The position numbers were made by a program, and so were the translations under genes. A DNA stretch of 64,000 bases from Luteolibacter pohnpeiensis (GTDB lineage Bacteria > Verrucomicrobiota > Verrucomicrobiia > Verrucomicrobiales > Akkermansiaceae): positions 1 to 64,000 of the forward strand of contig NZ_JAENIJ010000023.1 in NCBI RefSeq assembly GCF_016595435.1, read 5' to 3'. The notes under the pieces were generated by a model. It was not told the DNA's origin. It saw nothing but the letters and a program-made list of their open reading frames with translations, and did no database searches. Each line of letters begins with the position of its first letter. Within the stretch, counting starts at the first letter, position 1. This document shows, in pieces, positions 1 to 64,000 of the stretch.

Positions 1-351
1 TGGTGCGCCGACATCACGTATGTGCCGATGCCACGCGGCCACGCCTACCTGTGCGCCGTGATGGACTGGCACTCGCGCAAGGTGCTCGGCTGGGCGGTCT
101 CCAACACCATGGGCACTGACCTCTGCCTGGAAGCACTTGAAAAGGCCATGAGTTCCACCGGCAAGGTTCCCGGGATCTTCAACACCGATCAGGGCTGCCA
201 GTTCACCTCCGCCGAATGGACCGGCCGGCTGACGAAACTCGGTGTGCAAATCAGCATGGATGGCCGCGGGCGATGGATGGACAACGTCTTCATCGAACGG
301 CTGTGGCGGAGCGTCAAATACGAGGAAATCTACCTCAAGGAACACGCTACG
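1..351 (+). pseudogene. IS3-family transposase OrfB fragment (DDE integrase core)
   Basis: Open from base 1, the frame reads WCADITYVPM, the usual start of the rve integrase core of IS3-type OrfB transposases. The first catalytic Asp (codon 4), the second in NTDQGCQF and the Glu in FIERLWRSVKYEEIY are all present. Similarity stops near LKEHAT at about base 351; the frame stays open to 510 but the remainder does not look like transposase. The 5' end lies outside the window, so it is broken at the 3' end at least. It is probably inactive because the C-terminus is missing. Confidence 0.85.
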
Positions 352-509
352 CTCCGTTGTGTGCTCACCCCTCCGCTCCAGCTTCCCGCTTTCGAGTTCC
401 CCTCCACTCCAGTCTTGATTTGGGAACCATCATCATCCCAAGCTCTCCCGCAGCCCGCCACCATACCTTCTTATAGCCCATCAGTGGCCGAACTTTGGGG
501 GCCAGCTTA

Positions 510-663
510 GTGCTGGTGCTCGACAATGCAAGCTGGCACAAGTCCCGGAGTCTGGACTGACATCAAATCGGACCGGTTTATCTACCGCCATACAGCCCGG
601 ATTTTAATCCGATCGAGAGGCTGTGGCAGCATCTCAATAGCCAGTATTTAGCTGGCTACCTGA
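510..663 (+). pseudogene. IS630-family transposase C-terminal remnant with in-frame stop
   Basis: The frame starting at 510 reads LVLDNASWHKSRSLD, then a TGA at 558-560, then in the same frame YLPPYSPDFNPIERLWQHL. LVLDNASWH and YSPDFNPIERLW are the second-Asp and Glu blocks of the DDE_3 superfamily used by IS630 transposases. The stop probably replaces a Trp codon. No start or upstream domain is present. It abuts the IS3 remnant on the left and an IS5-like remnant on the right, so this is a nested graveyard of dead elements. Confidence 0.8.
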
Positions 664-761
664 CCCGGAAGTCTCGAACGAACTTGGTTTTTACATCAGC
701 CTTCACGTGGTTCTTGTAGCCGTAGTGAACCTCGTTGTTCTTTTACACCCCAACGCGCGTC
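659..761 (-). pseudogene. IS5-family transposase remnant (frameshifted)
   Basis: Read leftward, 761-741 gives DARWGVK, and from 742 in a frame shifted by one base it gives KNNEVHYGYKNHVKADVKTKF, ending in a stop at 656-658. The pattern of DARW followed by HYGYKNH is typical of the DDE_Tnp_1 core of IS5/IS1182-type transposases. The A-run between the two halves carries the frameshift. About 100 bases are recognisable; nothing else is readable as coding up to 984. Confidence 0.65.
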
Positions 762-984
762 GAGATGTAACCGCTCCGCGCAGTACTCGTTCCATACTCG
801 GTCTTAGACGTGATAGGTTAGTATAAATTACCGTCTATGACAGATACCGATAGTGGATCTACAAGTCCAACATGCAGATGTCCCCGAACTTCATGCTGGG
901 ATCGCCAACACCATGAAGCTGCATTTTAAATTTGTCGCATGTGTGGAATTGACGTTCATGCAATTCTATCCGACAAGTTAGGCC

Positions 985-1665
985 ATGAGATTTGTAGCGG
1001 TGTTGTTTTGCGGGATTCTGTGGGTTGGTTTCGCTGAGGCAGCTGAGCTAAAGTTTGAACAACCAAACCAAGTAATTGTGACGGAGTACGGGCAAAAGGA
1101 AACTGTCGTCGATTTTACATTTACCAACCTTTCCGAGTATACAGAAACCATTGAGGGAGTGACGACGGGATGTAGTTGTTCATCGACTGAACTGCTCGAC
1201 AAAAAGATGGAATATGCTCCCGGGGAAACCGGCACAATTCAAGTTCATATAGATGTCAGTGGCATCGTTGGAGAATCGACCAAGTATCTAGAGGTTTACT
1301 TAGTAGGAGACGATGTGGCGAAGCCATCGGCATCCTTGAGCGTGAAAATTTCCAAACCCGAATTGATTTCACTTAAACCAAAGACCTTAAAATGGGCCGT
1401 TGGCGCTGAGTTGGAGCCAAAAACAATTGAGATCAGCGTTTTGGATGGGCAGGAAGTGAATCTTGACGAGTTTATTTTAGATTCTGAAACATTTGTGGGT
1501 AAGTTGAACGAGATCAAAAAAGGCCGTAAATACGAATTGATCGTCACTCCTACTGACACCAGTCGAGCTCCTAAAATGGGCGTCATTCTGCTCAAGACCG
1601 ATAGCAAGGTAAGAGGGTTTGCAAAAATCAACGCCTACGCGGTCATAGTGCAAAAAGCCGGGTGA
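985..1665 (+). CDS. DUF1573-domain exported protein
   Basis: A 226-residue protein with an N-terminal signal peptide (hydrophobic residues 3-18, likely cleavage after AEA). The mature N-terminal half is a DUF1573-type immunoglobulin-like beta domain. Its hallmark is the TGCSCSS motif around residues 61-67 (Cys63, Cys65) after an F-x-F-T-N-L strand. Such proteins are common in Bacteroidetes and Verrucomicrobia, are predicted to be exported, and have no settled function. It stands alone between the insertion-sequence remnants and the leftward relaxase gene, with an intergenic gap of only about 15 bases to the relaxase stop. Whether it is cargo of the mobile element or a stranded host gene cannot be decided here. 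Confidence 0.8.
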   Translation: MRFVAVLFCGILWVGFAEAAELKFEQPNQVIVTEYGQKETVVDFTFTNLSEYTETIEGVTTGCSCSSTELLDKKMEYAPGETGTIQVHIDVSGIVGESTKYLEVYLVGDDVAKPSASLSVKISKPELISLKPKTLKWAVGAELEPKTIEISVLDGQEVNLDEFILDSETFVGKLNEIKKGRKYELIVTPTDTSRAPKMGVILLKTDSKVRGFAKINAYAVIVQKAG

Positions 1666-1680
1666 ATCTTTTCTGGTAGT

Positions 1681-2982
1681 TCAATGGTCAAATGTAGGTG
1701 CGGGCCTTTTGATGCCTCGTGCCTGATCAACATGGCGATACGAATCACCGTTCCTCGTCAAACTCTCTTGATCAATCTTCTTGATGAGCATTTTGCATTC
1801 CCGTGATTGACGAAGCTCCAAATGACGAAGTTTGCGCTCTCGTTCCTGTTCTAATACACTGAGAGCTTGTTCGATACGAGCTTCCACTACGGCTATTTGT
1901 TTTGTTGCTACATTAAACTGTAGCTTGAGTTTTCGGTCCGAGCGGAAAAGGACGAAGCCAATCCGCTGAACCAAGCCTGGACTCTGAAGCTGGTCTTGCA
2001 GGTGGCCTATTTCGCTCAGCTTGTCATTAAGGCGATAAAATGTCGCCAGCTCGTCTCGCTTACGGTCGATGAGATCCTGAAAACGCACCACTAGCTCCAT
2101 GCTCTCCCCGCGGTGCTTTTCGGTCTGCCGCGTCAGAAGAGCCGCGACCTTTTCCTCGTGCCGCTTTCGACGTTCGAGAATTGCTTCTGGTGTCGGGAGC
2201 GATGAGGGATCGATGTCCGTCATCCGCTCCTGCAGCGCGGCCTCCTTGAACTCCCTGCCGAACGCCGATTTTAAATCACGGACGGGATTGGAAGTCTTGC
2301 CATAGGGATCGACCAGCACGAGACGCTTGCGGCCTTGGGCCAATTGGTAGCCTTTGTCCTGAAGTTCTTGCATGAACGATTTTGCATCGTGGCTGTTTTT
2401 CCATGCTTCAACGATTGCCGGATTGGCGTAGCGGGTCTTTTTTCCTTTCTCCCGTTTCTGGTGATTGAGTTCACGTTGCGGACAGTAGTTTGTCTTTTCC
2501 TTTTTCTGATATTCCCGCACCCAATCCTGAAGCTTGCGTTTGCTGTGCTTGAGGCATGCGACCAATCCGGTGCGGGGATGGACCTTGTTCACGACGACAT
2601 GAATGTGCGGCTGTGGTTCATCGGTGTGACAGGCGATCATCGTCTCGTGATCGCTGAGCCCAAGCTTCTCTAGTGAGGTGAGAGCGGCCTCCATCATGCT
2701 CTCGCGGTTTGGCTTTTGTTCGGGATGCCAGCTCAAGGAAAACGCAAGCACTGGATTTTTGAGCTTTGCGCCTGAGCGTTTCTGCTGGCTCACTTCTTTT
2801 AGCCTGTCCTGGTTCTTGGCGGTGTAGGCCATGACCTTCCAAGCCTTCTCGACTTTGCTCGTGACCATGTTGAGCGTTTCGGTCCATGCGACACGCTGGC
2901 TGGTTTTAGCCTGCTTGTCGTGGAAATAGTATAGGAATGCTCCGTGGAAGGAACATCCCTGTGCTGCGAGTCTGGGGACCAT
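1681..2982 (-). CDS. mobA: MOB_P-type relaxase / mobilisation nuclease
   Basis: A 433-residue relaxase that would nick oriT and lead the transferred strand. Residues 1-200 form the relaxase domain. It carries the metal-binding motif PHIHVVVNKVHP (His126 and His128, then Asn132), as in the H-x-H-x4-N signature of PF03432 relaxases. The likely catalytic Tyr is one of the pair at residues 18-19 (FLYYF). The C-terminal half is charged and coiled-coil-like, with no primase or helicase domain. The start ATG overlaps the mobC stop by one base (TAATG), so the two are probably translationally coupled. Together with the oriT at 3441-3488 this is a self-consistent mobilisation cassette. Confidence 0.88.
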   Translation of the reverse strand: MVPRLAAQGCSFHGAFLYYFHDKQAKTSQRVAWTETLNMVTSKVEKAWKVMAYTAKNQDRLKEVSQQKRSGAKLKNPVLAFSLSWHPEQKPNRESMMEAALTSLEKLGLSDHETMIACHTDEPQPHIHVVVNKVHPRTGLVACLKHSKRKLQDWVREYQKKEKTNYCPQRELNHQKREKGKKTRYANPAIVEAWKNSHDAKSFMQELQDKGYQLAQGRKRLVLVDPYGKTSNPVRDLKSAFGREFKEAALQERMTDIDPSSLPTPEAILERRKRHEEKVAALLTRQTEKHRGESMELVVRFQDLIDRKRDELATFYRLNDKLSEIGHLQDQLQSPGLVQRIGFVLFRSDRKLKLQFNVATKQIAVVEARIEQALSVLEQERERKLRHLELRQSRECKMLIKKIDQESLTRNGDSYRHVDQARGIKRPAPTFDH

Positions 2983-3320
2983 TAGTTGAACTCCTTGGCA
3001 GTAGCTTCGTCGATGAGGGCTTCGATGCGTTCACACAGCGCAGTTAGACTTGGCGACAATCGCCCGGTCATGTGCATGCGCTTGGTGATCTGGTTGAGGT
3101 TATGGCCGATGTAATTGAGCCCGGTAACGAATGCTGGATCAAGCGTGCGTTCGTCCTCGCCGACCTCAAGTGAGGAGATGACGAGCATTCGGGCGAGTTC
3201 GTTGACGCGGTGGCCGAGCTGCAAGGCTTGCTCAAGTAAGCACTCGTATTCGCTTGAGGTGAGGCGGAACACGATGCGGTGCACGCGGTGACGATCGGAG
3301 GTGAGAGTAGGACGTGCCAT
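2982..3320 (-). CDS. mobC: MobC-like plasmid mobilisation relaxosome protein
   Basis: A 112-residue protein starting MARPTLTSDRHR; an upstream in-frame Met at 3443 is possible, but the conserved part begins here. The N-terminal third resembles a ribbon-helix-helix DNA-binding fold (RIVFRLTSSEYECLLEQA). The C-terminal half holds the GLNYIGHNLNQITKRMH motif, typical of MobC-family accessory proteins (PF05713) that help relaxases melt oriT. It is immediately upstream of and overlaps the relaxase, and lies just downstream of the oriT. It probably binds the inverted repeat next to the nick site. Confidence 0.85.
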   Translation of the reverse strand: MARPTLTSDRHRVHRIVFRLTSSEYECLLEQALQLGHRVNELARMLVISSLEVGEDERTLDPAFVTGLNYIGHNLNQITKRMHMTGRLSPSLTALCERIEALIDEATAKEFN

Positions 3321-3321
3321 G

Positions 3322-3567
3322 CTACACCTCCCGAGACGCACGGAGCGTCTGGCGTAACCGGATGCGCGGTGAAATCGGCGACGTGGTTCGCCGAAAATAC
3401 CGGGGGGATGCAACGGGGGGACGGTCAGTCCAGCCCTTGCCAAGATGGAAGGTTATTTGGCACGAATAACCACATCTTGCTATCCTGCAAATCGAGCTCG
3501 GCGAGTGGTGGCGACCGTTTAGGTGCATTTGGCGGCCCAAGATGGCCTGTGGTGGGTCAAAGAGCAT
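3322..3567 (-). CDS. possible 81-aa leader ORF upstream of mobC (unrecognised)
   Basis: An ORF starting at the ATG at 3567 has a good Shine-Dalgarno sequence (AAAGGA, about six bases upstream) and ends two bases before the mobC start, which would allow coupling. The translation (MLFDPPQAILGRQ...) is rich in Arg, Pro and Ser and matches no family I know. It overlaps the oriT hairpin entirely, which argues against a conserved protein. It could equally be an untranslated leader. Confidence 0.2.
   Translation of the reverse strand: MLFDPPQAILGRQMHLNGRHHSPSSICRIARCGYSCQITFHLGKGWTDRPPVASPRYFRRTTSPISPRIRLRQTLRASREV
3441..3488 (+). other. oriT: oriT: inverted repeat plus RP4-like nic site
   Basis: Bases 3441-3457 and 3465-3479 form an imperfect inverted repeat (CAAGATG and GGTTATT blocks against AATAACC and CATCTTG) around a seven-base loop. 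The octamer CTATCCTG follows directly at 3480-3487, then C. RP4-type oriT has the same design: an inverted repeat, then CTATCCTG, with the nick after the final G (family consensus YATCCTG|Y). The predicted nick is between 3487 and 3488 on the + strand. The location upstream of mobC and the MOB_P relaxase fits. Confidence 0.75.
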
Positions 3568-3600
3568 AGAGTATCCTTTCGATAAAGGTGGGTGAAAATG

Positions 3601-3619
3601 AAAAACCCTCCGAAGAGGG
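3601..3619 (-). terminator. short UUCG-type terminator hairpin, leftward
   Basis: On the minus strand the sequence reads CCCTC-TTCG-GAGGG followed by five T. The stem is only five base pairs but GC-rich, with a stable tetraloop. It could end leftward read-through from the integrase operon or attenuate transcription entering the mob leader. Confidence 0.45.
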
Positions 3620-3651
3620 GGAATAGTGAGCGATGTGCGGCTCCAGTAGGA

Positions 3652-3681
3652 TTGACAATCATTGCCAATTGGTGCTATCCT
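3652..3681 (+). promoter_or_regulatory. parDE promoter with palindromic operator candidate
   Basis: TTGACA at 3652-3657 and TATCCT at 3676-3681 are separated by 18 bases, about 28 bases before the parD start. A perfect eight-base palindrome, CCAATTGG (3665-3672), sits in the spacer. ParD proteins autoregulate their own promoters, so this is a plausible ParD operator. This is inference from position. Confidence 0.55.
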
Positions 3682-3708
3682 GAACTTAGCAACAGGAAGG
3701 AAAACGCC

Positions 3709-3963
3709 ATGCCGACTCAGAACGTCAATCTCACTGATACCCTCGATCGTTTCGTGAAACAGCAGGTCGAGACCGGGCTTTTCAACAATGCCAGCGAGGT
3801 GCATCGCGCTGCGCTTGCGCGGATGGCTCGCGACGAGGAAGAGCGCTGCCTTCGACTGGAAAAGCTCCGGCAGGACATTGCCGCGGGCGATGCTGATATA
3901 GAGGCCGGACGCATGCGCGAATACCGCAGCGCGGATTCTCTATTTGATACAATCACAGCATAG
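3709..3963 (+). CDS. parD: ParD-family antitoxin
   Basis: An 84-residue antitoxin starting MPTQNVNLTD. The start is supported by an AGGAAGG ribosome site nine bases upstream; the open frame extends further 5' but without a better start. Residues 1-45 form a ribbon-helix-helix DNA-binding domain (NVNLTDTLDRFVKQQVETG, then NASEVHRAAL). The C-terminal tail is acidic and arginine-rich, as expected for the segment that wraps and neutralises ParE. It is followed nine bases later by parE. In the mobile element the pair would act in post-segregational maintenance. Confidence 0.9.
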   Translation: MPTQNVNLTDTLDRFVKQQVETGLFNNASEVHRAALARMARDEEERCLRLEKLRQDIAAGDADIEAGRMREYRSADSLFDTITA

Positions 3964-3972
3964 GAAGCTGCC

Positions 3973-4284
3973 TTGAAGCCTTTCCGACTCGTCCTTACCG
4001 AAAGCGCAGAAGCGGACCTTCGTGGAATTCACGATTACATCGCCAACGAAAAGGCGAGTCCGGTTTCAGCGGAACGATTCACACGGGATCTCATCGAGCA
4101 GCTATTCGAGCATGCAGGCAAAGGTTTGTGTGGTTCGCCGCGTGATGAAGTTAGTCCCGGCTTGCGTGGCCTGCCATATCGAGGGCGCTGCTTCTACTTT
4201 CGGGTCGTCGAAGATTCGCTGGTGGTCGTGCGCGTCCTGAACAGCAAACAGGATGTTGCGGCGCAGGAATTTCCAGAAATATAG
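3973..4284 (+). CDS. parE: ParE-family toxin (RelE/ParE superfamily)
   Basis: A 103-residue toxin with a TTG start (AGGA upstream inside the end of parD), beginning MKPFRLVLTESAEADLRGIHDYI. The layout fits ParE: a first beta strand, two antiparallel helices, then the beta sheet ending in CFYFRVVEDSLVVVRVLN. ParE toxins of known activity poison DNA gyrase, though other RelE-fold members cleave mRNA; sequence alone does not decide. It is co-transcribed with parD. The pair lies between oriT and the tRNA-Asp att fragment. Confidence 0.88.
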   Translation: MKPFRLVLTESAEADLRGIHDYIANEKASPVSAERFTRDLIEQLFEHAGKGLCGSPRDEVSPGLRGLPYRGRCFYFRVVEDSLVVVRVLNSKQDVAAQEFPEI

Positions 4285-4352
4285 CTGTATTCCTCGCACT
4301 TGGGTACGCACGCTCAGAGTTTGACATCATAATCCATTCGAGTCCGTCGATC

Positions 4353-5414
4353 TCAAGTTCGGCCTCTCTTCTCCGAAGCCATGAATGAGTAATCTTGCGA
4401 TGAACCCACGGCGTCATGAAACCGATCTTTAAGGCGGATTGGCTGAACGGGTGTTTTTTCATTTAATGAAATCTCTGGGGTGCAATTGCACCCCAGGCAA
4501 TGGACGTTCTTCACCTGTTCTTGTCCAAATGGACGCCTTTTGGACCCAAATGGTCCGTAATTGACCCTTTGGACGATGGCGTAGGCCCCTGTCACGGCGG
4601 AGGCCGCGGGTTCAAGTCCCGTCACTCGCGCCACACTCTCCTTAGGTTTCCGGGGAGTGCACCGTTCCGGTTCATCTTGAAAAAAGGGTGCAATTGCACC
4701 CAGCTCCAGCGATGAAGCCGCCTTCCTTAAATAGTTCGGTGAATAGCGGGCATACACTTTTTCCGTAATGCGGGTTGAGCTGTGGCTGAGGTATTGGGCG
4801 ATCTCTGACATCGCAATTCCATCTTCCGCCATCCACACCGCAGCCGTGTGGCGCAGCGCGTGGGGATAAACGTCTTCAAGTCCCGCAGCCTTTGCTGCCG
4901 TCTGAAATCCACGCTTGATGTCCTTTAGGGGTTTGCCGCGATACTCGATCACGTGATCGCTCATGCTGGCTTTGCGGGCCTCTTCAAGTGCCTCTCGGGC
5001 TGTCTGATTGATCGGCACAGTCGCACGCCCTTTATTGGCTTCACCGACTCCGAGATCAATCAGTCCATTGACCAAATCGGTGCGGTCCCAGGTAAGTTCC
5101 AGCAGCGCACCTTTTCTGGCCCCCGTGCAAAGGGCCAGAATGATGTAAAGGCGGATGTGTGGCTGCTCGCAGGCTTCAAGCAATCGGGAGAGCTCCTCAC
5201 GCGTCAAATGCCGACTACGAGGCGGTGGAGTGGCTGGAAACTCAAAAACAGCAGGCGTATTTGGATCATGCCAGCGCAAGGCTGCCCTCAAGGCTCCAAG
5301 TTCTCGAATGATCGTCCCATCGCCAACTTGGCGAGCTTCGCGGTAGGCGAGACAAGTTTTTCGAGTGATTTGATCAGGACGCAAATGCCCGAAATGCGGT
5401 TCCAGTCCTTTCAC
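4353..5414 (-). CDS. int: tyrosine integrase, catalytic part (frameshifted from its N-terminus)
   Basis: Phage-type tyrosine recombinase catalytic domain with the Arg of CTGARKGALLEL, HALRH, the second His in YLSHSS and the nucleophile Tyr in KVYARY, so the active site is complete. Recognisable integrase ends near base 4709; the frame then continues through the tRNA-Asp fragment, giving a non-conserved tail. The frame opens with GTG directly after the stop of the upstream piece (ATGTGA overlap). The two pieces join as one integrase if two bases are removed from the TATATG repeat around 5414-5419. It may therefore be a recent frameshift, a sequencing error or a slippage switch. It sits beside its att site, as expected for tRNA-targeting integrases. 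Confidence 0.85.
   Translation of the reverse strand: MKGLEPHFGHLRPDQITRKTCLAYREARQVGDGTIIRELGALRAALRWHDPNTPAVFEFPATPPPRSRHLTREELSRLLEACEQPHIRLYIILALCTGARKGALLELTWDRTDLVNGLIDLGVGEANKGRATVPINQTAREALEEARKASMSDHVIEYRGKPLKDIKRGFQTAAKAAGLEDVYPHALRHTAAVWMAEDGIAMSEIAQYLSHSSTRITEKVYARYSPNYLRKAASSLELGAIAPFFQDEPERCTPRKPKESVARVTGLEPAASAVTGAYAIVQRVNYGPFGSKRRPFGQEQVKNVHCLGCNCTPEISLNEKTPVQPIRLKDRFHDAVGSSQDYSFMASEKRGRT
4523..4574 (+). repeat. iterated TTTGGAC/GTCCAAA motifs beside the att site (possible Int/Xis arm sites)
   Basis: GTCCAAATGGAC at 4523-4534 is an inverted repeat. TTTTGGAC follows at 4538-4545, GGACC-CAAAT-GGTCC at 4542-4556 and TTTGGAC at 4568-4574. Four copies of one seven-base word in about 50 bases next to an att core look like binding sites for integrase arms or the excisionase. 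The functional assignment is inference. Confidence 0.4.
4588..4633 (+). other. att: att site: 3' fragment of a tRNA-Asp gene
   Basis: From the anticodon loop CTGTCAC through GGCGG, the T-loop GGTTCAAGTCC and the encoded CCA at 4631-4633, this reads as the 3' half of tRNA-Asp(GTC). The 5' half is missing: the upstream bases do not contain a CGCGAGT acceptor strand. Such fragments are left by integration into tRNA genes. The adjacent integrase reads across it. With element genes on both sides, it marks either a junction between two tandem elements at one tRNA-Asp or the attP of an element integrated elsewhere. Confidence 0.75.
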
Positions 5415-5638
5415 ATATATTTCAGGCGATCACGGCTGTCTTCTTTGTGCTGGCGATATAAAGGTAAAATGTCGCCGACCAGCAATGGACTCTTGTCCGG
5501 CATACTACGCAGGTCCGCTAATCGACTCCTCGCCAGGTCCAGCTTAGCCGTTCCAAGTGATCGTCTTCTTTTGTCATTTCCACTGCCAGTGACGGCATAG
5601 TATTTGCCTCGATATAAGACGGGTTGATCATTCCACAT
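5411..5638 (-). CDS. int: tyrosine integrase, N-terminal fragment
   Basis: A 75-residue piece starting MWNDQPVLYRGKYY and ending RLKYM. It matches the arm-binding and first core-binding (SAM-like) segments that precede KGLEPHFGHLRPDQ in the next frame. Alone it cannot recombine DNA. It overlaps the HTH gene upstream by about 120 bases in another frame. Together with 4353-5414 it forms one broken integrase. Confidence 0.7.
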   Translation of the reverse strand: MWNDQPVLYRGKYYAVTGSGNDKRRRSLGTAKLDLARSRLADLRSMPDKSPLLVGDILPLYRQHKEDSRDRLKYM

Positions 5639-5811
5639 TGTTCAATTCTCCTTACTTCCCATGCTGGGATTCTAACCATCTTTCCGACTTGAAAGGTATT
5701 TTCGATCTGATTTGCGCGAATCATGTTGTGGATCGTTTGTCTGCACACGCCCCACCGCTCCGCCAGGGTTGTGCAAGAAAACGGGCGTTCCCTGATTTCC
5801 ATGCCGGTCAT
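5518..5811 (-). CDS. helix-turn-helix excisionase-like protein
   Basis: A small protein starting MTGMEIRERPFSC. Its ATG overlaps the ardC stop (ATGA), which decides the start. Residues about 10-55 form a MerR/AlpA-type winged helix: TTLAERWGVCRQTIHNMIRAN, then GKMVRIPAWEV. This pattern is seen in excisionases and directionality factors. The last 40 residues overlap the integrase N-terminus in another frame and show no conservation I recognise. Order ardC-xis-int suggests one leftward operon controlling excision. Confidence 0.7.
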   Translation of the reverse strand: MTGMEIRERPFSCTTLAERWGVCRQTIHNMIRANQIENTFQVGKMVRIPAWEVRRIEQCGMINPSYIEANTMPSLAVEMTKEDDHLERLSWTWRGVD

Positions 5812-6701
5812 CTCATCGGCTCCGCTTTCATGATATAATCGACTGCCTTTTGCGCCTGTCCGGCGGCCTCGATGATCATCCGCTGATTGCTGGGCGCTTT
5901 GAGAACCCGAAGCCACGACTGGATGTAGGCAGCTGAGTTTTCATGATCGTCGATCACGATGCCCGCTTGCGCGCAAAGAAAGGCAGCGCCGATTTCCGTG
6001 ACCAGCTCCTCTTTGGAATAGATCGTCTTGTCCGACATCGAAACCCCTCGGTTATCGAGCAAGGTTTTTCGGGCCAGCCGTTTCGCCGATCCAGTCGAAT
6101 GAACCAATTCATGGAACAGGCTTTTGTAAAACCGCTCTTCACTTTCGAAATGCGATCGATGCGGAATTTCCACCGCATCGTTTGCTGGATCGTAACAGGT
6201 GCGCACGGACCTGCCTTCGTGGATCGCTGGCGGATTGGGCATGTTCTTTACGATGCATGCAGCAGCTCCGGTTCGTTGGCTCGGAGTAAACTCTGGAAGG
6301 ATGGGTTCAGGAAACTCGATGCCGTCAATCTGGCTCGCGTTGAACGCGGTGTATTGGCGCAGAAACTTCCTTTGCTCTTCCAGGCCATCTTCGACTTCCT
6401 TTGCGTAAGTGCCGAACTTGACCACCAGATATCCTTTCTCGCCTTTGCGGACCTGACCTCCACGTTCCTGGGCTTGTTTGTAGGTCATGAACCAGGGCGA
6501 AGTGTATCCTGCCATGGCAAGCAGCATCACATTGATGCCGCGATACGGTTTCCCCGATTGATAGTTGGCCGGAAACCCGACCGTTGCGGTGTGTGGCGAA
6601 TGCCACGGCACGACACCTTCTTCCAGTCGTTCAATGATGCGTGCGGTGACGCGTTCGTGGACGGATTTGAGGTCGCCCTTCCTCCATTGGCTCTGAGCCA
6701 T
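5808..6701 (-). CDS. ardC: ArdC-like antirestriction protein (ssDNA-binding domain plus zincin protease)
   Basis: A 297-residue protein with the two ArdC parts. The N-terminal single-stranded-DNA-binding domain spans about residues 10-125 (PWHSP, NYQSGKPYRGIN, GGQVRKGEKG). The C-terminal metallopeptidase domain has HELVH at 197-201 and a downstream Glu in EELVTEIGAAF as third zinc ligand. ArdC of plasmid pSa protects incoming single-stranded DNA from restriction during conjugation. Carriage on a mobilizable element about 6 kb from a type I restriction operon fits that role. A terminator hairpin in its 5' leader suggests attenuated expression. Confidence 0.88.
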   Translation of the reverse strand: MAQSQWRKGDLKSVHERVTARIIERLEEGVVPWHSPHTATVGFPANYQSGKPYRGINVMLLAMAGYTSPWFMTYKQAQERGGQVRKGEKGYLVVKFGTYAKEVEDGLEEQRKFLRQYTAFNASQIDGIEFPEPILPEFTPSQRTGAAACIVKNMPNPPAIHEGRSVRTCYDPANDAVEIPHRSHFESEERFYKSLFHELVHSTGSAKRLARKTLLDNRGVSMSDKTIYSKEELVTEIGAAFLCAQAGIVIDDHENSAAYIQSWLRVLKAPSNQRMIIEAAGQAQKAVDYIMKAEPMR

Positions 6702-6753
6702 TGATGCCTCCTTTGGCTATGATGCGCGGGCAGGGAACCGGAAATCCGGACAC

Positions 6754-6783
6754 AAAAAAGCCCGGTCATTTGCCGACCGGGCT
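6754..6783 (-). terminator. rho-independent terminator in the ardC leader
   Basis: A nine-base perfect stem (AGCCCGGTC, 6759-6767, with GACCGGGCT, 6775-6783) and a seven-base loop are followed on the minus strand by six T. It lies about 50 bases upstream of the ardC start on the same strand. It is either an attenuator for the ardC-xis-int operon or a barrier to leftward read-through. The rest of 6702-7004 shows no other feature. Confidence 0.75.
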
Positions 6784-7004
6784 TCGATGCGCTGCACGCG
6801 CAGTTGTTGCATGAATAGTAGCCGTCATATCATAACTGATGACATGTTGTCAATATATTCCTATTTCGATGAGAACGGTATCGTTTGTGCTGCGCATCGC
6901 CAACAAAGCGGAATCACCATTTCCAAAGTTTGGAAAAATCCCATGGGTGCCGGTTAAACCCAGCATCCCAAACGTCTTTCTTATGTAACCCTAAAACCAA
7001 GACG

Positions 7005-7349
7005 ATGGAACCAACCGAAACCAACTACACGGGACCAGATCACTCAACTGCAACGCTGGATCCTGCCAATCATGAAATTGATGCAAAGGATCGTCAGCAT
7101 CATATGGAAAAGAAAATCGTTTCCAGCCTGCGTGACGGTATCGACATGCGAGGTCGCTATAAATACCAACTGAAGGATTTTTCGATCGGCTACGCAGCAG
7201 GCAAGGGGATTAGCGAGCAAGCTGCCCGCGATCAAATCGGCCAGCTATTCGAGCGCGATATGGGAATCAGCCTACATGGTTATCTTGAGCAACACCGCCT
7301 CGATCGCGGACTGGAAGTCGGCAAAGATCAAAACCGGGGAGGGCGATGA
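7005..7349 (+). CDS. hypothetical mobile-element protein
   Basis: A 114-residue protein starting MEPTETNYTGPD. The upstream in-frame Met at 6885 would add an unconvincing extension, and neither start has a strong ribosome site. It is hydrophilic and mostly helical in the second half (YKYQLKDFSIGYAAGKGISEQAARDQIGQLFERDMG). I recognise no family. It is the first gene of a rightward group ending in a sigma factor and a 64-residue protein, with four bases between it and the next start. Confidence 0.55.
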   Translation: MEPTETNYTGPDHSTATLDPANHEIDAKDRQHHMEKKIVSSLRDGIDMRGRYKYQLKDFSIGYAAGKGISEQAARDQIGQLFERDMGISLHGYLEQHRLDRGLEVGKDQNRGGR

Positions 7350-7353
7350 ACTC

Positions 7354-7917
7354 ATGGAGACGCACGCCGAAATTCCCAATCCGACGCTAGAGTCATCCGA
7401 GAGCTTTGATGAACGCCTGGCTAAAGTGGAACATGCAATCGATAGCCATGGCTCCTACCTGTTGGATTACCTCACCTCGCTCACCAAAAACCGCCACGAT
7501 GCCGAAGCCATTCACAGCGATTTATGGGTGTATGTTTTGCACCGCTTTCGCAGCGAACACATCGAGCATCTGGGTGCGCTTCGCCGCAAGGCTTACCAGT
7601 TGTTTATCGATCACTATCGCAAGCAACGCCGCAATCCGGTGCTGATTGTAGAGGAAACTCCGGAATGCCCAACCCAAAGCAGCCATGAGCCTTATACCGA
7701 TGAGGAACAAGCCGAGTTCAAAGCCCGCTTCTTCGCCGAGTATCAAGTCGATTTACCTACCGAACATCAGGAAGCGCTTTGGCTGCATGCCTGGTGCGGC
7801 TACACGTTTCAGGAAATCGCCAAGATCATGGGGCGTCCCTCCAGCACCATCGGTGACTGGATCACTCTGGCCCGGCAAGCGTTTGCCGATTACTTGAATT
7901 CCAACCCATTGAATTGA
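7354..7917 (+). CDS. ECF-like RNA polymerase sigma factor on the mobile element
   Basis: A 187-residue sigma-70 family protein starting METHAEIPNP, with GGAGGG upstream. The region-2 helix pair is around residues 40-80 (SLTKNRHDAEAIHSDLWVYV, then YQLFIDHYRKQRRN). The region-4 helix-turn-helix is near the C-terminus (LPTEHQEALWLHAWCGYTF, then EIAKIMGRPSSTIGDWITLA). It has no anti-sigma partner nearby. A dedicated sigma factor inside an integrative element may switch transfer genes on, but its promoters are not known. Its stop overlaps the next start (TGATG). Confidence 0.8.
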   Translation: METHAEIPNPTLESSESFDERLAKVEHAIDSHGSYLLDYLTSLTKNRHDAEAIHSDLWVYVLHRFRSEHIEHLGALRRKAYQLFIDHYRKQRRNPVLIVEETPECPTQSSHEPYTDEEQAEFKARFFAEYQVDLPTEHQEALWLHAWCGYTFQEIAKIMGRPSSTIGDWITLARQAFADYLNSNPLN

Positions 7918-8111
7918 TGAACTCTTCCCAAGATTCCCACTTCCGTCCCGAAGATACCGATCACGTGATTGACCGTTTTGGCAAGCCACTGCGAACGGAA
8001 CACCGCAAGGCCTTGCGCGATCGATTGCATGACGAACGCAAACGCTATGAGTCGATGCAGAAAGAAAAATCCACCATCCGCCAGCGCGGCAAAGAAGATC
8101 GCGGGCGATGA
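7917..8111 (+). CDS. small hypothetical protein coupled to the sigma gene
   Basis: A 64-residue, highly charged protein (MNSSQDSHFRPEDTDHVIDR..., ending in a basic tail). The ATG overlaps the sigma stop as TGATG, implying coupled translation. Size, charge and position would fit a small regulator of the sigma factor, but no domain is recognised. Confidence 0.5.
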   Translation: MNSSQDSHFRPEDTDHVIDRFGKPLRTEHRKALRDRLHDERKRYESMQKEKSTIRQRGKEDRGR

Positions 8112-8117
8112 TTTAAT

Positions 8118-8420
8118 TCAGTCGTCGAGCGCTTCCTGATCCATCGCGAATGGGGTTTTATCAATATCAATCCCATCGCGAATGAGATCACTTAACTTTT
8201 CAACTGTGAAGCGGTCCATCAGATGCAATAACTCCGCCTGATCATAGATGTCCATGGTTGGGAAGCAGTTAAGGACTCCGTGAAGGAAAAAATAATGAGC
8301 GGTGAGCGCTGCATTAAACCCGGCTTCCTCAAACTTTTTTGCCGCATCGGCAACAATCCACTCGCCACGTGCGGAGATTTTCATTAATTTTATTTCATAC
8401 TCAACTGTATCTTCGCGCAT
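8118..8420 (-). CDS. hypothetical protein
   Basis: A 100-residue acidic helical protein starting MREDTVEYEIKLMKISARG, with AAGGAA eight bases upstream of the start. It converges with the sigma operon and diverges from the rightward gene at 8494. No family is recognised; there is no signal peptide or membrane segment. It could be an accessory gene of the element. Confidence 0.5.
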   Translation of the reverse strand: MREDTVEYEIKLMKISARGEWIVADAAKKFEEAGFNAALTAHYFFLHGVLNCFPTMDIYDQAELLHLMDRFTVEKLSDLIRDGIDIDKTPFAMDQEALDD

Positions 8421-8493
8421 CAGCCGTTCCTTATAGTTCGTTATAGGTAATGGTTATGATTTGTTAATTACTAACATACCACATCACTCCTTG

Positions 8494-8967
8494 ATGATGC
8501 AAAATTCAAATCCAAAGACGGTGACGCCTGCATTCAATCAGGCGGCATCCTTATCGGAAGAAGATCAACTCCGACTCAAAGTTGCGGCTTTAAAGAGCCC
8601 CTTGCTGGATCGTGCCTATCGTCGCCTTGAGCGCGAGGAACAAAAGAAACAGGATGAGATTCATGAGCGGTTTGAGAAAAATCGCGAGCCATCTGTCGAA
8701 GCGATGAAGCGTGATCTGATCGACAAGAAAAATCGTGAGCATCACCCGGAATTAAAGCCAAAGCACCTGCCGACGGTAACGCGTGAGCAACTGGCGAAGG
8801 AGGCGGAGCGTAATGCGCGCTTAGCTTATGCGGCCCAGCAGAAAGCGGCGATCGAACAGGCAAGGCAGGAATCGCTCAAGGAAAAGCGGGCGTTCATTGC
8901 AGATGTCACGCGGCCAGAAAGACTCAAGGATCAATTCAACCAGGCCGCCCGCGGCAATGCACGATGA
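8494..8967 (+). CDS. coiled-coil hypothetical protein
   Basis: A 157-residue protein starting MMQNSNPKTVTPAF (an upstream in-frame start at 8461 is possible). Nearly the whole length is charged helix rich in Lys, Glu, Gln and Ala (RRLEREEQKKQDEIHERF, then AEERNARLAYAAQQKAA-like stretches), indicating an extended coiled coil. The stop overlaps the next gene by ATGA, so it is coupled to the membrane protein at 8964. The location next to the coupling-protein gene suggests a transfer-related role, but none is demonstrable. Confidence 0.5.
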   Translation: MMQNSNPKTVTPAFNQAASLSEEDQLRLKVAALKSPLLDRAYRRLEREEQKKQDEIHERFEKNREPSVEAMKRDLIDKKNREHHPELKPKHLPTVTREQLAKEAERNARLAYAAQQKAAIEQARQESLKEKRAFIADVTRPERLKDQFNQAARGNAR

Positions 8968-9614
8968 GCTCGATTAAAGATTCAAGACTTCACTCCTGGC
9001 CGAAAGTTTCCCGCAGCCGTGGAAAGTTAACGCTATCTGCGCGGATTTTAAGTCCATGGCGACTGCGAATGATACTACGCTTTATTTATAAACCGCTCAT
9101 CCTTTTGTGGAAACTGGCGGTCTTCATCCTGCTCATGGATTTTGTGCTCTATCTGGTCAATGGCTACAGCTACATTGATCGACTGAATCATGGCTCTCAT
9201 CATTTGGACCGCTGGCCGATCTGGATAGGTCTGATATTCTTCGGGCTGGTGTGGAGATTTGAGAAAAAGTCGGGGCACAATCTGACGCGCATCCTTTTGG
9301 GTTCCCGGCTGCGGATGATCATTAAAGAGGATCGGGTCCGGATCGGTGGATGGTATCCAAGATTGAGGATGAAGCGCGATGTGAACCTGACCTTTGCCAC
9401 CCAACCGATTGAAGGGGCGAAATCCGAAGTCTATCAGGAAAGCCAGCAGCTGATGTTGGTGGTGGATGACTCGCGCTCAGTCAAAGTGGCGAGTATCTTT
9501 CCGACCCAACGCGCCAGGCTGATGGTCGAGAACGCGAACATGGCGCTTCGTCTCGGAATTGAGAATGATCCGGCTGACCTCGACTACGACCCATCCCGTG
9601 CCGGTGCGGTTTGA
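8964..9614 (+). CDS. two-pass membrane protein next to the coupling-protein gene
   Basis: A 216-residue protein with a basic N-terminus, transmembrane segments at about residues 44-66 (PLILLWKLAVFILLMDFVLY) and 84-100 (WPIWIGLIFFGLVWRF), and a cytoplasmic C-terminal domain of about 115 residues. The two-helix N-terminus followed by a soluble part resembles the membrane anchor missing from the VirD4-like protein encoded convergently at 9621. Pairing of the two is my inference. It is translationally coupled to the preceding coiled-coil gene. Confidence 0.6.
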   Translation: MSSIKDSRLHSWPKVSRSRGKLTLSARILSPWRLRMILRFIYKPLILLWKLAVFILLMDFVLYLVNGYSYIDRLNHGSHHLDRWPIWIGLIFFGLVWRFEKKSGHNLTRILLGSRLRMIIKEDRVRIGGWYPRLRMKRDVNLTFATQPIEGAKSEVYQESQQLMLVVDDSRSVKVASIFPTQRARLMVENANMALRLGIENDPADLDYDPSRAGAV

Positions 9615-9620
9615 TCTGGC

Positions 9621-11177
9621 TTAACTTTGCCAGACATCAAATCGACCGCGAAAGAGTTCGTGTTGATCGTAATTGGCTCGCTGCAGGATAAAGGGACGCT
9701 TGCCCGGAATGCAGACGAGCTGACGATTGTAGTGATCATCCCGGGCGAAGAAACGGCGCACTTCTTCCGGGGTCATGAGCTCCTGGATGTGGTTGCGAAA
9801 GCTTGATCCGCTTGCCCCCTTGCTACGGGCGTCGATCGAGTTTGCCCCTCTTTCTTCGACCCGAATGGTGGTGCTGCCGAGATACTTGCTGATCCATTCC
9901 GAAGTGAAGAAATCGACATTGCCGAAGAATTGCAGGATGCCGCTGTTGCCGAGAAAAGTCTCAAAGCGATCTTTGTAGATGGCTTTGAGCTGTCCCAGAT
10001 CTTGCAGCACGGAAGTAATCCGCAGTCCAAGCCCGGCCATCTGGCCGATCGCACTTTCCAATTCCTTCATGTGGCCGAGCACCGGCATCTCGTCCAAAAT
10101 CATCTGTACTGCGTATTTCGGACGGGCAGGGGACTTTTCGATCGCAGCCAATGTCATGTTCACAAACAAACGCAGCCACTGGCGGCAGGTCGCCATGCGG
10201 GTGGCGGGAAGTACGAGATAAATCGTAAGTGGCTTGGTTTTCAGATCGGAAAGATTGAAATCGTGGCCGGAGAGGGATGCCTGCATCGCGTCGTAATCGA
10301 GGAATTTGAGGTTCTTGCGAGCATTGGACAGGACCGATCCACGTTCGTTGTCGCCCATGTCGCGGATCATCCGCGCGGCAGCCGCGACGCGGTTGTCCGG
10401 GCCTCCGGCTTCTTCCATTTCATCCAACAGCAGATTGAGCGAACCCTGTTTCCCGGCAATCAACTCGGCCACCGTGACCAGGTTTCGTTCGTCCGGGGAG
10501 AATTCACCGCAGGCCACGTGGAGGATGACTCCCTCAATGAACGCCTTGGCGGTTTCATCCCAGTGGGAGTCTTTGCTGTTTTGCGCGACAATCAAGGCAT
10601 CGGCAATGAGCCCGGCGTCTTCGACCAGAGTTAGGCTCAAGGGATCGAGAATGCTGAGCGGATTATAGCGAGCGCGGTACTGGGAGCAGTGAGCAGGAGT
10701 GATCTGGAATGGATCAAGGATGCACACCTGTTGGCCGAGTTTTTGAGCCCTCCACCGCGCGGTGATCGCGGCATTTTCGCCCTTCACATCAAGCACGATC
10801 ATTGATCCGCCGTAGGTGAGTAACTCGGGGATGAGCACGCATCGACCTTTGCCAGAGCGGGAACCGGCGACCAGCGTGCGGTGCCGATCATCCTTGCTGC
10901 CGATGGGAACCCCACCACGGGTGATGGATTCAACCCTGCCATCGGTTCGCTTCACCCGTTCTGATTTACCGCCGATGATGCCGAGGAAATTATCGCCCGC
11001 GCCGTCTTGAAAGCCAGCTTGGGCGATCAACTCCGGGCGCTCAAAGTAATTGCGGGCCGAATGACTGTCGCCATGCCGTCGACCTTCCTCACCGCGCAAG
11101 AGATCACCGAGGATGGCATCACCACCACCGGGCAAGGGCGGGGGAGTTGAGGATTTTCCGAGTAATTCACGCAACAT
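9621..11177 (-). CDS. VirD4/TraG-type coupling protein lacking membrane helices
   Basis: A 518-residue type IV coupling ATPase that would hand the relaxase-DNA complex to a secretion channel. Walker A is AGSRSGKGR (104-112) and Walker B is QMILDEMPVLG (358-368). The TraG/VirD4 blocks IVLDVKGE and WDETAKAFIEGVILH and the C-terminal NRQLVCIPGKRPFILQR are all present. Unlike VirD4 or TraD, the N-terminus is a proline/glycine-rich soluble stretch with no transmembrane helix. No VirB genes are visible, so transfer would need a helper system. The two-pass membrane protein next door could supply an anchor. Confidence 0.87.
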   Translation of the reverse strand: MLRELLGKSSTPPPLPGGGDAILGDLLRGEEGRRHGDSHSARNYFERPELIAQAGFQDGAGDNFLGIIGGKSERVKRTDGRVESITRGGVPIGSKDDRHRTLVAGSRSGKGRCVLIPELLTYGGSMIVLDVKGENAAITARWRAQKLGQQVCILDPFQITPAHCSQYRARYNPLSILDPLSLTLVEDAGLIADALIVAQNSKDSHWDETAKAFIEGVILHVACGEFSPDERNLVTVAELIAGKQGSLNLLLDEMEEAGGPDNRVAAAARMIRDMGDNERGSVLSNARKNLKFLDYDAMQASLSGHDFNLSDLKTKPLTIYLVLPATRMATCRQWLRLFVNMTLAAIEKSPARPKYAVQMILDEMPVLGHMKELESAIGQMAGLGLRITSVLQDLGQLKAIYKDRFETFLGNSGILQFFGNVDFFTSEWISKYLGSTTIRVEERGANSIDARSKGASGSSFRNHIQELMTPEEVRRFFARDDHYNRQLVCIPGKRPFILQRANYDQHELFRGRFDVWQS

Positions 11178-11326
11178 AGACTACCAGATTTAGAGCGTTG
11201 TATCAGAAAGGACTAAATGATGCGATGTGCCAAGCCTGGAGTTGCTAAAAGTCGAACATTCAGATGAAGCGGCGACTTTCCAGCCCCCACCGAGCAGGAA
11301 AAGCCGCCGCCAGAAACCTTAGTAGA

Positions 11327-11360
11327 ACCGAGAGCGAAGATTTACTACTACGCTCCCGGT
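11327..11360. other. intergenic hairpin between methyltransferase and coupling-protein genes
   Basis: ACCGAGAGCG (11327-11336) and CGCTCCCGGT (11351-11360) pair with one wobble mismatch. A second pairing, TAGTAG (11320-11325) with CTACTA (11345-11350), competes for the loop. A looser GC-rich hairpin lies at 11266-11310. These may end or attenuate leftward transcription from the methyltransferase gene; there is no clear T-run. Confidence 0.3.
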
Positions 11361-11373
11361 AGTGAGAGCATGG

Positions 11374-12042
11374 TTATGCCAATCGTTTTGCCGCGATTGC
11401 ATGATACTCATCGCTCTTTTCGATGGCCAGATAACGGCGACCAGTTTGTTTGGCTGCAACGGCGGTGGTTCCGCTACCGCAAAATGGATCGAGGATCAGA
11501 TCGCCTGGGCGGGAAAAAGATTGGATCAGTGGTTCAATGACCCGAACGGACTTTTGATTGGGATGCAGTGCATTGCCGGAATAGTGCCATGGTTGGACAT
11601 CCGAGAGCGGAGTATCCGGCAAAGGCGGACGACCTTTTGCAAGCAGGTAGGCCTGCTCATGAGTGTAGGAAAGGAATCGGGAATTGGATGCATAGCGCTT
11701 CTGCCAGACGATGTGACCGACAGGAGTGAATCCGGCGCGTTTCCACGCATCCATAAACAAGTCGACTTTATTCCAGCCATAAAAGCTGATGAGAAATGAG
11801 TCATTCTTCAGTGCCCGGTGAATGGCGGCAAAAGCAGGCTTGAGCCAATCGGATTGGTTGTCACCGAGGATCGTGCGACCTGAGCGATCGCGATAATTGA
11901 CCAGATAGGGTGGATCCGTGATGGCAAGATCAGCACAAGCTGAAGGAAGTTGTGATAAGACGTCGATGCAATCGCCATGGATCAATTGATTGGATCGTGT
12001 AGACGGAGAAGATAAATTTTGGTTTTCATAGGCTACCAACAT
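11374..12042 (-). CDS. orphan DNA adenine/cytosine-N4 methyltransferase
   Basis: A 222-residue methyltransferase starting MLVAYENQNL, with AGGAGC upstream (an in-frame Met at 12129 has no such site). The catalytic TDPPY motif (42-46) precedes the SAM-binding DPFCGSGTT (185-193), the beta-class order of the D21 (N6/N4) family. No restriction partner is adjacent; the type I operon on the other side has its own HsdM. It may protect the mobile element from restriction in new hosts, like methyltransferases of conjugative plasmids, or act in regulation. The target sequence is unknown. Confidence 0.85.
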   Translation of the reverse strand: MLVAYENQNLSSPSTRSNQLIHGDCIDVLSQLPSACADLAITDPPYLVNYRDRSGRTILGDNQSDWLKPAFAAIHRALKNDSFLISFYGWNKVDLFMDAWKRAGFTPVGHIVWQKRYASNSRFLSYTHEQAYLLAKGRPPLPDTPLSDVQPWHYSGNALHPNQKSVRVIEPLIQSFSRPGDLILDPFCGSGTTAVAAKQTGRRYLAIEKSDEYHAIAAKRLA

Positions 12043-12363
12043 GGGAAGCTCCTTTTGGTTCGGGTTTCTCCCTGATGGGATTGAGAACCGGGAAGGCAGC
12101 CCGCATGGCGCACCCGTCAACGACCACACGGCTCACTCAGCAGAGTGAGGTGGAGCGGGCAGGAGATTGACGGGAAGACTGGGCTGCCAGGATCAATCCA
12201 TTTCATCAGGAGAAATCCCGGCAGGAGCTGAAATGAGATAGGCCGCGATCAAGCAGGATATACTATAGTTTGCTGGTCTCAGTTTATCTTGTGATGATTG
12301 GCGATAAAGGAAGCTGGCAGAGCAATAGGACACAGCCGTCGGGTTAGATTCAGTCTGAAATAG
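12043..12363. other. intergenic region, mobile element to restriction operon
   Basis: No gene seen. There is a short hairpin at 12132-12149 (CTCACTC-AGCA-GAGTGAG) and an eight-base palindrome ACTATAGT near 12263. The end of hsdM follows. This is the likely seam between the mobilisation genes and the GC-richer restriction operon. Confidence 0.4.
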
Positions 12364-13836
12364 CTATTTCCCACTTTCGGACTGTGTCAGCGCTTCCTCC
12401 ACCGCACGGAACTCTTCCAGGGCGGCTTCGAGGCTTTCGACGATTTCGGCGGCGAGTTCGGCCGGAGGCGGGAGGTTCTCGGTGTCTTCGAGGCTCTCGT
12501 CCTTGAGCCAGAAGATGTCGAGGTTGGCTTTGTCCCGCGCGACGATCTCGTCGTAGGTGAATTTCTTGAAACGCTCGGTCTCCTGGCGCTTGGCGAAGGC
12601 TCCGGGTTTGTAGGCCGCCTTGAAATCGTCGAGGTCGCTCTCCTTGAGGGGATTCGTCTTGAGGGTGAAGTGCTGGTTGGTGCGGAGGTCGTAGATCCAG
12701 AGGTCCTTGGTCCACGGGGCCTCGCTGGCGCCCTTCTTCTCGAAGAAGAGGACGTTCGCCTTCACGCCCTGGGCGTAGAAGATGCCGGTGGGGAGGCGCA
12801 GGAGGGTGTGGACGTTGCAGCGCTTGAGGAGGTTGCGGCGGATGGTTTCGCCGGCTCCGCTTTCGAAGAGGACGTTGTCGGGGAGGACGACGGCCGCGCT
12901 GCCGCCGATCTTGAGCTCGCTGACGATGTGCTGGAGGAAGTTGAGCTGCTTGTTGCTGGTGGTGGCCCAGAACTCGTCGCGCTCGTATTCCTGCTTCTCG
13001 GTGGTGATCCGGCCGTCGTCGCCGACGATGGTGTAGCCGCCCTTCTTGCCGAAGGGAGGATTTGCCAGGATCATGTCGAACTTCCGGCCGCTGGGCTTGG
13101 CGAGGGCGTCGCCTTCGGTGATGGGGGCCTCGCCGTTGCTGGTGGAACCGATGCCGTGCAGGTAGAGGTTCATGGCGCAGAGGCTGACGACGGCGGGGAC
13201 GATGTCGTTGCCGTGGAGGGCCTGCGTCTTGAGGTGCTTGCGGGCGGCCTTGTCGAGCTTGTGGTGCTGCTGGATGTGGTCGTGGGCGGCGAGGAGGAAG
13301 CCGCCGGTGCCGCAGGCGGGGTCGCCGATGAGTTGCCCCGGCTGGGGCTGCATGACCTCGACGATGGCGCGGATGAGGGAGCGGGGCGTAAAGTACTGGC
13401 CGGCGCCCTTGTCGGAGGAGCTGGCAGTCTTTTCGAGCAGGCCTTCGTAGATGGCGCCCTTGATGTCGACGTCCATGCCGGACCAATCCTCGTCGGCGAT
13501 CATCTTGATGACGCGGGCGAGGTCGGAGGGGTTGGCGATCTTGTTCTGGGCCTTGCGGAAGATGATGCCGACCAGGCCGGGCTCCTTGCCGAGGTTCTCG
13601 AGGGTGTGGCGGTAGTGGACTTCAAGGTCGTCGCCGCTCCGGCTGGAAAGCTCGGACCACTGGAACTCGGCGGGGATCGGGTTGTCGAAGCCCAGCTCGG
13701 TCATCTCGTCGGCGAGCTTGAGGAAAAGCAGGTAAGTGATCTGCTCGACGTAGTCGCCGTAACCAACCCCCGCGTTCTTGAGGACGTGGGCGTAGTTCCA
13801 GACTTTGGAGACGATGGCCGAGGTGTCGTTGTTCAT
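12364..13836 (-). CDS. hsdM: type I restriction-modification methyltransferase subunit HsdM
   Basis: A 490-residue N6-adenine methyltransferase subunit of a type I system. The N-terminal HsdM_N helical domain (residues 5-120) is followed by QYFTPRSLI, SAM motif DPACGTGG (172-179) and catalytic NPPF (259-262). The length fits the family. Its ATG overlaps the stop of the ATPase gene (ATGA), making it last in a five-gene leftward operon with unusual order R-x-S-ATPase-M. Local base composition is strongly GC-rich, like hsdR and unlike the ATPase gene between them. Confidence 0.95.
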   Translation of the reverse strand: MNNDTSAIVSKVWNYAHVLKNAGVGYGDYVEQITYLLFLKLADEMTELGFDNPIPAEFQWSELSSRSGDDLEVHYRHTLENLGKEPGLVGIIFRKAQNKIANPSDLARVIKMIADEDWSGMDVDIKGAIYEGLLEKTASSSDKGAGQYFTPRSLIRAIVEVMQPQPGQLIGDPACGTGGFLLAAHDHIQQHHKLDKAARKHLKTQALHGNDIVPAVVSLCAMNLYLHGIGSTSNGEAPITEGDALAKPSGRKFDMILANPPFGKKGGYTIVGDDGRITTEKQEYERDEFWATTSNKQLNFLQHIVSELKIGGSAAVVLPDNVLFESGAGETIRRNLLKRCNVHTLLRLPTGIFYAQGVKANVLFFEKKGASEAPWTKDLWIYDLRTNQHFTLKTNPLKESDLDDFKAAYKPGAFAKRQETERFKKFTYDEIVARDKANLDIFWLKDESLEDTENLPPPAELAAEIVESLEAALEEFRAVEEALTQSESGK

Positions 13837-15851
13837 GGAACCGGAGTGGGTGGTTGCCGAAGCCCCTCGAAGATTGCAATTAAGTCACGCGAAATAAGCT
13901 CTGGATAGGTCGCGGACTGAAATCTAATCAGCTCATCTCGCTTGCCCTCTTTCAACAGGGCTCCCCTGCCCGTGGCCGAGCCCAACCTATTCAAGGGTGC
14001 CCGAATCATCGTCTCGACATCGTGACCCCGTGTTGTGAGCCACCACTCCGGAATACCGATCCCCTGAAATCCAAGGTAATCGCAAGAAACCAGACTCGAA
14101 GAAGCGATACCAGCAATCGACGTTTCTCCTTCTAACCAGGAGCATAACGACCTGACGTATGACGCAACCTTCCCTTTCGATGGATTCACAAAATCCCTGA
14201 TCTGCTGCAGATCAGTTGGATTCGCCACGAAAGGTTCCGATACTCCTCGATGAACCAGATATGCTGCCAATGTCAGCGGATCATAAAGGTAATTCTCGAC
14301 GCTATATCGACCGAGCACACTGATAATCGCATCCGGTTGATTTGTCCCATCCTTGTCTATCAATCCACGAAAGCGTTCGAGGCCAAGAATGTGGAGCTTA
14401 GGTGCCCAGTTCCGGACTTGTGAGCATCCCCCTCCAACCCCATCGTCTCCCCTAGTGCTCGCGGCAATAAAAGTGAGAGATGGATTTGGGTCCACTAGTT
14501 TCTCTGAAACAAGCGCGGCATAGACTGGCTGATGATACTCTGGGTCGGCACTGGATTCGGTGATCACCATCACGTCAGATGAGGTTACCGTAACAAACCC
14601 CGCAGAAAGGATTTGTGTCGCATTACTCACCGAGCATCGGCGGATTTCCCTAGGTTTCCGAACAAGCTCGAAGACGCTCTCCTCTGGTGCCAGCGCGACT
14701 GTGCTCGGAGAATGGGTCGTCATAATGACTGCCACGTTGAGCTCATTAACGAATTTGCCAACGAGAGTTCCAATGAGCGATCGAGTGAATGATGGATGAA
14801 GAGGAGCATCCACTTCGTCCAAGAGAAGGAGTTTCGGGAGCTTGACGAGGCTCAGGTCACCACTGGCTTGGTAAAGCATCAGTGTAATTGCCAAGAGAAT
14901 CTTCTCTCCAGAAGAGAGTTCATCGGTCTTAATTAGCGTCCCGTCTTCCGGGTCTTCCAAGCGCAGTTGGAACTGCTGGTCAAGATTCCCAATTTTATTC
15001 TTCGGGCGTGTGAACCGGTGGCGGAAACCGGCGTTCGCTAGGACTTCGTTGGCGATATCCCATGGGGCATTTCCATAAAGCCGGTCGAAAGCCTCATCCT
15101 CAAGGTAATGGCGGTCACTATCCCCCTCTTGAGTATGGTAGTACTTGTTGATCTTATTGTATTCGTATGCGGCGTGCCATGCGGAGAACCAGTTCGCAAA
15201 TTCAAGCTGTAGGGTGTTCGTTGCATTCCAGGTCAACGGAAAGTGTGACCGCAACTCCTGTTCAGACACGGAGAGGGGTGAGATCCCGAGCTCTACAGCC
15301 CGCGATTCGAGCATAGCCCTCAAGTCCCCGTACTGATCGAGGTTGGATTTGAACCCAGCGACAATCCGCTGCCTGTGCGTTTCGAATGAATTCGCGAATG
15401 CTTTCGCTGAGCCCTCATCGAAAGGTGTCCCATTTCGAGTGCACATTAGGAGCGCAGCTTTAATCTCCTCCTGAGCAGCTTTCGCAAGCCAATGAGGATC
15501 AGCAATTTCCGCCTTTCCAGTCACTTTGTTCTGCAGGAAGTAATTTGTGAGTTCCTTGCCGTGGTTGGCTTGCGATTTGACAGCTTTGGTGATCGCCTGC
15601 TCCCGCTGTTTGTAAATCTGATCCGGGCTAGCGTTATCAGTGACTTTTGCTGCGAAGTTGCCCCAATCAAATGAGAGAATGTTCCCATCTGCTCGAGGCA
15701 AATCCTCGACTAATACAGCTCTGGATTTAATCGCCTCCAGCAGGTGCGTTTTCCCGGATCCATTCTTCCCAGTGATTACCACAAAGTTTGGGAGTTCTGC
15801 TGTGGGAAGGCTGGAGATTGATTTGTGCTGTTGGCTAAAGGTCAGCTTCAT
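13833..15851 (-). CDS. ABC-type ATPase/Toprim-like (DUF4435-like) fusion, merged-PARIS-like
   Basis: A 672-residue protein in two parts. Residues 1-400 are an ABC/SMC-like ATPase with Walker A GKNGSGKT (28-35), a helical insertion, signature LSSGE (312-316), Walker B LLLLDEVD (341-348) and switch His380. Residues 425-540 look like a Toprim/DUF4435 nuclease with Glu432, LIDKDG (Asp499, Asp501) and RYSVENYLYDP. PARIS defence consists of an AAA ATPase (AriA) and a DUF4435 protein (AriB), sometimes fused; it is triggered by anti-restriction proteins. Location inside an hsd operon fits a backup that responds when restriction is inhibited. The alternative is an OLD-like nuclease. Its lower GC suggests separate acquisition. 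Confidence 0.75.
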   Translation of the reverse strand: MKLTFSQQHKSISSLPTAELPNFVVITGKNGSGKTHLLEAIKSRAVLVEDLPRADGNILSFDWGNFAAKVTDNASPDQIYKQREQAITKAVKSQANHGKELTNYFLQNKVTGKAEIADPHWLAKAAQEEIKAALLMCTRNGTPFDEGSAKAFANSFETHRQRIVAGFKSNLDQYGDLRAMLESRAVELGISPLSVSEQELRSHFPLTWNATNTLQLEFANWFSAWHAAYEYNKINKYYHTQEGDSDRHYLEDEAFDRLYGNAPWDIANEVLANAGFRHRFTRPKNKIGNLDQQFQLRLEDPEDGTLIKTDELSSGEKILLAITLMLYQASGDLSLVKLPKLLLLDEVDAPLHPSFTRSLIGTLVGKFVNELNVAVIMTTHSPSTVALAPEESVFELVRKPREIRRCSVSNATQILSAGFVTVTSSDVMVITESSADPEYHQPVYAALVSEKLVDPNPSLTFIAASTRGDDGVGGGCSQVRNWAPKLHILGLERFRGLIDKDGTNQPDAIISVLGRYSVENYLYDPLTLAAYLVHRGVSEPFVANPTDLQQIRDFVNPSKGKVASYVRSLCSWLEGETSIAGIASSSLVSCDYLGFQGIGIPEWWLTTRGHDVETMIRAPLNRLGSATGRGALLKEGKRDELIRFQSATYPELISRDLIAIFEGLRQPPTPVP

Positions 15852-15869
15852 GCTTCGTTGTGCTTAGGG

Positions 15870-17330
15870 TCAAAGTTCACCGACAAATGCAACATAGAGA
15901 GTGGACTGACGGAGGCGGTTGGCGCGGGTGATTTGGCGGTCGAGTTCGGCTTCGAGGTGGTCGATGGCGGTGGTGCGGGCTTCGACTTCGGCGACGATTT
16001 GATGTTGTTCGGCGAGGGGTGGGAGCGGAAGCGGAATCGCCCGAAGGCTCGCCTGCGCGATGTTACGCATCGACAACTGATTGCCCGTCGCTCTCGATTC
16101 GATCTCCTTGCGTCCAAGTTTCGAGCGAAGCCAATACAGGGCGAACCTCTCAAGGCGTTCGATGAATCGAAATCTGAGGACCTTGTCGCTGAGCATCAAC
16201 CGCCGGTTGATCTGTTCGACGATGACTGGAGCACCCACCAGTTCGAGTGTGTTCGCGCGACTGAGGAGGAAGTCGCCCGGATGAATGATGTGCTCGTCGC
16301 GTATCTGATCACGACGAGTGACCGTTTTGCTTTCGAGTTCGTCGAACTTGCCCCATGTGACCGCGCTTATTTTTACCAGTCCTGTTTCGTCCGCCGTTGG
16401 CGGGCGTTCCTCGCACTTGAAGTTTTTTCCGGCTTCAATCGCCGAAATGACCGAATCGATGTTTGTGACCGTCCACGTTGAGGGAAGGTTCAAGTCTAGC
16501 CCCTCCGTCGCCTCTGGCTCTTTGTATTTGCCCCTCCCGTTCCAGATTTCGCGCCGCTGATCGAGAATTCGCTCAAGCAACTCCGAAGCCGGTTCAGTGT
16601 CGGGGTGTTGTTCGCGCCAGGCTTGGGTGAGTTGGCCGGTGACGGCGGCGGCGAGGACGGATTGACGGTAGCGTTGGAGTTGGGCTTTGGCGTGGCGCAA
16701 GGCGGCGACGCCGACGTCGAGCCGCGAAAAGAGTTCCTCAATCCGCGCCACGATGCGGCGTTGTTCCTCAACCGGCGGGAACGGAATCTCAAGTTCCTTG
16801 AGCTTGGAGCCATTGACGTTCGCTTGCCCAACTTGTTGCGAAACCACGGTTTTGATCCACGCTCGGCCAAACGGGGAATTCAGGTAGTAAGCGACCCACT
16901 CAGGAACGCCTTCCCGCAAGCGCACTTGGATTAGATAGGAAGCGAACGAGAAGGACTCGGGCTTGCCCCGATACACCGCAGTCTTCCCGACCAATTCGGC
17001 GCTGTTCGTGCGATTGAAGAGGAGATCGGCTGGTTCCAAAAACAACTGAGGGAACTCGTGATGATCGACCGGGAGATACTTGAGATTCGTGAAATCGAGA
17101 GCCCCATTCACGATGTTCCCCATGCGGAGCACGGGAATTCCGTCGGCATTCTCCGAAGTTTTGGCCGACGATCCGTAGCGAACCAATTCTGCAATGTCGC
17201 CAATTCTGCGCATCGACCAACCCTCTGCCGCCCCTTCAGGGTTCGGATGCGTGGAGGATGCGGGACCTGGGGCCTTGCCCCGTGCTAATGTCTTTCGCCC
17301 ATTCGGGGCTGATGTTGATCCCTTGCCCAT
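15870..17330 (-). CDS. hsdS: type I restriction-modification specificity subunit HsdS
   Basis: A 486-residue specificity subunit with two target-recognition domains, each followed by a conserved helix. The first half begins WSMRRIGDIAELVRYG and ends in EEQRRIVARIEELFSRLD with QSVLAAAVTGQLT. The second half ends in LAEQHQIVAEVEARTTAID with QSTLYVAFVGEL. The two recognition domains differ, so the target is a bipartite asymmetric sequence. It starts two bases after the stop of the 17333-18445 gene. The first 35 residues before GWSMRRIG look like a linker extension, and the start could be internal. Confidence 0.93.
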   Translation of the reverse strand: MGKGSTSAPNGRKTLARGKAPGPASSTHPNPEGAAEGWSMRRIGDIAELVRYGSSAKTSENADGIPVLRMGNIVNGALDFTNLKYLPVDHHEFPQLFLEPADLLFNRTNSAELVGKTAVYRGKPESFSFASYLIQVRLREGVPEWVAYYLNSPFGRAWIKTVVSQQVGQANVNGSKLKELEIPFPPVEEQRRIVARIEELFSRLDVGVAALRHAKAQLQRYRQSVLAAAVTGQLTQAWREQHPDTEPASELLERILDQRREIWNGRGKYKEPEATEGLDLNLPSTWTVTNIDSVISAIEAGKNFKCEERPPTADETGLVKISAVTWGKFDELESKTVTRRDQIRDEHIIHPGDFLLSRANTLELVGAPVIVEQINRRLMLSDKVLRFRFIERLERFALYWLRSKLGRKEIESRATGNQLSMRNIAQASLRAIPLPLPPLAEQHQIVAEVEARTTAIDHLEAELDRQITRANRLRQSTLYVAFVGEL

Positions 17331-17332
17331 TC

Positions 17333-18445
17333 TCAGAAATCCACGGTGATGTCACTTCCGAAGTGGAGGCCCGCGACTTCGGTCGCAGCCCGGATAATCG
17401 ACTTCTTCAGCGCGTTGTTGAGATTGGTCGCCACCATCCAGCCGCCGGACAGCACTTCGTGCATCTCGCGGAGATCAGGTCGATCCGGATACATGTCTTC
17501 GAGGCTCTGGGCGATGTAGCGACGCTTCCGGCCAGAACAGTCGGGATGCTGGGAACAGCGCTGAAGGAAGGTCGGATCACCTTTGGAAAGCTCAGTGAGC
17601 ACGATCACCATCGCATCCTTGGCATTGGAGTAGCCGAATGCCTTGCCCTTGATCAGCAGTTGCCCCTGTCGAGGAGCTTTCTGTTTGTTCATCGCAGGCA
17701 CAACCGGGAAGCCGGGGCCAGTCGGTGGTTTGGTCGGCTGCTTCGGCGCGACAGGACCGTTGCCCGTCACCGGGACGTAACCACCGTGGAGTCCGATCAG
17801 GAAATCGAAGATGTCGTCATCCTCCGGGCGGACTCCGGCCTTCGATTCGACGGCATCCGCAACGAGAGCCACGAGCAGTTCATCGCCCTTCTCCACAAGT
17901 TCCCTCCACGCTTCCGGGATGGCTTGTTTGGCCTCCTTCTGGCGGTTGCGATTCCGATACTCCCGAATCGCGTCCTCTAAAGCAGATCCGGTCTCCACGC
18001 GTGGCTTGTGCAGATACTTCGCGAGCACTGTGGCTGCCTGCTCGGTGGCTCGCTCAAAAAGGTCGAGCTTGTATACCCGCCTGTCTTCGTAGCTCCCTCG
18101 TTCGGCCGGAAGGTAAAATGACCAGGTCTTGCCATCGGTCAGGACGATGAATGGAACGCCGGTGTGGAAGGCATATTCAAGCGCCTGCCGCACGCCATCC
18201 TCGGCCTTCCCGGGTTGTTTGACTTCGATGAAAACGGCCGGCTTTGATGGCGGATGGCAGAGCGCAAAGTCGACACGCCCCTCGCCCGTCTGGAATTCGG
18301 GCCAGACCACATTGGTGTCGTATACATCCCAGCCGAGCACTTGCAGCAATCGCAAAACGATTCCCTGTGAGATCGATTGCTCGTTCGGGAAACGTCCTTG
18401 GCGGAGCTTCGCGGTGATGTCCTCGATGGTGGGATGCAGGTCCAT
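17333..18445 (-). CDS. extra type I restriction R-N-like nuclease protein
   Basis: A 370-residue protein with an HsdR N-terminal-like PD-(D/E)XK domain. Glu22 lies in the first helix, Asp59 in GRVDFAL and the E-V-K triad at 74-76 (FIEVKQPG), followed by the quality-control helix and the GVPFIVLTDGKTWSFY strand typical of HSDR_N. The middle is a linker. The C-terminal part (about 255-370) is a compact domain ending in GWMVATNLNN and AGLHFGSD, which I cannot name. There is no helicase motor. It sits between complete hsdR and hsdS genes with gaps of 8 and 2 bases, so it is expressed with them. It may be an effector or regulator. Confidence 0.75.
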   Translation of the reverse strand: MDLHPTIEDITAKLRQGRFPNEQSISQGIVLRLLQVLGWDVYDTNVVWPEFQTGEGRVDFALCHPPSKPAVFIEVKQPGKAEDGVRQALEYAFHTGVPFIVLTDGKTWSFYLPAERGSYEDRRVYKLDLFERATEQAATVLAKYLHKPRVETGSALEDAIREYRNRNRQKEAKQAIPEAWRELVEKGDELLVALVADAVESKAGVRPEDDDIFDFLIGLHGGYVPVTGNGPVAPKQPTKPPTGPGFPVVPAMNKQKAPRQGQLLIKGKAFGYSNAKDAMVIVLTELSKGDPTFLQRCSQHPDCSGRKRRYIAQSLEDMYPDRPDLREMHEVLSGGWMVATNLNNALKKSIIRAATEVAGLHFGSDITVDF

Positions 18446-18453
18446 AGTTTCGG

Positions 18454-21264
18454 CTAAGCAACGAGGATCTCGTTGAGTTCTTCAATGATCGGCTTCGGAT
18501 CTTCGTTTCCAAAAGCCTTGCGGGCGACGGCGAGCGGGACGCCTTCCTTGGAATCAACGTTTTGCCAGGCTTCGAGGTAGTCCTCCTGCTCGTCGGTGGG
18601 GAAGGCGCCGTTCAATGCAATGGTGTTCTTGATGATGTCGAGCCAGTGGCGTTGGGCGTCAGTGAAGCGCTCGCCCTGTTGGTCGAGCCACTGTTGGTAT
18701 CGCGCTTCGACGAGTTCAGGGAAGGGCGCGAGCGGTTGGTGCTCGGGATCGACGGTGTGGCGGACGAGGGTGATGAGGTTCGTGAGAACCTTGGCCGGGT
18801 CGGCGGTGGGCTTGCGCTTTTCGAGGTGCTCGTAGGCTTTCCAGACTTCGGCGGGGGCAATGTGGTAGGGCGGCCGGGCGACGGCTTCGGCGAGGGTCTT
18901 GAGTTCCTCGTAAACGAGGTGCCGTTTGGCGTTGGGGCGATTGTAGAGGATCTGCAGGGCGGTGATCTCGTCCTGATTGACTACGAGGAATTGCTTCCAG
19001 TTCTCGATGAGGCCGCGGGCCTTTTCCTCGTCGTAGCCGGTGGCGAGGACTTCGTCGCCGCTGAGGTGGTCGATGGTGACTTCGCGGTCGCGGCGTTTGG
19101 TTTCGAGGAGGGCGCGGTAGGCGGGGTTGGTGGCGAGGGGTTCGGTTGCTGTTTTCACCGCCAAGGCGCGAAGGTCGCCAAGTTCTGATTCTGTGGGTTC
19201 ACTGTCAGGGCCGTGCTGCGCACGGAATTGGTCGAGCGCGTGGTCGGGGTCGGTGGCTTGGAGGAGGTTGGAGGTGAGTTGTTTGAGGGAGATACCGCCG
19301 AGGGTTTGTAGCTCGGCCTTGTCGCTGTCGCTGAGGGACTGGTCGAGGCGGGCAAGGCGGTTGGCGAGGCTGGTGAGGGTGTCTTCGTCCCGGACGCCGA
19401 GGGCGACCTGCTGGAGGAGCTTGTCGAAGGGGACGGTGGGTTTGCGCTCGAGGGGGCGGGAGTCGGTCTTGTCGGACTCGGTGACGCCGACGGCATCGAC
19501 GAGGACGAAGCGGGACTTGCTGCCGGCGTCGGGGGTGACGGTGGCGAGGTCGGTGGGATCGATGGTGCGGGTGCCGCGGCCCTTCATCTGCTCGAAGTAG
19601 AGCTGGGAGCGGACGTCGCGCAGGAAGAGGAGGCACTCGAGCGGCTTGATGTCGGTGCCGGTGGCGATCATGTCGACGGTGACGGCGATGCGGAACTCGG
19701 GCGCGGTGCGAAAGGCCTTGATGATTTCCTCGGGCTTGGCGCCGGCCTTGTAGGTGACCTTCTTGCAGAAGTCGTTGCCCTTGCCGAACTCCTCGCGGAC
19801 GTGGGTGACGATGTCCTCGGCGTGGTTGTCGTCCTTGGCGAAGATGAGGGTTTTGGGAACCCAGGGAACGTCGAGTCCGAGCGACTCGGCGCGGGCGGGT
19901 CGGTCGGGGAAGAGGTCGGTGAATAGCTTTTCCCGGAAGGCCCGGATGACCGTGCGGATCTGGTCGGGGACGACGACGGAGCGGTCGAGCTGGGTCTTGG
20001 CGACCGTCTCGTCCTCGTCCTGGACGGCCCAGCGTTTCTCACGGGTGAGGCGATCGCGCTTCTGGTAGTCGAAGCCGGCGTCGAGCTTGGTGCCGCCCTC
20101 GGAGATGCGGGTCTTGATGCGGTAGATGTCGTAGCCGACGTTGACGCCATCGGCGACGGCCTGGACGTGGGGGTATTCGGTGACGAGGTTGCGGTTGAAG
20201 AAGCCGAGGGTGGCCTTGCTGGGGGTGGCGGTAAGGCCGATGAGGAAGGCGTCGAAGTAGTCGAGGACCTGCCGCCAGAGGTTGTAGATCGAGCGGTGGC
20301 ATTCATCGACGATAATGAAGTCGAAGGTCTCGATGGGGATGGCGGGGTTGTAGCTGACGGGGAGCGGCTCGCGGCTGGGGCCGCCGGTGCCGTCGAGCTC
20401 GTAGCCGGAGTGTTCGTCAGCCTCGTCGTCGAGGGGATTGTTGGTGAGCTGGGAGTAGAGGCGCTGGATGGTGGAGACGGTGACCTGGCAGACGGGATCA
20501 ATGCCGGCGGGGCCGAGCATCTGGACGTTGTAGAGGTCGGTGAACTTGCGGCCGTCGTCGGGGGTGGTGAACTGCTGGAATTCGTTGACGGTCTGGCGGC
20601 CGAGGTTGCCGCGGTCGACGAGGAAGAGGATGCGCTTCGCCCCGGCGTGCTTGATGAGGCGGTAGGCCTGGGTGACGGCGGTAAAAGTCTTGCCGGAGCC
20701 GGTGGCCATCTGGAGGAGGGCGCGGGGGCGGTTCCCGGCGAGGGAGGTTTCCAGGCCGGTGATGGCGGAGATCTGGCAGTCGCGTAGGGGCTCGGTGACG
20801 AGCGGGTGGGCGCTCGGGAGGGCCGCAAGGCGGGTGCGGAGGCTATCGGGCTGCTGGACGAGCTCGAGAAGGTGCTCGGGACGGTGGAAGGCGAAGACGG
20901 GGCGTGAGCGGGAGTCGGGGTCACGCTGGTCGCGGAAGTTGGTCTCGACGCCGGTGGTCTCGTAGGTGAAGGGCAGCGGATCGGTCCAGCGCTGGGGGAT
21001 CCAGTTCTTGGCGGCGGTATAGCGGGCGCTCTGATCTGCAACATGGGAGAGGGTTTCACCAGTTTTCTTGGCCTCGACGACACCGATAGCTTTTCCGTCG
21101 ACGAAAAGAACATAGTCTGCGGGGCCTCCCTCAGAGCGTAGTTCCCGAATGGCGATTCCCTTACCTGCAGCCAGGTTCAGTTCGTTAACGGACTGCACGA
21201 TCCACCCAGCGGCGCTCAATTGAGTGTCGATGTGCTTGCGGGCAACGAATTCAGGGGCAGACAT
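18454..21264 (-). CDS. hsdR: type I restriction endonuclease subunit HsdR
   Basis: A 936-residue motor nuclease. The N-terminal endonuclease domain has Asp50 and the E-A-K of GVVEAKK (64-66). The helicase core has ATGSGKT (187-193), DECH (319-322), GLTATP and the C-terminal helicase motifs ATGTDIKP and QMKGRGTRT. The C-terminal EcoEI_R-type helical region binds the methyltransferase core. The length fits the EcoEI-like family. It is the first gene of the leftward hsd operon. DNA here is very GC-rich, producing long spurious open frames on the opposite strand. Confidence 0.95.
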   Translation of the reverse strand: MSAPEFVARKHIDTQLSAAGWIVQSVNELNLAAGKGIAIRELRSEGGPADYVLFVDGKAIGVVEAKKTGETLSHVADQSARYTAAKNWIPQRWTDPLPFTYETTGVETNFRDQRDPDSRSRPVFAFHRPEHLLELVQQPDSLRTRLAALPSAHPLVTEPLRDCQISAITGLETSLAGNRPRALLQMATGSGKTFTAVTQAYRLIKHAGAKRILFLVDRGNLGRQTVNEFQQFTTPDDGRKFTDLYNVQMLGPAGIDPVCQVTVSTIQRLYSQLTNNPLDDEADEHSGYELDGTGGPSREPLPVSYNPAIPIETFDFIIVDECHRSIYNLWRQVLDYFDAFLIGLTATPSKATLGFFNRNLVTEYPHVQAVADGVNVGYDIYRIKTRISEGGTKLDAGFDYQKRDRLTREKRWAVQDEDETVAKTQLDRSVVVPDQIRTVIRAFREKLFTDLFPDRPARAESLGLDVPWVPKTLIFAKDDNHAEDIVTHVREEFGKGNDFCKKVTYKAGAKPEEIIKAFRTAPEFRIAVTVDMIATGTDIKPLECLLFLRDVRSQLYFEQMKGRGTRTIDPTDLATVTPDAGSKSRFVLVDAVGVTESDKTDSRPLERKPTVPFDKLLQQVALGVRDEDTLTSLANRLARLDQSLSDSDKAELQTLGGISLKQLTSNLLQATDPDHALDQFRAQHGPDSEPTESELGDLRALAVKTATEPLATNPAYRALLETKRRDREVTIDHLSGDEVLATGYDEEKARGLIENWKQFLVVNQDEITALQILYNRPNAKRHLVYEELKTLAEAVARPPYHIAPAEVWKAYEHLEKRKPTADPAKVLTNLITLVRHTVDPEHQPLAPFPELVEARYQQWLDQQGERFTDAQRHWLDIIKNTIALNGAFPTDEQEDYLEAWQNVDSKEGVPLAVARKAFGNEDPKPIIEELNEILVA

Positions 21265-21715
21265 TAACGAAGTTTGTAGGACAGAATCCTAACTGCAAAT
21301 AGTCACTAATTAGTCAACCGTTGAGACGCAAGCCTGCTGAGAGTCAAAATGCCTCTTTGCTTGCTACTTAAAGGTGTGGCACTTCCCACGTCTTCACAGA
21401 GATTAGTGGCGGGTATCGTCGGACAATAGGATAGGGTTGTCACTCTCAGGACCAGTTTGGTGCAATTCGAACCATCTTAGAGCCAACCATAGCACAGGGG
21501 ATAAATCGTTTTCATCTTTCATGCTGAGTTTGCCTTTCCAATTAATGGGAACGCAACAGCAACGAAAGTGAAGATACATCCGATCTGATCACCTTCGCGC
21601 CATTACGCCCAAAAGGCGGGCCGTGTGTAGGGAGTCGGGTGTGCAACCCGACATTTTAACCCACCTAATTCCTCTGTCCCAAAATCGGGATTATTACCTC
21701 CATTCGCCCTTGAAA
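21265..21715. other. intergenic region upstream of hsdR with a hairpin
   Basis: No gene seen in 450 bases. A perfect seven-base stem, GTCGGGT (21634-21640) with ACCCGAC (21646-21652) and a five-base loop, lies in the middle. It could be a regulatory hairpin or a relic end of a mobile unit. The hsdR promoter should lie in the left part, but no clear consensus is visible. Confidence 0.35.
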
Positions 21716-21741
21716 GTGAACAAAATACGGATTCTGTTCAC
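21716..21741 (+). repeat. 26-bp recombinase-type site, left copy
   Basis: Two 11-base arms, GTGAACAAAAT and ATTCTGTTCAC, form a near-perfect inverted repeat (10 of 11) around a four-base asymmetric centre, ACGG. The layout resembles the core sites of tyrosine recombinases. Its reverse complement matches the copy at 22406-22431 in 23 of 26 positions, including the centre. Confidence 0.7.
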
Positions 21742-21827
21742 GCTCTATAAAATGCCCTACATGGGCGCATTTTTCAAGCGAAATGAGCATGGCCTACGAT
21801 CGTATTCAGAATCTCTTGTAACTGTCG

Positions 21828-22400
21828 TCATATGCCCTTAGTGATCCAGATTTTATCGAACTGTTGACGGATGTCGTCGGTGATGTGGGTCGTATAAATC
21901 GAAGTTGTCTCAGATCGTTTGTGGCCGAGAAGCTCCTGAATCTTGCTCTGAATGAGTCCAATGGAAACACAGCCGATCGCGTAGCCGTGCCGCAATCCCT
22001 TAGGCGTGGCCTTGATTCCTTCGATCCCGGCCGACCGCATGCACGCTTTGATAATTTTCCAGCCGGTGGTCCTGCCAAAATTAAATAGGTAGCTGTCATC
22101 AGTCACTGGCAAAGCTAGAAGGCTTTCAATCAGAGCATCGGGAACTGGCACTGGTCGATAATGGATTTCTCTGCGTTGTTTGAGCGTAAGAAATACAAGG
22201 GATCTGCCACCTCGGTCGACGTGCGAGCGTTTCAGCGCCAGTGCTTCAGAAATTCGACAACCCGTGTTGAGAAGCACCATGCAGAATAGCCTATGAGCTG
22301 GATTAGTGAGCGTAGAAGCCGCCTCAAAAAACGCCAGTCTTTCGGCAAATGACGTGTATTTGCGATCTCCAACCCCGTCGTATAACGACCTCATTTTCAT
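21828..22400 (-). CDS. small solo tyrosine recombinase (catalytic domain only)
   Basis: A 190-residue tyrosine recombinase without the usual N-terminal core-binding domain. Active-site elements are Arg in NTGCRISEAL, Arg and His in KGLRHGYA (with Lys where most integrases have the first His), the second His in LLGHKRSETT and the Tyr nucleophile in SIYTTHITDD. This KGLRHG variant is seen in a group of short integrases of plasmids and transposons. The start ATG at 22400 has a strong AGGAGG that adjoins the right 26-bp site, so translation signals sit at the edge of the unit. The gene is bracketed by inverted 26-bp sites. Confidence 0.85.
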   Translation of the reverse strand: MKMRSLYDGVGDRKYTSFAERLAFFEAASTLTNPAHRLFCMVLLNTGCRISEALALKRSHVDRGGRSLVFLTLKQRREIHYRPVPVPDALIESLLALPVTDDSYLFNFGRTTGWKIIKACMRSAGIEGIKATPKGLRHGYAIGCVSIGLIQSKIQELLGHKRSETTSIYTTHITDDIRQQFDKIWITKGI

Positions 22401-22405
22401 GCCTC

Positions 22406-22431
22406 CTGAACAGAATCCGTATTCCGTTCAC
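22406..22431 (-). repeat. 26-bp recombinase-type site, right copy
   Basis: Arms (C)TGAACAGAAT and ATTCCGTTCAC surround the centre CCGT. Read on the minus strand it has the same orientation as the left copy, so the two sites are inverted relative to each other with matching centres (ACGG/CCGT). That is the geometry for inversion of the 716-bp segment between them. The site overlaps the leader of the recombinase gene and lies about 43 bases upstream of the rightward gene at 22475. Confidence 0.7.
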
Positions 22432-22474
22432 TCTATCGCATTCGACGATCAAAATCACCAACCTACTGAAAATT

Positions 22475-22699
22475 ATGACGATCCAGAAAATACTCGGCGA
22501 AAATGGCCCGATGAGTGAATTGTGCAATGGTAACAGCTGCCCCGCTGCAATTCTTGCAAGTGACGGTAACGTCTATGTGCAAGGATACTTGCTGAACTCT
22601 GATGCAGATCAAACTTTAGTGGCTCCAAGCGGTGAGGGCTTTGTGAGTATGCCTCTTGAAACTGCAAAGAAAATCGCGGCGCAGGTGGCTCAGCTGTGA
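22475..22699 (+). CDS. small hypothetical protein
   Basis: A 74-residue protein, MTIQKILGENGPMSELC..., with an alternative start at the Met at 22511 (MSELCNGNSCPAAIL). The core NSCPAAILASDGNVYVQGYLL, then VSMPLETAKKIAAQV, resembles a small beta-hairpin fold seen in short cargo proteins of mobile elements; I cannot name a family. Its promoter would lie in or next to the right 26-bp site, so inversion could affect it. Confidence 0.45.
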   Translation: MTIQKILGENGPMSELCNGNSCPAAILASDGNVYVQGYLLNSDADQTLVAPSGEGFVSMPLETAKKIAAQVAQL

Positions 22700-22704
22700 G
22701 TTAA

Positions 22705-23164
22705 CTATTCGCTCTTTATTTCAGGCGGAGCTTCGGAAATCGGAGCCTCCGCCTTTTTCATGATTGTTTCGTTCACGAATTTTCGAAAATCAGGCGAGTA
22801 GTATTGTTGGAATGTGAGCCAATGAGTTTGCATCGCAGGCATGTTGAAAAAGCTGCTGATGTCCTCGACGGTGACCTCCCAGTCGCCCTTTTCGAAAAAG
22901 CTTTCGCTGATCAAAGATGAGCTTGATGTGGTTGAACCAGAGCTGTCGGTAACGGCGCTGCTTTTGATTTTCGGGAGAACCGCCTGTGAGCGCTTCGAGC
23001 AAATCTGAGTCATCGAGCGCTTTGAAAAGTAAACTTTGCGTCCGATCATAGTGCTTCACCCGTGTATCGTAGCGGATTTGCTGCCGAGCGAGATGTTGTT
23101 GAATCGCCAAAGAGACGAGTGCAATTAACACCGAAATCACCGCGATCCATTCTGGTATTCCCAA
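22705..23164 (-). pseudogene. DUF6082-like membrane-anchored protein, frameshifted
   Basis: Two overlapping frames make one gene. The first (from 23164) gives a transmembrane helix (EWIAVISVLIALVSLAI) and a cytoplasmic helical part to NHIKLIFDQRKLF. The second gives FEKGDWEVTVEDISSFF, MQTHWLTFQQYYSPDFRKFV and a C-terminal tail. They join if one base is removed from the A5 run at 22895-22899. The W-x2-H-x4-IF, then P-x-MQ-x2-W, then FRKFV pattern resembles DUF6082-type proteins. It may be a real lesion or a homopolymer sequencing error. Confidence 0.6.
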
Positions 23165-23345
23165 CGCCCACCCCTTGTCTAAATGTCATTGAACTTAATA
23201 TTACTGAATACCATAAGGATTCGCAATATAGAGTAGCTGCTCGGCTACCACGTTTGGCTCATTTGACGTCAGAGATTTGTGCCACTTGATGATCTAGGCA
23301 TTGCCGATCCGGTCACTATACTTCCGGTAACCGTATTACTTCTTG

Positions 23346-23573
23346 ATGTCCACAACTCCGAACAAAGAAGCATTATCCACTATGGGAATGATTGAAGACC
23401 GGTTGATCTCTCTCCAAGACGTTGGAGTGAGGTTGGCCCTTTCGCGCCGAGCAATTTATCGATTGATCGCGAATGGCGACCTACCGCGCCCAGTTAAGGT
23501 AGGGGGAGCCACGCGTATGTATGTCAGCGACATTGTGATCTATTTGGAAACTTTGAAATCCACACGGAAATGA
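23346..23573 (+). CDS. AlpA/excisionase-like HTH protein
   Basis: A 75-residue protein with a winged-helix DNA-binding domain: RLISLQDVGVRLALSRRAIY, RLIANGDLPRPVKVGGATRM, then YVSDIVIYLETLK. This is the AlpA/HTH_17 architecture of prophage excisionases. It begins MSTTPNKEALS; an internal start at MGMIEDRL is also possible. Its stop overlaps the integrase start (ATGA), giving a coupled xis-int pair that would control excision from tRNA-Pro. Confidence 0.8.
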   Translation: MSTTPNKEALSTMGMIEDRLISLQDVGVRLALSRRAIYRLIANGDLPRPVKVGGATRMYVSDIVIYLETLKSTRK

Positions 23574-24949
23574 TCTTCCACGTTTATAAGAAAAAGCGTT
23601 CTAAAAATGGGAAAAGTACCGTTGATCGTCTCTATCGAGGGCGATATCGCTTGGATGGTGATTTTACCGTGACAGAAGTTCCTCTGGATACTCCTGACAA
23701 GCAAGTTGCCATGCAAAAGCTCCGAAAGCTTGTCAGCGAAAAAGAAAAAGAACGAGCTGGGCTCATTGCACCGAAACTTGAACGGGAATCTGCTAAGCGC
23801 CCGTTGACCGAACATCTAGAGGAGTTTGTTGCAGACCTCGCGGTAAAAGGTCGTGCTGAACATTACTACCGGCTCGTTCGTAGCCGTGTGACCATTCTTT
23901 TGAAGAATTGCCAATGGAAGGTGACTAGCGATATTTCACCGGATGACTTTGTGCGATGGAGATCCAAGCAGCAAGCTGCTCCTAAAACGCTAAATGTATA
24001 CCTTAACGCAATGAATACCTTTTTGGGATGGTTGGTGAGGCAGCGCCGCATCCAAGACAATCCGCTGCGGTTGGTGGAAAAAGCCGATATCCGAGGGCGA
24101 CAACAAAAACGGCGCGCAATAACCGATGCTGAGTTCGATAGGTTGTTGGCTGTTTCTGAGGACTACCGACTTCTTTACATCATGGCTGTTTATACCGGGT
24201 TGCGACTCAGTGAACTCCTCGGAATTGTTTGGTCAGAAATTCATCTCGGCGATCAGGACAGGCCTCGAATCATTATTCCGGCTTTGCGAACCAAAAACCG
24301 CCGTGAAGCTGTCATTCCCTTGCACCCGAAATTACAGGAATGCCTAAAAATCGCAGCGAAGGGGGCGAGCGCCAATGATCTAGTTTTCCCGCAATACTGC
24401 AATCCGGATCGACGCTTCCGTAGGCATTTACGCGAAGCGGGTATTTCATCAATTGATGAAACGGGCCGGAAGCTCGATTTTCATTCCTTTAGATATACGT
24501 TTGCAACGCGATTGGCGCGCAAAGGGGTATCACAGCGTCTTGCGCAGGAATTGATGCGACACAGTGATCCACGGCTTACTGCGAACCTCTACACTGACGT
24601 TAATCAGCTGCCTACTTTTGAAGCAGTGAATTCTTTGGACTGGTTCGAGAAAGAATGGCCTGAAAAGTCACGTCCACAAATAGGTCCACAAAAAGTAGGC
24701 TCAGTCGGGCATTCTTTGACTCAGATAGGCACACTAAATTCCAGTGCGAATTCTTTGGAAATTGCTGACCACGAGCTGCTTAGTCTCGATTTGTCACCTT
24801 CTGACACAGAAGGGTTATTGGTCGGGCTGGCGGGATTCGAACCCACGGCCTCCTGCACCCCATGCAGGCGCGCTACCAGACTGCGCCACAGCCCGTTTCG
24901 TGAACGGTTGGCGAAGAATGCAGGCGAAATCCGGATTGGCAAGCACTGA
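23570..24949 (+). CDS. int: tyrosine integrase targeting tRNA-Pro
   Basis: A 459-residue phage-type integrase. The SAM-like core-binding domain is around residues 80-165 (LTEHLEEFVADLAVKGRAEH). The catalytic domain has Arg in YTGLRLSELLGI, HSFRYTFAT, the His of LMRHSDPRLT and the nucleophile Tyr in ANLYTDVN. One oddity: the usual LRH is FRY, so a conserved His is Tyr. The last 50 residues are read through the antisense strand of tRNA-Pro, as is common when the att core overlaps int. It is the right-hand border gene of the accessory region. Confidence 0.92.
   Translation: MIFHVYKKKRSKNGKSTVDRLYRGRYRLDGDFTVTEVPLDTPDKQVAMQKLRKLVSEKEKERAGLIAPKLERESAKRPLTEHLEEFVADLAVKGRAEHYYRLVRSRVTILLKNCQWKVTSDISPDDFVRWRSKQQAAPKTLNVYLNAMNTFLGWLVRQRRIQDNPLRLVEKADIRGRQQKRRAITDAEFDRLLAVSEDYRLLYIMAVYTGLRLSELLGIVWSEIHLGDQDRPRIIIPALRTKNRREAVIPLHPKLQECLKIAAKGASANDLVFPQYCNPDRRFRRHLREAGISSIDETGRKLDFHSFRYTFATRLARKGVSQRLAQELMRHSDPRLTANLYTDVNQLPTFEAVNSLDWFEKEWPEKSRPQIGPQKVGSVGHSLTQIGTLNSSANSLEIADHELLSLDLSPSDTEGLLVGLAGFEPTASCTPCRRATRLRHSPFRERLAKNAGEIRIGKH
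24819..24895 (-). tRNA. tRNA-Pro (GGG)
   Basis: An intact 77-base cloverleaf on the minus strand. The acceptor CGGGCTG (24895-24889) pairs with CAGCCCG, followed by the A discriminator and encoded CCA (24821-24819). The anticodon stem CCTGC/GCAGG encloses ATGGGGT, anticodon GGG. The T-loop GTTCGAATC is normal. Its 3' end points into the island and lies inside the integrase C-terminal frame, so it is the probable att site. Confidence 0.95.
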
Positions 24950-24970
24950 AAATCGTGCGATGGGCTTTGC

Positions 24971-26014
24971 ATGCAACGGATTCGGACGGCAATTGTTGGA
25001 GCTAGCGGTTACACGGGGATGGAGCTGCTTCGATTGCTGCTCACTCATCCCGGTGTGGAATTGGTGGCGGCAACGTCTCGCCAAGAAGCCGGGAAGCCCT
25101 TGTCCGCGGTCTTTCCAAGATTCAATCGGGCTCCAGGAGCGGAGCTTGCATTCATGGAGCCTGACCCGGATGCGATCGCTGCGACGGGAGCTGAGGTCGC
25201 CTTTTTGGCGCTTCCCCATGGCGTTGCGGCTGAAATCGCGCGGGCACTGCTGGATCGTGGCCTACGGGTGATCGATTTGAGTGCGGACTTCCGGCTGCGG
25301 GATGCGGCGGTGTATGAGGAATTTTACGGTCATGCCCATCCGGCGCCGGATTTGCTGACCCGTGCGGTTTACGGGCTGCCGGAGGTCCGGAGCGAAACGA
25401 TTGCCAAAGCAGATTTGGTGGCGTCTCCGGGTTGCTACCCAACAAGCATCCTTCTGCCTCTTCTGCCATTGCTGCGGGAAAAGCTGGTGGATCACTCGAC
25501 AGTGGTGGCGAATTCCATGAGTGGCGTCAGTGGTGCCGGGCGTAAGGCGGACCTGAGTTTGCTTTATGTGGAGTGCAACGAAAGCGCGCGCGCTTACGGA
25601 GTGCCGAAACACCGGCACCTGTCGGAGATCGAGCAGGAGTTGTCGATCGCGGCGGGGGAGAAGGTGACGATTTCCTTTTTGCCGCATTTGATTCCGCTGA
25701 ACGCCGGGATCGTGACCACGACCACGGCGAAGTTGCTGCCGGGTGTCGCGCCTGAACGCATCGGCGAGGCATTGGAAAGTGCTTACGCTGAAAGCGAATT
25801 CGTCCGTTTGCTGGGTCGCGGCGGCTGTCCGGATACGAAGAATGTGGCACGCACGAACTTCATCGATATCGGCTGGCAATTTGACGCCCGGACCGGTCGG
25901 GTCATTCTGCTGAGTGCCGAAGACAACCTCGGAAAAGGCGCGGGTGGACAAGCGGTGCAAAGTTTCAACCTGATGCACGGATTTCCTGAGACTGCTGGAT
26001 TGCAAAATTTCTAA
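24971..26014 (+). CDS. argC: N-acetyl-gamma-glutamyl-phosphate reductase
   Basis: A 347-residue NADPH-dependent reductase that converts N-acetylglutamyl phosphate to N-acetylglutamate semialdehyde in arginine synthesis. The Rossmann motif GASGYTG is at 10-16, the catalytic Cys155 in SPGCYPTS, and the HRHLSEIEQEL and PHLIPLNAGI blocks are standard. The length is normal for type 1 ArgC. argJ follows 37 bases later, an arginine operon. The start ATG lies only 76 bases from the tRNA-Pro 5' end, so this gene begins the conserved chromosome. Confidence 0.97.
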   Translation: MQRIRTAIVGASGYTGMELLRLLLTHPGVELVAATSRQEAGKPLSAVFPRFNRAPGAELAFMEPDPDAIAATGAEVAFLALPHGVAAEIARALLDRGLRVIDLSADFRLRDAAVYEEFYGHAHPAPDLLTRAVYGLPEVRSETIAKADLVASPGCYPTSILLPLLPLLREKLVDHSTVVANSMSGVSGAGRKADLSLLYVECNESARAYGVPKHRHLSEIEQELSIAAGEKVTISFLPHLIPLNAGIVTTTTAKLLPGVAPERIGEALESAYAESEFVRLLGRGGCPDTKNVARTNFIDIGWQFDARTGRVILLSAEDNLGKGAGGQAVQSFNLMHGFPETAGLQNF

Positions 26015-26051
26015 GTTTGCCCACTGTTCGGGGTTTCCCCGCTTCTCTCTC

Positions 26052-27305
26052 ATGGATTTTCCGTTCTCTCGCATTCAAGGTGGTGTCGGCGCTCCGAAAG
26101 GCTTTCTGACTAGTGCCGTCAGTTGTGGTATCAAAAATCCGGCCAGTGACCGATTGGATCTGGCATTGGTTTATTCGGAAAGTCCTTGTGCCTCAGCCGG
26201 GACGTTTACCACCAACCGCGTGCGTGCCGCGCCAGTGAGAGTGTCCCAGTCCAATCTTCGCAAAGGCGACTTGCGGGCGATCGTTGCCAATTCTGGAAAT
26301 GCCAACGCCTGTACGGGCGTACAGGGCGTCACCGATGCCAACGCGATGTGCGATGGCGTGGCGAAGCCGCTGGGTCTCAAGCGCTCCGAGGTCGGAGTTT
26401 GTTCGACAGGCGTGATCGGCCTGCCGTTGCCGATGGTGCGGGTGACGCCGAAATTCGAGGAATTGGTGTCGAAGCTCGGACCGAAAAACGGAGCAGATGT
26501 AGCGGCGGCGATCATCACCAGCGATACCCGGACCAAGGAGATCGCGATTTCCTTCGATTTGGACGGCACCCGGGTGCGGATTGGCGGCTGCGTGAAAGGC
26601 GCCGGCATGATTTCCCCGAGCATGGCGACCATGCTGTGTTTCATCACCACCGACGTGAATCTGCCGTCCGCCTGCTTGCGCAAGACGGTTCTCGAATGCG
26701 TTGAGGAAAGCTTCAACCGCATCACCATCGACGGCGACATGAGCACCAACGATTCCGTGATCGTGCTGGCCAACGGTGCGGCCGGCGGTGCGCCGTTGCG
26801 CCGGAATGGCAAACGCTGCAAGCAGTTCCGCGAGGCGCTTCACTGGGTCATGCTCGAGCTTGCGAAAGCGGTGGTGCGGGATGGCGAGCGCGTGACCAAA
26901 TTTGTCACCGTGAAGGTCGTTGGCGCGAAAACCTATCTTGATGCCAAAAAAGTCGCGGAGGCGGTTTGCAAGTCGGCACTGGTGAAATCATCCTGGAATG
27001 GTGGCGATCCGAACTGGGGGCGCATCATCCACGCGGTCGGCTACTCGCGCGCCCGCATCCGGGAGGAACTGGTGGACATCCACATCGGCGGAAAAGCTGC
27101 TTGCCTGGGTGGATTGCAAGCGCCAACGCCCATGGATGAGCTGCGTGAAGTCGTGGCGGCGCCTGAATTCGAAATCGTGATTTCCCTGAATCAAGGAAGC
27201 GCGGATTACACCATGTATTCAAGCGACCTGTCGCCTGAGTATATCGATTTCAACCGTTCGGAGTACGCCTACTGGAAGCAGGCCCGCAAAGATGGTTTGG
27301 TGTGA
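26052..27305 (+). CDS. argJ: glutamate N-acetyltransferase / amino-acid acetyltransferase
   Basis: A 417-residue ornithine acetyltransferase that recycles the acetyl group from N-acetylornithine to glutamate. The self-cleavage site is in KGAGMISPSMATMLCF, with nucleophile Thr193 after Ala192. The N-terminal VTAPKGF-like block (GVGAPKGFLTSAV), the NSGNANAC motif and the C-terminal GSADYTMYSSDLSPEYI are typical. The precursor would split into alpha and beta chains. It follows argC in the same operon. Confidence 0.97.
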   Translation: MDFPFSRIQGGVGAPKGFLTSAVSCGIKNPASDRLDLALVYSESPCASAGTFTTNRVRAAPVRVSQSNLRKGDLRAIVANSGNANACTGVQGVTDANAMCDGVAKPLGLKRSEVGVCSTGVIGLPLPMVRVTPKFEELVSKLGPKNGADVAAAIITSDTRTKEIAISFDLDGTRVRIGGCVKGAGMISPSMATMLCFITTDVNLPSACLRKTVLECVEESFNRITIDGDMSTNDSVIVLANGAAGGAPLRRNGKRCKQFREALHWVMLELAKAVVRDGERVTKFVTVKVVGAKTYLDAKKVAEAVCKSALVKSSWNGGDPNWGRIIHAVGYSRARIREELVDIHIGGKAACLGGLQAPTPMDELREVVAAPEFEIVISLNQGSADYTMYSSDLSPEYIDFNRSEYAYWKQARKDGLV

Positions 27306-27460
27306 TTGGGAATCTCCGAGCCAAATCCAGGTGTTCGAAAGGAAATTGCTAATTGCTCTGTAATGAGCGGTTTATGATTTCGGAATCGTCTGGAAATGGG
27401 CGATTCTCAACTTGCCGGATAGCATAAGATGCCTAGTGTCCACACCACCATTCCGAACCC

Positions 27461-30400
27461 ATGATTCGACTTTCCCGCAAGAACTGGATTCCCATCACTC
27501 TCGTATTCACTGCCATAATCGGCGGTTGGTGGAGCTATCATTTTAGACACCACGAGGGCGGTGTGGGCAAGAGTTCGGCAGCGCATCAGCCGAACGGCGA
27601 ACCGACGTTCAGGGGGGAGAAATCGGCGCTGGGTTCAGGCGAAAGAGGGGTTCCGTCAGACCCGGTGAGTTCCAAGGAAAGCTGGACGGTGGGTGATGGC
27701 GCGGATCGGGTTTCGATCGTGCTCGCTTTGGATGAGGCAAATATCCGCAACGGAGATGGCTTGGAACATTGGGTCCAATTGGAGCCGCCGGCGACGGTCG
27801 CGACCTTGTCGGAGCGGTTGTTGGAAATCCAAGGAAATGGCAAAGCCTACCCGATCGCCTATCCGGCCGGAGAAGAGCGCTCGGAGGAAAATCGTTTGAT
27901 CGTGACGCAGGATTTACGGGTGCAGCTTGAAGGAAACACTGCCGAGCAAGTGGCGGTAAACCATCGGCTGAAGGTGACGGAACATCTCGATTATGCACCC
28001 GGCTGGGTGTTGATGGCTGCGGCGGATCCAGTGACCGCACTGGAGACCGTTGCCGGCGTGCGGCGCAGTGCCTCGGTTGTTTCGGCAGACGTTTTGCTGG
28101 CGTCTCAAATGGATCGAAGATCAGCGCCGAATGACCCGCTTTATTCACAGCAATGGCATCTCAAAAAAACCGATGAAACCGCCGAAGGGACGGACGTTGA
28201 CATTGAGGATGTCTGGCAGTTTGGAGGGCAGGGGGGTGTTCGTGGTAGTGGAATCCGCATCGGAATTGTGGATGATGGCCTGCAGGTGAACCATCCGGAT
28301 TTCATTGGTGGGGTGGACACGGCCAACGATTATGATTTCAACGGTCAGGATCAGGACCCATCTCCATCCAGTTATGATCCGCATGGCACCGCGTGCGCGG
28401 GAGTTGCGGCGGGCCGTGGCAACAACGGGCTTGGCGGCATCGGGGCTGCGCCGATGGCAACTTTAGTCGGATACCGGTTGATTGCCGGAGACCCGACAGA
28501 TGCACAAATCGCTGCGGCGCTGAACTACAAGAGCGATCTGGTTCAGGTGAAGAGCAACAGCTGGGGCCCTTCGGATGGAGGAAACCGGCTGGGATCGACC
28601 GGGGTATTGACCCGTTCCGCCCTGCAAAATGCCACCAAGACCGGCCGCGATGGAAAAGGCACCATCTTTGTATGGGCAGGAGGAAATGGGGGAGATGTTG
28701 GTGACAATTCCAACTACGATGCTTATGCGAACTCAATCTACACGATCGCTGTAGGCGCCACGAACAGTGAAGGCACCAATTCCTATTACAGCGAGCCGGG
28801 GAGTAACTTGATTGTCAGCGCGCCATCATCAGGGCTGGTGCGTGGGATTACGACGACGGACCTGGTTGGTCCAGATGGCTACAACACCAGCAGCTCCGCA
28901 GATGGCGGAGATTACACGGACAGCTTTGGCGGCACTTCATCGGCGACCCCGCTGGTTTCTGGGATCATTGCGCTGATGTTGGAAAAAAATCCCGATCTCG
29001 GCTGGCGCGATGTGCAGGAAATTTTGATTCGCTCCGCCTACCAGATTGATCCGACGGACAGTGACTGGATGACGAACGCGGCAGGCCTGCATTTCAACCA
29101 TAAATACGGAGCCGGACGAGTGGATGCAGGGGCTGCTGTGGCCCTTGCCGCAGACTGGACGGATGTCGCGCAGCAGGTTTCGACGACGGTGACAAAATCA
29201 TCTTTGGATGCATCTCTAGCCAATGGCGGCAGTGAAGGAATCACGGAGGAATTCGAAGTAACGGATGCGGAAATGACGGCGGAGCAGGTGACCCTGACCG
29301 TGGATATCGTTCATCCTTCGCGTGGTGCTCTGGAAATCAGACTCACTTCCCCAAGCGGCACAGTTAGCCGGTTGGCGGAAGTTCACGATGACACCAATGC
29401 AAATTATCCATCGTGGACATTCAGTACGGTTCGCAATTGGGGCGAAGATCCGAATGGGATTTGGACGTTGAAGGTGGTTGATACCAGCTCGAACGCCGCA
29501 GCGCTTGGCGGGGTGTTGAATTCCGCGAAACTGGTGGTCTATGGCGCAAGCACGGCACCGCCAAATCCAGCTCCGGTCGTAACCATCGATAATCTGGAAT
29601 CCGGCGCGGTTTATGGGAGTGGCCCCCCCATTGACGTCTTGGTGACCGCGACGGATTTGGATGCCATGGGAAATACCGGGACCGTTAGCAAAGTCACTTT
29701 GCTGGATAACGGTGAGGAAGTTGCCAGTGACACGAGCGCCCCTTATTCATTTCAGCTCACACCAACGGATGGAACTCACGTTTTGGAAGCCCATGCCTTC
29801 GATTCCGAGGGCATCGAAGGCTCATCACCGCAGATAGTTTTGGGATTCGGCAATCAGGCCCCGGAAATTCTCGATGCCCAACTTTCCCAGGAAGCACAGT
29901 GTTACGAGGATGAGATTTTGGCAGTCACCAATTTGACCTCATCCGATTACGAAAACGCGGATTTGGTCATCCATTACCAGTGGCAATCCAGCACGGATCA
30001 GATTGCCTTCACCGATGCAGCAGGGGAAACGTCCGCGACATTAAGCATGTCATCCATGGTCAGCGGCAAAATCTGGCGCTGTGTGATGACGGCGTTCGAT
30101 GGGGAAAAGACCAGCGAGCCATTTGTGACCCAAGGCGTCAACGTGCTGGCACGACCGGTCCTTCATGCTGATCCGGGAGATAGCTATGAATACACCAGCG
30201 GGCTTGTCTTGCGTGGCAGCGCCAAGCCATTGAGCCGCATGGCGATCATCAATGAGTTTAGCCAAGGCGTCACTGGTGGGAACTCGGAATGGGTGGAAAT
30301 TCTGATGCTGCAAAGTGGCAGCCTATCGGGCTGGAGATTGACGGGAGCAGGTGGGACCAGTGTGCTGGATTTCGTCTCGGGTGGCGTTTGGGACAATATT

Positions 30401-31435
30401 CCTGCGGGGACGCTCATCACGATTTACAACGGGTCTTCGACTTCAGGAAAAGATCCACTGATCCCGGCGGATGATGGAGATCCTGGCGATTTCCAAATGG
30501 TCGTCAGTAGCACCTCGAAAACGTATTTCACTCAAGGCTCAAGCAGCTGGATCTTCCTCAGTGATTCAGGCGGTGCGGTAATTCTGAAAAACTCGGACTT
30601 ACTCGTAGTGGATAATCTGAGTTACGGGAACAATTCCTCCGGCACCATGGTGCTGCCAGCCGTGGCCAGCGGGAAGGCGGCCTATTTCACCGGCGAAAAT
30701 GAGGAATCGGTCGGCAATACCAGCTTTTGGACCGTGACTTCGGCTCAGGTGAGCCCAACCCCCGCCACGCCTTTGGTTGGAGTAACTCCTGGGCTGGCGA
30801 ATTGCCCGACGAATGCGACGTTCGTGAGCCAGCTCCAACAGGGAGAGTATGTGAATCCGTCGATTTTCCGCTTGGGAGACGGGGTTGTTCTTCCCGAAGG
30901 TCTTAGCTTCGATTCCGAAACCGGGATCATCAGTGGAACGATTGCGGAGGAAGCGACCAATGGCAGCTATTACATGGTGATTGAGCGCTATAACGATGAC
31001 GGCGCTGTCACGAGCCAGACTTTTGATTTGGTCGTCGGAACCTTGTCTGGATTTGAAAGTTGGGTAACGGGTTATGGCACATTGCCGGATTCATCACTCA
31101 CTGGCGATAGCGATGGTGATGGCTTGCCGAACCTGATCGAATATTTGCTCGGCTTGGATCCGACGATCCCCGATGCGAAATCCGGAATCACTTTGGAAAC
31201 CAACAACGAAAAAGTGGCGTTGGTAACTCAGCAAACATCCCGCACCGATTATCAGCTATCCGCTGAGTGGTCGGTCAGTCTGGACGCTTCTGCTGTATGG
31301 AGTGCTGCAGGGATAGAGGTAGAGTCCTCATCGGCTGAAAACGGAACCTTTGAAGTTCGTTATTCGCTACCCATTCAGGCTGAATACCCAAAACGCTTCA
31401 TGCGCCTGGTGGCGACTCCGATCGCGAACGAATGA
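27461..31435 (+). CDS. secreted kexin-like S8 serine protease with P-domain and modular tail
   Basis: A 1324-residue exported protease. A signal anchor (residues 9-25) and a pro-region precede the catalytic domain (about 225-560). The triad is Asp271 in IVDDGLQVNHPD, His308 in DPHGTACAG and Ser493 in GGTSSATPLVSG, with oxyanion Asn409; the DDGL form is kexin-like. A P/Homo-B domain follows (about 565-695). Next come an Ig-like domain (about 705-800), a lamin-tail-like segment (about 905-1010, INEFSQG...EWVEI) and a putative Ig module (about 1130-1180). The C-terminus is an unnamed domain without PEP-CTERM. It probably degrades external protein or processes secreted partners. Confidence 0.9.
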   Translation: MIRLSRKNWIPITLVFTAIIGGWWSYHFRHHEGGVGKSSAAHQPNGEPTFRGEKSALGSGERGVPSDPVSSKESWTVGDGADRVSIVLALDEANIRNGDGLEHWVQLEPPATVATLSERLLEIQGNGKAYPIAYPAGEERSEENRLIVTQDLRVQLEGNTAEQVAVNHRLKVTEHLDYAPGWVLMAAADPVTALETVAGVRRSASVVSADVLLASQMDRRSAPNDPLYSQQWHLKKTDETAEGTDVDIEDVWQFGGQGGVRGSGIRIGIVDDGLQVNHPDFIGGVDTANDYDFNGQDQDPSPSSYDPHGTACAGVAAGRGNNGLGGIGAAPMATLVGYRLIAGDPTDAQIAAALNYKSDLVQVKSNSWGPSDGGNRLGSTGVLTRSALQNATKTGRDGKGTIFVWAGGNGGDVGDNSNYDAYANSIYTIAVGATNSEGTNSYYSEPGSNLIVSAPSSGLVRGITTTDLVGPDGYNTSSSADGGDYTDSFGGTSSATPLVSGIIALMLEKNPDLGWRDVQEILIRSAYQIDPTDSDWMTNAAGLHFNHKYGAGRVDAGAAVALAADWTDVAQQVSTTVTKSSLDASLANGGSEGITEEFEVTDAEMTAEQVTLTVDIVHPSRGALEIRLTSPSGTVSRLAEVHDDTNANYPSWTFSTVRNWGEDPNGIWTLKVVDTSSNAAALGGVLNSAKLVVYGASTAPPNPAPVVTIDNLESGAVYGSGPPIDVLVTATDLDAMGNTGTVSKVTLLDNGEEVASDTSAPYSFQLTPTDGTHVLEAHAFDSEGIEGSSPQIVLGFGNQAPEILDAQLSQEAQCYEDEILAVTNLTSSDYENADLVIHYQWQSSTDQIAFTDAAGETSATLSMSSMVSGKIWRCVMTAFDGEKTSEPFVTQGVNVLARPVLHADPGDSYEYTSGLVLRGSAKPLSRMAIINEFSQGVTGGNSEWVEILMLQSGSLSGWRLTGAGGTSVLDFVSGGVWDNIPAGTLITIYNGSSTSGKDPLIPADDGDPGDFQMVVSSTSKTYFTQGSSSWIFLSDSGGAVILKNSDLLVVDNLSYGNNSSGTMVLPAVASGKAAYFTGENEESVGNTSFWTVTSAQVSPTPATPLVGVTPGLANCPTNATFVSQLQQGEYVNPSIFRLGDGVVLPEGLSFDSETGIISGTIAEEATNGSYYMVIERYNDDGAVTSQTFDLVVGTLSGFESWVTGYGTLPDSSLTGDSDGDGLPNLIEYLLGLDPTIPDAKSGITLETNNEKVALVTQQTSRTDYQLSAEWSVSLDASAVWSAAGIEVESSSAENGTFEVRYSLPIQAEYPKRFMRLVATPIANE

Positions 31436-31477
31436 TCTCTTTCCTGAACCGATCAAATAGAATTATGGAACAATTTG

Positions 31478-31523
31478 CCGCGGCAGGTTCAGTGCACCTG
31501 AAGAGCACTGGAACCTACCGCGG
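31478..31523. repeat. long intergenic hairpin downstream of the protease gene
   Basis: Bases 31478-31495 pair with 31505-31523: CCGCGG and AGGTTC blocks, one mismatch, one bulged G and an inner AGTGC/GCACT stem, about 17 base pairs with a nine-base loop. No T-run follows, so it is not a classic terminator; it could be a processing or REP-like element. The remaining gap to 31995 holds no gene I can support. Confidence 0.5.
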
Positions 31524-31995
31524 ACCATCCGCTAACCACGGGAATTGTTTGGCAGATTCTTGGTAGTGACCAGACGACCTCAAAACTGCATTCTAGAAAA
31601 AATCTCGGCGAACCTTGGAGAAGTTCAGCGGCGTGTTATTCCATTTCTCTGGCACCATGGCACACCTTGTTGGCCGATGGAGCGAATCCCGTGCCATTTT
31701 CAGCAGGCTAGCTGGCTGTTTCTGCAACTCATTCGTGACGAATGACAAGATTTTGTAATGGCATCGACGCCCAAGTCATCCCGCCACCTTTGAAACGGAT
31801 ATGCCTGAGGTTCATGGCTCTCTGAGGTTGGCAAGGCCTATCCACTTGGGTTTCAGCGAGCCCGATAACTACCAACATGGGTAGCTAGGCAATTTCAGCA
31901 GGAAGTTCATACGCTTCAAATTAGCCTCACCTACCGTGCATCGACGTTCGCTGCAGGGTTTTTCAATCCACCAAATAAAAGAGGAAAGATTTGTG

Positions 31996-34428
31996 ATGAA
32001 CTGCAGAAACCATGCTTTGCCGATCCGTCTGGTGAAACCTTCCATGCTGATTGCTCTTCTGCTGGGCGCGGCAAGCGGACAAGCCCAGGAAACCTCAATC
32101 GGTGTCAGTTTTTCCGATGTGGACAATGCTGAGACGATCCTTTTGCAATCGACCGAATCCGCCGGTGCGCCGGGATTTGAGCAGCTCAATTGGAACAACT
32201 GCGGCCGATGGGGCAATCCCATCAATCTCAACGACGAAAACGGCACTTCCACGATGGTGATGCTGAAGTGGGATGCGACAGCGTTGGGCCAGTCGCTCGC
32301 AGATCCATCCCTAGGTGGAAATAGTATCCTGATGAAAGGGTATCTAGATTCCAATGGCGGGATTATCTCAACTCCCTTTAACGGAGTATTCGGCTCTGAT
32401 GATGACAAGCCGACACTGTTGGTGACCGGGCTGGATCAGTGGATGCAGCAGGAGGGCATCACTTCCTATAGCGTGGTTGTATATTCCGAGGGTGATTCCT
32501 TGGCCGGTGATCGTGCCGCGACGGTCTGGCTGGCAAATGCCGTCACGGACACGTTTGTGAACGGCGACCCCGCGTTAGGCTCCGATCTCACCAGCAGAGT
32601 CGAGATCATCGATGGATCGGATTGGGCGCAAAATCCGACGTTTACGCGCGTGTCGGGAACATCAGGAGTCGGCAACTACACGGTGTTTAGCGGGCTGACG
32701 GCTGGGAATTTCTACATCCGCGCCGATGAAGGCGGGACAGCTGGAACCAAACGTGCGCCGATCAATGGATTCCAAATCATCGGCACCACTGCATCGAATG
32801 CCGTGGATTCTGATAATGATGGGCTGCCGGATTTTTGGGAGAGCAATTACGGTCTCGATCCTGCGGACGACGGCACCACCAATATCGCAAACGGCCCGGA
32901 CGGAGATCCAGATAACGACGGACTGACCAATCTTCAGGAATACAACGGTGGCCTCGACAGCAGTAATCCACAGAAGGCAGATACCGATGACGATGGATTG
33001 GCCGACGGCCAGGAAGTGGAACTGGGGACCAGTCCGGTGAAGGTCGATAGCGATGGAGACGGCTTGCCCGATGGCTGGGAAGTGAGTGCTGGATTGGACC
33101 CTCTGGACGATGGCAGCACCGATCTTGTGAACGGTCCGGGTGGAGATTTGGATGAGGACGGGCTCACCAACGCTGAGGAACTTTCCCTAGGGACCCTGCC
33201 CGATAATCCGGATACAGATGGCGATGGGTTGAGCGATTCTGTCGAAGACTTGTTTGGTGAATGGTATGATTCCGAGTTGACGGGAACCGATCCGACCAAT
33301 CCGGACACGGACGGCGATGGGATTCTTGATGGCATGGAAAATCCCGATCTCGTCTATGAGGCTGGCGTCACTTCGGCGACTGATCCGAATCTAACGGACT
33401 CCGATGGCGATGGAATCAATGATGGCTGGGAATTCAAACTCGGCTACGATCCGACAAATGCGAGCTCGACGCCGCCGACCGTGACAGTTGCCAATCCGAG
33501 CTTTGAGCTGCCTGATGCCGCTGGAACATACATCATCGGTGTTCCAACCAGTTGGAGTATCGTGACTCCGCCGGTGACGGATGAAGTTTTCGTGGAATCA
33601 GGATTTGCTGGGACTGATGGGGTGCAATCCGCTGGCCTGCAGTCGATTGGAAATCAGATTTTTCAGGATGCTGGCGTATCCTTCAAACCGAACACGACTT
33701 ATCTGGTGGACCTCGCCGGTTGCAATCGCAGCGGATTTCCCACCGGGGTGGTTGAGTTCGGACTGTATGCCAGTGATTCCCCGGAGACCCAATTGGCAGA
33801 TGCCGGGTTTATGGATTTGAATGGCCTCGCCATCAGCTCTGGAAATCCTGATGCCGATGATGGCATTGACCGATTCCGCTATGCGAGCGGCCTCGCCAAT
33901 TTGGGCTCCGGTTCCTTGGCAAAGCCCTTTGTTTTCGTCACAGGAGAAGTTCCACCTACGGGAAATATCGTAGCATTCATTCGCCACGTTTCCGGCTTCC
34001 GGGTGATGTTTGATAATTTCCGCGTCCTCGAACTGCCGAATTCATTGGATCAGGACGGAGATGGCTTGCCGGACGGACAGGAGCTGGTGCTTGGGACTGA
34101 AATCGGGGTGAAGGACACGGATGGTGATGGCTTCACGGATGGCGCGGAAGTCGCTGCGGGCACCGACCCGACAGACCCGGATGATTTTCCCACGGGCAAT
34201 GTCGAAGACACGCCGAAAGTCATCAGTTTTGGCTTTCAGGACGGGGCGTTTGCCGTTTCCGTTGAGGGTCTGAATCCTGAGAAAACCTACACCCTGGCGC
34301 GGAGTGCGACGCTGCAGGAATTCACCCCGGTGGGAGAGCAGGTGACTGGGGTAAGCAGTTACACTTTCCTCGATGGGTCACCTGGAACGGGCAAGGAATT
34401 CTATGTGATCGGTGAGGTAAATCCCTGA
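31996..34428 (+). CDS. secreted thrombospondin type 3 repeat protein
   Basis: An 810-residue exported protein starting MNCRNHALPIRL, supported by GAGGAAAG upstream; the frame is open further 5'. The signal peptide ends near GQAQE. Residues about 30-265 are an unnamed beta-rich domain. Residues about 271-485 carry calcium-binding thrombospondin type 3 repeats (DSDNDGLPDFWE, DTDDDGLADGQE, DSDGDGLPDGWE and others). A carbohydrate-binding-like beta domain (about 495-680, PSFELPDAAGTY) follows, then two more TSP3 repeats (685-735) and a C-terminal strand-rich tail. It is probably a cell-surface or matrix protein. No enzyme motif is seen. Confidence 0.85.
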   Translation: MNCRNHALPIRLVKPSMLIALLLGAASGQAQETSIGVSFSDVDNAETILLQSTESAGAPGFEQLNWNNCGRWGNPINLNDENGTSTMVMLKWDATALGQSLADPSLGGNSILMKGYLDSNGGIISTPFNGVFGSDDDKPTLLVTGLDQWMQQEGITSYSVVVYSEGDSLAGDRAATVWLANAVTDTFVNGDPALGSDLTSRVEIIDGSDWAQNPTFTRVSGTSGVGNYTVFSGLTAGNFYIRADEGGTAGTKRAPINGFQIIGTTASNAVDSDNDGLPDFWESNYGLDPADDGTTNIANGPDGDPDNDGLTNLQEYNGGLDSSNPQKADTDDDGLADGQEVELGTSPVKVDSDGDGLPDGWEVSAGLDPLDDGSTDLVNGPGGDLDEDGLTNAEELSLGTLPDNPDTDGDGLSDSVEDLFGEWYDSELTGTDPTNPDTDGDGILDGMENPDLVYEAGVTSATDPNLTDSDGDGINDGWEFKLGYDPTNASSTPPTVTVANPSFELPDAAGTYIIGVPTSWSIVTPPVTDEVFVESGFAGTDGVQSAGLQSIGNQIFQDAGVSFKPNTTYLVDLAGCNRSGFPTGVVEFGLYASDSPETQLADAGFMDLNGLAISSGNPDADDGIDRFRYASGLANLGSGSLAKPFVFVTGEVPPTGNIVAFIRHVSGFRVMFDNFRVLELPNSLDQDGDGLPDGQELVLGTEIGVKDTDGDGFTDGAEVAAGTDPTDPDDFPTGNVEDTPKVISFGFQDGAFAVSVEGLNPEKTYTLARSATLQEFTPVGEQVTGVSSYTFLDGSPGTGKEFYVIGEVNP

Positions 34429-34498
34429 GCCACAGAGAATTGTCAGCCCGGGCTTTTCGATGGCAAAATGGCAAATTGGTGACCAGACTTCTGGTCGC

Positions 34499-35269
34499 AT
34501 GATCAAACTCCAGTCGCTCACGAAGGTATTTGGAACCCAGCGAGCCGTTGATGGACTGACTCTGGAAATTCCCAGCGGTGAAATTGTCGGTTTGCTCGGG
34601 CCAAACGGGGCTGGCAAATCGACGACCTTGAAGATGCTGACGGGGATGCTGGAGCCGACATCCGGCACCGCCAGCATCGAAGGCTACGATTTGCTCACCG
34701 AGTCGATGGAAGTGAGGAAACGGGTCGGGTTTGTCCCGGATTCCGGAGCGGTTTTTGAATCCCTGACCGGGCTGGAGTATTTGGAAATGATCGCCGCGCT
34801 GTATGGCATTCCTTCGGCGGCGGCGAGGGAACGGATTCAGCAATTCCTGGCGTTTTTCGATCTGGGATTCGATGTGCTGACGGAGAAACTGTTAGGTGCC
34901 TATTCCAAAGGCATGCGGCGCAAAGTGGTCATCACCGCTGCTTTGCTTCACAATCCGGCTGTTGTTTTTTTTGACGAGCCACTGGACGGGTTGGACGCGA
35001 ATGCAGCCGTTGGCTTCAAAGCATTGATCCAAGAGCTGGCGCGCGAGGGCCGCACGATTGTTTACAGTTCCCACGTGCTCGATGTCGTGGAGCGGGTTTG
35101 CGATCGCGTCATCATCATCGATAAAGGAAAAGTGCTGATGGACGGAGCTCCAGAAGCGCTGGTCAAAGAATCCGGCGCGCCAAGCCTGGAGCGCCTGTTC
35201 ACCCATCTCACTGGCGGCGATGATCTGGAGCGCCGGGCTGCAGATTTTGCCAAAACTTTCCGCTCATGA
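34499..35269 (+). CDS. ABC transporter ATP-binding protein
   Basis: A 256-residue ATPase starting MIKLQSLTKVFG; an in-frame ATG at 34460 would add 13 residues, and neither start has a strong ribosome site. Walker A is LLGPNGAGKST, the signature is YSKGMRRK (a Y-S-x-G-M variant of DrrA/CcmA-type exporters), Walker B VVFFDEPLDGLD and switch His in VYSSHVLD. It lacks membrane parts; the next gene, overlapping by ATGA, supplies the permease. The DrrA-like type usually exports lipids, drugs or proteins. The substrate is unknown. Confidence 0.92.
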   Translation: MIKLQSLTKVFGTQRAVDGLTLEIPSGEIVGLLGPNGAGKSTTLKMLTGMLEPTSGTASIEGYDLLTESMEVRKRVGFVPDSGAVFESLTGLEYLEMIAALYGIPSAAARERIQQFLAFFDLGFDVLTEKLLGAYSKGMRRKVVITAALLHNPAVVFFDEPLDGLDANAAVGFKALIQELAREGRTIVYSSHVLDVVERVCDRVIIIDKGKVLMDGAPEALVKESGAPSLERLFTHLTGGDDLERRAADFAKTFRS

Positions 35270-36900
35270 GTGAAACCAACGAAGCTGTGCCGTCGCAGGG
35301 TAAAGTCCTGCGCGGGCTTTATCTCAAGCTGCTGCTGCGCGGACGCAGTTCCCGCGGTCTGAACGTGAGGCAGAATCAAGCGAATGGCTCGATCCTGAAG
35401 CGTTTTGGCCTGACCCTGTTGATGTATTTTTTCGTCGGTTTCATGGCGATCCGCTTCATCCAAGCGCCGCTGACGGGACTGTTGATTTATCTCCACGGAG
35501 CGACGGTCTTTTTCGTGGGCATGTTCATTGCCGCCTCTTCGGGAGAGGTGCTGTTCAATAAAGACGAAAACGAAATCCTGCTTCATCGCCCGGTGGATCC
35601 GCGAGTGCTGTTGTGGTCGAAAATTTCGGTGCTGCTCCAGGTCGGTTTGTGGATGTCCTTGGCCTTCAATCTGGCCGGGATGTTTGTCGGAGTGGCAGGA
35701 AAGGATGGAGGATGGTTGTTCCTGCCGGCGCATGTGCTGTCTTCCGGCTTATCGGCGCTGTTTTGCACCGCCTTTGTCATATTGGTCTATCAACTGTGCC
35801 TGCGTTGGTTTGGGCGGGAGCGCTTGGATAACTTGATGACCCTGGTTCAGGTGCTCATGACCATGTTGCTTGTATTCGGGAGTCAGCTTGCTCCGAGAAT
35901 TCTGAAGATCATTCCGGTCAATATTCAGCTAACCGAGAAAAACTGGTGGATGGGATTGCTGCCGCCAACTTGGTTCACTTGTCTCGATTTATCGCTGATG
36001 GGCCGCGGGAATTACACCGAGTGGGGTCTTGCGGTGCTGGGAGTGCTGTTGACGGGGATTCTGATGTGGCTTGCATTCGACAAGCTCGCCAGTTCCTACG
36101 AATCCGGTTTGAGGAGCATGGGGGATACGAGTGTGAGGCAGAAAAAGGGGAAATCTGGCCTGCTGCGACTGGAGCAGTGGATGGAATTTTCCCTGGTCCG
36201 GCTGTATTTGCGGGACCCGGTTGAGCGCGCGGGATTTTTACTGACTGCGGCCTACATGCTTCGCGATCGCGATGTGAAACTTCGACTCTACCCGGGGTTG
36301 GCGCCGATTTTGATCATGCCCGTGATGCTTTTTGTGACCACTGGCGACGTTGGAAGGAATTCGTTTCTGCTGTCCATGGTGTCCGGTTACATCGCGATGA
36401 TTCCATTTCTGGCGATACAGATCCTGAAGTTTTCCCAACAATGGCAGGCGGCTGACGTGTTTCGCATTTCCCCCATCACCGGTCCAGGGGCGATCATCAT
36501 CGGTGCGCGCAAGGCGCTGGAACTCATCTTCATCTTGCCGATGATCACGCTGCTCGGAGTCGCGATGGTTTGGTTCACCGATGGATTCGGAGTGCTCGCC
36601 TATTTGTTGCCTGGCATTTTATCGGTTCCACTCTTCGGGCGGCTGCCGGGGCTAAGCAACAAGAACATGCCGCTTGGGTCCCCGCCGGAAAATGCCAGAG
36701 CCGCCAACCGCGGATTGGTGGTCTTTCTTCTAATGGCTGGAGCAATGGCCATCGGCATGCTGGGAGCAGCAGCCGATCATTTTGGCTTCTTCCCGCATTA
36801 CGTCGCGGTCGAGGCTTTGCTGGTAGCCGTGGTTTGTTTCTTCTGCGACCGGATCACCAAGGCACTGACTTGGCCATCGATCGAAGAAGAAGCGGGATGA
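35266..36900 (+). CDS. ABC transporter permease (large integral membrane protein)
   Basis: A 544-residue membrane protein with about ten to twelve predicted helices (for example FGLTLLMYFFVGFMAIRF, LVEVLLVAVVCFF-like C-terminal segment). The start overlaps the ATPase stop (ATGA), so the two form a coupled exporter. The sequence resembles bacterial ABC-2-like permeases with a long N-terminal half and no ATPase domain. It is followed by the convergent glutaredoxin-like gene two bases later, which suggests a shared termination region. Confidence 0.8.
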   Translation: MSETNEAVPSQGKVLRGLYLKLLLRGRSSRGLNVRQNQANGSILKRFGLTLLMYFFVGFMAIRFIQAPLTGLLIYLHGATVFFVGMFIAASSGEVLFNKDENEILLHRPVDPRVLLWSKISVLLQVGLWMSLAFNLAGMFVGVAGKDGGWLFLPAHVLSSGLSALFCTAFVILVYQLCLRWFGRERLDNLMTLVQVLMTMLLVFGSQLAPRILKIIPVNIQLTEKNWWMGLLPPTWFTCLDLSLMGRGNYTEWGLAVLGVLLTGILMWLAFDKLASSYESGLRSMGDTSVRQKKGKSGLLRLEQWMEFSLVRLYLRDPVERAGFLLTAAYMLRDRDVKLRLYPGLAPILIMPVMLFVTTGDVGRNSFLLSMVSGYIAMIPFLAIQILKFSQQWQAADVFRISPITGPGAIIIGARKALELIFILPMITLLGVAMVWFTDGFGVLAYLLPGILSVPLFGRLPGLSNKNMPLGSPPENARAANRGLVVFLLMAGAMAIGMLGAAADHFGFFPHYVAVEALLVAVVCFFCDRITKALTWPSIEEEAG

Positions 36901-36901
36901 A

Positions 36902-37147
36902 TCAAAGTCCGTGGCGTTTCAGGAAAGGAACCAGCTCATCAACCCCGAAATCCGCCAGCACCTCGCCGTGCCAATCCATGGTGGGAGCTTTGGTTTGGCC
37001 CGAAAGCTCGACCATTTCCTGCATCGCAGCTTTATCGCCTGAGACGATGACCTTGCGCACTTTGATTTTCTTTTTGCCGAGGTAGTCGACGACTTCGGAG
37101 CACCAACCGCAACCGAGTTTGACATAGAGGACGGGAAGATCAGACAT
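36902..37147 (-). CDS. glutaredoxin-like thioredoxin-fold protein
   Basis: An 81-residue protein with the active-site-like motif CGWC (residues 13-16) in LYVKLGCGWCSEVVDYLG, followed by the conserved TKAPTMDWHGEVLADFG stretch with a cis-Pro position. It is as short as NrdH/glutaredoxin members. It probably reduces disulfides or glutathione-mixed disulfides in the cytoplasm. It lies just upstream of tyrS in the same leftward direction, about 50 bases from the tyrS stop. Confidence 0.85.
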   Translation of the reverse strand: MSDLPVLYVKLGCGWCSEVVDYLGKKKIKVRKVIVSGDKAAMQEMVELSGQTKAPTMDWHGEVLADFGVDELVPFLKRHGL

Positions 37148-37197
37148 GCGAGTAAGGGAGCACGATTGAAGAGATTCGCAATGGCGGAATCGCGGTA

Positions 37198-38379
37198 TCA
37201 GATGACGCGGACCATGTGCTTTTTGGAGAGCTTGATGACATCGCCGGCAGACAGCGAAACATCGGCTGCCGGATCGGTCAGTTTTTCGCCATTGATCTGC
37301 ACGGAACCGGGGAGAATGAATTGCTTGCGCAGCTCGCCATTGGATTTTTCCAGATCAAAGACGGCCTTGAAAAGATGGCTGGTCAAGCCGAGAACGTTGG
37401 TCGGGAGTGGCAAGTCGCTCAGTGAAACTTCCGGCAAATCGGCGGCAGCGAGATCCTTCTTGGAAAAGCGGGTGTCCCAGTCCGCACGTGCTGCGCGACC
37501 TTCCTCGATCCCGTGATAACGGGCGGTCAGGCGCTCCGCGAGGGACTTTTTCGCGTCCATCGGGTGTTGTGCCGGGTCGAGCTGTTCGCCAAGCAGAAGT
37601 AGGTAGTAGCGGGCCATCAGTTCGTCGGAAATACTCATCAGCTTGCCAAACATTTCCTGCGGAGGATCTTCGACGCCGACGTAGTTGTTGTAGGACTTGG
37701 ACATCTTTTTCACCCCGTCCAGACCTTCCAGCAGGGGCATGGTCATCACGATCTGTTGCGGCTGGCCTTCTTCCTTTTGCAGATCTCGGCCGACCAGGAG
37801 ATTGAAAAGTTGGTCGGTTCCGCCGAGTTCGACATCGGCGCGGACTTCAACCGAGTCCCATCCCTGGACGATGGGGTATTGGATTTCGTGCAGCCGGACT
37901 TCCTGGCCTTTTTCGATCCGATTGCGGAAATCCTCCCGCTGCAACATCTGCTGCATGGTGACGCGGGCATTCAACCGCAACACGTCCTCGAAGGTCATTT
38001 TTCGGAACCAGTCGCCATTGAAATTGATCTCGGTGCGATCGCGATCAATGACCTTGAAGGCTTGTGCGGTATAGGTTTCGGCGTTGACCAAGACTTCCTC
38101 GCGGGTCAGCGGCGGGCGAGTGGCGGATCGGCCCGATGGATCGCCGATGGTCGCGGTAAAGTCGCCGATGATGATGACCGCCAGGTGGCCGAGTTCCTGG
38201 AACTGGCGAAGTTTCTCGAAAACCACCGTGTGGCCGAAGTGAATGTCCGGCGAAGTCGGATCGAGCCCGAATTTGACGCGCAGGGGTCTCCCGAGGCGGA
38301 GTTTTTCCAGCAGTTCTTTCTCGGAAAAAACCTTCGAGGTGCCAGCGGTGAGGAGCTTGAGTTGATCTTCGGGCGTCAC
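37198..38379 (-). CDS. tyrS: tyrosyl-tRNA synthetase
   Basis: A 393-residue class I synthetase of the TyrZ/TyrS2 type. I choose the GTG at 38379 because VTPEDQLKLLTAGT aligns with the usual family N-terminus; an ATG at 38466 would add a 29-residue extension with no similarity. The HIGH-type motif is HFGH, with PTSPDIHFGHTVVF before it, and KMSKS is in GVKKMSKSYNNYVG. The C-terminal S4-like domain ends at HMVRVI. It charges tRNA-Tyr. The promoter was not identified. Confidence 0.95.
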   Translation of the reverse strand: MTPEDQLKLLTAGTSKVFSEKELLEKLRLGRPLRVKFGLDPTSPDIHFGHTVVFEKLRQFQELGHLAVIIIGDFTATIGDPSGRSATRPPLTREEVLVNAETYTAQAFKVIDRDRTEINFNGDWFRKMTFEDVLRLNARVTMQQMLQREDFRNRIEKGQEVRLHEIQYPIVQGWDSVEVRADVELGGTDQLFNLLVGRDLQKEEGQPQQIVMTMPLLEGLDGVKKMSKSYNNYVGVEDPPQEMFGKLMSISDELMARYYLLLLGEQLDPAQHPMDAKKSLAERLTARYHGIEEGRAARADWDTRFSKKDLAAADLPEVSLSDLPLPTNVLGLTSHLFKAVFDLEKSNGELRKQFILPGSVQINGEKLTDPAADVSLSAGDVIKLSKKHMVRVI

Positions 38380-38700
38380 GGAGAGAAGCGGTAGATGAGG
38401 GCGGCGAAAGGAGCAAGTCACAAGGGCAAGGATTGGCAGGAACGGCTGGGCGAAGGTCCGATTCAAGTTGGCATGGGTGCGGGGAACTGCCCCGCCGATC
38501 CGCGAAATCGTGGGTTATTGTGGTATTTCTTTGTCTTTTGGAGGTTTGAAACCTTTTCGATTGACGGCGATTTTCTCAAGTTCTTAATCTTCCCTTCACA
38601 TTAGATGAAAGCCCGAGAATGTCCGAGTGGCATTCAACTAGGTCGACCTATTAACCCGTAGGCCGCTTAGTTTACCATCCATCTTATCCCATAAACCCAA

Positions 38701-41700
38701 ATGAAACATCGATACCTACGGTCTCGTAAGAGACTCGCGTCGGCGTTTGTCATATCGTGTGGCATCGTCGCAACTCATTCAGCCCAAGCCGATCTGGTCG
38801 CCAGGTGGGTGGGTGATGACTTTGTAGAAGGAAACAACTGGGTCTCCCAGGAAGGGAGCGTGCCGGCAGTCGAAGTCGGCCTTCCCTTTGCTCATACTGG
38901 TGGCTTCAACGGACACGGTTCCGTTGACGTGATTCAGGATAATTATCTTCGTGTCGAGGAAGCGAATAATCCGATTGCAGGGGCCACCAGCTTAACTCTG
39001 GTTGCGGCCTTTATTCCGACGACAAACGGAAATTCCGGCACGGAATTTTGGCAATCCAGTGGTCTGATCGGCATGGAGCAATCCGGCGTGGTTCCCGATT
39101 GGGGAATGGGCTGGAATGGAAATCGCATTGCGGGTGGCACAGGTGCGCCGGATCGCACGATTTTCGGCGCAGCACAACCGCTCGACACCTCAAATCCTAA
39201 ACTGCGGATTGCGGTTTACACCTGGAACAACAGCGGAGAGCAGCGGCTCTATGTAAACGGAATGCTGGTTGCCACGGACCTCGCTGCGACAACAATAGCC
39301 AGAAATAGCGGTGCTTTTGGTCTCGGAGCCAGCACGGCGGACGGCTTGAATGGTCTCACCGGATTTATTGGTGAACTTCAGATCTATAATTCGGATGAAA
39401 GTGCGAATTTTCAGGCGATCACCGCGGAGCTGAAAAACAAATATTCGGATGGATTGTTGTTCCAGTCTGCGGGCGCGATCTCGCCGACCAAGGGCGAAAT
39501 CCGTTTTCAAAGCACCTCCCAATTTACGGCGGATTTAGCCGGCACCTTTGCGCTAACTCTGAATGGCACGGCTGTTCCTGCGAGTTCGATCCAGGTCAGT
39601 GAGGATGCGACCTCCGTGGTGGTGTCATTCGATGCGGCCTTCGTTGCAAGTGCCCTGAACGAATACTCGCTTTCAGTTCCCGGTGTCGGTGGTGGCACGG
39701 AAGTGATCAGCGGTGAGTTTGATTCTTACAAACTTCCACTCAGTCTGCCAGGACCGGAAGGTTCGGTCGGAAGCTGGGGCATCCGGGAATATGTCGTCGC
39801 CGGGACGGGTAACATCCAGGCTGCAGCCGTCACTGCGACCGCTGCGGGAGGAACCTTCGTTGATGGCAACGCCCCGGTGTTCAACCATGCGGATCCAGAT
39901 TCCAATGACCGCTTCAGCAATGGGAATTTCAACAACGACTTCAATATTCTGACGAATACGGAGGCAAATGATGACTTCGTTGTCGTCGGTAAAACCCAAG
40001 TCACGGTGCCTGCTGCGGGCGTCTACACCTTCTCGGTTCACAGTGACGATGGATTCGCCATGCGCGTTTCCGGTTCAGGCGGTGGTCGTTTCATCTCGAA
40101 AGGCGGCGACGGTGTGATTGATGTGGCTGACCCGCAAACTCTCTATCGCGATGGCGGAACCGGAGATTCGAACAGCCGCGGCACCTACCAATTCGATGCC
40201 GCAGGCACTTACGATATCCTTTACCTCGGTTGGGATGGCGGCGGCGGTGGATTCTATGAGGTCGCCTGGACACCAGGAACTTATGTGAATGATCGGGACA
40301 CCAACACATGGGCACTGGTCGGTGACACGGAAGATCCAAGCATCCCTGCTTATCAAGCCCGGTTCGCGACCGAGCTGCCAGGTCCAGTCGGAACGACGGG
40401 TAAATTCAATCTCCGCACTTATCTCCAAGCGAAGAATGCGGACGGCTCGATGGTTGGCAGTTTCGCCCAAGCCAGCAACTTCCTCGCCACGACGACACGT
40501 TCCCCTGAGGATGCCGATGGTCTGACGGTAGAAGCTTTGGTGCCTTACCTGAACCACAAAGATCCAGAAGCTGGCGGCGGCGGCCCCATCTTGTTCGATT
40601 TGCCGATTCCCGGGGATACTCCAGCGGATGACAACAACGTGGTGACGCTGGCCAAAGGCCGGATCTATATTCCGACCGGCGGAACCTATACCTTTGAATA
40701 CGCTGGCGATGACGGATTCATGCTCCGCCTGAAAGGGGTGAACGGGAATCCGAATCCGAAATTCAAGGCTGCCAGCGGCTCCGGTAACTTCCAGATGTCG
40801 AACCTGAATGAACTCTACTTCGATGGAATCGGCACCATCACGGCGCGTGGCGCGATCGACCTCGACGCGGGTGCTTACGATGTCGAGTTCATCCAACACG
40901 AAGGCGGCGGTAACTTCTACTACGAGATTGGTGCTGCGCCAGGCGTTTGGTTGGAGGATACCACGCCTCCAGGTGGCTTCAAGTTGGTTGGCTATCATCC
41001 ACCATCTTCAGTCGCGGTTCCTGAAATCAAGGCTCCTGGCTGGACGGTAGAAAGCGGAACCGGCGGCGATTTCCCATTCACCATCCAAGGCGCGGAAGAT
41101 CGGATCGATGCGACACTCGCAATGACACCTGTCCCGACGAATGCCATTTCCACTTGGAGTAAACTCGACTTCCGTGACCCGGAAGACGGCCCGGATGGCA
41201 ATTTCACGCCAACGAATCCATGGCCCATGAATACACCTCAGCCGGACGATAACTACGCAATGCGTGCGACCGGCACCTTGGTCATCACCGAGCCCGGAGA
41301 ATATCATCTTGGCTTCCAGGGCGACGATGGCGGCTACCTGTATATCTACGGTCAAAATGGTACTTCGGATCCGGTGATCAACTCGATCGCTTACACCAAC
41401 CTCGCACCTTATGCCCAACTCGGCAGTGCGCCGGGAAGCACGGTCCAGAATGCGATTCGCGTTGAGACAGGAACCGGCAACAGCCGCACACTTGTCAGTG
41501 TGAATCTCGAAGTTGGAGAATACCGACTACAAACCTTGGTTTACGAAGGTGGCGGTGGTTCCTACTGGGAAGTGATCGGAGCCCAAGCGGTCGATCCAGG
41601 TTATAACTACCCACTCCTGGAAACATCCGGGGCAAGGACCATTACCGTCGCAAGCAGTGACTTCACGCTTCTGGGGCCGGATGATCCGATTGATCCACCT

Positions 41701-41955
41701 ACCGAAACGGGGGATCTCCTGATCTCCGGGTTTGCGGTAAACGGGAATCCAGCCACATCAGTCAGCTTCAACTTCACCTCTGCAGCTGATGCGACTTACA
41801 CCATCCAGGCATCGACGGATCTGGAAACCTGGATGGATCTTGATACCAATCTTGCATCCGCAGGCACCAGCACACCGGTGACGGTGGATCTAACAAGCTT
41901 CACGGAATTGAACGGCCAGCCGAAAGTCTTCTTCCGGGTGGTGCTCAATCCTTGA
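38701..41955 (+). CDS. secreted LamG/PA14-like multi-domain protein
   Basis: A 1084-residue exported protein. The signal peptide ends near HSAQA (residue 31). A LamG/concanavalin-like domain covers about 33-250 (LTLVAAFIP, LYVNG). Three PA14/GLEYA-like beta modules follow with the motif pattern YTFSVHSDDGFAMRV, YTFEYAGDDGFMLRL and YHLGFQGDDGGYLYI (about 340-560, 560-770, 800-1010). The final 75 residues (FTSAADATYTIQASTDLETW) are a C-terminal beta module also seen in other Verrucomicrobia exported proteins. A carbohydrate-binding or adhesive surface function is likely. No enzyme residues are seen. Confidence 0.85.
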   Translation: MKHRYLRSRKRLASAFVISCGIVATHSAQADLVARWVGDDFVEGNNWVSQEGSVPAVEVGLPFAHTGGFNGHGSVDVIQDNYLRVEEANNPIAGATSLTLVAAFIPTTNGNSGTEFWQSSGLIGMEQSGVVPDWGMGWNGNRIAGGTGAPDRTIFGAAQPLDTSNPKLRIAVYTWNNSGEQRLYVNGMLVATDLAATTIARNSGAFGLGASTADGLNGLTGFIGELQIYNSDESANFQAITAELKNKYSDGLLFQSAGAISPTKGEIRFQSTSQFTADLAGTFALTLNGTAVPASSIQVSEDATSVVVSFDAAFVASALNEYSLSVPGVGGGTEVISGEFDSYKLPLSLPGPEGSVGSWGIREYVVAGTGNIQAAAVTATAAGGTFVDGNAPVFNHADPDSNDRFSNGNFNNDFNILTNTEANDDFVVVGKTQVTVPAAGVYTFSVHSDDGFAMRVSGSGGGRFISKGGDGVIDVADPQTLYRDGGTGDSNSRGTYQFDAAGTYDILYLGWDGGGGGFYEVAWTPGTYVNDRDTNTWALVGDTEDPSIPAYQARFATELPGPVGTTGKFNLRTYLQAKNADGSMVGSFAQASNFLATTTRSPEDADGLTVEALVPYLNHKDPEAGGGGPILFDLPIPGDTPADDNNVVTLAKGRIYIPTGGTYTFEYAGDDGFMLRLKGVNGNPNPKFKAASGSGNFQMSNLNELYFDGIGTITARGAIDLDAGAYDVEFIQHEGGGNFYYEIGAAPGVWLEDTTPPGGFKLVGYHPPSSVAVPEIKAPGWTVESGTGGDFPFTIQGAEDRIDATLAMTPVPTNAISTWSKLDFRDPEDGPDGNFTPTNPWPMNTPQPDDNYAMRATGTLVITEPGEYHLGFQGDDGGYLYIYGQNGTSDPVINSIAYTNLAPYAQLGSAPGSTVQNAIRVETGTGNSRTLVSVNLEVGEYRLQTLVYEGGGGSYWEVIGAQAVDPGYNYPLLETSGARTITVASSDFTLLGPDDPIDPPTETGDLLISGFAVNGNPATSVSFNFTSAADATYTIQASTDLETWMDLDTNLASAGTSTPVTVDLTSFTELNGQPKVFFRVVLNP

Positions 41956-41971
41956 TGCATCCCTAACCACG

Positions 41972-42006
41972 AACGCCATCGGGGCTTGTTCCCGATGGCG
42001 TTTTTG
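41972..42006 (+). terminator. rho-independent terminator after the LamG/PA14 gene
   Basis: AACGCCATCGGG (41972-41983) pairs perfectly with CCCGATGGCGTT (41991-42002) around a seven-base loop, followed by a T-run. It ends rightward transcription 17 bases after the coding stop and stands between convergent genes. Confidence 0.9.
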
Positions 42007-42024
42007 TTTGGGGCGAAAGAGGTA

Positions 42025-43647
42025 TCATTCGGCATGCATGATCGATTCCCAAGAATCGATGCCGATGACCTTCAGATAGGGAGCGCACGCGCGGTCTTCC
42101 TCGCTGGTGCCGAGCGATTGATATAAGTGCCAGATGGGCTTTTTGCCCAATGGATCATCAGCATCATCCGGAAATTTCCTCAGTCCGATGCGAAGCCCGC
42201 CTTCACCACGGTTATCGATCCAGTTGTGATATTCCCAGGTTTGGATCGATGGCAGCTTTGAGATTTTCTTCCAAGCGAATGCCATGCCCGCTGCCTGTTC
42301 GGCAAGAGTGGCCGCGCTGTAGTCTCGGGAATTGAATCCGTTTTCCGAAAGCTGGACGGGGCGTATTTTACCGTGGTCGAGGAAGGCTGGTTGGCGCAAA
42401 TAGGCGTCCAGCACTTCAAGGTTTCGAGGGGTGATTTGGGCAGTTGCGAAGGTGAAATCTGATTGATGATCGTTCCAGGTTTTGGGCTCAAAAAGATCCT
42501 CAGGATACGGATGAAACGCGATTCCCCAACCGAAGTTGCCTTCGCTCTGATTGAAGCGGGCAAGCAGATCTAACAATTGCTTGGATCCATACCAATGTGG
42601 ATTGCCCGGTTGCTGCCACCAATGGGTTAGGGAAATCAAAGGGCGGGAGTGGGGGTCGTATTGCCTGGCGATGAGATCCATCATCCGCATGGAGCGGTGG
42701 TAAAGTTCCAGGTATTCGATCGCGGATTTTTCACCCGCGTTTGTCCATTCCCAACCGGCATCGACCTCGTTGTGCATGATCCAGTGGTGCACCCGACCGT
42801 GTTCGGCGGCATCGCGGATCCATCGACGCGCCATCAGGTCCAGAATGGCGCCGTATAAATGGACTCCAGCTTTTGTTGTTAGATTCGGCATCGCAAAGAT
42901 GCCGTGTGGGTCCGCATCGGGATGGCCGAGGATTTTCAGTAAAGGATCGTTTGCCCGCGCCGGGTTCGGGATGAGCAAAATAGCCGAAACCATGGCTCCG
43001 CGCTTCGCGGCCGCTTTGAAGGTCTCGTCCAACTTGGCGAGTTCTTGTTCCCGCGCGTAGTAGGTGCTCCCTTGCCACGCGAAGGGTTCGGTTTGTTCTT
43101 CAGCTGTTAGTGAAATAAGGCTCGAAAGGACGACATTGACGGTGACTGCGTCGATTCCAAGATCGTCCAATTCACCGGGGATTCGGCCTGCGGTCCAGCC
43201 ACCCAAACCTTTCTTGGTTTTCAGTTCAATCTCTGGCCCAGGAGGAGATTCGCAAAAGATTTGATCAGGATAATGAAATGCGGATGCGGTTACGGAACCG
43301 GCCCCGTCTTGCCGTATGATTTGCCAACGCCCCATCAGACGGTCGAATGGTTGAGCTTTCCTTGGAATCATCAAAGTGAAGGTTCCGTCAGGGCTGGATT
43401 CGATTTTTTGCAGTGGAATAAGTGGCGCTGAATCGGCTGAACTTCGCTCCATGGGTAATTCCGCGAGAAAGAATCTGCCTGAAGCTGGGACTTTTCCGCG
43501 GATCATCAGTTGATCCTTTCCTACCTCAACACGCTCAATCCCGGCCTCATGAGGGGCATTTAAATAGGCCTCCAGCTGGACTTGATCGTTCGCCATGGCA
43601 GGAACTGCCATCAACCAAAGTCCGGTCGCCAACAGAAGATGTTTCAT
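42025..43647 (-). CDS. DUF5722 family exported protein (glycoside-hydrolase-like barrel)
   Basis: A 540-residue protein starting MKHLLLATGLWLMAV, an evident signal peptide (an upstream in-frame Met at 43743 is unlikely). The mature part matches DUF5722: EIELKTKKGLGGWTAGRIPG followed by GIDAVTVNVVLSSL, the MHNEVDAGWEW motif, HWWQQPG and LSENGFNS. The MHNE and SENG segments resemble the paired acid/base and nucleophile Glu of TIM-barrel glycosidases, which is inference. It is likely a periplasmic polysaccharide-acting enzyme. It is transcribed leftward, convergent with the LamG gene. Confidence 0.82.
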   Translation of the reverse strand: MKHLLLATGLWLMAVPAMANDQVQLEAYLNAPHEAGIERVEVGKDQLMIRGKVPASGRFFLAELPMERSSADSAPLIPLQKIESSPDGTFTLMIPRKAQPFDRLMGRWQIIRQDGAGSVTASAFHYPDQIFCESPPGPEIELKTKKGLGGWTAGRIPGELDDLGIDAVTVNVVLSSLISLTAEEQTEPFAWQGSTYYAREQELAKLDETFKAAAKRGAMVSAILLIPNPARANDPLLKILGHPDADPHGIFAMPNLTTKAGVHLYGAILDLMARRWIRDAAEHGRVHHWIMHNEVDAGWEWTNAGEKSAIEYLELYHRSMRMMDLIARQYDPHSRPLISLTHWWQQPGNPHWYGSKQLLDLLARFNQSEGNFGWGIAFHPYPEDLFEPKTWNDHQSDFTFATAQITPRNLEVLDAYLRQPAFLDHGKIRPVQLSENGFNSRDYSAATLAEQAAGMAFAWKKISKLPSIQTWEYHNWIDNRGEGGLRIGLRKFPDDADDPLGKKPIWHLYQSLGTSEEDRACAPYLKVIGIDSWESIMHAE

Positions 43648-43703
43648 CTCAACTGGCAACGTGCACACGGCGGCGATTTTTTCATCCCGACCGGGTGGAA
43701 TAG

Positions 43704-43740
43704 AAAAAGCCACCTTCCCGAAATTCAGGAAGGTGGCTTT
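43704..43740 (-). terminator. rho-independent terminator after the first PEP-CTERM gene
   Basis: AAAGCCACCTTCC (43706-43718) pairs with GGAAGGTGGCTTT (43728-43740), a 13-base stem with nine-base loop, followed on the minus strand by T5. It terminates leftward transcription from the gene ending at 43770. Confidence 0.9.
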
Positions 43741-43769
43741 CAATCAAGAAACCTAAGCGATCCAGGAAA

Positions 43770-44483
43770 TTATTTACGGCGACGGCGCAGCAATCCAAGT
43801 CCAGCCAGACCGAACAGAGCTACAGTCGAAGGCTCAGGGATCGCGACCTGATTGAAGCTCAGGTTGTCGAGTGCAAGACGACCGTTGGTGCTATAGCTCT
43901 CTGCTGTGCGGTTGAAAGTTAGCGTGTAAGTTTCACCGTCCTCACCGGTGAAAGCAGGTGAGATGGTGTAAACTTGGCCATCAGTGAAATCTACAGTTTG
44001 AGACCAAACGGTGGTTAACGAGGAATTGGTAAGACTGAGTGTCCAAGACGAGGTGCCGGAGGTTTCTGCAGTTTGGCCGAAATCGAACGAATTGAGAACC
44101 AGAGCATAACCTGAATCGACGGTGAAAGTGATGGTTACATTCCCATAATCAAGCTGAGCGATATCTGGTGATGACGAAACACCATCCCAAGTTGAGTCAC
44201 CGGTCGTTTGTCCTTCGATTGGGGTGAACCAGGTTGAATGATGAATATCCCAGCTGCTATCGGTAGCAGAGGCACTTGCGCCACCCCAGGTGACGGCAAT
44301 GTTCGAGGTGCTTCCGTTGCTGACGGTGTAACCTGTGCCATCAGATGATGCATTTGAAGCGTAGTTTAGTCCGATTGCTGTGTTGCTGTCACCTAGGCCG
44401 GAGAACCCGATGATCGTCGCATTCGCAAGGCTTGCAACGCCTAGCATCAGCCCAAGAGTGAGGAAGGTGAGTTTTGTTTTCAT
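43770..44483 (-). CDS. PEP-CTERM exported protein (paralogue A)
   Basis: A 237-residue protein starting MKTKLTFLTLGLMLGVASLANA (signal peptide). The mature part is Ser/Thr/Gly-rich beta domain, and the C-terminus carries the exosortase signal IPEPSTVALFGLAGLGLLRRRRK: PEP motif, hydrophobic helix, Arg cluster. Exosortase would cleave it and release or anchor the protein. The next gene rightward is a paralogue with near-identical mature motifs (YALVLNSFDFGQTA, SLTNSSL). No exosortase gene lies in the window. No strong ribosome site is visible. Confidence 0.9.
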   Translation of the reverse strand: MKTKLTFLTLGLMLGVASLANATIIGFSGLGDSNTAIGLNYASNASSDGTGYTVSNGSTSNIAVTWGGASASATDSSWDIHHSTWFTPIEGQTTGDSTWDGVSSSPDIAQLDYGNVTITFTVDSGYALVLNSFDFGQTAETSGTSSWTLSLTNSSLTTVWSQTVDFTDGQVYTISPAFTGEDGETYTLTFNRTAESYSTNGRLALDNLSFNQVAIPEPSTVALFGLAGLGLLRRRRK

Positions 44484-44574
44484 GAGATTGGAGGTATGGA
44501 ATGAGAAACGGACCCGACCAGCAACCGAGGGCAAAACACGGCGATAGCTGGGAATCCATCTTCCCTTTTCCTCC

Positions 44575-44604
44575 AATGGGCATTCCGCCTGCAAAAACCG
44601 CCAA
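44575..44604 (-). promoter_or_regulatory. conserved 30-bp leader motif, PEP-CTERM gene A
   Basis: On the minus strand TTGGCGG begins and CGGAATGCCCATT ends a 30-base block, 91 bases upstream of the ATG. The same-length block occurs at 45602-45631 upstream of the paralogue, with 23 of 30 bases identical. Positional conservation despite divergent intervening sequence suggests a regulatory element or remains of the gene duplication. Confidence 0.5.
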
Positions 44605-44746
44605 TAAATCAGAAAATTTTTCTCAGTGATTGGTGGAATGCAGATAATCTGCTGATGGTGAACGGCTTGTCTGTTCTGAAGTAGTCAATGATGCAACCCG
44701 CTCAGAACGCCGTATCGATTTTTATATGAAGAATTCGGCGCCGAGT

Positions 44747-44775
44747 ATTCAGGCTGCGGATTCCGCAGCCTGAAT
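44747..44775 (-). terminator. hairpin downstream of the second PEP-CTERM gene
   Basis: ATTCAGGCTGCGG (44747-44759) and CCGCAGCCTGAAT (44763-44775) form a perfect 13-base stem with a three-base loop, 13 bases after the stop of the gene at 44789. There is no T-run on either side, so termination would be weak; it may mainly stabilise the mRNA 3' end. Confidence 0.55.
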
Positions 44776-44788
44776 GAAGCCAATCGGT

Positions 44789-45502
44789 TCACTTGCGGCG
44801 GCGCAGCAGGCCCAGACCCGCAAGTGCGAACAGTGCGACAACTGAAGGTTCCGGGATGGCAACTTGGTTGAAGCTCAGGTTGTCAATTGCAACCCGGCCA
44901 TTGGTATCGTAGCTCTGGTCTGTTCTATCGAATGTCAGAGTGTAGGTCTCTCCATCTTCGCCTACAAAGTTTGGCGAGATTGTGTATACTTGGCCGTTGG
45001 TGAAATCAATGGTCTCGGTCCAGACCACTGCCAGGCTTGAGTTTGTGAGGCTGAGAGTCCAGCTGGAGGTTCCAGAAGTTTGGGCGGTTTGACCGAAGTC
45101 GAATGAATTGAGAACAAGGGCATATCCTGCGTCAGCGCTGAAAGTGATTGCCATATTGCCGTAGTCCAGTTGCCCGATCCGTGGAGCGGTCGATACGCCG
45201 TCCCATGAGGTATCACCGGCTGTTTGCGCTTCGATATCTCCGAAATTGGTCGCCTGATGAAAGTCCCAACTACTGTCTGTCGCTGTAGCATTCGCGCCAC
45301 CCCAAGCCAGGCTAATGTTTGGGGTTGTACCATTGCTAACAACATAACCTTCAGCAGTGTTATCAGTGGTAGCATTTGAGGCGTAATCCAGTGGAATGGC
45401 TGTATTACTGTTGAAGCCAGAAAAGCCGATAATGGTTGCACTACTGATTGACGCTGCGCCAAGCAGTAGCCCGAGACTGAGAGTGGTCACTTTTGATTTC
45501 AT
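44789..45502 (-). CDS. PEP-CTERM exported protein (paralogue B)
   Basis: A 237-residue protein starting MKSKVTTLSLGLLLGAASISSA (signal peptide), ending in IPEPSVVALFALAGLGLLRRRK, the PEP-CTERM sorting signal. The mature sequence is closely similar to the adjacent gene A along its length, including SFDFGQTA, SSWTLSLTNSSL and GEDGETYTLTF. It is a tandem duplicate. It is expressed from its own leader (conserved 30-base motif, 99 bases upstream). Function is unknown; members are thought to act at the cell surface or in extracellular polymer. Confidence 0.9.
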   Translation of the reverse strand: MKSKVTTLSLGLLLGAASISSATIIGFSGFNSNTAIPLDYASNATTDNTAEGYVVSNGTTPNISLAWGGANATATDSSWDFHQATNFGDIEAQTAGDTSWDGVSTAPRIGQLDYGNMAITFSADAGYALVLNSFDFGQTAQTSGTSSWTLSLTNSSLAVVWTETIDFTNGQVYTISPNFVGEDGETYTLTFDRTDQSYDTNGRVAIDNLSFNQVAIPEPSVVALFALAGLGLLRRRK

Positions 45503-45601
45503 GAGATGGCGGGTAGGGAATGACGTTGATGGAAACAGAGCAGACGGTCCCACATGTGTGGCTGATGGTCTGTTCCGGCAGAGATTGGTATTCTCTTTAT
45601 C

Positions 45602-45631
45602 AATGGGCATTTCGGACACGAAACCCGCCAA
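45602..45631 (-). promoter_or_regulatory. conserved 30-bp leader motif, PEP-CTERM gene B
   Basis: TTGGCGGG...CGAAATGCCCATT on the minus strand, 99 bases upstream of the gene B start. It matches the copy upstream of gene A in 23 of 30 positions. Confidence 0.5.
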
Positions 45632-45666
45632 ATAATTTCAACTATTTACAAAAATTATTCGAAACT

Positions 45667-47994
45667 CTATTTGATTGATAATGAAGAGCATATCAATTCG
45701 GTTTCAGTCATAAGAATTCGCGATACCGCCCAGTCGACCCAGACTTCGAGCATCATGTCAGAGCTTGTGTCGAAATTGGGAGGTTTTATCGAGCGAGCGG
45801 TATCGAGATGCTCTTTCATGGATTTGACATCACCGAGCTCATGATAAGCCATCGCCTGCAGGCAATTCGCTGAACGCTGGCGATCTCCCCGGCCCCCGCG
45901 GAATGAGAGCGAGCGTTTGCTCCAGACCAGCGCCTGCTGTTCGTTGCCGCACCGATGATAGTAGGTTGCGATCCCTAAAGCATCCCACTGGGGGAACGAG
46001 TCACGATTGGAATAGTTGCTGCGTGCCCCGGAGGCGCACATTTCCATCGCTTGCTTGAGTCGCTCCAAATTCTCTTCAGTGGTGGGGCGCAGAAGGCAGA
46101 TTTTGAGCAGGTGTTCCGCAGCGAGCGCACTTTTAGTCGGTAGAAAACGATCAAGCGCTTCCTGCCGATACGCCTCATAAACTTCCGGAGACTCATATTC
46201 TGCCAGCAATGCTGCCAGGCACATGCAGTCGGTGCCTTCAATGACGGCTTCCGGATTTTCGTGGCGGCCAGCCCGATCAAGCCAGCGGAAGCAATGAATG
46301 GCGCTTTTCCATCTTCCACGCATCGCATTCCAGTGGGCAAGGGTCCGGATGACGTAGGTGGCATCTGGAGAAAATTCGACGGAGTCGATCGGGTAAGACT
46401 CCAGCAGTGCATTCGCTTCTTCCGCTTTCCCTTCGTTCAGAAGAATGGTGACGCCAGCGATGCCCTGGATGTCTGAACCGGCTCTGCCCAAATTCAGAAG
46501 GTTCGCGAGCTGGGCGATGTTGGTCTTGGCGTTGACCTGGGTGCGCAGCCGATCTTCCTCATTACGAGCGGCTTCGGCTTCCTTGCTCAATCTCACTTGT
46601 TCGGCCAAGGCGTGACGTTCTCGCCAAAAAAGCCACGTGGCAGAGCCCAGCCCGATCACGAGCGATAACAGAACGGCAGCTCCGGAAATGCAGGCGACCT
46701 GATTCCGACGGAAAAACTTTTCTAGCAGGTAAACCCGCCCGGCTTTGCGCGCGTGGACCGGTTGATCCGAAAGAAAGCGCCGCAGATCCAGTTCCAGCCC
46801 ATACGGGGTGGAATACCGGCGGTTGCGATCCTTCTCGATGGCTTTCATCACGATCGCATCCAGGTCCCCGCGCAACAAGGAACTGAGCTTGCTTGGATCG
46901 CATTTGCGGGCGGCGGCGGTTTCAACCTGATCTGCTCGGTTGAGTGCCGCGAACCTTTGGGATGGTAGCGGCGGCTCGGTGTTGAGCAGCATCAATCGCA
47001 TTTTGGAGGCTCCGAGCTTCGATAGCGAAGTTTCGTCAAATGGGGGCCGACCGGTCAGAAGCTCGTAAAGCAAAACGCCCAGGCTGTAGACATCGCTCCG
47101 AGTATCGATGTCGATATTTCGCAAATCGACCTGCTCGGGGCTCATGTAGGCAGGCGTGCCGATCATCTGGTCGCGCTCCGTGATGCTGGTCCGTTTTTTT
47201 CGATCGTCAGAGGTCGCTTTCGCGATCCCGAAATCGATGACCTTCGGAGTGGCTCCCGTGTCGCTGGATTTTACCAGAATGTTGGAAGGTTTGATGTCGC
47301 GGTGGACAATGCCTTTTTGGTGGGCGTGCTGGATCGCCTGACAAATCTGGATGAAAAGCTTCAACCGCGCATCGATGTCGAGCTTTTGGCGATCACACCA
47401 CGTGGTGATGCGCTCGCCCTCCACCAGTTCCATCACGAAGTAGGGTCGGCCGGTATCCGTCGCGCCGGCATCCAGCACCTGCGCGATGTTTGGATGGTCC
47501 ATCATCGCAAGCGCTTGACGTTCAATTTCGAATCGGGCGATCACCCGTTCGGTATCCATGCCGAGGCGGATGATTTTCAGCGCGACTTTGCGACGGACCG
47601 GTTCTTCCTGATCCGCCTCATAAACGACACCGCAGCCACCTTCGCCGATGCGCTGGGTCAATCGATAGCGCCCGATGCGTGAGCCTGGCTCGACCAGGTG
47701 CAACTTGGGATCTTCCGCAGGAAACGGGAATTCCGAGGACTCGAATGCATCGGCGGCATCCCACGCGATCGACATCCGGCTTTCACGCGCATCGACGAAA
47801 AATGCCGCCGATTTTTCTGCGGCCTCGACCAGCTTGCGCATGCGTGCGAGCGCGGCCTCATCGTGACGAAACCATTGCTTTAAAAATTCATCGCGTGAAT
47901 CCGGATCCTCCAAGCCGAGGGCTGTCTCAAATACCGCTTCTTCGATTTCCCGGTCTGCTTCGGAAGAGGCGTGCGGATCGTCAGGCTTCATCAT
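45667..47994 (-). CDS. membrane Ser/Thr protein kinase (PknB-like)
   Basis: A 775-residue kinase. An N-terminal 100-residue acidic segment precedes the kinase domain (about 108-390): Gly-loop GEGGCGVV (117-124), Lys140 in VALKII, HRDIKPSN (231-238), DFG (254-256) and a normal activation loop (GTPAYMSPEQ). A transmembrane helix lies near 430-455 (VACISGAAVLLSLVIGL). The tail to 775 is helical, TPR-like. The start ATG overlaps the ECF sigma stop by 14 bases, so the two are co-translated. Such kinase-sigma pairs are common in Planctomycetes and Verrucomicrobia, where the kinase may respond to a sensed signal. Confidence 0.9.
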   Translation of the reverse strand: MMKPDDPHASSEADREIEEAVFETALGLEDPDSRDEFLKQWFRHDEAALARMRKLVEAAEKSAAFFVDARESRMSIAWDAADAFESSEFPFPAEDPKLHLVEPGSRIGRYRLTQRIGEGGCGVVYEADQEEPVRRKVALKIIRLGMDTERVIARFEIERQALAMMDHPNIAQVLDAGATDTGRPYFVMELVEGERITTWCDRQKLDIDARLKLFIQICQAIQHAHQKGIVHRDIKPSNILVKSSDTGATPKVIDFGIAKATSDDRKKRTSITERDQMIGTPAYMSPEQVDLRNIDIDTRSDVYSLGVLLYELLTGRPPFDETSLSKLGASKMRLMLLNTEPPLPSQRFAALNRADQVETAAARKCDPSKLSSLLRGDLDAIVMKAIEKDRNRRYSTPYGLELDLRRFLSDQPVHARKAGRVYLLEKFFRRNQVACISGAAVLLSLVIGLGSATWLFWRERHALAEQVRLSKEAEAARNEEDRLRTQVNAKTNIAQLANLLNLGRAGSDIQGIAGVTILLNEGKAEEANALLESYPIDSVEFSPDATYVIRTLAHWNAMRGRWKSAIHCFRWLDRAGRHENPEAVIEGTDCMCLAALLAEYESPEVYEAYRQEALDRFLPTKSALAAEHLLKICLLRPTTEENLERLKQAMEMCASGARSNYSNRDSFPQWDALGIATYYHRCGNEQQALVWSKRSLSFRGGRGDRQRSANCLQAMAYHELGDVKSMKEHLDTARSIKPPNFDTSSDMMLEVWVDWAVSRILMTETELICSSLSIK

Positions 47995-48526
47995 CCTCGT
48001 GCTGCATCATCTGATAGAGCTTTGCCTTGGCAAGCGCCCATCGTCTTTCCACCGAGCGAACACTGCTGCCGGTCATTTCGGCAATCTCTTTGCTGCCGAG
48101 CCCGCTGAAAAACTTCAGCAGCACAATTTTTGCCGCGTCCGGATCGCTTTTTTCCAATCGGTCCAGACTTTCATGAACCATCAGCAAGTAATCCTCCGGC
48201 TTACGCTCCTCACTATCCTGAAAGCTTTCCGCCTGGCGTTTGAGAGCGGATTTGCGCCGTGCGTGATGGACTAGGATGTGCCTCATGGCGTGCGAGGCCG
48301 CGCCAAAGAAATGGGCCCGGCTTTCCCAGCGTTGTTCGCCACTTCCAGCGAGGCGAATCCAGGCTTCATGCACCAAAGCCGTCGCCTGCAGGGTGTGGCC
48401 TTCCGCTTCCTTGCGCATGCGGGATGCGGCAAGCCGCCGCAATTCATCATAGACCAGCGGCATCAGGCGATCCGATGACCAATGGGTCTCATGGCTGATA
48501 TCCGCGCGATCGGTTACCCCGTGCAT
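47981..48526 (-). CDS. ECF sigma factor (sigma70_ECF, PF07638 type)
   Basis: A 181-residue sigma factor starting [12 protein letters not shown] (a further Met upstream at 48568 is less likely). Region 2 covers [20 protein letters not shown]; region 4 has [20 protein letters not shown]. The PF07638 pattern ([10 protein letters not shown], then [15 protein letters not shown]) marks the group that is often encoded next to Ser/Thr kinases, as here. The start lies only 22 bases from the start of the divergent ABC gene, so their promoters must overlap and may be co-regulated. Confidence 0.9.
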
Positions 48527-48548
48527 TGTCCCCGTTGTAGCGATCGGC

Positions 48549-49415
48549 GTGAGCAACCACAAGGTCAAACCTGTGGATCGTTTAGAGGTTTATGAGCAAA
48601 ACCCTGACCCGATTGCGGAAAATGCCTGGGATGGCATTGAGTTCCGGTTTGACCGAACCTGGAATCCGGTGCCAGATCCAGATGTGTCTGAAACGCCGGT
48701 ACGAGAGCAGGAAAAACAGCGGCTGTTTACGGCGCGTGGTCTAACCAAAATCTATCCGGGCGAAGTGGAAGTTCGCGCACTTGATGGCGTGGATCTTGAG
48801 CTGTTCGAAGGCGAACTGGTCGTGCTGCTAGGCCCGTCGGGTAGTGGAAAATCGACGTTGTTGAACATCCTTGGCGGCCTTGATACCCCGACCCATGGCT
48901 CACTTGCCTACAAAGGTGACGATTTGGCAAATGCGGATGAAAAATCGCTCACCCGGTTTCGGCGCGACGCGGCAGGCTTCATTTTCCAGTTCTACAATCT
49001 GATCCCAAGCCTCACCGCCCGGGAAAATGTGGCATTGATCACCGAGATTTCGCGTGACCCGATGCTGCCGGAAGAAGCACTCGGCATGGTTGGCCTGGCC
49101 GATCGTATGGATCATTTCCCGTCCCAACTATCCGGTGGTCAGCAACAACGTGTCGCGATTGCCCGGGCGATTGCGAAGAAACCGGAAGTGCTGCTTTGCG
49201 ACGAGCCGACTGGCGCGCTGGACGTAAAAACCGGCATCACGGTTCTTGAGGCGATCGAGCGGGTAAACCGCGATCTCGGCACCCTGGCGGTGGTCATCAC
49301 CCACAACGCGGTCATCGCTGGCATGGCGGATCGCGTCATCCATTTTTCTGACGGCAACATCACTCACATCGATGTGAATCCACAGCGGCAGCCGGTCGCG
49401 AGCTTGGATTGGTAA
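48549..49415 (+). CDS. MacB-like ABC transporter ATP-binding protein
   Basis: A 288-residue ATPase with a GTG start and a 55-residue unusual N-terminal extension before [13 protein letters not shown]; an internal start is possible. Walker A is [11 protein letters not shown], signature LSGGQQQR, Walker [13 protein letters not shown] and switch His in VVITHNAVI. This is the LolD/MacB class that powers mechanotransmission rather than classic substrate transport. The next two genes are an FtsX-type permease and a membrane-fusion adaptor, giving a tripartite exporter with a separate ATPase subunit. Confidence 0.9.
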
Positions 49416-49419
49416 CACC

Positions 49420-51783
49420 ATGCATCCACTCGATCGCAAATTGTTCCGGGACCTCGGTTCCATGAAGGGCCAGATGATCGCCGTGGCACTGGTCATGTCC
49501 TGCGGGCTTGCGGTCATGATCATGGCCCGCAGCCTGATCCATTCGCTGGATACAACGCGCCAGGCTTACTACTCAAAACACCGGTTCGCGGAGGTTTTCT
49601 GCAATCTGAAACGCGCACCCAATTCCCTTCGTGAGCGCCTGGCAAGGATCGATGGGGTAGCCGCATTGGAAACCCGTGTTACGGGGAGTGCCGTACTGGA
49701 AATCCCGGGAATGAACGAGCCTGCCGATGGGACGATCCTTTCCTTGCCGGACGATCGGCCCCAGCAGCTCAATTTGCTTTATCTACGCTCTGGCAGATTG
49801 CCCGAGACGGGTGGTAAAAACGAAGTCGCGGTTGGGGAGGCCTTTGCCAAGGCCCATGGATTCCAGCCGGGTGATACGATCGATGCGACCATCCGCGGAT
49901 CGCGAGAGCGGTTGACGATCACCGGCATCGTTCTCTCTCCCGAGTATGTTTTTGAATCCCGGCCGGGCGATACCATGCCGGATAACCGGCGCTTTGGCGT
50001 GTTTTGGATGAACGAGCATGATCTCTCGATCGCGCTCGATCTGGACGGAGCCTTCAACAACGTCGCGGTCGATCTCGCACCCGGAGCCAGTGAGCGCGGT
50101 GTGATGGCGGAGCTGGATCGGTTGTTAGAGCCATACGGAGGTCTCATCGCCTATGGGCGTGATGATCACCCTTCGGCGCTGCGCTTGGATGATGAATTGA
50201 GAATCCTGCGAGGATTCGCAGTGGCGTTTCCGGCGATCTTTCTTGGCATTGCGGCGTTCATGACCAGTGCTGCACTGTCCCGGTTGGTGCGCTTGCAGCG
50301 CGAGCAGATCGCACAGCTGAAGGCATTCGGCTATTCATCCGCGGCAGTGGGTTGGCACTACATGAAATTTGCTTTGGTCATCGTTGCCTTGGCGACCGTG
50401 GTTGGAAGCGGACTCGGTTTGTTGCTGGCAACTGCCGTTGTCGACCTCTATCACCGCTTTTTCCTGTTCCCATCACTGACGCTTCATCCGGATTGGTGGG
50501 CTCTTGTCACCGCTCTAACAATTAGCACCTTGGTCGTTGCGCTCGGCGTTTCCGGATCGGTCCGGCTGGCGGTGAAGCTGGCTCCTGCGGAAGCGATGCG
50601 TCCGGAACCTCCTGCAGAATTCAAACCGACCGTGCTGGAACGTATGGGGCTCGCTCATCTTGCCTCGCCATCGTTTCGCATGGCGTTGCGCAATATCGAA
50701 CGCAAGCCCTGGCAGTCGCTTTTTACCACGCTTGGTCTGGCGCTCGCGACCGCCATTCCCATCGTGCCGGGGTCCATGCGCGATGGCGTGGCCTACTTGA
50801 TGGATTTCCAATGGTCACTGGTGCAGCGGCAAACGGTCACGCTGGGCTTGGTCGAGGCGGCATCGCCCGAGGCGCTCGATGAGATGCGCCATTTGCCTGG
50901 AGTGATGGATGCGGAACCTTACCGCAGCGTGCCTGCGCGAATGCTTCACGGTCACATCGAGCGACGTGTCGGCATCACCGGGATTCCACGAAATCCACGG
51001 CTCAATCGTCAACTCGACGAGCGCGGCAACGTGGTCGAGTTGCCATCGAGCGGCTTGCTGGTTTCTGCGAAACTGGCGGAAATCATGAATGCGAAGCCTG
51101 GGGATGTCATGAGAATCGAAGTTCAGGAAGGCCGTCGGCCCGTGCTCGAAATTCCGATCGGCGGCACCATCACCGATTACGCGGGAGTGGCTGCTTACAT
51201 GGACATCGACGAGCTTCGCCGCGCCATGCGCGAGGGGCGGACGGTCAGTGGCGCAAATCTCACGGTTGATCGCGCTCACTGGGACGATTTTCTGGAATCG
51301 GTCAACGAAGCGCCGGCGATTGCGTCGTTGGCGATCACCCAGAGCGCCCGCGAGAGTTTTCGCAAATCGACCGGAGAAATGATGAATACCATCCAGGGTA
51401 TCTACTTTGGTTTTGCGGTGATCGTTGCCTTTGGAGTCGTTTACAATGGTGCGCGGATCGCGCTTTCGGAGCGTGGTCGAGATTTGGCGACCTTGCGTGT
51501 GGTCGGTTTCACACATCGGGAAGTTGCGGGCGTGTTGATCGGAGAATTGGCCATGCTGACGTTGTTCGCAATTCCTCTCGGCCTGGCGATCGGCAGTGGC
51601 CTCGCCAAAGCCCTGGTGGCAGGAGTGAGCACGGAAACCGTGCGCATGCCTTTGGTGCTGACTGCCAAAACTTTTGCCACTGCGATGTTGATCGTGCTGG
51701 TGTCTTCCACGGTATCGTTTGCGGTCGTCAGCCGCAGAATTAAAAATCTCGACCTGATAGGCGTGCTCAAAGCGCGCGACTAA
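49420..51783 (+). CDS. FtsX-type ABC permease (MacB-like)
   Basis: A 787-residue permease with two FtsX repeats. The N-terminal helix (MIAVALVMSCGLAVMI) is followed by a large periplasmic domain, a first three-helix FtsX block around residues 270-390, a second periplasmic domain and a C-terminal FtsX block (about 650-780) ending in a cytoplasmic basic tail. The gene begins four bases after the ATPase stop. The topology is of MacB/LolC-like exporters, here doubled and separated from the ATPase. The substrate is unknown. Confidence 0.85.
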   Translation: MHPLDRKLFRDLGSMKGQMIAVALVMSCGLAVMIMARSLIHSLDTTRQAYYSKHRFAEVFCNLKRAPNSLRERLARIDGVAALETRVTGSAVLEIPGMNEPADGTILSLPDDRPQQLNLLYLRSGRLPETGGKNEVAVGEAFAKAHGFQPGDTIDATIRGSRERLTITGIVLSPEYVFESRPGDTMPDNRRFGVFWMNEHDLSIALDLDGAFNNVAVDLAPGASERGVMAELDRLLEPYGGLIAYGRDDHPSALRLDDELRILRGFAVAFPAIFLGIAAFMTSAALSRLVRLQREQIAQLKAFGYSSAAVGWHYMKFALVIVALATVVGSGLGLLLATAVVDLYHRFFLFPSLTLHPDWWALVTALTISTLVVALGVSGSVRLAVKLAPAEAMRPEPPAEFKPTVLERMGLAHLASPSFRMALRNIERKPWQSLFTTLGLALATAIPIVPGSMRDGVAYLMDFQWSLVQRQTVTLGLVEAASPEALDEMRHLPGVMDAEPYRSVPARMLHGHIERRVGITGIPRNPRLNRQLDERGNVVELPSSGLLVSAKLAEIMNAKPGDVMRIEVQEGRRPVLEIPIGGTITDYAGVAAYMDIDELRRAMREGRTVSGANLTVDRAHWDDFLESVNEAPAIASLAITQSARESFRKSTGEMMNTIQGIYFGFAVIVAFGVVYNGARIALSERGRDLATLRVVGFTHREVAGVLIGELAMLTLFAIPLGLAIGSGLAKALVAGVSTETVRMPLVLTAKTFATAMLIVLVSSTVSFAVVSRRIKNLDLIGVLKARD

Positions 51784-51798
51784 TTTTCAAATCCCATC

Positions 51799-53016
51799 AT
51801 GAAATCGAAAAAGTCACGAGGCGGTTGGTTCCGCAAACTCCTTCCCTGGCTCATCACGCTGGCGGTCATCGCGTTGATCGTGGCCGGTCTCGCACCGAAG
51901 CCGACGATTGTAGAGACCGCGACCGTGCACCGTGCTCCGCTTGTGGTTTCCGTGATCGAAGAAGGCAAAACCCGGATCCGCCACCGTCACGTCATTTCAC
52001 CTCCGATTGCGGGATTTCTCCGGCGGGTCGAATTGCGCGCGGGTGATCCCATCGTCGCCGGAAAAACCGTTTTAGCGGTGATTGAGGCATCGACTTCCGC
52101 CTTTCTTGATCCTCGTGCGCAAGCTGAAGCCGAGGCGCGGGTCGTCGGGGCCGAGGCCAATCAACGTGCCCGTCAGGCAGATCTGGATCGGGCAGAAGCT
52201 GCATTGGACCTCGCGGAAAAGCAGCTCGAGCGGCAGGAAAAAATGCGTGAAACCGGTGCCGCGTCCGCCCAGGAATACGACGAAGCGGAATCGATGGCAC
52301 AGGTCCGTCGCCGGGAGCGGAATGCGGCTGAGTTCGCACTGAAGGCGGCGACCTCGGACATCGAAATCGCACGCTCCGCCTTGCTTCAGGCGAGGGCGCC
52401 GAGCATTGAGGAATCGCCTCCCATTCGCATCATGGCGCCTGTCGATGGGTTTGTGTTGAATGTTTACGAAGAGAGCGAAAGGCCGGTCACTCCAGGATTG
52501 CCGATCATGGAAGTGGGCGATCCGAAAGACCTGGAAGCGGAGATCGAATTGCTATCCAGCGATGCTGCCGGAGTCTCCCCGGGTGCCGAAGTTTCGATCG
52601 AACAGTGGGGTGGGAATCAGCCGTTGCGCGGAAAAGTCAGTGTGGTTGAGCCAGGTGGATATACCAAAATTTCTTCACTTGGAGTCGAAGAACAGCGGGT
52701 CAAAGTTCGGGTTGATTTTGTCGATCCCGTGCCCGAAGGCTACACCCTTGGAGATCGCTATCGAGTCGAAGCGCGCATTACGACGTGGAAGCAGGATGAC
52801 GTGTTGCAGGTTCCGACCGGGGCTCTTTTCCGCAAAGGCAATCAATGGATGAGCTTTGTGATGAAGGATGGCATCGCCAAAGAGCACAAAGTCGGAATCG
52901 GCCGCAACAATGGAGTTTCTGCTCAAGTGTTAGAGGGACTGGATGATGGGGGAAAAGTCATCATGCACCCACCAGACACCACGCGCGACGGAACCAAAGT
53001 CACCGAGGAAAAGTGA
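51799..53016 (+). CDS. HlyD/MacA-like efflux adaptor
   Basis: A 405-residue periplasmic adaptor. A single N-terminal transmembrane segment (LITLAVIALIVAGL, about 15-30) is followed by a split biotinyl-lipoyl domain, an alpha-helical hairpin (about 105-190, rich in Ala, Glu, Arg) and beta-barrel segments (GDRYRVEARI, LQVPTGALFRKG). It would bridge the MacB-like permease to an outer-membrane channel. It ends 49 bases before the next gene. No outer-membrane channel is encoded nearby. Confidence 0.9.
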   Translation: MKSKKSRGGWFRKLLPWLITLAVIALIVAGLAPKPTIVETATVHRAPLVVSVIEEGKTRIRHRHVISPPIAGFLRRVELRAGDPIVAGKTVLAVIEASTSAFLDPRAQAEAEARVVGAEANQRARQADLDRAEAALDLAEKQLERQEKMRETGAASAQEYDEAESMAQVRRRERNAAEFALKAATSDIEIARSALLQARAPSIEESPPIRIMAPVDGFVLNVYEESERPVTPGLPIMEVGDPKDLEAEIELLSSDAAGVSPGAEVSIEQWGGNQPLRGKVSVVEPGGYTKISSLGVEEQRVKVRVDFVDPVPEGYTLGDRYRVEARITTWKQDDVLQVPTGALFRKGNQWMSFVMKDGIAKEHKVGIGRNNGVSAQVLEGLDDGGKVIMHPPDTTRDGTKVTEEK

Positions 53017-53065
53017 TGCTTTTGGTGACTGACAAAGCACCTGCTGATGATACAATTCGGTTGTC

Positions 53066-53350
53066 ATGAATCCATTGCCCAATCCGCACGATGATCCCGC
53101 CGCATTGAAAGTGCTGCAGGATTCGATCTATCGGGAAAAGGTGTTGCGAGCGCGATCGATGACCGGAGTCGAGCGACTGGATGCCGCTCTGGAACTTACC
53201 AATGGAGTATTTGAGCGTATGGCAGAAGGGGTCACTTGGCAGCTTGGAATTACTGACCGAGCAGTTGTGTGGCAGGAGGTCCGAAAGAGATTGGAGCGAA
53301 TTTCCCGTGTCAGAAGTTTGTCTGACTCCCAGTTGCCTTCAATTCCATGA
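53066..53350 (+). CDS. small partner protein of a nucleotidyltransferase cassette
   Basis: A 94-residue protein (MNPLPNPHDDPAALKVLQ...) whose middle reads ARSMTGVERLDAALELTNGVFERM followed by a basic WQEVRKRLERISRVRSL. Small proteins with this pattern are often encoded just before nucleotidyltransferases. Its stop overlaps the next start (ATGA). It may act as antitoxin or chaperone of the enzyme, which is inference from position. Confidence 0.6.
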   Translation: MNPLPNPHDDPAALKVLQDSIYREKVLRARSMTGVERLDAALELTNGVFERMAEGVTWQLGITDRAVVWQEVRKRLERISRVRSLSDSQLPSIP

Positions 53351-53910
53351 AAGTGGAGCAGCTGGCGAAGCTGGTCATTGACTCCTGCCGTGCGGAGCAA
53401 GTGGACTATATGATGACCGGCGCATTTGCGGTGGCATTTTACGGCATCCCGAGATCGACAAAAGATGTCGATTTTGTGATCAATTTGATTCCGTCCGATG
53501 CTCTGCAACGTTTGATCCGCAATTTGGAAACTTGGGTGGATTTTGAATCACAGGTGCAGTTCGATACTTTGACTTGGGGCAGGCGACACATTGGTAAACC
53601 GAAAGCGGATACCGGGTTGAAGGTCGAGCTATTCGAGTTATTTGACGATCCTTTCGTGAAAGCTCAGTTTGCGAGAAAAATTCAGATCCGCTCCCAACAG
53701 CTCGGATGTGAAACGTGGCTTCCCACCGCTGAAGATGTCGTGATTCAAAAACTTCGCTGGGGAAGGCCCAAGGATTTGGAAGATGTGAAAGATATATTAG
53801 CGGTACAGGGACCGGAATCTTTGGATATGGACTATGTCCGCAACTGGTGCTGCAGTCATGGCACTGCTGAAAGATTACTCGAAATGCTCAAAGCAATTCC
53901 CCCGATCTAA
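53347..53910 (+). CDS. nucleotidyltransferase (AbiEii/DUF6036-like)
   Basis: A 187-residue protein with the nucleotidyltransferase fold: MMTGAFAVAFYGIPRSTKDV carries the G-x-R-x-T-x-D-x-D motif (Asp40, Asp42 in KDVDFVI), a third carboxylate is likely in VELFEL and the C-terminal part is helical (WLPTAEDVVIQKLRWGRPKD). The WL-x-AEDVVIQKL-RWGR-KD ending is characteristic of AbiEii-like toxins and related transferases. It is translationally coupled to the 94-residue gene, so the two could form a toxin-antitoxin pair. Confidence 0.75.
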   Translation: MKVEQLAKLVIDSCRAEQVDYMMTGAFAVAFYGIPRSTKDVDFVINLIPSDALQRLIRNLETWVDFESQVQFDTLTWGRRHIGKPKADTGLKVELFELFDDPFVKAQFARKIQIRSQQLGCETWLPTAEDVVIQKLRWGRPKDLEDVKDILAVQGPESLDMDYVRNWCCSHGTAERLLEMLKAIPPI

Positions 53911-53935
53911 TCAATTCCAAAGAGGGTGAATTAGA

Positions 53936-56900
53936 TCACATCGGCGCGAGCAGCTGCGATAGGGTATCGGAATCGATTTTGAGTTTGCTGACTTCTTCCG
54001 AGAGCAGCGCTTTGACCAGATTGCTCTTGCGTTGCTGCAACTGTTGAATGCGTTCTTCGATGCTGCCTTTGCAGATGAGTTTGTGAACAAACACGGGCTT
54101 CTCCTGACCGATGCGATGGGCGCGATCCGTTGCTTGAGCCTCGGCGGCAGGATTCCACCATGGGTCATAGTGAATCACCGTGTCAGCAGCTGTTAGATTG
54201 AGGCCGGTGCCGCCGGCTTTGAGTGAGATCAGAAATAGCGGAGCTTTTCCGGATTGGAATGCTTTGACTAACTTTGCGCGCTCGGTCGCTGGAGTGGCGC
54301 CGGTGAGTTTGAGATAGGGCGTTTTCTCCTTCGCTAGATGTTGCTCGATCAGCTCAAGCATGGTGGTGAATTGTGAAAAGATCAGAATCTTCCGTCCTTC
54401 CTCCAGTAAAGTCGGCAGCAGGTCTTTTGTTAGAAAATCCAGCTTCGCGGAAGGTCCGGCTTTTCGTGCGGCGGGTGTGTCTAACAAGATGGGGTGGCAG
54501 CAGATTTGCCGAAGCTTGAGCAGGGCGTCCAAAACAACAATCTGCGACCGGTTGAGGCCTTTGTCCGAGATCGCGTCGCGAATCCGGGAGTCCATTGCGG
54601 CGCGAACTGATTCGTAAAGGTCGGCTTGCTTGGTGGTGAGTGGAATGCTGTGGATGATCTCGGTTTTTTCCGGCAGATCGGTAGCAACCTCATCCTTGGT
54701 GCGGCGCAGCAGCAAGGGGCCAACCCGGCGATTGAGAGCAGCTTGTGCATTGCCGTCCTGCTGGCGCTCAATAGGCGTTCGGAAGGATTTGTTAAAATGT
54801 TCCGAACTGCCGAGGAAGCCGGGCATCAGAAATCGCATCAGGCTCCATAGTTCGCCAAGGTGGTTTTCCATCGGCGTGCCGGACAGGCAGAGCCGGTGGC
54901 GCGCTTGGACCTGATAGAGTGTTTGGGCGGTGTTAGATTTCGGGTTTTTGATGTGCTGGGCTTCGTCAAGCACCAAGCAGTTCCATTGCAATTCCTTGAG
55001 ATCTTCGAAGTCGCGGACGATCAGCGGGTAGGAAGTGATGACGAGGTCGGCATGCTGGATTTCAGCAAACAACGATTTGCGGGCTGGCCCCTGCAGCAAC
55101 AGGACTTTGAGGGATGGTGTGAATCGCGCGGCTTCGCTCTGCCAGTTAGATACTACGGATGTAGGAGCAATGACGAGCGATGGCAGCCCGCCTGACTGTT
55201 CCGGTGCGGATTGCGCCAACAGATGGCCAAGCGTTTGCAGGGTTTTGCCGAGGCCCATGTCGTCAGCTAGAATTCCATGCAGATCCTGGCTGGCTAGAAA
55301 TTGCAGCCAGCGGTATCCATCGAGTTGGTATGGGCGGAGCTTGGCCTTTAAGTCCTTCGGTAACACTGCTGCCGGCAGGCTTTTGATTTCACTCAGACGC
55401 TTTCCAAGATTGCGTAGCGATCGAATGGTGGCGTCGGAATCCTTTTCCGGGATGGTTAGAGCAAGATCCGCTGCTTCCAGGCGATGGAGCAAAAGTCCGT
55501 TGGTCGATGCAGGCTTGTCGTAGAGATGGCGAATGGATTCGACCACTTCAAGAAAGCGCCGTTTTGGGAAACTGATAAATCCGCCGTTTTGATGGGGCGA
55601 TGGAAAGGCAAGGAATTCGTCCTCAGCGATATCTTCTGGCGATAGAAAGGTGTGTGTTTGTTGAAGATATCTGGCAATCAGTGGAATCAAACTGAAGGTC
55701 TGGCCCTCGGTTTCGAACGTGTAGTCGAAGCGAAACCAGTCGATTCCGTCGACCTGTTCTTGTTCGAGATGGGGAGCAAAAGATTCGATATGGGTGAGTT
55801 CGAGTCCGAGGTCGGAATCAATGATGATTTCCCAACCGTTTTTTTTCAAATCCTCGAAGCAGTCGCTATGAATCAGTTCGAACCAGGCGGTATCTGGTTC
55901 GTCGAAATACTCGATGGGCACGAAAATTTCCTCGTTCTCTGGATCGAGCAAGTTGGGGTTCAGAATTTCCGATAGAGGCACGAAATCGTAGTAACTCAGA
56001 GTTTCAAGATGCTCGTCCTCGGCAGACTCGTTGCGGCGATAAATGGTGCGCTTGCCCTCGGTTTGGACCACGACCTGTTTTTCGGATGTCGGGCGGGTGT
56101 AGTAGGCTGGGAGTTGTGGGCTGTCTTCGTAGCGGAAGCTAAGTTCCGCAGCGATGATCGGTTCGCGGTCTGAATTTGCCCTGGGGAGGGTGCGGACTTG
56201 GTGGAGGGATACATGAAGCCGAGGAACCGGCCTTGCCTTCACCGTGCGTGATTCGATTTTTAGAGGCGCGGGGAGTTCTGAATCAGCAGTCGCTTCCGAA
56301 ATTTCAGCGAGCGCGGAACTGACTTGTGGAGCCAGGTCCTGAGTGATGGATGGTCCGTTTTGCCACGTTTGCAGAAGAGCCTCGGAGAATTGGCTTTCGA
56401 TTTTACCGATTTGCCCATGGATACGATCCAGATAGCGGGGTAAATCGGTTCCGAGAACTGCTGCGCCATCTGGATCTAACAACTCCAGGCACGGCTGCAT
56501 TCTGCCATCGGTTAGAAGCTTCCAGCCCGGTTTTCCCTGCTTTGGAGGACCTGCGGATAGCGCGTGATAGGTTCCGTTGCTCAGTTGTAAAAACAAACGA
56601 CCCGTTGCTTCCATCCGATCGAGCAAAGATGCGCTGCCGATGGTTCGGATTCGCACTCCGTCGGATTGTCCTGAAATCAGTTGGAGATGCTGGTAGGTTG
56701 TGACCAGCGCATGATCTTCAGCGGCCAGATATTTAGGAGGCTTTGATAAATTTGGAGCGGCGCGGGATGATTCCACCATGGGTGAATCATTTTGATCCCG
56801 AGGAAATCGTGCCTGGCGCAGAACCAACTCCAGTTCGCCACCAACCAGGGCTTCCGCTTCCTCCAAGCAGTATGCAAGAAAGCGATCGTGCCGCCCAGTT

Positions 56901-57352
56901 GATGGGGAAGTGGTCTTTGCCGAATTTGCATAGAGTTTTTCGAGCCACACCCTGGTGGATGAAATCGAAACGTCATCGGCAAATTCAATTTGCTCTGGAG
57001 CTGGCAGTGCCTGCCATGCCTTGGTGATTTCCGCCATTGCCGCGACTGCATGCTTGCATTGGTAGCCGACCGGGCAGCTGCATGACGAAACTGTCGCCCA
57101 GGTTTCTTTGCGTGGGCGCAACGAGATCGAAACATCATAAGGGCGTCGACCAGATCCTGAAACTTTTGCTGCAATCTCAATCCCCGTTTTTTCAGGGAGG
57201 TCAATCGTGATCGAAATGACTTTGCCCAGGTAAGCATAGTAGTTCCCGCGCGCCAGGCTGCCGCCATCGAACTCACGTTGCCAGCTTTCACTGAACATGT
57301 AGTCGCGCAGCGACCCCAGCGGCTGGAGACGTTCGAGAAAGTTAATCTTCAT
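53936..57352 (-). CDS. SNF2-family helicase with N-terminal SWIM zinc finger
   Basis: A 1138-residue DNA-dependent ATPase. The SWIM zinc finger C-x-C-x5-C-x-H is at 91-101 (CSCPVGYQCKH). The SNF2 motor occupies the last 500 residues: Walker A DDMGLGKTLQTL, LVLDEAQHIKN, CLSGTPMEN, the C-terminal helicase block ILIFSQFTTMLELIEQHL and TDRAHRIGQ. The middle part (about 150-600) is the bacterial SNF2-associated helical/beta region. The family is common in Gram-positives and Verrucomicrobia; roles in chromatin remodelling-like or repair processes are unproven. It stands alone, convergent with the nucleotidyltransferase gene. Confidence 0.92.
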   Translation of the reverse strand: MKINFLERLQPLGSLRDYMFSESWQREFDGGSLARGNYYAYLGKVISITIDLPEKTGIEIAAKVSGSGRRPYDVSISLRPRKETWATVSSCSCPVGYQCKHAVAAMAEITKAWQALPAPEQIEFADDVSISSTRVWLEKLYANSAKTTSPSTGRHDRFLAYCLEEAEALVGGELELVLRQARFPRDQNDSPMVESSRAAPNLSKPPKYLAAEDHALVTTYQHLQLISGQSDGVRIRTIGSASLLDRMEATGRLFLQLSNGTYHALSAGPPKQGKPGWKLLTDGRMQPCLELLDPDGAAVLGTDLPRYLDRIHGQIGKIESQFSEALLQTWQNGPSITQDLAPQVSSALAEISEATADSELPAPLKIESRTVKARPVPRLHVSLHQVRTLPRANSDREPIIAAELSFRYEDSPQLPAYYTRPTSEKQVVVQTEGKRTIYRRNESAEDEHLETLSYYDFVPLSEILNPNLLDPENEEIFVPIEYFDEPDTAWFELIHSDCFEDLKKNGWEIIIDSDLGLELTHIESFAPHLEQEQVDGIDWFRFDYTFETEGQTFSLIPLIARYLQQTHTFLSPEDIAEDEFLAFPSPHQNGGFISFPKRRFLEVVESIRHLYDKPASTNGLLLHRLEAADLALTIPEKDSDATIRSLRNLGKRLSEIKSLPAAVLPKDLKAKLRPYQLDGYRWLQFLASQDLHGILADDMGLGKTLQTLGHLLAQSAPEQSGGLPSLVIAPTSVVSNWQSEAARFTPSLKVLLLQGPARKSLFAEIQHADLVITSYPLIVRDFEDLKELQWNCLVLDEAQHIKNPKSNTAQTLYQVQARHRLCLSGTPMENHLGELWSLMRFLMPGFLGSSEHFNKSFRTPIERQQDGNAQAALNRRVGPLLLRRTKDEVATDLPEKTEIIHSIPLTTKQADLYESVRAAMDSRIRDAISDKGLNRSQIVVLDALLKLRQICCHPILLDTPAARKAGPSAKLDFLTKDLLPTLLEEGRKILIFSQFTTMLELIEQHLAKEKTPYLKLTGATPATERAKLVKAFQSGKAPLFLISLKAGGTGLNLTAADTVIHYDPWWNPAAEAQATDRAHRIGQEKPVFVHKLICKGSIEERIQQLQQRKSNLVKALLSEEVSKLKIDSDTLSQLLAPM

Positions 57353-57407
57353 GGATGATTACCTGAGAGCATAGCATGAGGAAAAAGCTGAGAAGTCGAC
57401 CGTGAAA

Positions 57408-59801
57408 TCAGTTCTCATCAGGACTCGCCTGACACCAGCCGGGAAGGAGGAAAATCGCAACGATCATCGTGATGGAAATGCCGGTGACCGATACGAAACC
57501 GAGACTCCGCAGTGCCTCAATCGATGAGAAACAGAGCGAGCCGAATCCGATCACGGTAGAGACTCCACAGAACATCAAGGCCTTGCTGGTTCCATTCCAA
57601 AGCTCTTTGAACGAACATCCGGTCCGGCGGATGGTTAGAATCACGTGGATTGCGTAGTCGATGCCGGTGCCTAACAAAAGCGGGGTTGCCATCAGGTTGA
57701 CGAAGTTCCAGGTTAGTCCGGCAAAACTCATCACCGCGAGCATCAGCAAACCGCTCAATGACATTGCGACAAGCGCGGCGAGGATGTCACCGGGACGACG
57801 GAAGATGAAAATCATCATTCCGACCAGCAACAGAAACATCGGGATGAGCACACGCATGACATCCTTTCCGACGAGATCTGAAATCGCCGGATTGAACAAA
57901 CGCCAGTCACTGAGCCAGATGCCGGAACCGGTGAGAGCGCGGAATTTTGGGAAATCGGCCCCGGCTGGTTTGGCCGTGGGTGCGAGATCGATGTTTCCTA
58001 ACAAAGCACCGCTGCCATCGGCTTTGCGAGCCATGGCTACCCGTGTGATTTCGATCGCACTTTCTTGTTGGGGAAATACCAAGCCGTTGTGAGCTGTTAG
58101 AGTGGCCATTTCACTGAGGACGGAATTGCCGAGTGCGGTTCCCTCTTCGGTGAATCCCGCTTCACCCGCTTCATGCATCAGCCGGTCGCGATGAGTCGCA
58201 AGCTCCGCCAGAATGGCGCGGTTTTTGGTTTGGGAAGCTTCATCCGGCCACCAGCCGATGGGAAAATGAGCTGCACGGATCAGGCCCGATTTTTCGGCGG
58301 AACTGAACCTCCGGTTCGCTTCCGCCACGCGCTCTAACATTTCAGGTCCGCTTTTTGCTTCGATGATCACTCCCATGGACTCGTCAGACCAGCGCGGGAA
58401 TGCTGCGGTGACGCGATCCAGTGCCGTCATTGCCTGACTGTTCGAAGGGCGCATGACCGATGAGTCAAACTGGGTTCCGGGAAGTCCGTGGATTGCCAGA
58501 ACCCCAAGGGCGGCGATGGCGAATCCTCCTGCCAAACCATAAGAGAGCATGCGTTTTGGGATCCATTTTCCGGTGCCTCGTGGCTGCCGTCGGTTGACGC
58601 CAAACCGAACGACGAATGGCAGGTAGCCGGAGATCATGATGGCTGCGGCAGCGAAAAGTCCGGTGGCGACGATGGTTCCAAGCTGTCCCATCCCGGGAAG
58701 GCCTGCGAGGTTGAGAGCAAGAAATACGACGATCGTCGTAGCCGCGCACCACATGACCGGCTTCGCACTGGCATCGCGCAGGGAGTTTGCATTGCTGCCG
58801 CTGAGTTTTGCTTCCTGGCAGATGATCAATCCATAATCGACGGAAAGCCCGATCAGAATGCCAAAGGAGCTGAATGCCATGATGCCCAGGCTGCCGTAAA
58901 TCCATCCAGCGACGCCAAGCGCGACGGCGAAAACCAAAACCTGCACGCCTATCAGTCCGGCTAACAGGATCAGCCGCCGTTGCATCCACCAAAACAACAG
59001 CGCGATCAGTCCGAGTGTGATGCCGATGGAGCCACTGAGATCACGTTCCATCGAGTGCCCGATTTCCGATGAAAATGCTGGCTCGCCGGTTAACCCCACC
59101 TCGATTCCCTGCCCGTCTGTTTTTTGCCAGGCCGCGATGGATTGCCTGACCTTGGCCAGCCAGGCATCAGCATCGCGATAACCAGCGATTGGTTTTGGTG
59201 AATCGATAAACAACAAATGGGAGTGGCCATCAGCGCTTTCAAAAGCCGCGCCGCTTTGTGAGCTGTTAGAGGTAAGTGCCGTAATGGCGGGATGATCGAG
59301 AAAGCCAAATGGATCGTGGGCACGCATGGCCAGCCCCTCGCCTTCCATGGCTGTGGCGATACGTGCGATGGCACCATCCAGTGTCTTTCGTGAATTCTCA
59401 GGAGATAACTTTTCCGCCAGAGCTTGGGTCGATTCCGGATCACCGTTCAGCCACAAGTAGGCGATGAGTTCCGACAGGCCCTCGGGTGATTGCATCCACA
59501 TGGGCTGCCAGCGGGCGCGCCTTGCATTGCCATCGGCCAGTAATCGCTCGCCGAGAGATTGGGCGGCGTCTTCGAGCGAATCGGTTTCATCGTCCTTGCT
59601 TTGGATCAAAATGACCAATTCGTCGTTTTTGGCGAAAGCCTGATGATAACTTTCCAATCCTCGAACTTCCGGCAAATCGCCGGGTAACATGGATAGGATG
59701 TTTGTATCAAACTTGAGTCGGAACATGCCAGCTGCCGCGACCAGGATGAAGAGCACGAAAATCAGCGGCAATGCGAGGCGGCGCAGCATGAAGGGACTCA
59801 A
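57408..59801 (-). CDS. MMPL/RND-family exporter
   Basis: A 797-residue RND-superfamily membrane protein of the MMPL type. A first helix (MLRRLALPLIFVLFILVAA) is followed by a periplasmic domain to about 240, five helices (about 255-410), a second periplasmic domain and a C-terminal helix bundle (about 640-790). The repeated pattern is the duplicated MMPL topology of 12 helices. Such proteins export lipids or hydrophobic compounds using the proton gradient. The starts of this gene and bufA are divergent, with about 170 bases between them. Confidence 0.88.
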   Translation of the reverse strand: MSPFMLRRLALPLIFVLFILVAAAGMFRLKFDTNILSMLPGDLPEVRGLESYHQAFAKNDELVILIQSKDDETDSLEDAAQSLGERLLADGNARRARWQPMWMQSPEGLSELIAYLWLNGDPESTQALAEKLSPENSRKTLDGAIARIATAMEGEGLAMRAHDPFGFLDHPAITALTSNSSQSGAAFESADGHSHLLFIDSPKPIAGYRDADAWLAKVRQSIAAWQKTDGQGIEVGLTGEPAFSSEIGHSMERDLSGSIGITLGLIALLFWWMQRRLILLAGLIGVQVLVFAVALGVAGWIYGSLGIMAFSSFGILIGLSVDYGLIICQEAKLSGSNANSLRDASAKPVMWCAATTIVVFLALNLAGLPGMGQLGTIVATGLFAAAAIMISGYLPFVVRFGVNRRQPRGTGKWIPKRMLSYGLAGGFAIAALGVLAIHGLPGTQFDSSVMRPSNSQAMTALDRVTAAFPRWSDESMGVIIEAKSGPEMLERVAEANRRFSSAEKSGLIRAAHFPIGWWPDEASQTKNRAILAELATHRDRLMHEAGEAGFTEEGTALGNSVLSEMATLTAHNGLVFPQQESAIEITRVAMARKADGSGALLGNIDLAPTAKPAGADFPKFRALTGSGIWLSDWRLFNPAISDLVGKDVMRVLIPMFLLLVGMMIFIFRRPGDILAALVAMSLSGLLMLAVMSFAGLTWNFVNLMATPLLLGTGIDYAIHVILTIRRTGCSFKELWNGTSKALMFCGVSTVIGFGSLCFSSIEALRSLGFVSVTGISITMIVAIFLLPGWCQASPDEN

Positions 59802-59866
59802 GCGATTATCGCCTGCTCGGGCAACCAGGATTCGGCGGAAATTCGGATGAATTCGAAGCCGTGAAA

Positions 59867-59884
59867 AAATTTTCGAAATTTTCG
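59867..59884. promoter_or_regulatory. tandem AAATTTTCG direct repeat upstream of the bufferin-like operon
   Basis: Two exact nine-base copies, AAATTTTCG at 59867-59875 and 59876-59884, lie in the divergent region between the MMPL gene and bufA. AT-rich repeats here could be a promoter element or regulator site. Confidence 0.4.
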
Positions 59885-59922
59885 TTCATGTTTTCCGCAT
59901 TCGGACGGCTCAGAGGCATGGA

Positions 59923-59943
59923 GATGGTGCATGTGGCACCATC
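59923..59943. promoter_or_regulatory. perfect inverted repeat (operator candidate) upstream of bufA
   Basis: GATGGTGC (59923-59930) and GCACCATC (59936-59943) are perfect inverted repeats around five bases, 27 bases before the bufA start. The position between promoter and start fits an operator, or a 5' mRNA hairpin affecting translation. Confidence 0.55.
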
Positions 59944-59970
59944 CCAGCAATTAAACAAAAGACATAGATC

Positions 59971-60204
59971 ATGAAACTGAATCAATCCCTGATGGCTGCC
60001 GCTGTCGCTGGAATCGTTGCCGCAGGTACTGCTACCGCTCAACCTCAGAGCACCGGTGCTCACAAGGAAATCGCCTCCAAAGACGGCTGCAAAAGCAAGG
60101 AAGGCTGCGACAGCAAGGAAAAGAAAAAGGAGACCGAGAAAGAGAGCTGCTCTACCAAAGAGGGCTGTTCCACGAAGGAAAAGAAAGGGCAGAGCATTCT
60201 GTAA
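59971..60204 (+). CDS. bufA: bufferin-like RiPP precursor
   Basis: A 77-residue precursor. The Sec signal peptide (residues 1-23, cleavage near ATA) precedes a lysine/glutamate-rich core with four Cys at 40, 46, 60 and 66. Two 20-residue-spaced repeats share C-x5-C within SKEGC and STKEGC. MNIO (DUF692) enzymes modify Cys or Asn residues in such peptides; bufferins bind copper or zinc and protect from metal stress. Here the DUF692, DUF2063 and DoxX genes follow in order, supporting the assignment. The repeat pattern is unlike the C-x2-C type of the best-known bufferins, so the product may be a variant. Confidence 0.8.
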   Translation: MKLNQSLMAAAVAGIVAAGTATAQPQSTGAHKEIASKDGCKSKEGCDSKEKKKETEKESCSTKEGCSTKEKKGQSIL

Positions 60205-60229
60205 CGTCCGGCCACAACATTTGGGAAGT

Positions 60230-60260
60230 GGCTCTGACGTGATCCGTCGGAGCCGCTTTT
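60230..60260 (+). terminator. attenuator between precursor and modifying genes
   Basis: GGCTCTGACG (60230-60239) pairs with CGTCGGAGCC (60245-60254) through ten base pairs including one G-U, then GC and TTTT. Located 25 bases after the precursor stop and 25 bases before bufB, it would let most transcripts stop after bufA, giving excess precursor over enzyme. Confidence 0.75.
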
Positions 60261-60285
60261 CCCATCACTCTAATTTTTTCAACTT

Positions 60286-61152
60286 ATGGCCCATCCACGC
60301 TTTACGAATGGTTTCGAGCTCGGCATTGGCATCGGCCTCCGGGTCCCTCATTACGATCATATTCTTTCGGAGAAACCCGCGGTTGCCTGGTTTGAAATCA
60401 TCTCCGAAAATTATATGGTCGATGGGGGTCGCCCGCTGGAGGTGTTGGATCAAATTCTTGAGCAGTATCAGGTGGTGCAGCATGGCGTCGGGCTTTATCC
60501 CGGCAATCATGAGGGATTGGACTTCGAACATCTGAAGCGATTGAAAACGCTGGCGGGTCGCACGAAAACGCCGTGGTTCTCCGATCATTTATGCTGGGGC
60601 AGTGTGGATGGAACTTTCAGCCACGATCTACTGCCACTACCGTACACGATGGAGTCGGCCCGTAAGGTGGCTGCCAACCTCCGCATCGCGCAGGATTTCA
60701 TGGAGCTCCCGCTTGCCGTCGAAAATGTCAGCAGTTATGTGGAGTTCCATCAATCGGAGATGACGGAGTGGGAGTTTCTCACGGAAGTGGTCGAGATGGC
60801 GGATGTCGGGATATTGCTGGATGTAAACAATATCCACGTTTCATCGATCAACCACGGATTTGATGCGATGGAATATGTCAATTTCATCCCCGCCGAGCGA
60901 GTGACCCAAATGCACATCGCTGGCCATTCGAAGTATGAACGCTTCATCATTGATACGCATGACCATCCTGTGGTCGATCCGGTTTGGAAGTTGTATGCGC
61001 GGGCGATTGAACGATGCGGCGCGACCGCCACTTTGCTGGAATGGGATGCGAAGATTCCATCGTTTGACGAAGTGTGGTCGGAAGCAAAGAAGGCCTGCAA
61101 TTATTGGGATCATGTCCCGCAAATTACATATCTTCATGAAACCGTTGCTTGA
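60286..61152 (+). CDS. bufB: MNIO-family (DUF692) peptide-modifying oxidase, BufB-like
   Basis: A 288-residue TIM-barrel multinuclear non-heme iron enzyme. Metal-ligand blocks typical of the family are visible: QHGVGLYPG (His66), FSDHLCW (Asp100, His101), ENVSSY (Glu146), LLDVNNIHVS (Asp179, Asn181/Asn182, His184), QMHIAGH (His210, His214), DTHDHPV (Asp223, His225) and LLEWDA (Glu252). Related enzymes TglH, MbnB, ChrH and BufB oxidise Cys or Asn residues of precursor peptides. It follows the Cys-rich precursor and precedes the DUF2063 partner, whose ATG overlaps its end by 17 bases. Confidence 0.93.
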   Translation: MAHPRFTNGFELGIGIGLRVPHYDHILSEKPAVAWFEIISENYMVDGGRPLEVLDQILEQYQVVQHGVGLYPGNHEGLDFEHLKRLKTLAGRTKTPWFSDHLCWGSVDGTFSHDLLPLPYTMESARKVAANLRIAQDFMELPLAVENVSSYVEFHQSEMTEWEFLTEVVEMADVGILLDVNNIHVSSINHGFDAMEYVNFIPAERVTQMHIAGHSKYERFIIDTHDHPVVDPVWKLYARAIERCGATATLLEWDAKIPSFDEVWSEAKKACNYWDHVPQITYLHETVA

Positions 61153-61939
61153 AGCCACCCAGAAGGAATTCTTCACGGCATTATTGGAGCCGTTGCGGGG
61201 GAGTAGTCGGATGGCGACAGATTTTACGCCAACCAACGATCCTCATTCGGATCATTTTCTCCAAGTTGCGGATCGCCTGGTGCGGCCAGGGCCGAATCTG
61301 ACTCCGGCGGAAGGGTTGGAGCTGTATCATCGGCAATATTGGTTCCGCTTGATCGATTCGTTAGCGGAAGATTTTCCCGGTTTGAGAAGGCTGTTAGGCG
61401 AAACCCGATTCTGGCAGCTTATCGAGTCCTATCTGTTGAGCCATCCTTCACGGAGTTTCACTCTGCGCCATCTGGGGCAGAGCCTCCCTCCCATGGTGAC
61501 GGAATCTGAGGGAGAATTCGCAGGTTCAGTCGCTCAGGTCGAGTGGACGATGATGCTGGCTTTTGAAGCTGCACAGCTCCCGTTGCCTGATGCGGTTTCC
61601 TTCACCGAGAGCAGGATCCAATTGCAGCCGCATGTTCACATCCTGGAGCTGCCGGTGGCGGCAGGCAAATGGCTCGATCGGGAAGCGACCGATATTTTAC
61701 CGTTTGTTAGGGAGCCTTCGCTGGTGGTTGTTTGGAGAACCCACTCCGGATCCGTGGTGCATCGGACGGTGGATCGAGCGGCTTTGCCAATGCTGGCAGC
61801 GCTTCGGCAAGGCGGTCTGCTTGAGCATCTGTTAGCGGAAGTGGAAAAGGATCTGCCCGACACGGAGCAGGTATTCGAGTGGTTCCGAGATTGGCAGCAG
61901 CTTGGCTGGTTCGGTGTTTCAACCCTTCAGATCTCATGA
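61136..61939 (+). CDS. bufC: DUF2063 partner protein, BufC-like
   Basis: A 267-residue protein starting MKPLLEATQKEFF; the start overlaps bufB by 17 bases and a further upstream frame is not conserved. The DUF2063 hallmark is GLELYHRQYWFRLIDSLAED, FPGLRRLLG, and HPSRSFTLRHLGQSLP. The N-terminal part is a putative DNA/peptide-binding helical domain and the C-terminal part is beta-rich. In MNIO systems such a partner (BufC, MbnC-like) binds the precursor and presents it to the oxidase. The stop overlaps the DoxX start (ATGA). Confidence 0.88.
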   Translation: MKPLLEATQKEFFTALLEPLRGSSRMATDFTPTNDPHSDHFLQVADRLVRPGPNLTPAEGLELYHRQYWFRLIDSLAEDFPGLRRLLGETRFWQLIESYLLSHPSRSFTLRHLGQSLPPMVTESEGEFAGSVAQVEWTMMLAFEAAQLPLPDAVSFTESRIQLQPHVHILELPVAAGKWLDREATDILPFVREPSLVVVWRTHSGSVVHRTVDRAALPMLAALRQGGLLEHLLAEVEKDLPDTEQVFEWFRDWQQLGWFGVSTLQIS

Positions 61940-62409
61940 TGAAATCCATTCTAAAACGTGGCGAGGATTTGCAGCGTCTGGGACAGGATCTCGTATTGCT
62001 TTTCCTCCGGTTGCTCGTGGGGTGGCAGTTGATTCTAACGGGAAAGGGCAAGCTGACCCATATCGACCAGTTTTCGACCTTTTTTGAAAGTCTGCATATC
62101 CCTGCACCGACGGTTCATGTGGTGGCAATTGGTTTGATCGAAGCCCTGGGAGGATTCGCCCTGTTGCTGGGATTCTTTGCCAGGGGAGCTGCCCTATTTA
62201 TCAGTTTGGCAATGATTGGAGCTTATCTAACGGCTCATCGCGATGAAGCGTTCGGCAGTCCCGGAGATTTCGTCGACGCCGCACCCTTTCCATATCTAAC
62301 AGTGGCTTTGGTGGTGTTGGTATTTGGAGCGGGTGGAATCTCCCTCGACAGGGCTAGGACAAGCCTGCTTGCGAATAAGAGGCAAATAACGCAGTCTGCA
62401 ACGGATTGA
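61936..62409 (+). CDS. DoxX-family membrane protein of the bufferin-like operon
   Basis: A 157-residue membrane protein with four predicted helices (LVLLFLRLLVGWQLILTG, VHVVAIGLIEALGGFALLLG, AALFISLAMIGAYLTAH, PYLTVALVVLVFGAGGI). The DoxX fold (PF07681) includes the R-x2-VG...GKL motif at the first helix. DoxX genes commonly accompany MNIO clusters, where they may support redox or membrane metabolism. ATGATG start, coupled to bufC. It lies 11 bases before the sigma gene. Confidence 0.88.
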   Translation: MMKSILKRGEDLQRLGQDLVLLFLRLLVGWQLILTGKGKLTHIDQFSTFFESLHIPAPTVHVVAIGLIEALGGFALLLGFFARGAALFISLAMIGAYLTAHRDEAFGSPGDFVDAAPFPYLTVALVVLVFGAGGISLDRARTSLLANKRQITQSATD

Positions 62410-62419
62410 TGAAACGCTT

Positions 62420-63016
62420 GTGAATCCGATCCCCGAACCCATAACTCCAGAGCGGCTGATGGCCGAAGCCGATGCGCTTTACGGATTCGCCATGATGCGA
62501 ATGCGTGACCATCACCACGCCGAGGAGTTGGTGCAGGACGCTATTCTAACCGCTTGGCGAAAACGCGGTGACTTCAAGGGTGAATCTTCCATCAAGACCT
62601 GGCTCATCGGCATTCTTCGATTCAAGATTCTGGATTTTCACCGCTCTGCGCAAAGAACGCCGACCATGAGAAATCAGCATGCGGGGGCAGACGATGATCC
62701 CTCTGATCCGATGGATCGGCTTTTTGACGCCCATGGCTCCTGGAAAATCCATCCATCCGCGGGTTTGGAGATACTCAGTGATTCTCCGGATCATACGGTG
62801 GGCCAATTGGAAAAGATCGCGCGGTTGAACCACTGCATCATGTGCTTGCCGGAGACGCTGCGGGTTCTTTTTACCGCACGGGAGCTTAACTTCATGGACC
62901 TGGAAGATGCGGCAGATCTTGCACGAGTGGCCGTAGCCAGCATTCCTGTGCTGCTGACACGGGCCCGCCACAGCCTCCGTGCTTGTCTGCAAGCTTTTGG
63001 AATAAGCCCTGAATAA
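62420..63016 (+). CDS. ECF-type sigma factor of the bufferin-like operon
   Basis: A 198-residue sigma factor with a GTG start, MNPIPEPITPERLM. Region 2 covers ALYGFAMMRMRDHHHAEELV to FKGESSIKTWLIGILRFKIL; region 4 is in the last 60 residues (LPETLRVLFTARELNFMDLE and VASIPVLLTRARHSL). Co-directional with the RiPP genes and followed by an anti-sigma-like gene, it probably activates the cluster in response to metal or oxidative stress. Autoregulation and target promoter are not established. Confidence 0.85.
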   Translation: MNPIPEPITPERLMAEADALYGFAMMRMRDHHHAEELVQDAILTAWRKRGDFKGESSIKTWLIGILRFKILDFHRSAQRTPTMRNQHAGADDDPSDPMDRLFDAHGSWKIHPSAGLEILSDSPDHTVGQLEKIARLNHCIMCLPETLRVLFTARELNFMDLEDAADLARVAVASIPVLLTRARHSLRACLQAFGISPE

Positions 63017-63024
63017 ATGATCTG

Positions 63025-63372
63025 ATGTCGAGTTGTTGCAATCATCCAAAAAACGATCAGCCGATGCCGTTGGGATATCGGGTGAGTCATTGGATCCTGG
63101 GCTTGCCGTTGAAGTGGTTGGGAATTTCTTGTCGCGATTTTGCCCTGCTTGCCAGTTTGGAGATGGATCGGAAGCTCACCCGGGCTGAAAAATTTCGGAT
63201 GAGATTCCACGGCGCGATCTGCCAATTTTGCCGGGAATTGCCCGAGCAATTCAACCAGTTACGGCAGCTTGCCCGAAATGCGGACCTGCTCGGGGAATTG
63301 GCTGCGGATTTGAAAATGAGCGAAGAAGCCAAAGAGAGAATCCTCAGAGAAATGCGCAGGGAACCGTTCTAA
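63025..63372 (+). CDS. zinc-finger anti-sigma-like protein
   Basis: A 115-residue protein with H-x3-C-x2-C in HGAICQFCRELP, the core of zinc-binding anti-sigma (ZAS) domains; an additional CC pair is at the N-terminus (MSSCCNH). It lacks an obvious transmembrane helix, so it would be soluble. Location eight bases after the sigma gene supports a sigma/anti-sigma pair. Binding of the sigma and release upon thiol or zinc change is the established mode for the family. The specific inducer is unknown. Confidence 0.78.
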   Translation: MSSCCNHPKNDQPMPLGYRVSHWILGLPLKWLGISCRDFALLASLEMDRKLTRAEKFRMRFHGAICQFCRELPEQFNQLRQLARNADLLGELAADLKMSEEAKERILREMRREPF

Positions 63373-63463
63373 ATGAAAAAACTTTGCAGATCCTCACCTC
63401 TTGAGAGATTTTTCGCTTTGCAAAGTCGAGCGGGTGCCTTAGGTCTCCCGTCCACCAAGAAAC

Positions 63464-63540
63464 GGTGGTCGTAGCTCAGTTGGTAGAGCCCCGGATTGTG
63501 ATTCCGGTTGTCGCGGGTTCGAGTCCCGTCGATCACCCCA
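63464..63540 (+). tRNA. tRNA-His (GTG)
   Basis: A full cloverleaf: G at -1 (63464) pairs with C73, acceptor GTGGTCG/CGATCAC, D-arm AGCTCAGTTGGTAGAGC, anticodon stem CCGGA/TCCGG with loop TTGTGAT (GTG), T-arm GGGTTCGAGTCCC and encoded CCA at 63538-63540. The extra 5' G is the tRNA-His identity feature. It lies between the sigma operon and rnc. Confidence 0.97.
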
Positions 63541-63605
63541 TCTTTCTTCTCGGGAACTGCTGAAGGTTCTGGAAAAGAGAGAAGGAAAGGAGACCCCCAA
63601 GATTC

Positions 63606-64000
63606 ATGCAGCCGCTTGAGAACCGGATTAACTACAAGTTCCGCAATTCGTTGCTGCTCGCCGAAGCGCTGACGCACCCGAGCTTGGCTTATGAATCCCA
63701 ACGACCGCACTTTGACAACCAGCGGCTCGAATTTTTAGGGGATGCAGTTTTACAACTTATTGTAACTGAGGAGCTTTTCAAAATGTTTCCGGATTTCACC
63801 GAGGGCAAGCTGACCAAGCTGCGCTCGCGGGTGGTTTCTCGAAGAGCGCTGGCTCGATTCGCTATGGCGATTCACCTTGGGGACTACGTTTTGCTGGGCA
63901 AGGGCGAGGAAGCAACTGGCGGTCGACGCCGTTTATCGACCCTTGCGGATGCGTTTGAGGCCTTGATCGGTGCGGTATTTTTGGATTCGGGCCCAGATTC
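63606..64000 (+). CDS. rnc: ribonuclease III (partial, N-terminal)
   Basis: The first 131 residues of RNase III, starting MQPLENRINYKFRN; the gene runs off the window end. The signature NQRLEFLGDAVLQL (catalytic Glu and Asp) and LRSRVVSRRALA are typical. It cleaves double-stranded RNA and matures rRNA. The preceding AAAGGAG, about a dozen bases upstream, is a good ribosome site. The C-terminal dsRNA-binding domain would be outside the window. Confidence 0.95.
   Translation, partial: MQPLENRINYKFRNSLLLAEALTHPSLAYESQRPHFDNQRLEFLGDAVLQLIVTEELFKMFPDFTEGKLTKLRSRVVSRRALARFAMAIHLGDYVLLGKGEEATGGRRRLSTLADAFEALIGAVFLDSGPD

Follow-up and report, generated by a model that had tools for sequence, protein, structure and literature searches.

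Organization of the operon

The window (the whole 64,000-nucleotide stretch of DNA analyzed here) carries an operon of the bufferin/captophorin (MNIO-PME1) type from an Akkermansiaceae bacterium (Table 1). A small secreted precursor is encoded first, followed by a MNIO maturase, its DUF2063 partner, and a DoxX-like membrane protein. The MNIO scores above the cut-off of the BufB model and the DUF2063 and DoxX proteins above their Pfam cut-offs, which supports the initial annotation of a bufferin-like RiPP operon. Several other models fall short of their cut-offs (Table 1).

Table 1. Features of the operon in the window, with profile scores and cut-offs.
Feature	Position	Strand	Details
ECF-sigma promoter-like element	59884..59912	+	GTTCATG-N15-CGGCTCA, 58 nt 5′ of precursor ATG
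5′-UTR stem-loop	59916..59948	+	perfect 8-bp arm GATGGTGC/GCACCATC; fold -20.3 kcal/mol, z -4.25
RiPP precursor gene, 77 aa	59971..60204	+	signal peptide 59971-60039 (aa 1-23); mature part 54 aa
Stem-loop between precursor and MNIO	60222..60264	+	z about -4.4
MNIO (DUF692/BufB-type RiPP maturase), 288 aa	60286..61152	+	PF05114 345 bits; NF050167 (MNIO_BufB) 341.6 bits (cut-off 310)
DUF2063/PME1 partner (BufC/HvfC-type), RRE-like C-terminus, 267 aa	61136..61939	+	PF09836 60.5 bits (cut-off 27.2, Pfam profile search); below cut-off for PF22106 (19.6 bits) and NF050145 (32.6 bits)
DoxX/HvfX-like membrane protein, 156 aa	61939..62409 (start 61936/61939)	+	PF07681 65 bits (over Pfam cut-off); NF050144 44.5 bits (under cut-off 80)
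ECF (sigma-70 family) sigma factor, 198 aa	62420..63016	+	PF04542 52 bits; TIGR02937 above cut-off
Zinc-type (H-x3-C-x2-C) anti-sigma factor, 115 aa	63025..63372	+	NF052368 43 bits (slightly under cut-off 50)

The MNIO and DUF2063 genes overlap by 17 nt, with the DUF2063 ATG inside the MNIO 3′ end, and the DUF2063 and DoxX genes overlap by a few nt. The initial annotation correctly placed these three genes behind the precursor, but its description of the whole set as overlapping or tightly spaced does not extend to the precursor, which is separated from the MNIO gene by an 81-nt gap containing a strong stem-loop. The limits first assigned to the operon, 59971-62409, were also too narrow, as the promoter-like element and the sigma and anti-sigma genes, up to 63372, belong to it. 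A DUF2063 gene lies directly 3′ of the MNIO in related loci too. The absence of a precursor from related MNIO loci had been named as evidence against the reading; nearly every related locus whose contig spans the upstream region has a Cys/Lys precursor in first place. The recurrence of this architecture across related loci indicates that it is not due to chance.

Elsewhere in the window, the minus strand encodes an MMPL/RND-type exporter (57408-59801), divergent from the operon, and an SNF2-type helicase that matches DpdE/ZorD helicase models (53936-57352).

The precursor and its relatives

The product of the precursor ORF (MKLNQSLMAAAVAGIVAAGTATA/QPQSTGAHKEIASKDGCKSKEGCDSKEKKKETEKESCSTKEGCSTKEKKGQSIL) has a Sec-type N-terminus with an AxA site after Ala23 (the signal peptide was called by eye), followed by a Lys/Glu-rich mature part that is expected to be disordered. 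As first described, this secreted 77-residue peptide contains C-x5-C repeats 20 residues apart. The four Cys (residues 40, 46, 60, and 66) form the units CKSKEGC and CSTKEGC, with Lys directly after one of the four, and the C-terminus is -SIL. We did not find a match for the precursor among the BufA models, including BufA2 (NF050166, cut-off 60), nor a Pfam match above cut-off, and there was none to DUF2282. The six or twelve conserved Cys of BufA2 are not found in the sequence, and neither are EGKCG repeats.

We examined the upstream ORFs in approximately 120 related MNIO loci. Canonical Buf2-type precursors (CKGKNDCKGQGGCKSSDNGCKGKNSCKGKGGC) occur in Acidobacteriota, Opitutaceae, Phycisphaerae, other Verrucomicrobia, and others. 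The canonical BufA2-type core, CKGKNDCKGQGGC...CKGKNSCKGKGGC, contains C-x5-C and C-x4-C. The initial annotation took C-x2-C to be the bufferin core and C-x5-C to be the variant, which is contradicted by CKGKNDCKGQGGC. Thus, the C-x5-C spacing is inherited and is not the novelty of the window precursor. Judged from the sequences, the real difference of the window clade is the loss of the six-Cys, Cys-Lys core.

What the clade has in place of this core is a strict context around each Cys, K(97%)-[DE]-x-C-x-[GDST]-K(93%), with Lys at -3 and +3 (18 precursors, 90 Cys). Each Cys is followed by P, K, S, D, N, or E. C-x5-C pairs are found in the window and in G016, G267, G310, G029, and G034. Other members have one Cys per ~25-residue repeat, always as Cys-Pro (L130, L133, L135, L136, and L137, with L138, L139, and L140 similar). 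All window-clade precursors (18 and a concordant 19th) end in Ile-Leu, once Ile-Ile, as at 60190-60204 in the window, and this invariant C-terminus is possibly a signal for a protease or a partner. Three loci from Opitutaceae and other Verrucomicrobia (L030, L074, and L080) look intermediate, with CSGKDGC-like repeats ahead of a full Buf2 core.

A profile-profile comparison of window-clade and canonical Buf2 precursors gave a probability of 97.8%. As a single sequence, the window precursor matched canonical Buf2 at 12.9 bits; shuffles of its mature region averaged 7.9 and reached up to 21.5, and much of the similarity is owed to the signal peptide and to composition. Given this control, the homology of the core rests also on spacing, enzyme phylogeny, and synteny. 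The BufA2 model itself scored three canonical precursors at 32-35 bits (E 1e-7 to 1e-8), under the cut-off of 60, and its best match in the window's clade was the precursor of one relative (18 bits, E = 0.0024).

The MNIO and its specificity site

In captophorin enzymes, the specificity residue sits right after the catalytic Asp (PMC13097082). It is Phe in the Lys-Cys enzymes and Asp in the Cys-Lys (BufB2) enzymes, and has been modeled in contact with the Lys after Cys (PMC13097082). Aligned with 3BWW (LLERDFNFP), the window MNIO reads LLEWDAKIP, with Asp254 as the catalytic residue and Ala255 at the specificity site. The site is occupied by Ala in 11 and Gly in 10 of the 21 members of the window clade. 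LLEWDD is found in the four Akkermansiaceae loci of the canonical type and in most of the other canonical ones. The DTH motif, the catalytic Asp, and the residues that bind iron align with 3BWW and TglH and do not vary within the clade; 21/21 members keep each of the metal-ligand and catalytic positions inspected.

We computed the MNIO tree with the specificity column masked. The 19 Akkermansiaceae loci are grouped (SH-aLRT 99), with two deltaproteobacteria as sister (98). The closest MNIOs outside of the clade are from canonical Buf2-type loci and are 68-73% identical.

Ala/Gly at the specificity site accompanies the loss of Cys-Lys as a raw difference, with a mean Cys-Lys fraction of 0.36 vs. 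0.79. Phylogenetically independent pairs typically gave 2/4 in the same direction and 0 opposite, which is not significant. Addition of myxobacterial-phylum loci yielded six starred pairs, usually alike at the site, and eight low-Cys-Lys precursors with Asp/Glu at the site, in a rough set with automatic precursor picking in which at least one precursor (L175) was mis-picked. Statistical coevolution of the site with Cys-Lys loss was dropped because the independent pairs are too few. The data are consistent with an association, at the level of the clade only, between Ala/Gly and the altered core. As the association is that of one clade and the independent test was not significant, a relaxed requirement for Lys after Cys through Ala/Gly255 is treated as a hypothesis. 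The stronger version, that the enzyme lineage lost its Lys-reading Asp and now accepts Cys before almost any residue, including Pro, is possible, at somewhat less than even odds.

Ala at this site is also seen outside of the clade. A second, distant Verrucomicrobia MNIO group (L154-L161) has mostly Ala, and several of its precursors combine Tat-like (SRRxFL) signals with 9-10 mixed Cys motifs. The distant locus L175 (MNIO identity 51%) has Ala and a Lys/Asp-rich CGGKDGCGGK repeat precursor, and is possibly convergent.

Promoter-like element and sigma/anti-sigma pair

The promoter-like element of the window recurs, as GTTAAT[GC]-N15/16-CGACTCA, 52-73 nt 5′ of the precursor ATG in G016, G267, G310, and L012/G701; G700 has it with a single substitution. 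It is absent from 13 other loci. The element is present in all six genomes that bear the sigma factor and have readable upstream sequence, and in none of eight that lack the sigma factor; most of the latter have GGAATAAT upstream of the precursor in its place. The sigma gene adjoins the cluster in the element-bearing genomes, except in G016, where it is elsewhere in the genome, though the element still precedes the precursor. The unlinked G016 sigma gene is itself preceded by a weaker, similar sequence (GTTAAGAAACTGTCATGGAATACGACAA). Sigma loss was apparently one event, so the co-occurrence of promoter and sigma factor is circumstantial, not proof. This circumstantial evidence is strong, and suggests that the element is read by the ECF sigma factor. 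A scan for sigma-70 type promoters gave nothing above shuffles.

The exact promoter pattern has two matches in the whole 4.67-Mb window genome, thus any regulon is narrow. The search by promoter pattern gave no support for a wider regulon in this genome, as the one further match equals the count for a control pattern (1).

Linkage of the sigma gene with the cluster is seen in several genera and also in one deltaproteobacterium, and a partner 30-43% identical to the window anti-sigma follows it in relatives. In L012, L129, and L134, the gene order is precursor-DoxX-sigma-antisigma-MNIO-DUF2063. L048, on the deltaproteobacterial contig JACRCX010000128.1, has the window's gene order, including sigma and anti-sigma. 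The rearranged order in the former and the order in L048 indicate that the sigma pair belongs to the system. L048 is the only member close to the window clade among the 284 genomes of its phylum searched, and was likely acquired by horizontal transfer.

Stem-loops

A stem-loop occurs at the same place after the precursor in 19/19 clade precursor loci (z -2.0 to -7.0), and in most canonical loci tested. The sequences are unrelated among loci, and the structure stays with the precursor where the gene order differs. It is likely a partial terminator or a 3′-end stabilizer, which fits partial termination or mRNA protection with the precursor in excess.

Distribution and comparison with known systems

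The nearest loci are in Luteolibacter, Haloferula, and Akkermansiaceae metagenome bins. At the thresholds used, a related MNIO was found in 12/73 genomes of the genus and 22/260 of the family, thus the operon is patchy. The window genome has one MNIO. Four genomes carry a canonical Asp locus together with a divergent Ala/Gly locus: G083 (L128/L141), G185 (L130/L143), G213 (L131/L142), and G223 (L136/L144).

The window operon shares with Bufferin 2 (BufA2/Buf_6/12Cys; NF050166; the "Cys-Lys" captophorins) its gene set, kind of signal peptide, C-x5-C spacing, and GK spacing around Cys. It differs in that the window has no six-Cys (C-x5-C-x4-C)x2 core and has a linked ECF sigma/anti-sigma pair. 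The window clade also differs by its Lys/Glu/Asp-rich repeats without a fixed Lys after Cys, its Ile-Leu/Ile C-terminus, and Ala/Gly (Ala255 in the window), not Asp, after the catalytic Asp. The oxazolin/fontiphorin/gonophorin systems (EGKCG, "Lys-Cys" captophorins) have in common with the window a MNIO and DUF2063 (some also with DoxX) and a long flexible peptide with repeated Cys motifs. The window lacks their EGKCG and has EWDA where the solved relative 3BWW has ERDF, in which Phe follows the catalytic Asp. Bufferin 1 (DUF2282) operons with sigma/NrsF likewise include a sigma and anti-sigma, but the window precursor is not DUF2282 and its anti-sigma is of the zinc type, not NrsF. In PMC12452194, sigma factors are reported for Buf1 and not for Buf2 clusters. 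The "CxxxxC" family of PMC12452194 shares the signal peptide, Cys pairs, and MNIO/DUF2063/DoxX; its spacing is C-x4-C, vs. C-x5-C in the window, although some overlap with this family is possible.

In the library searched, no paper takes up bufferins together with Verrucomicrobia, or DUF692 together with Luteolibacter. Hundreds of unnamed small precursors stand before MNIO genes according to PMC12452194, and individual members of the window's precursor group may already be in its listings. The operon kind is known; what is new, as read from the sequences, is the lineage-specific core, the changed specificity residue, and the putative sigma-linked control.

Proposed function and alternatives

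We consider it probable (roughly 70%) that the window encodes a bufferin-2-derived captophorin operon for an exported, Cys-modified buffer of a soft metal, likely copper. The proposed working follows by analogy with all characterized MNIO-PME1 systems (PMC13097082; PMC13419390; PMC12452194). All characterized MNIO-PME1 pairs yield 5-thiooxazole and their products generally bind Cu (PMC13097082), and the DUF2063 partner and DoxX are part of the core bufferin cluster (PMC12452194). The DUF2063/RRE partner would hand the cytoplasmic precursor to the iron-dependent, mixed-valent diiron MNIO. The MNIO would oxidize the core Cys, most likely with a loss of 4 Da each, to 5-thiooxazole, and the Cys would thereby likely be turned into copper-chelating rings. 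Sec would then export the modified peptide, which would act in the cell envelope as a buffer against surplus soft metal (most likely copper), with DoxX assisting the peptide system in some way. The zinc-type anti-sigma would hold the ECF sigma factor until a metal or thiol-oxidation signal, and the freed sigma factor would drive transcription from the element at 59884-59912; metal or thiol stress is the probable trigger of the operon. The stem-loop that follows the precursor would keep the peptide in excess of the enzymes. The chemistry (5-thiooxazole), the copper ligand, and the inducing signal are what we infer for the window operon. The sequences speak neither for nor against the different metal preference that the initial annotation suggested.

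The enzyme pair could instead form a different product on these Cys, e.g., an oxazolone/thioamide or another heterocycle. In this direction point the Ala/Gly that replaces Asp/Phe beside the catalytic Asp in the whole clade, and the cores in which Cys is followed by Pro, Ser, Asn, Asp, or Glu; FonBC left unprocessed those tested substrates in which Cys precedes Pro or a charged residue (PMC13097082). However, the MNIO scores above the BufB cut-off with all ligands and the catalytic Asp kept, and FonB F250A and F250D still gave 5-thiooxazole (PMC13097082). We regard a different product as unlikely.

We give equally little credence to an operon that serves oxidative/thiol stress and not metal, in which the peptide would buffer the thiol redox state. 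The zinc-type anti-sigma is typical of redox-sensing pairs (the G016 homologue has weak RsrA-like similarity), and DoxX homologues are linked to oxidative or sulfur stress (PMC12452194). However, the MNIO-PME1 products that have been characterized bind copper, and cells facing excess copper grow better with bufferins. Less likely still is a mainly unmodified metallothionein-like or acidic/basic binder (Zn, Cd, Ca, others) with minor or partial modification: the very high Lys/Glu/Asp content and the single, widely spaced Cys of some relatives, unlike compact six-Cys bufferins, would suit it, but the MNIO is kept at every locus, the DUF2063 gene is kept wherever the contig reaches, and the strict Lys context of the Cys is as expected of an enzyme recognition motif.

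Implications

Some precursors of sister species bear on how 5-thiooxazole is made. Two published routes, azetidinone and direct-imidate, are disputed. The azetidinone route, towards which its authors lean, needs the amide N-H that the residue following Cys contributes. Proline has no amide N-H. All-Cys-Pro precursors with Gly at the MNIO specificity site are found in L136 (G223), L018, L130, L133, L135, L137, L139, and L140; locus L018/L136 belongs to Haloferula sp. BvORR071. If such precursors become 5-thiooxazole, the azetidinone route is excluded for them; if they are not converted, they carry another modification or none. The all-Cys-Pro precursors of sister species are thus natural substrates to decide between the two catalytic proposals.

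The genomes that have both a canonical and a divergent locus offer an internal comparison of the purpose of each. Bufferin-type operons have diversified in Akkermansiaceae, where the core is reworked, the residue beside the catalytic Asp is changed, and an ECF sigma/anti-sigma pair with an identifiable promoter probably serves as a dedicated switch.
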